DNA from: Mesorhizobium sp.
Lineage (GTDB): Bacteria > Pseudomonadota > Alphaproteobacteria > Rhizobiales > Rhizobiaceae
Assembly: GCA_019509685.1 (NCBI GenBank)
Contig: JAEKLU010000229.1
Span: forward strand, 1 to 20,684
Direction: 5' to 3'
Length of the DNA: 20,684 nucleotides
This document shows positions 1 to 20,684 of the stretch, piece by piece. Made by a program: the position numbers and the translations under genes. Every line of letters begins with the position of its first letter. The first letter of the stretch is position 1. A model generated the notes under the pieces. It was not told where the DNA came from and did no database searches. It saw only the letters and a list, made by a program, of their open reading frames with translations.

Positions 1-1
1 C

Positions 2-139
2 GAGGTGCGCGCCTCAAAGAGCTTCACGGCGAGCGCGCCGGTGTCGGGCAGCGGCAACGCCGCCTATGTCGGCGCGCTGGACAATGCGTTTGGCCAGGCG
101 GCGAAAGATATCGTGCGTTGGACGGATTCCGTTATCTGA
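2..139 (+). CDS. 3' end of PqiC-type ABC transport auxiliary lipoprotein (partial)
   Basis: Only the last 45 codons are in the window, open from base 2 to a TGA at 137-139. The peptide has the pattern V-x-A-S-K-S-F-T-A-S-x-P-V, then L-D-N-A-F-G-Q-A-A-K-D-I-V-R-W-T. I recognise this as the C-terminal end of the ABC-type transport auxiliary lipoprotein family (DUF330, PqiC/YmbA-like). These outer-membrane lipoproteins work with MCE-domain (MlaD/PqiB-like) proteins in lipid transport across the envelope, so MCE and ABC genes are expected just outside the left edge. The lipobox and most of the domain are not visible. The call rests on this short tail, so the family is likely but not certain. Confidence 0.65.
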   Translation, partial: EVRASKSFTASAPVSGSGNAAYVGALDNAFGQAAKDIVRWTDSVI

Positions 140-140
140 C

Positions 141-326
141 GTTAGCGCTGCCCCTCATTGCCCTGCCGGGCATTTCTCCCCGTATAGTGACGGGGAGAAA
201 GACGCTTTTCGCGTATGATTTCGCCAAATGCCAACGTTGCAGAACGGGCGCCAAGGTTGCGGCCATTTCTCTTCTCCCCGTTTACGGGGAGAAGGTGCCG
301 GCAGGCGGATGAGGGGTAGCGCCGAC
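141..326. repeat. RIME-like intergenic inverted-repeat element
   Basis: The two ends are imperfect inverted repeats of about 40 bases: 141-182 reads into 279-326 on the other strand, sharing the blocks gcgct, cccctcat, gcctgccgg and ttctccccg. Each arm also contains its own hairpin, tctccccg-tatagtga-cggggaga at 175-198 and cttctccccg-ttta-cggggagaag at 271-294. The element begins two bases after the stop codon of the lipoprotein gene and holds no credible ORF. Its layout of two large palindromes and its position in a gap resemble the Rhizobium-specific intergenic mosaic elements (RIME). Calling it RIME is by resemblance from memory, not by alignment. Confidence 0.6.
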
Positions 327-373
327 TGATGTCATCAGTGCGCTTTACGAGACAAAGCCCGTTGAGGGGCAAC

Positions 374-401
374 AAAAAAGGCGGGCCGAAGCCCGCCTTT
401 T
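374..401 (-). terminator. Intrinsic terminator of gpr
   Basis: A perfect 7-bp GC stem (ggcgggc 380-386, gcccgcc 391-397) closes a cgaa loop. On the minus strand it is followed by six U residues from the A-run 374-379. It starts 16 bases after the gpr stop codon. The other side has four T residues, so weak bidirectional use is possible and would also stop read-through from the lipoprotein gene. Confidence 0.85.
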
Positions 402-416
402 GCTTTCCCAATCCGC

Positions 417-3400
417 TCAGTGCAAGCGGCCGCTGGCGTGAGCCAGCATGGTGTAGACCTTGCCGGTGTCCGACGTCAGGTAGGTCTGCGCCATGATGTT
501 GTCGCGGTCGTTGCGCGAGACATCCTTGAGCAGCTTCTCGAAATCCTCGCAGTAGCGGTCAACCGCGGCGCGGAATTCCGTCTCGGCCTGATATTTGCGG
601 CGGATCTCGTCGAAGGTCTGCTGGCCCTTCAGCGTGTAGAGGCGGCGCGTGAACACGTCGCGCTCGCCGCCCCTATAACGGTTCCACAATTCTATCGAGG
701 CGTCGTGGTCGATGGCGCGCGCGATGTCGACGGAGAGCGAGTTGAGCGATTCCATGACATGCAGCGGCGAGCGCTGGGCAGGCGTTGCGCGCGGTGCTTC
801 GGCGGGCGTTGCCGGCCTAAGTTCTTCCTCGCGCGAGGCGTTGGTCAACAGATCGCGCACCCAGCCGCCTTGTGGCGTCTTGGCATTGGGATCGCGGCGC
901 GGCGCCTCGGCGGGACGTTCGAGATCGAGCGTGCCGCGCAGCGCCGTCTCGGCGACCGGCGCCTGCGGCGCGCGAGGCATAGGTTGCGGCTGTTGCTGCG
1001 GCTGCGGCGCCGGCGGACGACGCAGCGGCGGTTCGGCCGCACGGGCCGGCGCCTGCGGAGCCGGGCGCAGACCGCGCGGCTCGCCGGCTTCGCTGGAACC
1101 ACTGCGGCCGGATTTCGCAACGATGTCCGACAGTTCCTTCAGCGCATTGATCTGCTCGGCGACGGCACGGCGGATGGCCGAGGTCGATTCCTTGGCCTCT
1201 TCCGGCATCTCGATGACGCCCTTCTTGAGTTCAGCCCGGGTGAGGTCGAGCTCACTCTTGATGGAGCCGGCGGTGCGGCGCATCTCCTCGGTCGCATCGG
1301 CGAAGCGGCGGGTGGCCGATTCGACGACCTCCGTGATGGCCGTGCGGATCTTCTCCGCCGATTCCATCGTGCGGCCTTCCGCGTTCTGCATCGTCTGGCC
1401 GACGAGGTTCTCGAAGGAACGCATCACCCGCTCGAGGTCTTCCGACTTCTTGACCAGGCCGACGGCGAGGTCTTCCAGCGACGACTGACGCTCCAGCGTG
1501 TGCTCGAGATTGCTCTGCGCGGAGCTGAGCAAATTCGAGGCGCTAGACAAGAGGCGGCTGTGCTCGTCGAACTTGGTCGCGATCGAGGCAACCTCGCGCA
1601 GCGTCGACGACGACAGGTCGGTGAGCCGTGTCGTGTTCGAATCGACGAGGCGGGCCGAGGAGGCGAAGGTCTGCGCGGCCTTCTCCGTGGTCGTGGCGAA
1701 GCTCTGCGTCGAGCCGGCAAGCCGTTCCTCGACCTGGCCGAGGTTGACCGCAGCCTGATCGATCAGCTGGCCGAGCTGGGCGCTGGAGGTCGACATGCGG
1801 CCGATGAGGTCGGCCACGCTGTCGGAAAGCGAGGAGCGTGCACCTTCGACGGCCGAAAGCGTCTCGGCGGTGCGGCTGGCGAGCGCGTTGACGAGGCTTG
1901 CGTTTTCGCTGCGCAGCTTCTCGGTCGCCCGCTCGGTGACCTCTTCCATGCTGCGCTGCAGCTCGGATCCACCCTGGGTGAAGCGATCGACCAAGGGTCT
2001 CGCCGTCTCGTCGAGGATTTTCGCCATTTCGGCCGAGCGCGCTGCAAGCATGGTGTTGAGCTCGCGCGTGTTGGAACCGATGGTCCTCGCCGCCTCGTTG
2101 GTGCTCTGGCCGATATGCTGGCCGACCGCGGTGAAGGTCTCGGCAATGACGTTGGCGCGCGAGATCAGCTGCGCTTCGGCGCTGGAGACCTGCTCGTTGA
2201 GCTTCTGGCCCATCGTCTCGGCGGTGTAGGCGAGGCGGTTCTCGACACTCGCCACCTGGTCCTCGACACGGGCGGCGGTAGCGGCGGCGCTCGCCGACAG
2301 CCGCTCGTCGGCGCCGGCCAGCACCTGCTCGATCTCGCGGGCATGCACAGCCAGCTCCTGGCCGGTCTGGCGCGCGCGGTCGGCGACGCGCTGCTCGGTG
2401 GAGGCGAAGGCCCCGATGATGGTGTCGGCATGCTCGCCGATGGCCGAGCTGCTCGAGGCGATGCGCGCAACCAGCCGGTTGTCGGCGTCGTCGAAGATCC
2501 GGCCGATTTCGCCGGCGCGGGCCGAAAGCGCTTCCGAACCTTCCGCGATGCGCGCCATCAATTGCTGGTCGGCGCTGTCGAAGATGCGGCCGAGATCGGA
2601 GGCGCGGGCGGCCAAGGCTTCGGCCGATTCGCCGATGCGCATCGAGAGCCGCTCGTCGGCGCCTTCGAAGTTGCGCAGGATATCGCCGGCGCGGGCGGCC
2701 AGCGACTGCGCGGTTTCGACCGCGCGGGCAACGAGCTTCTGGTCGGCGGCGTCGAAGGTGTTGGCGATCTCGCCGGCGCGGCTGGCCAACTTGTCGGCGG
2801 TTTCCTCGGCGCGGGCCATAAGAGCGCTCGACGCATCGTCGGCGCGAGCCATGAGCATGTTGGACGTATCCTGGGCACGCTCGTGCAGGCGGCGGTCCGC
2901 CTGCTCGAAGGCCTGGGCGATGTCCTCGGCCCTGGCAAGCAGCGCCGCCGAGGTCTGCTCGGCACGTTCTACAATCTTGCGGTCGGCGTCGCTGAAGGCC
3001 GCGCCTGCCTGCTCGTGCAAGGTGCTGGTGACTTCCATCACCTTGTCGCGCAGGGCGCCCGCCACGAAGACGGCGGTCTTTTCCAGGACGCCGCGGACAT
3101 TGTCGACGCCGGTCGAAAGCGCGCGTTCCATGGTGCCGGCGCGTTCCTCGATGATGCCGGTCTGGCGGCTGAAGGCCTGTTCGATCTTTTCGACATCGGC
3201 GGCGATCGCGGCCGAGATGTCACCGCTTCTGGCGGCGATCTGGTCGATATGGCCGGCGACCGAACGGTCGACCTCCTTGCGCGCGTCGGTGAGCTTGACG
3301 AGATCGTCCTCGAGCGCCCGGGTCAGCATGTTGCGGCCCTCGGACAGTTTGCCGACATGGCCGGCAATGATGTCGTCGATATCCGAGCGGCTTTCAGCCA

Positions 3401-6400
3401 GCTTCTTGAGGTCGGCTTCCAGGGCGCGTGTCAGCACGTCACGGCCTTCGGCGAGCTTTTCGACCTGACCGGCGACCAGGCCGTCGATGCCGGCGCGGCT
3501 TTCGGCAAGCTTGGCGAGATCGGCTTCCAGGGCGCGTGTCAGGATGTCACGGCCTTCGGCAAGCTTTTCGACCTGACCGGTGACCAAACCGTCGATGCCG
3601 GCACGGCTCTCGGCCAGCTTGGCAAGATCCGCCTCGAGCGCGCGCTTGAGGATATCGCGGCCTTCGGCAAGCTTCTCGACCTGGCCCGAGACGAGGCCGT
3701 CGATGCTGGCGCGGCTTTCGGCCAGTTTCGCCAGATCGTCCTCCAGGGCCTTCGACAGTGCCGAGCGATTTTGCGAGAGCTGATCGGCATGCGTCTGCAT
3801 GAGGCCGCTGGCGCTCGTCAAATCGCCTTCGAGGGCGCGCGAAAGCTCGGCGCGGTGATCGGTGATCTTCTGCGAATGGTCGACGATCGCGCCCTGGATC
3901 GTGTTGAGGTCGGCCTCGAGCGCACGCTTGAGAATGTTGCGGCCTTCGGCGAGCTTCTCGACCTGACCGGCAACCAGACCGTCGATCGAGGAGCGGCTTT
4001 CGGCCAGTTTCGCCAGATCGTCTTCAAGCGACTTCGACAGCACGGAGCGTTCCTGAACCAAGCGGTCCTGATGGTCGGCAACTGCGCTGCTTACATGGCG
4101 CAAATCGTCCTGCAGGGCATTGGACAAGGCGGAGCGATTCTCGACGAGCTTGTTCTGATGCTCGTTAATGGCGCCGCTGACCGACTGCAGGTCGGCTTCC
4201 AGAGCCTTCGACAATTGGGCGCGATCCTCCAGCACCTTGTCGGAGTGTCCCGCAATGGCACCCTTGATATTGTTGAGGTCGGCTTCCAGCGCGCGCTTGA
4301 GGATATCGCGGCCTTCGGCGAGCTTCTCGACCTGGCCGGCGACCAGGCCGTCGATCGAGGCGCGGCCCTCGGCCAGTTTCGCGAGGTCGGCCTCGAGCGT
4401 CTGCGACAGCACGCTGCGATCGTCGGCGAGCTTGTTGGAATGGCTCTCGATCAAGCCGCGGATGCCGCTCAGATCATGTTCCAGCGCGCGGCTCAGTTCG
4501 CCGCGGTCCTCGGCGATCTTGGCCGAATGGGTGTCGACCAGGCCCCTGATGCCGATAATGTCGGTTTCGAGCGCCTTGGCGAGCACGGCGCGGCCCTCGG
4601 CGATCTTCTCGACCTGGTCGGCGACAAGGCCGTCGATCGAGGCGCGGCTGTCGGCGAGCTTGCCGAGATCGGCTTCCAAGGCGCGGGCAAGGATGTTGCG
4701 GCCTTCGGCCAGTTTGCCGACGTGACCAGCGACCATTTCGTCAATGATCGTACGAGCTTGGACAAGCCTGCTGGAGTCTTCGTTCAAAGCCTGGGCGAGG
4801 CGGTTGCGGCCTTCCTCCAGCTGTTCGAGATGGCCGCCCAGCGACGCGTCGATGGCGGCGCGCGACTCGTTGACCTTGCGCAAATCTTCTTCCAGCGCGC
4901 GCGAGATCAGGCCGCGACCTTCGGCCAGCTTCTGCACCTGGTTGGTGACCGCCGCATCGATCGCGGCGCGGCCCTCGGCGAATTTCGCCAGGTCCGTCTG
5001 CATGGCGGTGGCCATGCGTTCGCGGCTCTCGGAAAGCTTGCGGCTGTGGTTTTCGACGGCTTCCTCGATGCCGACGCGGGCATTGGCGAGCCGCTGGATG
5101 TCGGTATCGAAGGAGCGCGACACGACGTGCCGGGCCGCTTCCATGCGGCCGGCGAAATCGGTGGCGCGGGCTTCGAGCATGGACGAGGTCGACGAGATGA
5201 TGTCGGCCATATCGGCGCCGATCTGCGTCTTGCCCTGGTCGATCATCGACGACAGATGGTCCTTGCTCTCGGCGAAGGTGTGAGCGATCTCGCGGGCACG
5301 TTCGACCAGCGTCTCATTGATCTGGCGGGCGCGGGCTTCCAGCGCGGCATTCAGCTTCTGGGTGCCGGTGTCGAGCGCCTCGGCGCGGGTCTGGAACTCG
5401 CTGATCAGCGCCTGGCCGCGCTCGGCCAGCGTGCGCTCGATGCCGTTGAGGCTTGCCTCGAACTCGGAATTCAACGTGCGCGCCGCGCCGCCGAGCAGCG
5501 AAACCATGCCGTGGGTGCGATCGTCGAGCAGATCGGTCAGCGAACGGGTGAGGCCGTCGGTGGTGTCGGTGAGCTTGGCGATGCGGGTGTCGAGCAGGCT
5601 GGCGAAGGCCTCGCCGGAGGTCGAAAGCCGATCGGTGATGTTGTCGAGGCGCGATTCCACGGAATCGAAGATCGACGTCGAGCTTTCGTTGATGCGATCG
5701 ATCAGCGTGTCGCCGGAATTGTTGATCGTCATCGACAGCTTGGTCGAGGCGTTGAGGATCGAATCGCGGATGATGTCGCTGGCCGCGCCGATCTCGTCGC
5801 GCAACGTTTCGTGAGCGCTGGAGATGGAGGCGCGCACGCGCTCGGCATGGCTGACGACCGCTTCGCGTTCGCTGCCCAGACCGTCGACCAGCGAGCGGAT
5901 GCGGGATTCGTTTTCCGAATAGGAGCGTTCGATCTGGCTGACTTCGCTGTGGACAAGCGTTTCGAGCTCGACCGCGCGCGCCAAAGTGCGCTCGATGCCT
6001 TCGCCCATGGCCGCCACTTCGCGGCGAACGGCCTGGCCGATCATCATGACGCGGTCCTGGGCAAGGTTTTCCGGCTCTGCCAGGCGGAAGGCGACCTCGG
6101 TCATCGATTGCGCGGCGAGGCGCATTTCCTGCGCGCGCCGGATCATGGCGGCAAAGGCCCAGAACAGGATGACCGGAACGATTGCGGCGACCGCAAGCCC
6201 GATGAGCTCGGGGCGGGCGAAGAACTGGTCGAAAGTGCGGATCTTCCAGATGCCGGGGCCGAACAAGAGGTTGGCCAGGCCGCCGGCGCCGGCGATCCAG
6301 GCCAGCGAAACAAACGCGATCACCCAGTAGATGGTGCTCGATGCACGGCGGTTGAGGCTGTGCAGCAGCGTCTTATAATCCTTCTGGCGGTCGTCATTGG

Positions 6401-6710
6401 CGGGCGCAAAGCCGGCCGGCGGCGCGAAGCTGGTCGCCTGGGCATTGCGCGACTCGACCGGACGCAGTTCGGCCGGCTTGGCCGCGGGCGCCTTGGGAGG
6501 CTGGGGCTGCGCCGCCGGCTCTGCCTTCTGGCTGCGGCCTTCGCGCGCCAGTTCGTCCGCCGCCGCCGAAATCTGAGCCTCGAGATCTTCCATCGACGCC
6601 GCCATGTCGAGGCCGCCGTCGTCGCCGTTGAGGTCAAGGTCGAGCGCCTTTTCCAGCTCCGCGGCTACGTCATTCTCGAGAGATTTCGTCGTCGTTGGTT
6701 TCTTAGCCAT
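417..6710 (-). CDS. gpr: Growth Pole Ring-like giant coiled-coil membrane protein (GPR/RgsE family)
   Basis: This is a 2097-residue protein. Residues 1-110 are acidic, then Pro/Ala-rich and probably disordered. Two membrane segments lie at about 126-150 and 166-188. Almost everything from about 200 to 1850 is predicted helical and rich in Ala, Glu, Arg and Leu. It includes 36- and 29-residue repeats with cores K-L-A-E-S-R-A-S-I-D-G-L-V and L-A-E-G-R-D-I-L-K-R-A-L-E. A Pro/Gln-rich linker lies at about 1880-1930, followed by a compact conserved C-terminal region of roughly 150 residues. Automatic annotation often calls such proteins kinesin-like or apolipoprotein-like. Size, N-terminal membrane anchor and repeats fit Agrobacterium GPR (about 2115 residues), which forms a ring at the growing pole and is needed for polar growth and normal shape; RgsE is the Sinorhizobium counterpart. 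The gene is monocistronic, with its own terminator at 374-401. The identification is from family knowledge and architecture. The start is the ATG at 6710, which follows weak CAGGG and AAGG motifs. Confidence 0.78.
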   Translation of the reverse strand: MAKKPTTTKSLENDVAAELEKALDLDLNGDDGGLDMAASMEDLEAQISAAADELAREGRSQKAEPAAQPQPPKAPAAKPAELRPVESRNAQATSFAPPAGFAPANDDRQKDYKTLLHSLNRRASSTIYWVIAFVSLAWIAGAGGLANLLFGPGIWKIRTFDQFFARPELIGLAVAAIVPVILFWAFAAMIRRAQEMRLAAQSMTEVAFRLAEPENLAQDRVMMIGQAVRREVAAMGEGIERTLARAVELETLVHSEVSQIERSYSENESRIRSLVDGLGSEREAVVSHAERVRASISSAHETLRDEIGAASDIIRDSILNASTKLSMTINNSGDTLIDRINESSTSIFDSVESRLDNITDRLSTSGEAFASLLDTRIAKLTDTTDGLTRSLTDLLDDRTHGMVSLLGGAARTLNSEFEASLNGIERTLAERGQALISEFQTRAEALDTGTQKLNAALEARARQINETLVERAREIAHTFAESKDHLSSMIDQGKTQIGADMADIISSTSSMLEARATDFAGRMEAARHVVSRSFDTDIQRLANARVGIEEAVENHSRKLSESRERMATAMQTDLAKFAEGRAAIDAAVTNQVQKLAEGRGLISRALEEDLRKVNESRAAIDASLGGHLEQLEEGRNRLAQALNEDSSRLVQARTIIDEMVAGHVGKLAEGRNILARALEADLGKLADSRASIDGLVADQVEKIAEGRAVLAKALETDIIGIRGLVDTHSAKIAEDRGELSRALEHDLSGIRGLIESHSNKLADDRSVLSQTLEADLAKLAEGRASIDGLVAGQVEKLAEGRDILKRALEADLNNIKGAIAGHSDKVLEDRAQLSKALEADLQSVSGAINEHQNKLVENRSALSNALQDDLRHVSSAVADHQDRLVQERSVLSKSLEDDLAKLAESRSSIDGLVAGQVEKLAEGRNILKRALEADLNTIQGAIVDHSQKITDHRAELSRALEGDLTSASGLMQTHADQLSQNRSALSKALEDDLAKLAESRASIDGLVSGQVEKLAEGRDILKRALEADLAKLAESRAGIDGLVTGQVEKLAEGRDILTRALEADLAKLAESRAGIDGLVAGQVEKLAEGRDVLTRALEADLKKLAESRSDIDDIIAGHVGKLSEGRNMLTRALEDDLVKLTDARKEVDRSVAGHIDQIAARSGDISAAIAADVEKIEQAFSRQTGIIEERAGTMERALSTGVDNVRGVLEKTAVFVAGALRDKVMEVTSTLHEQAGAAFSDADRKIVERAEQTSAALLARAEDIAQAFEQADRRLHERAQDTSNMLMARADDASSALMARAEETADKLASRAGEIANTFDAADQKLVARAVETAQSLAARAGDILRNFEGADERLSMRIGESAEALAARASDLGRIFDSADQQLMARIAEGSEALSARAGEIGRIFDDADNRLVARIASSSSAIGEHADTIIGAFASTEQRVADRARQTGQELAVHAREIEQVLAGADERLSASAAATAARVEDQVASVENRLAYTAETMGQKLNEQVSSAEAQLISRANVIAETFTAVGQHIGQSTNEAARTIGSNTRELNTMLAARSAEMAKILDETARPLVDRFTQGGSELQRSMEEVTERATEKLRSENASLVNALASRTAETLSAVEGARSSLSDSVADLIGRMSTSSAQLGQLIDQAAVNLGQVEERLAGSTQSFATTTEKAAQTFASSARLVDSNTTRLTDLSSSTLREVASIATKFDEHSRLLSSASNLLSSAQSNLEHTLERQSSLEDLAVGLVKKSEDLERVMRSFENLVGQTMQNAEGRTMESAEKIRTAITEVVESATRRFADATEEMRRTAGSIKSELDLTRAELKKGVIEMPEEAKESTSAIRRAVAEQINALKELSDIVAKSGRSGSSEAGEPRGLRPAPQAPARAAEPPLRRPPAPQPQQQPQPMPRAPQAPVAETALRGTLDLERPAEAPRRDPNAKTPQGGWVRDLLTNASREEELRPATPAEAPRATPAQRSPLHVMESLNSLSVDIARAIDHDASIELWNRYRGGERDVFTRRLYTLKGQQTFDEIRRKYQAETEFRAAVDRYCEDFEKLLKDVSRNDRDNIMAQTYLTSDTGKVYTMLAHASGRLH
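2481..2828 (-). repeat. 87-bp (29-residue) tandem repeat array inside gpr
   Basis: The marker gtcggcg recurs at 2481, 2568, 2655 and 2742, exactly 87 bases apart. In the protein this is a run of 29-residue units at about 1295-1410, each starting A-D-x-x-L and containing an A-R-A-G/S-D/E-I/L core. The neighbouring stretch to the right spaces the same marker by 153 bases (51 residues), which equals one unit plus two 11-residue steps of the type M-A-R-A-D-D-A-S-S-A-L. The units are diverged, so this is an old protein repeat and not a recent DNA duplication. Confidence 0.75.
3313..3744 (-). repeat. 108-bp (36-residue) tandem repeat array inside gpr
   Basis: Four units in register, each 108 bases long, start at 3313, 3421, 3529 and 3637 (protein residues about 990-1133). 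By eye, the units at 3421 and 3529 differ at about 13 of 108 positions, so they are close copies. Further single copies of the same unit occur near 3918, 4287 and 4579, separated by 29-residue units. The coded unit contains K-L-A-E-S-R-A-x-I-D-G-L-V-x-G-Q-V-E followed by K-L-A-E-G-R-D-I-L. Confidence 0.8.
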
Positions 6711-7005
6711 GCCTTCGCTACCCTGTACTAGCTGCCGCGGGACTTATGATTTTGGCCTGATTCTGGCCCGATTCTGGCTTGTCTATCCCGCGCAGGAGGC
6801 TGAAAAATGGACCTTCGTATCGTAATGACACACAGGGGTAAAGAAAACATGCATTCGGGCCGATACGTAAAACTTTAAATATAAGGTTAACGCAGGCGTG
6901 ATGCGCTTGCCTCCGTGACAACATTTTTCCGCGCCAATCGTTAACCCGATGGCGACCGGAATCGCCTATTTTCTTGGGCTGTCTGCCCGCTTGATGGAGT
7001 TTCTA
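6711..7005. other. Divergent intergenic region between gpr and the HPt gene
   Basis: About 295 bases carry no convincing gene. An AT-rich island at about 6861-6890 stands out in this GC-rich DNA and probably holds the promoter of one or both flanking genes. It contains TTAA-N8-TTAAC at 6875-6891, and another TTAACC lies at 6941-6946. A short direct repeat of gattctggc lies at 6758-6778. I could not place convincing -35/-10 pairs on either strand. Confidence 0.4.
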
Positions 7006-7380
7006 GTGCGTATGCGTGGCGAAGTTGGTGTTGCGTTTTCCATGCCCGGTGGCGATACATCCGGGACGGTCGGGGCTCGGCCGGTCGATCTTGCCCATCT
7101 GGCACGCCAGACGATGGGCGACCGCGAACTCGAAAGGGAGGTGCTGGCGATGTTCGTGCACCAGTCGCTTTCGGTGCGCGATCAAATCGTCGATGCCGAC
7201 GCCCGGCAAAGAGTGCTTCTTGCGCATGGCCTGAAGGGGTCGGCGCGCGGCATCGGCGCCTTTGCCGTGGCCGACTGCGCGGCGATCATCGAAAGGCAGC
7301 CGGACGACACCCGCGCGTTGAAGAAGCTCAGCACGCTGATCGAGGAAGTGCGCGACTTCATCGCCGGCATCAATCGCTAG
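7006..7380 (+). CDS. HPt-domain histidine phosphotransfer protein
   Basis: This is a small protein of about 124 residues with one histidine-containing phosphotransfer domain. The key motif is A-H-G-L-K-G-S-A-R-G-I-G-A, with the expected phospho-accepting His at codon 7225-7227 (residue 74 from this start). It is followed by the usual helix with A-V-A-D-C-A-A-I-I-E. HPt proteins pass phosphate between receiver domains in multistep phosphorelays, and no kinase or receiver gene is visible nearby, so partners are unknown. I chose the GTG at 7006 because GGAG (6996-6999) lies 6 bases upstream. The reading frame is open back to an ATG at 6949, but that extension is hydrophobic, unlike an HPt N-terminus, and has no Shine-Dalgarno sequence. 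ATG 7012 is also possible. Confidence 0.8.
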   Translation: MRMRGEVGVAFSMPGGDTSGTVGARPVDLAHLARQTMGDRELEREVLAMFVHQSLSVRDQIVDADARQRVLLAHGLKGSARGIGAFAVADCAAIIERQPDDTRALKKLSTLIEEVRDFIAGINR

Positions 7381-7426
7381 CCTATCTTCCGAAAAAACGT
7401 CATTTCGTGGCGCTTTCGCGCCGCAG

Positions 7427-7454
7427 TTGACTTGTCGGGTGGAGTGATTATCTC
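7427..7454 (+). promoter_or_regulatory. Putative sigma-70 promoter of the ferredoxin-FNR genes
   Basis: TTGACT (7427-7432) is separated by 16 bases from TATCTC (7449-7454), 22 bases upstream of the ferredoxin ATG. The -35 is good and the -10 is mediocre. A small GC hairpin, ggcgc-tttc-gcgcc at 7409-7422, precedes it but lacks a T-run. Confidence 0.4.
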
Positions 7455-7476
7455 CGCTGCGACTCTCAGGTGACCA

Positions 7477-7797
7477 ATGACAAAGCTGACTTACATCGTC
7501 CATGACGGGACCCAGTTCGACGTCGATGCCGAAAATGGCTCGACCGTCATGGAAAACGCGATCCGCAACGCGGTTCCCGGTATCGAGGCCGAATGCGGTG
7601 GCGCCTGCGCCTGCGCGACCTGCCATGTCTATGTCGACGAAGCCTGGACGGCCGAAGTCGGCGAGCCGGAAGCGATGGAGGAGGACATGCTGGATTTCGC
7701 CTATGACGTCCGGCCGAATTCGCGCCTGTCCTGCCAGATCAAGGTCCGCGACGCGCTGGATGGGCTGGTCGTGCGGGTGCCTGAGCGTCAGGGCTAA
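7477..7797 (+). CDS. Adrenodoxin-type [2Fe-2S] ferredoxin
   Basis: A 106-residue soluble electron carrier. The cluster ligands are visible as C40-x5-C46-x2-C49 and C86, the spacing of vertebrate-adrenodoxin, Rhodobacter FdVI and Isc-type ferredoxins. There is an extra Cys at 44. The N-terminal beta sheet (M-T-K-L-T-Y-I-V) and the acidic helix ([11 protein letters not shown]) also fit this family. Such ferredoxins feed cytochrome P450s or iron-sulfur assembly. The next gene codes for a ferredoxin-NADP reductase, so this protein is probably its electron acceptor. No isc or hsc genes lie nearby. The start follows CAGGTGA, 3-8 bases upstream. Confidence 0.9.
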
Positions 7798-7821
7798 GGC
7801 GCACTTTCCAATTTCTTTTGA

Positions 7822-8922
<1,101 letters not shown>

Positions 8923-8924
8923 GA

Positions 8925-8989
8925 TGTGTTGATAGTCAGGTGAGGCCCGCCTGCGAACGGCAGCTCGGCCTGACCTGAATCTCAACACA
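8925..8989. terminator. Long imperfect hairpin between convergent genes
   Basis: The arms tgtgttga (8925-8932) and tcaacaca (8982-8989) pair perfectly. The stem continues through tcagg/cctga and gaggcc/ggcctg-like blocks with a few mismatches to a loop near 8950-8963. It sits 3 bases after the FNR stop and 13 bases before the stop of the convergent exporter gene. That position fits a shared bidirectional terminator, but neither side has a T-run, so it may instead be a generic extragenic palindrome. Confidence 0.5.
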
Positions 8990-9001
8990 CCTCGGAGAGG
9001 T

Positions 9002-10417
9002 TTACTCCGCAAGCACGGGCGCGGCGTGCTCGTCGCGGCCGCGCAGTTCCTTTTCCGGCATCAGCGCCAGCACGATCAGCGCCAGGACCAGCGTGATCCC
9101 GGTGGTGAGGAAAATCATCACGAACGGCAGCGCCGACGTCACTTCGATATGCGTCGCGGAACCTTCGGAGGACAGCGGCAGACCATAGCCGAGCGCCACG
9201 GCGCCGAGCATGGCGACGCCCAGCGCGCCGCCCAGCGTGCGCAGGAAGGTCAGCACGCCGGTCGCGACGCCAAGATGGGTCCGATCGACGGCGTTCTGGA
9301 CCGAGACGGTGGCGACCGGGAAGGTGGTTCCACTGCCAAGGCCGGTCAGCGTGGTCAGGATCAGGACGTCGAGCAGCGAAGCTTGTCCCGCAATGAAGCG
9401 GGGGATCATGCGGCCCGAGAAGGTGGCGCCGGCGACCGTGCCGAGCAGCAGGCCGAGCATGGCTGTGCCGGATTCGCTGACTGAGAGCCCGACGATCGAT
9501 TGCAGATAGACCGGCAAATAGACCGAGGCGCCGATGTTGGCCGCCTGCAGCAGGAACATCGACAGCGTGCCGGCGAGCACGATCGGATTGCTCAGCACCT
9601 CGAGCGAGATCAGCGGCTCGGCGGCTTTGAGCAGCCTCAGCGCGAAGAAGGCCCAGAACACGGCCGAAGAGGCGACAAGGCCGAGGATTTCGCGGGAGAA
9701 CCAGGGATAGGTGCTGCCGCCCCAGTTGAGCGCCAGCAGCAGCAGCGCCGTGGCAATCACCAAAAGCACGGCGCCAAGCCCGTCGATGCGGTGGTTCTTG
9801 GCGACGATCGGCAATTTCTTCAGCGGGTTGTTGATGATGGCCATCGCCAGAAAGCCGATCGGCAGGTTGATCCAGAAGATCAGCGACCAGTGCAGATGCT
9901 CGGCAAAGACGCCGCCGAGCAGCGGACCGGCGATGCTGGCGACCGCCCAGGTGCCGGAGATCCAGGCCGCATAGCGGGCGCGCTCGCGCGGCGGCACAAG
10001 GTCGCCGATCACGGTTTGCGCCAGCGCGAACAGGCCGCCGCCGCCGGCGCCCTGGATGGCGCGGCCGATGACCAGCACCAGCATGTTGGGCGCCAGCGCG
10101 CTGACCAGCGATCCGATGAGGAAGATGAGGATGGCGGCATAGATGACCGGACGACGGCCATAGACATCGGAAATCTTGCCGTAAAGCGGCGCAACGGCGG
10201 TCGCCGTCAAAAGATAGCCGGTGACGATCCAGGGCAGGTATTCGGCATGGCCGAGTGCGCGCGCGATGGTCGGCAGGGCAGGGGCGACGATGGTCTGATC
10301 AAGGGCTGCCAAAAGCATCGACAACAGCACGCCGCCGATGATGGCGTTCTTCTCGCTCTCGCTCAACACCGGCGAGGGTTTTGTCGCCATCGTGTTGTTG
10401 TCGACGGTCTGGTCCAT
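9002..10417 (-). CDS. MFS multidrug exporter, DHA2 (EmrB/QacA-like) family
   Basis: A 471-residue inner-membrane drug/proton antiporter. Motif D1 is visible in helix 1 (L-A-A-L-D-Q-T-I-V), motif A after helix 2 (G-K-I-S-D-V-Y-G-R-R), motif B in helix 4 (G-R-A-I-Q-G-A-G-G-G) and motif C in helix 5 (G-P-L-L-G-G). DHA2 proteins normally have 14 membrane segments and about 490-500 residues. By eye I count 13 here: after helix 10 (G-A-T-F-S-G-R-M-I-P-R-F) the chain passes at once to L-L-D-V-L-I-L-T-T-L-T-G-L-G, with the usual helix 11 missing. The frame is intact. The substrate cannot be told. No regulator gene is adjacent. ATG 10417 and ATG 10390 are both possible starts. Confidence 0.87.
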   Translation of the reverse strand: MDQTVDNNTMATKPSPVLSESEKNAIIGGVLLSMLLAALDQTIVAPALPTIARALGHAEYLPWIVTGYLLTATAVAPLYGKISDVYGRRPVIYAAILIFLIGSLVSALAPNMLVLVIGRAIQGAGGGGLFALAQTVIGDLVPPRERARYAAWISGTWAVASIAGPLLGGVFAEHLHWSLIFWINLPIGFLAMAIINNPLKKLPIVAKNHRIDGLGAVLLVIATALLLLALNWGGSTYPWFSREILGLVASSAVFWAFFALRLLKAAEPLISLEVLSNPIVLAGTLSMFLLQAANIGASVYLPVYLQSIVGLSVSESGTAMLGLLLGTVAGATFSGRMIPRFIAGQASLLDVLILTTLTGLGSGTTFPVATVSVQNAVDRTHLGVATGVLTFLRTLGGALGVAMLGAVALGYGLPLSSEGSATHIEVTSALPFVMIFLTTGITLVLALIVLALMPEKELRGRDEHAAPVLAE

Positions 10418-10645
10418 GCTTCATTCTTTCAAAGGCTGATGCTCGATCCGCCGTGAGGCGGACGGCCATAGGCGGTCCGTTGCGGGCGCCTGTTGCTTTG
10501 CTGTTTCGAGGCTCGCGTCTTTCAAACCCGCTTTATGTCGGGCGATATAGGCCGATTTCGACCCTCGCTCGAAAGTTTTTGCGTTCTGGCACCATGCTTG
10601 GACGTGATTGGCCCTGAATGTGACCTGCTTCGCATTGGAGCGTTT

Positions 10646-10687
10646 CAATTCGGACGGAAAACCGCTTCACACTTTTCCTGGAATTGC
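10646..10687 (-). repeat. Palindromic 3'-end element, copy A
   Basis: The ends caattc (10646-10651) and gaattgc (10681-10687) are inverted, with an inner inverted pair ggaaaa/ttttcc. The element ends one base from the stop codon (10689-10691) of the DUF922 gene. Nearly the same sequence recurs as copy B at 18544-18586. There is no T-run. The rest of the gap 10418-10645 shows nothing I can name; it must hold the promoter of the exporter gene if that gene is not read from the DUF922 gene. Confidence 0.7.
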
Positions 10688-10688
10688 C

Positions 10689-11309
10689 CTATGGCGGCGG
10701 CATCTGGCCATTTTCCACGCGCTGCATCCGGTAGCGCATGAGGCGAAGGATACGGCTTTCGAAATTGGCGCCTTCGACGCGGTCGAAGCGCACCTGATCC
10801 TGGTCGTGCCTGGCGAGCTCGGTCGCGGTGATCTGGGCGGCCTTGGCCTTTGCCGCCTCGCAGGTCTTTTGCGGATAGCTGGCCTTCAGCGCGTCCTCAA
10901 GCGCCTTGGCATGGTTCCTGGCGATCTCGACATGGCGCTCCTCATGGCGCTTGATGTCCGCCGACAGCGTGTCCCAGAACAGCCTGACATCGGGATCGGA
11001 TTTGCGCGGCCGCCGCCACTCGGGAAGGATCACCTTGACCTTCAAGGTCACGACCGCGTCGGCGATGCGGCAGGAGCTGGCGCTCTGCGCGTAGCTGATG
11101 CGGCTGGTGAAGGCCATCTGCGTGGCGCCAGGATGCCGCGATCCGGTGCTTTTCACTTGCGGCCCGTTTTTCGACAGCTGGTTCTGGATCTCGTCCAGCG
11201 TGCGGCCGCCGACGCTGAAATAGCTGTAGGTTTTCACCAGATTGGCCGCGCTCGCCGTGGGTGCGGTCATGGCGAGCATCAGGGCGCAGAGCAGGGACCG
11301 GTTCATCAT
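10689..11309 (-). CDS. Secreted DUF922 Zn-dependent protease-like protein
   Basis: A 206-residue exported protein of the DUF922 family (predicted secreted zinc-dependent proteases). It has a signal peptide: positive start, hydrophobic core L-L-C-A-L-M-L-A-M, and probable cleavage after T-A-S-A at about 21. The zincin motif HExxH is present as H122-E-E-R-H126, in a helix that continues V-E-I-A-R-N-H. Cys80 and another Cys in K-T-C-E-A-A may form a disulfide in the periplasm. Proteolytic activity is inferred from the motif only. The start is an ATG-ATG pair; the second (11306) is 7 bases from GAAGAGG and may be the real one. It is divergent from folP and separated from it by 84 bases. Confidence 0.85.
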   Translation of the reverse strand: MMNRSLLCALMLAMTAPTASAANLVKTYSYFSVGGRTLDEIQNQLSKNGPQVKSTGSRHPGATQMAFTSRISYAQSASSCRIADAVVTLKVKVILPEWRRPRKSDPDVRLFWDTLSADIKRHEERHVEIARNHAKALEDALKASYPQKTCEAAKAKAAQITATELARHDQDQVRFDRVEGANFESRILRLMRYRMQRVENGQMPPP

Positions 11310-11393
11310 GTTGCCTCTTCACGCAGCTTGCTTTAGGGCCGTTGCCGGCGCAACGAAATTGATTTCGGGCGGATCACACATGGTTGATGGACA

Positions 11394-12248
11394 ATGACGA
11401 CACGGCGATGGCAGCTGGCGCATGGGCGCCATCTCGACCTTGGGCCTAAGGCCGTCGTCGTCGGCATCCTCAATGTGACGCCGGACTCCTTTTCAGATGG
11501 CGGCCTGTTCATCGCGGCTGAAAAAGCGGTGGAACAGGCGCGCCGCATGGTGGCGGAAGGCGCGGCCATCGTCGACGTCGGCGGCGAGTCGACCAGGCCC
11601 GGGTTTTCGCCCGTCACCGCCGAGCAGGAGCAGGCGCGCGTGCTGCCGGTCATCGCGGCGCTCGCCGCTTCCGGCGAAGCGCTGATCTCGATCGACACCT
11701 ATCGCGAAGACACCGCTCGGCGCGCTGTCGCCGCCGGCGCGCATATCGTCAACGATGTCTGGGGGCTGCAACGCGAACCAGGCATTGCGCGCGTCGCCGC
11801 GCAAACCGGCGCCGGTCTCGTCATCATGCACACCGGGCGCGAAAGGCAAAAGCTTGCGGACGTGATCGAGGACCAGTTCGTGTTCCTGCGCAAATCGCTG
11901 GAGATTGCGCATGGCGCCGGCGTCACCGACGGTCAGATCGTGCTCGATGCAGGCTTCGGTTTCGCCAAGGAAACGGCCGGGGAAAACCTCGATCTGATGG
12001 CAAGGTTCGCCGAGCTGCGCGCGCTCGGCTACCCGCTGATGGCGGGCACATCGCGAAAACGTTTCATCGGCAACGCTACCGGCCGCGATCCAGCCGAGCG
12101 CGCCGCCGGAACGGCGGCCACCAGCGTCATCCTGCGCTTGAAGGGAGCCGACCTGTTTCGCGTCCACGATGTCGCAATCAACGTGGACGCGCTGGCGGTG
12201 ACCGATGCTATGCTGGCGCGCGAGACCGACCCTCCTTCCGGACACTGA
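11394..12248 (+). CDS. folP: Dihydropteroate synthase
   Basis: A 284-residue cytoplasmic enzyme that joins p-aminobenzoate to hydroxymethyl-dihydropterin diphosphate, the sulfonamide-target step of folate synthesis. The TIM-barrel motifs appear in order: G-I-L-N-V-T-P-D-S-F-S-D-G-G near the N-terminus, V-D-V-G-G-E-S-T-R-P-G, S-I-D-T-Y-R, I-V-N-D-V-W-G, and A-G-T-S-R-K-R-F-I-G with the substrate-binding Ser-Arg-Lys. The terminal R-V-H-D-V is also typical. Two loops vary from the E. coli form: I-M-H-T-G-R in place of M-H-x-R/Q-G, and L-D-A-G-F-G-F-A-K where Pro usually follows Asp. It is the first gene of the folP-folB-folK operon, with the folB ATG two bases after its stop codon. Confidence 0.96.
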   Translation: MTTRRWQLAHGRHLDLGPKAVVVGILNVTPDSFSDGGLFIAAEKAVEQARRMVAEGAAIVDVGGESTRPGFSPVTAEQEQARVLPVIAALAASGEALISIDTYREDTARRAVAAGAHIVNDVWGLQREPGIARVAAQTGAGLVIMHTGRERQKLADVIEDQFVFLRKSLEIAHGAGVTDGQIVLDAGFGFAKETAGENLDLMARFAELRALGYPLMAGTSRKRFIGNATGRDPAERAAGTAATSVILRLKGADLFRVHDVAINVDALAVTDAMLARETDPPSGH

Positions 12249-12250
12249 AT

Positions 12251-12610
12251 ATGTACGTCATCCGCATGCAGAACTGCGCCTTCTTTGCCCGGCACGGCGT
12301 GCTGGACGAGGAGGAGGCGCTTGGCCAGCGTTTCTATGTCGATGCCGAATTGACGGTCGAGCCCGGCCGCCCGTTGGAGGAGGACTCCATCGAGGATACG
12401 GTCAATTACGGTGTCGCTTTCACGGTCATCGAGAAGATCGTCACCGGGCATCGCCGTTTCCTCATCGAGGCGCTGGCGCTCGAAGTGGCGAAGGCGCTGA
12501 CGTCGCGCTTTCCGCAGATCAGGAAGGCGGCGATCACGGTGCGCAAGCCGAACGCGCCGGTGCCCGGCGTGCTCGATCATGTCGAGGTGACCGTTGTCTG
12601 GCCAGAATAG
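12251..12610 (+). CDS. folB: Dihydroneopterin aldolase
   Basis: A 119-residue enzyme, the normal length, that cleaves dihydroneopterin to 6-hydroxymethyl-dihydropterin and glycolaldehyde. Visible family features are the catalytic-loop Glu in H-G-V-L-D-E-E-E, the V-N-Y-G segment, the helix I-E-A-L-A-L-E-V-A, and the conserved Lys in V-R-K-P-N-A-P-V-P-G. It starts two bases after the folP stop (TGA-AT-ATG) with no strong Shine-Dalgarno sequence, so translational coupling is likely. Its end overlaps folK by 17 bases. Confidence 0.95.
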   Translation: MYVIRMQNCAFFARHGVLDEEEALGQRFYVDAELTVEPGRPLEEDSIEDTVNYGVAFTVIEKIVTGHRRFLIEALALEVAKALTSRFPQIRKAAITVRKPNAPVPGVLDHVEVTVVWPE

Positions 12611-13106
12611 CACCGTCTATCTCAGTCTCGGCGGCAATCTCGGCGACCCGGCGAAATCCATGGGCGCTGCGCTGCGCATGCTCGACGGCGACGACCAGAC
12701 GCGCGTTACCGCCGTGTCGTCGCTCTATCGCACGCCGCCCTGGGGCAAGCTCGACCAGCCGGACTTCCTCAACGCCGCCGCCGCGATCGAGACACAGCTT
12801 TCGCCGCGCGCGCTGCTCGATCTTTGCCTCGATGCCGAACGGCGCTTGAAGCGCGTGCGCGAGGAGCGCTGGGGACCGCGCCTGATCGACATCGACATAT
12901 TGGTGTTCGGCGACCGCGTCATCCACGAGACGGGTCTAGAAGTGCCGCATCCGCGCATGCTGGAGCGCGCTTTCGTGCTGGCGCCGCTGGCCGAGATCGC
13001 GCCAGAGCTTTCCGTCAGCGGCAGGAGCGTGTCCGAGCGGCTGGGCGCCGTCGATATTTCAGGCATCGAGCGGCTGTCATCCGGCCGGGAGTGGTGGCTG
13101 AGCTGA
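12594..13106 (+). CDS. folK: 6-hydroxymethyl-dihydropterin pyrophosphokinase (HPPK)
   Basis: A 170-residue kinase that supplies the diphosphate substrate of FolP. Motifs are Y-L-S-L-G-G-N-L-G-D, Y-R-T-P-P-W-G, the HPPK signature R-W-G-P-R-L-I-D-I-D-I-L with the two metal-binding Asp residues, and V-P-H-P-R-M-L-E-R-A-F-V-L-A-P-L. The start is a TTG inside the end of folB, 3 bases after GAGGTGA (12584-12590). No ATG occurs before the conserved Y-L-S-L-G-G motif, so this rare start is well supported. The three genes give consecutive steps of dihydropteroate synthesis. Confidence 0.95.
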   Translation: MSGQNSTVYLSLGGNLGDPAKSMGAALRMLDGDDQTRVTAVSSLYRTPPWGKLDQPDFLNAAAAIETQLSPRALLDLCLDAERRLKRVREERWGPRLIDIDILVFGDRVIHETGLEVPHPRMLERAFVLAPLAEIAPELSVSGRSVSERLGAVDISGIERLSSGREWWLS

Positions 13107-13117
13107 CTTTTCGTTTC

Positions 13118-13184
13118 GCAATTCCGGACGGCAGGCTGCGGCGGAGACGCAAAGCCTGACCGGTCGCCACTCTCCTCGAATTGC
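13118..13184 (-). repeat. Palindromic 3'-end element, diverged copy C
   Basis: The ends gcaattc (13118-13124) and gaattgc (13178-13184) are perfect inverted repeats, and the left arm continues cggacgg as in copy A. The middle is longer and different, giving 67 bases in place of 42-43. It lies 6 bases from the stop codon of the minus-strand DUF924 gene and fills the gap between it and the convergent folK gene, where it could act as a transcription end signal. Confidence 0.45.
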
Positions 13185-13190
13185 CGAGAC

Positions 13191-13751
13191 TCAGCCTGAG
13201 AACCCGCCGCCATCCAGAAAGGCTTTTTCCTCGGCCGTCGTCTCGCGGCCGAGAAAGCGGTTGCGGTGCGGGAAGCGGCCGAAACGCTGGATGATCTCCA
13301 GGTGCTCGTGGGCGTATTTCACGTATTCCGCCGCGTTCGCGGTTGTAAGCGCCACTGACCGTTGCTGGTCCGCGAGCAGTTCGGAATGCTCGAAGGGCAG
13401 ATAGAGGAAGACGCGGACCAGCTCTTCCAGTTCGAGATCCTGGCCCGCGATGATTGCTTTGTCGGCAAAATACCTGGCTAAGGGATCGGTCGCGCACATG
13501 TGCCCGGTGCCACGAAAGCAGTTGCGCGGAAACTGGTCGAGCAGGATCATCAGCGCCAGCGAGCCTTCGGCATGCGCGTTCCAGTCGTCGCATTCGCGCC
13601 GCGCGGCGGCGTAGTGCAACTCCAGAAACCGGTTGCGGAAATCGGTGTCGAAGGCATCGTTCTTCTCGAACCACGCGTCCTCACCGGCATCGCGCCAGAA
13701 TTTCGTCACCGAAAGCGCGCGCGCGTCGAGTCCTGCCATTCCGTCCCCCAT
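13191..13751 (-). CDS. DUF924 family protein
   Basis: A 186-residue, mostly helical, soluble protein of the DUF924 family, whose function is not known. Recognisable segments are V-T-K-F-W-R-D-A-G near the start, L-I-L-L-D-Q-F-P-R-N-like M-I-L-L-D-Q-F-P-R-N with F-R-G-T, D-P-L-A-R, F-L-Y-L-P-F-E-H-S-E, and F-G-R-F-P-H-R-N near the end. The start codon overlaps the stop of the antiporter gene by one base (TGATG), so the two are translationally coupled. A second ATG at 13739 follows GGGGGACGG closely and could be the true start; it would remove four residues. Confidence 0.88.
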   Translation of the reverse strand: MGDGMAGLDARALSVTKFWRDAGEDAWFEKNDAFDTDFRNRFLELHYAAARRECDDWNAHAEGSLALMILLDQFPRNCFRGTGHMCATDPLARYFADKAIIAGQDLELEELVRVFLYLPFEHSELLADQQRSVALTTANAAEYVKYAHEHLEIIQRFGRFPHRNRFLGRETTAEEKAFLDGGGFSG

Positions 13752-15598
13752 CAGCTCTTCGTTTCGGCCTTGTTCATATCCTTGTTCAGGACGACGGCGG
13801 TCTCCTGGTTCAGGGCCTGGCCGGCGCGGCGCGGCTGCGTGAGCGGCGTCGGGATCGGCGTGCCGATATTGCCCCTCAGGAAGCGTTGGCCGGCGCGGAT
13901 GCCTTCGGCCAGCTGCGTCTCGAAGCGGGCGGCGTCGCGCCGGCGCACATCGTCGATGACGTCGGCGACCTCCTCGGGATCGACGCCCATCGCCTCGAGT
14001 GCCGATCCGCCGAAGACGAGCGCCGATTCGAAGGTTTCGCGCAGCTGGTAGTCGACGCCGGCGCGAATGAGCTGCAGCGCGGTGCCACGGTCGAAGGCGC
14101 GCGCCAGGATCGTCAGCAGCGGGAACTCCGACTTGATCAGTTCGGCCATGCGGACCGCGGCGTCGGCCTTGTCGACGCAGATCAGCACGGCGCGCGCGCG
14201 CCCGGCGCCGGCGGCGCGCAGGATGTCCAACCGGGTGCCGTCGCCGTAATAGACCTTGAAGCCGAAATCGGCGGCCGCCTGGATCATTTCGACATCATTG
14301 TCGATGATCGAGACATCGATGCCGCGCAACAGCAGCGGCTGGCTGGCGATCTGGCCGAAGCGGCCGAAGCCGATGATCAAAACACTACCGGTCAGGCCGT
14401 CGGCGACGTCGACGCCCTCAAGCGATTGCTCGTCGCGCGGCGTGAAGTAACGCAGCGCTATGATGGCCAGGGGCGTCAGCACCATGGAGATGATGATGAT
14501 GGCGGTCAGCGTCGCATTGGCCGGGCCGTCGATAATGCCGACCGCGTTGGCCGCGGAATAAAGCACGAAGGCGAATTCGCCGCCCTGCGCCATGACGACG
14601 GCGCGTTCCAGCGCCTCACGATGGCCGGTCTTCAGCAAGCGCGCGACGATATAGATGCCGAGCGCCTTCATGATCATGTAGGCGACGACATAGATGGCGA
14701 CGAGCCGCCAGTTCTGGGCGACGACGCCAAGGTCGAGCGACATGCCGACGGCGAGGAAGAACAGGCCGAGCAGGATGCCGCGGAACGGCTCGATATCGGC
14801 TTCGAGCTGATGGCGGAAGGTCGATTCCGACAGAAGCACGCCGGCGAGGAAGGCGCCCATCGCCATCGACAGGCCGGATAGCTGCATCACAAGCGCCGAT
14901 CCCAGCACGACCAGCAGGGCGGCGGCGGTCATCACCTCGCGGGCGCGGGCGTCGGCCAGGATGCGAAACAGCGGATTGAGCAGATAGCGTCCGGCAACGA
15001 CCAGGCCGACAATGGCCGCGATGCCGATGCCGATTTCGGTCAGCCGCTCCGAAAGGCTTGTCTCGGCGCCGCCGGGCGCCAGAAAGGCGACCAAAGCCAA
15101 AAGCGGCACGATCATCAGGTCTTCGAGCAGCAGGATGGAGACGATGCGCTGGCCCTTGGGCGCGGCCATTTCGCCGCGCTCCTCCAGCAATTGCATGACG
15201 ATCGCCGTCGAGGTCAGCACGAAGCCGGCGCCGGCGACGAAGGACTGCGCGATGGGAAAGCCGCCGGCCAGCCCGACGAGGGTCAACAATACGGCGCAGA
15301 CGCCGACCTGAAGCGCGCCGAGCCCGAAGATCTCGCGGCGCAGGCCCCAGAGCCGCGACGGCTGCATTTCGAGTCCGATGATGAACAGGAACATGACGAC
15401 GCCAAGCTCGGCGACGTGAAGGATGGCTTCCGATTCGGAAAAGACACGAAGGCCGAACGGGCCGATGATCACGCCGGCGGCGAGATAGCCCAGGATCGAG
15501 CCCAGCCCCAGGCGCTTGAAGATCGGCACGGCGACGACACCGGCGGCAAGCAGCGCCACCACCTGCACCAGATCGCTGCTCGAAGCTTCAACCGCCAT
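13751..15598 (-). CDS. Kef-type cation/proton antiporter (CPA2 family) with RCK domain
   Basis: A 615-residue inner-membrane protein, the length of KefB or KefC. The first 380 residues or so form the Na/H-exchanger domain with about 12 membrane segments; the CPA2 mark G-Y-L-A-A-G-V-I-I-G-P-F-G is near the N-terminus and G-M-S-L-D-L-G in the middle. From about 403 to 520 there is an RCK/TrkA-N nucleotide-binding domain starting S-V-L-I-I-G-F-G-R-F-G-Q. The segment A-G-V-D-Y-Q-L-R-E-T-F-E-S-A is typical of Kef proteins, which in E. coli release potassium under control of glutathione adducts. The exact ion and gating here are inferred. The start 15598 has AGGA 8 bases upstream; the 43-codon upstream extension is Pro/Leu-rich and unlike the family. 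No kefF/kefG partner is adjacent. Confidence 0.9.
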   Translation of the reverse strand: MAVEASSSDLVQVVALLAAGVVAVPIFKRLGLGSILGYLAAGVIIGPFGLRVFSESEAILHVAELGVVMFLFIIGLEMQPSRLWGLRREIFGLGALQVGVCAVLLTLVGLAGGFPIAQSFVAGAGFVLTSTAIVMQLLEERGEMAAPKGQRIVSILLLEDLMIVPLLALVAFLAPGGAETSLSERLTEIGIGIAAIVGLVVAGRYLLNPLFRILADARAREVMTAAALLVVLGSALVMQLSGLSMAMGAFLAGVLLSESTFRHQLEADIEPFRGILLGLFFLAVGMSLDLGVVAQNWRLVAIYVVAYMIMKALGIYIVARLLKTGHREALERAVVMAQGGEFAFVLYSAANAVGIIDGPANATLTAIIIISMVLTPLAIIALRYFTPRDEQSLEGVDVADGLTGSVLIIGFGRFGQIASQPLLLRGIDVSIIDNDVEMIQAAADFGFKVYYGDGTRLDILRAAGAGRARAVLICVDKADAAVRMAELIKSEFPLLTILARAFDRGTALQLIRAGVDYQLRETFESALVFGGSALEAMGVDPEEVADVIDDVRRRDAARFETQLAEGIRAGQRFLRGNIGTPIPTPLTQPRRAGQALNQETAVVLNKDMNKAETKS

Positions 15599-15705
15599 GC
15601 CTGTTATCCTGTTGTTCCCGAGAACTTCCTTGCATGCACTGGGAGGGAGAGGCAAGGGCAGCGGGCCTGCCAGTAAGGGTAGGGTGCCGTTGAAACGGTC
15701 TCCGC

Positions 15706-15734
15706 TTGCCTGCCGGACGTTCGGCATCTATAAT
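15706..15734 (+). promoter_or_regulatory. Putative leaderless promoter of the AraC-type gene
   Basis: TTGCCT (15706-15711), a 17-base spacer and a perfect TATAAT (15729-15734) end only six bases before the ATG at 15741. The expected transcription start is the A of that ATG or within a base or two, and no Shine-Dalgarno sequence is present. Confidence 0.55.
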
Positions 15735-15740
15735 TGCGAA

Positions 15741-16730
15741 ATGTCTGACTATTCGTCCCGAGCGTCTTCGGCGCCGCATATCCCGATGGATGCGCTCAGC
15801 GAAGTCCTGCAGGACTTTCGCCTGAGTGGCGTCAACTATGGCCGCTGCGAGCTGCGGCATCCATGGAGCATCGCCTTCCCGCAACAGAAGCTGCTTCGTT
15901 TTCACTTTGTCGGCCAGGGTCCGTGCTGGATTTATACCGAGGCGGAGGGCTGGCAGGAGCTGCGCGATGGCGATCTGGTGCTGCTGCCGCAGGGCGTCGC
16001 GCACCGGCTGGCCAGTGCGCCGGACGTTGCAGGCGACTCGCTCGAAGGTTGCCAGGTGACCAAGCTGGGTGGCAATGTCTGCGAGGTGGTAAGGCAGGGA
16101 ACGGGCGCGACAAGCACGCTTTTCTGCGGCTCCATGACTTTGGGCGCTTGTGCGCTTAACCCATTGATCACGTTGATGCCGCCAATCATCAAGGGGTGCG
16201 ACGTGGCCGGCAATGACCCGGTCGTCCGCCCCTTGCTGGCGGCCATGACAGCGGAGGCCGCGCAACCGCAGATGGGCAGCGCCACGATTCTGTCGCGCAT
16301 GGCCGACTTGCTGACGGCCCGGCTTATCCGCTGCTGGGTTAATTGCACGGGGGCCTCGACCACCGGTTGGCTCGCCGCCATCCGCGACCCGCATATCGGC
16401 CGCGCTCTGGCAGCCATGCACCGCGACCCCGGCCATAACTGGACGCTCGAAAGCCTCGCCGCCCTGGCAGGCCAATCGCGCTCGATTTTCGCCGAGCGCT
16501 TCAGCGCGGTATTGGGCGAGGGTGCCGCACGCTATCTCGCCCGCCTGCGCATGCAGCTTGCCCGCGATTTGCTGGGGCAGAACGGCTTGTCGGTTGCCGA
16601 GGTCGCGACCCGTTTGGGCTATGATTCCGAGGCATCCTTCGCGCGCGCGTTCAAGCGCATCACGAATGTCTCGCCGGGCGTTGTGCGTCGCACAATTCCC
16701 GGACGAACGGACATGAATTTCGGATTTTAG
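15741..16730 (+). CDS. AraC-family transcriptional regulator with N-terminal cupin domain
   Basis: A 329-residue regulator. The N-terminal part (about 10-190) looks like the cupin-type sensor of AraC proteins, with F-H-F-V-G-Q-G-P-C-W, L-R-D-G-D-L-V-L-L-P-Q-G-V-A-H. The C-terminal part (about 225-320) has the two helix-turn-helix motifs: W-T-L-E-S-L-A-A-L-A-G-Q-S-R-S-I-F and V-A-E-V-A-T-R-L-G-Y-D-S-E-A-S-F-A-R-A-F, ending in the usual S-P-G-V-V-R-R. ATG 15741 is chosen because it opens the cupin domain and follows a consensus promoter; the frame upstream is open but unlike a protein. It is divergent from the antiporter gene and 59 bases upstream of the exporter gene, which it probably regulates. 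The effector is unknown. Confidence 0.9.
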   Translation: MSDYSSRASSAPHIPMDALSEVLQDFRLSGVNYGRCELRHPWSIAFPQQKLLRFHFVGQGPCWIYTEAEGWQELRDGDLVLLPQGVAHRLASAPDVAGDSLEGCQVTKLGGNVCEVVRQGTGATSTLFCGSMTLGACALNPLITLMPPIIKGCDVAGNDPVVRPLLAAMTAEAAQPQMGSATILSRMADLLTARLIRCWVNCTGASTTGWLAAIRDPHIGRALAAMHRDPGHNWTLESLAALAGQSRSIFAERFSAVLGEGAARYLARLRMQLARDLLGQNGLSVAEVATRLGYDSEASFARAFKRITNVSPGVVRRTIPGRTDMNFGF

Positions 16731-16758
16731 GCCACATATCATCCGGAAGGACTCGTCT

Positions 16759-16797
16759 ATGAATATCCCCAACCTTTGGAGATATTCTGATGACTGA
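16759..16797 (+). CDS. Putative 12-codon leader peptide upstream of the exporter
   Basis: A short ORF codes for M-N-I-P-N-L-W-R-Y-S-D-D. It has a strong Shine-Dalgarno sequence, GGAAGG (16745-16750), 8 bases before its ATG. That is a better context than the exporter's own start has. The ORF runs through the hairpin 16761-16787 and ends with TGA at 16795-16797, overlapping the first 8 bases of the exporter gene in another frame. A ribosome translating it would melt the hairpin and stop next to the exporter ATG. Such an arrangement is known from translational attenuation and coupling, but there is no direct evidence of expression here. Confidence 0.45.
   Translation: MNIPNLWRYSDD
16761..16787 (+). 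promoter_or_regulatory. Hairpin sequestering the exporter Shine-Dalgarno sequence
   Basis: gaatatc (16761-16767) pairs perfectly with gatattc (16781-16787). After one C/A mismatch, ccaa pairs with ttgg around a 3-base loop. The exporter's Shine-Dalgarno sequence GGAG (16778-16781) lies wholly in the 3' arm, and the start codon is two bases further on at 16790. In DNA form it could instead be a palindromic operator. Confidence 0.5.
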
Positions 16798-18001
16798 CAC
16801 GACATTACAGCTTGAAGACGGGCCGTTAGACCTCGATGCCGAAGCACCGGCGGCGTGGAGCGCAGCCACCTGGTTCGCGGTCATTTCATTGGCGGCCACC
16901 AGCTTTGCCCTGGTGTCGGCCGAATTCCTGCCGGCAGGTCTGTTGACGCCGATGGCGCGCGACCTTGGCATCAGCGAAGGAACGGCTGGACAGGTCGTCA
17001 CCGCCACCGCTTCGGTGGGCGCCGTGACGGCGATGTTGAGCAATGTTCTTATCGGCCGGTTGAACCGCAAGACGGTGCTGGTTGGCCTCATGGCCTTGGC
17101 GATCGGTTCCAATATTCTTGCAGCACTGGCGCCCAATTTCTGGCTGTTGCTGCTGGGCCGGGCAGGGCTCGGAATCGCTATCAGCGCTTTCTGGGCCCTT
17201 TCGGTCGCGGTCGTGGCGAGGCTGGTCGGCGCCAACGCGACAGGTCGAGGCATGGGTATCGTCACCCTCGGCGTCTCGCTTGCCACCATCGCCGCACCGT
17301 CGATGGGGGCGTTGATCAGCGACTGGCTGGGCTGGCGCAGCGCCATGGCCATGACGGCCGGGCTGGCCGTGGTTGCCATGCTGCTGCAATTGCTTAGCCT
17401 GCCGACCTTGCCTGCAACAGCCAGCAACAGTCTTGCGGACGTGTTCCGGTTGACAGGGCGGCGCGGCATTCAACTCGGCATGCTTGCCATTCTCTTGCTG
17501 ATGACGGGGCATTTCGCCGGCTCGGTCTATGTGCGGCCCTTCCTCGAACAGGTGACGCTGCTTGCAACCGGGCCGATTGCGCTGGCTCTGCTGGGATTTG
17601 GCGTCGCCGCAGTGATCGGCAATATTGCCGGTGGCCGCCTGGCCGACGCCAATATCCGCTTTGCTCTCGTAGTAACCGCCGCGTTGATGGCGATTGCGGC
17701 GCTGGCATTGGTGTTCTGGGGCGTGCACATCGGCGTTGCCTTCGGCTTCGTCACGCTTTGGGGCCTGGCCTTCGGCATGGGGCCGGTGGTGCTGCCGACC
17801 AATCTGTCGCGTGCGGCACCCGATGCGCTGGAAGCCGCGGGCAGCCTGATGGTCGTCTCTTTCCAGATTGCCATCACCACTGGAGCGGTTGTCGGTGGCT
17901 ATGTCGTGGACACCTATGGCGCAACGGGGCCCTTGACCCTTACCGCCATTCTTGCCGTGACGACGGTGGCGCTGGCGCTGCTGCAGCCTCGCGGCGACTG
18001 A
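16790..18001 (+). CDS. MFS exporter, DHA1 family, NepI-like
   Basis: A 403-residue protein with 12 expected membrane segments. After a 25-residue acidic N-terminal tail, the first helices carry A-E-F-L-P-A-G-L-L-T-P-M-A, D-L-G-I-S-E-G-T-A-G-Q and, after helix 2, G-R-L-N-R-K. The same wording, E-F-L-P-x-x-L-L-T-P-M-A-x-D-L-G-I-S-E-G, is what I recall from E. coli NepI, the purine ribonucleoside exporter; I-G-W-R/L-G-W-R and the closing G-A-x-I/V-G-G-Y also agree. The transport of purine nucleosides or analogues is therefore possible, but sugar or drug efflux by a sister protein cannot be excluded. It follows the AraC gene by 59 bases, and a leader peptide and hairpin may control its translation. 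The start ATG 16790 has GGAG 8 bases upstream. Confidence 0.88.
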   Translation: MTDTTLQLEDGPLDLDAEAPAAWSAATWFAVISLAATSFALVSAEFLPAGLLTPMARDLGISEGTAGQVVTATASVGAVTAMLSNVLIGRLNRKTVLVGLMALAIGSNILAALAPNFWLLLLGRAGLGIAISAFWALSVAVVARLVGANATGRGMGIVTLGVSLATIAAPSMGALISDWLGWRSAMAMTAGLAVVAMLLQLLSLPTLPATASNSLADVFRLTGRRGIQLGMLAILLLMTGHFAGSVYVRPFLEQVTLLATGPIALALLGFGVAAVIGNIAGGRLADANIRFALVVTAALMAIAALALVFWGVHIGVAFGFVTLWGLAFGMGPVVLPTNLSRAAPDALEAAGSLMVVSFQIAITTGAVVGGYVVDTYGATGPLTLTAILAVTTVALALLQPRGD

Positions 18002-18021
18002 ACTTTGCTGCAGCGGACGTA

Positions 18022-18045
18022 GGGCGGCCTGAATTCGGGCCGCCC
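18022..18045 (+). terminator. GC-rich hairpin after the exporter gene
   Basis: A perfect 8-bp stem, gggcggcc (18022-18029) with ggccgccc (18038-18045), has an 8-base loop and starts 21 bases after the exporter stop. No clear T-run follows, so it is a likely but atypical terminator. Confidence 0.5.
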
Positions 18046-18152
18046 GTCATTGCAGGCTGGTTACACAAGTTTATGCACTCCGGTCGTTGCATCCCGCCAC
18101 AATCAGCGGTTAAGGCACGCCTGGCTGGAGCCATCAGGCTTTGGCCATTTGG

Positions 18153-18184
18153 AAAGGCAGCAGCGATGGGCGGCTGCCTTTTTT
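18153..18184 (+). terminator. Terminator-like hairpin just before the small secreted protein gene (possible attenuator)
   Basis: The 9-bp stem aaaggcagc (18153-18161) with gctgccttt (18173-18181) is followed by a run of six T residues (18179-18184), a textbook intrinsic terminator. It lies directly against the GAGGAG Shine-Dalgarno sequence (18185-18190) of the next gene. Either the gene's promoter lies between the hairpin and the ATG, for which there is no room, or transcription must pass through it. That makes it an attenuator candidate or the end of a short RNA. Confidence 0.55.
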
Positions 18185-18199
18185 GAGGAGATGACTGAC

Positions 18200-18466
18200 A
18201 TGAAGAAGTTTTTGCTCGTTGCCGTTGGTGTTGCGGCACTCGCCGGCTCGGCCTGTTCCAAGGGACCGGAATGCACGCAGGAGATGGCCGCCAAGAAGGC
18301 GCAGGATATGGCTGCAGCACTTCAGGCAGCGATCACCAAGGATCCGTCCAAGGCTGCCGACCTCACCGCCAAGGTGCAGGCCGTGACGACCAAGTATCAG
18401 GGCGCGACGACACTGGACGAGGCCTGCAAGGCCTATGACGAACTGACTGCGGCGATCAAAAGCTAA
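18200..18466 (+). CDS. Small exported or lipoprotein-like protein of unknown function
   Basis: An 88-residue protein. The first 19 residues are a signal sequence: K-K, then F-L-L-V-A-V-G-V-A-A-L-A-G-S-A-C. Cys19 is placed like a lipoprotein Cys, but the residues before it (G-S-A) match a lipobox only poorly, so cleavage by ordinary signal peptidase is also possible. The mature part is helical and Ala/Lys/Gln-rich, with Cys25 and another Cys in E-A-C-K-A-Y-D-E-L that may pair. I do not recognise the family. ATG 18200 is chosen because GAGGAG lies 9 bases upstream and the signal sequence starts there; the in-frame ATG 18191 touches the Shine-Dalgarno sequence. It has its own terminator at 18486. 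Confidence 0.75.
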   Translation: MKKFLLVAVGVAALAGSACSKGPECTQEMAAKKAQDMAAALQAAITKDPSKAADLTAKVQAVTTKYQGATTLDEACKAYDELTAAIKS

Positions 18467-18485
18467 GCAGCCCTTCGGGACACGG

Positions 18486-18514
18486 AAGGCGGTGGCCATT
18501 GGCTGCCGCCTTTT
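18486..18514 (+). terminator. Intrinsic terminator of the small exported protein gene
   Basis: aaggcggtggcc pairs with ggctgccgcctt, with two wobble pairs, around an att loop. Four T residues end at 18514. It starts 19 bases after the stop codon. Confidence 0.8.
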
Positions 18515-18543
18515 CGTTTGGTGCAAGCTTCTCTTTGTTCGAC

Positions 18544-18586
18544 GCAATTCCTGACGGAAGACCGCGTCACACTTTCCTGGAATTGC
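18544..18586 (-). repeat. Palindromic 3'-end element, copy B
   Basis: gcaattcc (18544-18551) and ggaattgc (18579-18586) are perfect inverted ends. The inner sequence closely follows copy A at 10646. Its last base touches the stop codon (18587-18589) of the LysR gene. Confidence 0.7.
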
Positions 18587-19489
18587 CTAGGCGATCGCCA
18601 TCGTCCGTTTGTGGTCGGCGATCTCTGCGAGCAGCCAATCCTGGAACAGGCCGGTGCCCGGCTTGTTGCCGATGCTCCTGCGTTGATGCAGGTAGATGCC
18701 GGCCGGATAAGTGTGGCGGGCGCGAAACGGCGCGACAAGCTTGCCTTGCTGCAGGAGATCCTGCGCCATCATCGTATCGGCCAACGCTATACCCGCGCCA
18801 TTGATCGTCTCGCGCATGATCAAGGTGCAGTCATCAAGCGTCGTGCTCGATTTCGGCGTGGTGTCCAAAACACCTTCCTGCTCCAGCCATCGCTTCCAGC
18901 GCATGCTCTCGCATTCGTGGATCAGGTGGTGATTGACGAGATCGGCCGGCGTTCGCAGCGGCACTGGCCCTTCGAGCAGCGAGGGCGCGCAGACAGGCGT
19001 CAGGATCAGCGGGATCAGCAGCGTCAAAGCCGGGCCGGCCTTGTAGACGAACTCGTCGATGATGGCCAAATCGAAGTCGGTCCGCTTGCCCGAAGTCGAA
19101 ATCTCCAGATCCACGGTCGGATGCAGCTTACGAAAATGTGGCAACCGATCCGCCAGCCAAAGGTTCAGAACAACCGGCACGCATAAAACCCGGACCCGCT
19201 GGGGTCTGCCATGCGCCGGGCCGTCGACGAAGCTGACATCGTCGGTGGCGCGCCAGATGGCCTCGAAGGCTTCGGAGAGGCTGCGCGCATAGTAGGAGCC
19301 TCTGATCGTCGGCGTGATCTGGCGAAAGCCGCGCTCGAACAGGTCCTGGCCGAGATTTCTCTCAAGCGCCCGGATGTGACGGCTAACGGCCGAGGGCGTC
19401 AGGTGCAATTCTTCCGCTGCATCCTTGATGCTGCCCAGGCGCGCGGCGGCCTCGAAAGCGCGCATGCCGTTGAGTGAGGGTAGCGCCAT
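18587..19489 (-). CDS. LysR-family transcriptional regulator, GcvA-like
   Basis: A 300-residue regulator of normal length. The N-terminal winged helix-turn-helix (about 5-65) carries L-N-G-M-R-A-F-E-A-A-A-R, D-A-A-E-E-L-H-L-T-P-S-A-V-S-R-H-I and L-E-R-N-L-G-Q-D-L-F-E-R, which is the GcvA-type wording. The effector-binding domain (about 90-295) includes C-V-P-V-V-L-N-L-W-L-A-D-R-L-P and the usual D-F-D-L-A-I strand. ATG 19489 is chosen because family members begin close to the L-P-x-L-N motif; a TTG at 19525 in frame is rejected. No Shine-Dalgarno sequence precedes it. It is divergent from the aminopeptidase gene, a likely target. The ligand is unknown. Confidence 0.9.
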   Translation of the reverse strand: MALPSLNGMRAFEAAARLGSIKDAAEELHLTPSAVSRHIRALERNLGQDLFERGFRQITPTIRGSYYARSLSEAFEAIWRATDDVSFVDGPAHGRPQRVRVLCVPVVLNLWLADRLPHFRKLHPTVDLEISTSGKRTDFDLAIIDEFVYKAGPALTLLIPLILTPVCAPSLLEGPVPLRTPADLVNHHLIHECESMRWKRWLEQEGVLDTTPKSSTTLDDCTLIMRETINGAGIALADTMMAQDLLQQGKLVAPFRARHTYPAGIYLHQRRSIGNKPGTGLFQDWLLAEIADHKRTMAIA

Positions 19490-19495
19490 CAGTCG

Positions 19496-19525
19496 ATCAT
19501 GAATTGTCAGTTGAGTTTTTGTCAA
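19496..19525 (-). promoter_or_regulatory. Putative leaderless promoter of the LysR gene
   Basis: On the minus strand a perfect TTGACA (19525-19520) is followed after 18 bases by CATGAT (19501-19496), a 4/6 match to the -10. Six bases later comes the ATG at 19489, so transcription would begin at or near that codon. Confidence 0.4.
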
Positions 19526-19531
19526 TCGACT

Positions 19532-19554
19532 TGGTCAAAATTGGCGTTTGATCA
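19532..19554. promoter_or_regulatory. Dyad upstream of the LysR gene, candidate regulator binding site
   Basis: TGGTCAAA (19532-19539) and TTTGATCA (19547-19554) are inverted with seven of eight bases matching and a 7-base spacer. The dyad lies about 43-65 bases upstream of the LysR start, next to the proposed -35, where LysR proteins often bind. A second perfect palindrome, gcgact-a-agtcgc, lies at 19588-19600. The rest of the 261-base gap to the aminopeptidase gene shows no clear signal except GGGAGA at 19735-19740. Confidence 0.35.
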
Positions 19555-19750
19555 CCCCGCCGGTTCGGGGATACCAAATTGGCAAGAGCGACTAAGTCGC
19601 CGTCCAAAAACGACTATTTGGGCACTCCGATGCCATTTCCCCAGCGGCGCAAACCGGTATGACCGGATTTTGCCGGTGGCAGGCGAAGCTTTGCGCATCG
19701 CGCAAGCAGAACCTCGGCAAGAGCGCCCGCAAATGGGAGAACGAGCGTCT

Positions 19751-20684
19751 ATGCCGCAATCGCCAGTGCCGGTCTTTGAAACGGCGGACGAGATTTCGAC
19801 GGAAGCCTCCGTCGTCGTGATCCTGCAGGCTGCCCGGGCCGGCTTCGGTCCCCGGGCGGCGGCACTGGACACCGACATGAACGGGATTCTTTCCCGTGCC
19901 TGCTCCGACCGGGCCGCCTTGGCCGAGTGCGGCACCTGCATCGACGTCATCGCTCCTACCCGGCGCGTTGTGGTGCTCGCCCTTGGTGAGGCGGATGCCG
20001 TCACCACGCTGTCCTTGGCGCGCGCCGGCGGCTTGCTTGCCGCGCATCTGGAAGGCAAGGGCGAGTGCGCGGCCACCCTGGTTCTCGACCCGATCGCCGG
20101 CGTCGACCTGCCTGCCGCCGAAATCCTGTCGCGCGTCGCGCTCGGCATGCGGCTGTGGCGCTATCGTTTCGACATGCGCAACCAACGCCGGGGCGCCGGC
20201 TCGGACCGCACATTGCGGGTGCAATTGGTCGGCGCGAGCGGTGCGGATCTCGCTCCGGCGCTGGCACGGATCAATGCCATTGCGGATGGCGTCGAATATG
20301 CGCGCACCCTGGTCAATTTGCCGCCGAACCATCTCCATCCCGACAGTTTCCACGAGCATCTGGAGCCGCTGCGTGAAGCCGGCATCGATGTCGAGATCCT
20401 CGATCCGGCGCGGCTGAAGGAACTCGGCATGAACGCGATCCTGGCGGTGGGCTCAGGGTCGGTGCGCCCGCCGCGCGTGGCGGTCCTGCGCTATCGCGGC
20501 AAGGGCGCTCCTGCCCAACCGATGGCTTTCGTCGGCAAGGGCGTATGCTTCGATTCCGGCGGCCTGTGCATCAAGCGCGGCGAGCAGATGTTCGACATGA
20601 AGGCCGATATGGGTGGTGCTGCCGCCGTCGTCGGCCTGCTGATCGCGTTGGCCCGGCAAGGCAGCCCGGTGCATGCCGTCGGCG
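19751..20684 (+). CDS. M17 leucyl aminopeptidase family protein (partial, 3' end outside)
   Basis: The frame is open from ATG 19751 to the window end, giving 311 codons. GGGAGA lies 10 bases upstream. Residues 1-150 are the variable N-terminal domain. The catalytic domain begins around 185 with Y-A-R-T-L-V-N-L-P-P-N-H-L-H-P. Four active-site residues are present with the E. coli PepA spacing: K263 and D268 in G-K-G-V-C-F-D-S-G-G, K275 in L-C-I-K, and D286 in M-K-A-D-M-G-G-A-A. The N-T-D-A-E-G-R motif with the remaining metal ligands lies beyond the edge. These two-metal enzymes remove N-terminal residues from peptides in the cytoplasm. The divergent LysR gene may control it. Confidence 0.92.
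   Translation, partial: MPQSPVPVFETADEISTEASVVVILQAARAGFGPRAAALDTDMNGILSRACSDRAALAECGTCIDVIAPTRRVVVLALGEADAVTTLSLARAGGLLAAHLEGKGECAATLVLDPIAGVDLPAAEILSRVALGMRLWRYRFDMRNQRRGAGSDRTLRVQLVGASGADLAPALARINAIADGVEYARTLVNLPPNHLHPDSFHEHLEPLREAGIDVEILDPARLKELGMNAILAVGSGSVRPPRVAVLRYRGKGAPAQPMAFVGKGVCFDSGGLCIKRGEQMFDMKADMGGAAAVVGLLIALARQGSPVHAVG

Follow-up and report, generated by a model that had tools for sequence, protein, structure and literature searches.

Results

Organization of the locus and of the compared sequences

The window analyzed here, a 20,684-nucleotide stretch of Mesorhizobium sp. DNA (contig JAEKLU010000229.1), carries a gene for an AraC-type regulator followed on the same strand by a gene for an MFS exporter (Table 1). 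The top NCBIfam match of the exporter is the purine ribonucleoside exporter NepI (NF007578), at 229.8 bits and thus below the curated cut-off of 584. A scan of positions 15600-18200 found no terminator-like site between the two genes. Elsewhere in the window, a 2097-aa open reading frame on the reverse strand (417-6710) has an apolipoprotein-like match of 86.6 bits, just below the Pfam cut-off of 90, and a similarly long frame of 2103 aa (420-6731) lies opposite to it on the forward strand.

For the comparison, exporter loci were collected from named genomes as the best 80 of 181 matching relatives. Counts over 79 rows refer to the window and the 78 loci carrying a conserved upstream block; two Pseudomonas loci without the block (L019 and L032) were omitted, which reduces 81 rows to 79. 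The 74-row sets contain the distinct YTA-to-start sequences of the 79 rows together with L105, L107 and L108, which were picked by hand from 14 matching genomes among 397, the loci of the remaining 11 being absent from the alignments. The 71-row sets contain the distinct sequences without these three.

Table 1. Positions of genes and predicted elements around the exporter start (window coordinates)
Feature	Position	Strand	Remarks
araC promoter TTGCCT-17-TATAAT	15706..15734	+	6 nt 5' of araC ATG
Inverted operator copy over araC promoter and first codons	15713..15758	-	46-column match to exporter operator
araC	15741..16730	+	AraC-type regulator, 329 aa, Cupin_6 and HTH_18
Palindrome TTGTGC-N3-GCACAA	16681..16695		left edge of conserved block; exact in 60/79 rows
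Probable AraC operator	16700..16746	+	CGGA at 16700-16703 and 16721-16724, 21 bp apart
Probable -10 box TATGAA (consensus TATnAA) of exporter promoter	16758..16763	+	T16758 and A16759 invariant in 79/79 rows
12-codon leader ORF, MNIPNLWRYSDD*	16759..16797	+	not regarded as a conserved gene
SD-masking hairpin	16761..16787	+	arms 16761-16772 and 16776-16787, 12 nt, 92% complementary, 3-nt loop
Predicted exporter mRNA start (inferred)	16770..16772	+	in or beside hairpin loop
Exporter Shine-Dalgarno (SD) GGAG	16778..16781	+	from sequence; 8 nt 5' of exporter ATG (16790)
MFS exporter	16790..18001	+	403 aa; Pfam MFS_1 above its cut-off

A conserved hairpin covers the Shine-Dalgarno sequence of the exporter

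An inverted repeat whose 3' arm contains the GGAG of the exporter had been described in the earlier note, and it is present as described; its single mismatch in the window is a C facing the A of GGAG. Taken alone, the fold of the window is ordinary (96 nt, z -1.18, 24 of 200 shuffles at least as stable), and the hairpin signal comes from the comparison across loci rather than from the window itself. In the hairpin alignment (A2), 79.6% of the cells pair and 9 of the 11 pairs have changed on both sides, so that the compensating stem changes which the earlier note had proposed as a check were indeed found. The covariation score was 0.193, compared with 0.125 ± 0.009 for shuffled alignments, with none of 500 shuffles as high. 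None of the 500 reached the observed value on any of five measures, and slid versions all scored lower. RNAalifold applied to the same alignment gave only two consensus pairs (-0.28 kcal/mol).

Pairing of the SD itself was widespread: among 74 distinct sequences, all four bases of GGAG pair with the upstream arm in 66, three in 7 and two in 1. The SD has a mean upstream-pairing probability above 0.8 in 63 of 71 exporters, a set without the paralogue loci L093-L096 and L128-L138, compared with 30 of 222 background starts. The background is an uncurated set of long ORFs bearing an SD-like motif, collected by script from 400 kb of the M. ciceri WSM1271 genome. Moreover, pairing between the two arms of a locus is stronger than the average pairing with arms of diverged loci in 70/74 cases, by 3.6 kcal/mol on average, versus 1.15 kcal/mol and 48/74 in a reversed-arm control. 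Outside the SD-facing pairs this signal is weak (flank-only -1.28 vs -0.98 reversed). The sequence of the arms turns over while complementarity is kept, and the spacing between the arms differs among lineages. We conclude from the aligned sequences that the hairpin has been conserved and that its arms have changed in pairs. Masking is predicted to be weaker in the window than in most relatives (0.75 vs a median of 0.9995, n=71) due to the C-A mismatch at GGAG. In many single folds, CGTC also pairs with the start-codon region, a candidate outer pairing. A search of Rfam gave no match to the hairpin with an E-value of 1 or less; two IRES_Bip matches lie away from the hairpin and far under the gathering score, and were rejected.

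The leader frame is not conserved

The earlier note had interpreted this layout as translational attenuation or coupling, in which translation of the exporter depends on ribosomes on a short leader. In resistance genes of the erm and cat type, leader-peptide attenuation involves a small ORF adjoining an SD-masking hairpin, and the window shares both features. Its ORF is complete, with the ribosome-site-like GGAAGG at 16745-16750 and a TGA that starts five bases after the A of the exporter ATG, just as had been claimed. The leader half of the claim held up less well: while the SD-burying hairpin stands, the leader frame on which attenuation would rely is broken in relatives, an outcome that the earlier note had itself named as refuting. 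An ATG occurs at the leader position in 39/79 rows, where it falls into three frame classes relative to the exporter (24, 8 and 7 rows); 9/79 rows have another start codon within the leader stretch, and 31/79 have no ATG, GTG or TTG in it at all. The arrangement of the window, with a leader stop and exporter start that overlap to within 8 nt, is seen in 14/79 rows, whereas in 7/79 the leader is fused in frame with the exporter, and only 2/79 rows have GGAAGG. G16761, which makes the leader ATG, is a G in 41/79 rows and carries 0.25 bits, compared with 2.0 bits for T16758 and A16759. The leader thus appears to be without any sign of selection as a peptide. Therefore, although the complete ORF, its ribosome-site-like sequence and the ATG found in many rows speak for attenuation by a 12-codon peptide, the shifting frames and stops, the fusions, the startless rows and the rarity of GGAAGG make it very improbable.

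Probable promoter and operator of the exporter

The two invariant bases within the leader ATG region are better accommodated by a promoter. The distance from the motif ACATATCATCC to the first YTA at least 20 nt away is 23 nt in 79/79 rows, while the interval between this YTA and GGAG ranges between 20 and 24 nt. Fixed spacing upstream and variable spacing downstream are the pattern expected of a promoter adjoining an RNA element, and the invariant TA with the bases that follow it (TATnAA) is probably a -10 box. Since the leader ATG coincides with this box, an mRNA from the exporter promoter would not contain the leader. A rhizobial promoter consensus is given as CTTGAC-N17-CTATAT (PMC2873474, excerpt); at the exporter promoter the CTAT fits and the -35 does not. 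A -35 hexamer was not recognisable, and a promoter scan of 15600-18200 did not report this promoter.

Upstream of the -10 box, a conserved block (16681-16744) overlaps the last codons of araC. In a gap-free comparison of the 72 araC-bearing rows, the wobble positions of araC carry 1.58 bits within the block (16 sites) and 0.93 bits upstream of it (104 sites; p = 1e-5), a comparison in which unseen indels would lower the upstream value. Both CGGA repeats are present in 73/79 rows. Each is followed after 6 bases by a GAYA-like box, the second of which reads GCCA in the window, and the columns of box B are less evenly conserved than those of the CGGA boxes. Two half-sites with boxes 6 bp apart and a 21-bp repeat correspond to the layout of AraC/XylS-type operators, and we regard 16700-16746 as a probable AraC operator.

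A related block lies in inverted orientation over the promoter and first codons of araC. It matches the exporter operator with a score of 24.9, compared with 11.7 ± 2.0 for shuffled columns (0/10000 as high), and still scores 18.1 against 9.6 ± 1.8 (0/10000) without the 8 aligning bases. This copy provides indirect support for the predicted binding of the cognate AraC to the exporter operator. The araC promoter was the sole promoter-like match in 15600-18200, where 0.5 would be expected by chance. A TTGnnn-16..18-TAnnn[A/T] sequence 4-9 nt before the ATG is present in 54/72 araC-bearing rows, and the other 18 mostly deviate in the last base of the -10. Because the -10 ends 6 nt before the ATG, the araC mRNA is probably leaderless. 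The overlap of araC promoter and start with a relative of the operator suggests autoregulation.

Transcripts starting inside the hairpin are predicted to have a more exposed Shine-Dalgarno sequence

In 71/71 sequences, the first purine at a distance of 6 nt or more past the -10 box (observed at 6-9 nt) is located on the 3' side of the anti-SD arm, a rule that partly builds in its result since this arm is pyrimidine-rich. An RNA starting in the loop would lack the anti-SD arm, so that its GGAG would be more exposed. In predictions for read-through RNA, the median probability that the SD is unpaired is 0.0003, with values below 0.2 in 63/71 sequences. For the short RNA from the exporter promoter the predicted median is 0.36, and it exceeds that of the read-through RNA in 70/71 sequences. 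Opening is often partial: values are above 0.5 in 24/71, at most half in 47/71 and below 0.2 in 20/71, and the median falls to 0.23 if the start is fixed 4 nt past the -10.

Loci without araC and paralogous loci

Seven of the 80 loci (L017, L020, L021, L025, L033, L068 and L039) keep the block without an araC match upstream, with only 329 bases available upstream in L020, and L107 from the further set of 397 genomes is an eighth such locus. In L039, a short stretch resembling araC remains at the position of the block itself. The block thus persists where the coding sequence does not. The nearest relatives of AraC encoded by the genomes of L017, L025, L068, L039 and L107 share only 41-45% identity.

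The other six of the seven loci (L017, L020, L021, L025, L033 and L068) belong to Agrobacterium or Rhizobium rhizogenes, and in them the operator makes up, with the hairpin and the exporter, a unit of ~1.3 kb whose upstream flanks differ from locus to locus. Of the 15 possible pairs, 11 were compared. Their similarity sets in 0-16 nt ahead of the palindrome (L017 coordinates) or at the equivalent position, and for 10 of the 11 pairs it stops within ~110 nt of the exporter end; L017 and L021 remain alike for 2.3 kb beyond the exporter. From these boundaries it looks as if the operator-hairpin-exporter unit had moved. In L021, a stretch like the downstream flank is also present upstream, as judged by eye.

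The hairpin persists in the loci without upstream araC, and therefore read-through from araC cannot be the sole reason for it. For a unit placed beside unlike neighbours, insulation from any upstream promoter is a candidate reason that is consistent with its presence there. Five paralogue loci with a divergent araC served as a control and have SD pairing of 0.5 to 0.75 (the start of L092 being taken one codon late). They still mask the SD although araC read-through is not expected, so that this control does not support the model. Exporter paralogues 42-44% identical are found at L091 and L124 next to a divergent araC, the start of which carries (T/C)GGA repeats at a spacing of 21 bp according to a count by eye. 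The Pseudomonas loci L019 and L032, which lack the block, have a divergent LysR-like gene (named by eye) and weak start-region folds of -5.6 and -3.0 kcal/mol.

Discussion

Our comparison of exporter loci suggests a switch between two transcripts, in which an AraC-controlled promoter of the exporter gives an RNA with a freer SD while read-through RNA is masked; we consider the chances of this explanation to be about even. In this model, araC would be transcribed from its own promoter, probably as a leaderless mRNA and without a terminator found before the exporter. The exporter promoter would sit in the 3' end of araC, with two CGGA-N6-GAYA half-sites overlapping the -35 position and TATnAA as the -10. 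Its RNA would start at ~16770-16772 in the hairpin loop, whereas RNA from araC or any upstream promoter would carry both arms, fold the hairpin and hide GGAG. Most translation of the exporter would thus take place while its AraC-controlled promoter is active. The hairpin, the fixed spacing between block and TA, the retention of the block without araC and the related block at the araC promoter are the parts for which the comparison of loci argues directly. We infer the binding of AraC, its action as an activator and not as a repressor, the position of the start and the silencing of translation. As operator and promoter fill the 3' end of araC, a terminator may be hard to fit in, and a translational mask could substitute for it.

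A different start site would change this picture. TATCAT at 16737-16742, each base of which shows 90-100% conservation, could be a -10 as well, and transcription would then start upstream of the whole hairpin at ~16749. In that case the hairpin would lie within the exporter's own mRNA and hold translation down until it is opened, be it by temperature, by an sRNA or RNA chaperone, or by a protein. Such an RNA would have a closed SD (median 0.0003 unpaired), and the persistence of the hairpin without araC fits this explanation as well. On the other hand, the first two bases of TATCAT deviate from TA in 14/79 rows (6 non-T at 16737, 8 non-A at 16738), so that a critical -10 base is altered there, compared with 0/79 in the downstream TA. 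The probable AraC half-site would also cover the -35/-10 region of such a promoter, and the lack of an Rfam match gives no known family for a hairpin of this kind. We therefore consider a start at ~16749 unlikely, though it is the alternative to which we attach some weight.

The palindrome at 16761-16787 might instead act as DNA, with a dimeric repressor binding to it over the start site, as its dyad is near-perfect and a probable regulator site adjoins it. The turnover in sequence with complementarity kept and the varying arm spacing seen here are unlike a fixed protein site, which renders this reading improbable. It is similarly doubtful, indeed quite improbable, that the hairpin merely tunes basal translation or mRNA stability without any switch: the exporter's own mRNA is predicted to be only partly open, as such tuning would allow, but masking is strongly conserved across genera.

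Returning to the two-transcript switch, we tentatively propose, at somewhat less than even confidence, that the efflux gene is a self-insulated unit, which would have its operator and promoter in the 3' end of the regulator gene and its start within the loop of the hairpin that masks the SD. Efficient translation would then be confined to RNA driven by the regulator. In some Agrobacterium genomes, the unit of ~1.3 kb would have moved between sites and remained insulated from the genes newly beside it. If this is true, the hairpin may prevent exporter synthesis from stray transcripts entering from araC, and a promoter -10 box adjoining an anti-SD arm would provide a signature that can be searched for. 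The locus also holds a warning that short ORFs next to hairpins can be disguised promoter boxes; its small ORF and SD-masking hairpin resemble erm and cat leaders, but the leader here is not conserved.

Comparison with known systems

At the Pm promoter, the repeats are spaced 21 bp apart and the distance from repeat to -10 is 36 nt; the corresponding distance at the exporter operator is 37 nt. XylS recognizes two 15-bp direct repeats at Pm, each with a box A and a box B 6 bp apart (PMC5481539, excerpt). The Pm boxes are TGCA and GGTA, in contrast to CGGA and GAYA in the exporter operator, where AraC binding is predicted.

Occlusion of a ribosome-binding site by a stem-loop protects IS10 from impinging transcription. 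In IS200, a stem-loop likewise occludes the ribosome-binding site (PMC3196728, excerpt). These hairpins guard transposases, while the hairpin described here fronts an efflux-type gene.

In the open-licence PMC literature on the exporter, AraC and masking, we recognised nothing as this arrangement, which is weak evidence of absence. The closest layout is that of phage T4 gene e, where long RNAs started upstream mask the ribosome site and short RNAs from an adjacent promoter lack the 5' part of the hairpin (PMC3014915, excerpt). Similarly, the ribosome site of I-TevI is masked in long RNAs, and a promoter immediately upstream gives short RNAs without the 5' portion of the hairpin (PMC2988022, excerpt). 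By prediction, the exporter shares with gene e a long RNA whose hairpin would sequester the ribosome site. A short RNA that lacks the 5' arm and would be freer may exist as well, given the invariant TA at fixed spacing, with TATCAT as a rival -10. Gene e and I-TevI are phage timing circuits with late promoters, whereas the exporter belongs to bacterial genomes, follows the gene of an AraC-type regulator and has a predicted start. If the model holds, a bacterial gene would use the T4-type arrangement of long and short RNAs in place of a terminator, where the control regions of a regulator and its target overlap.
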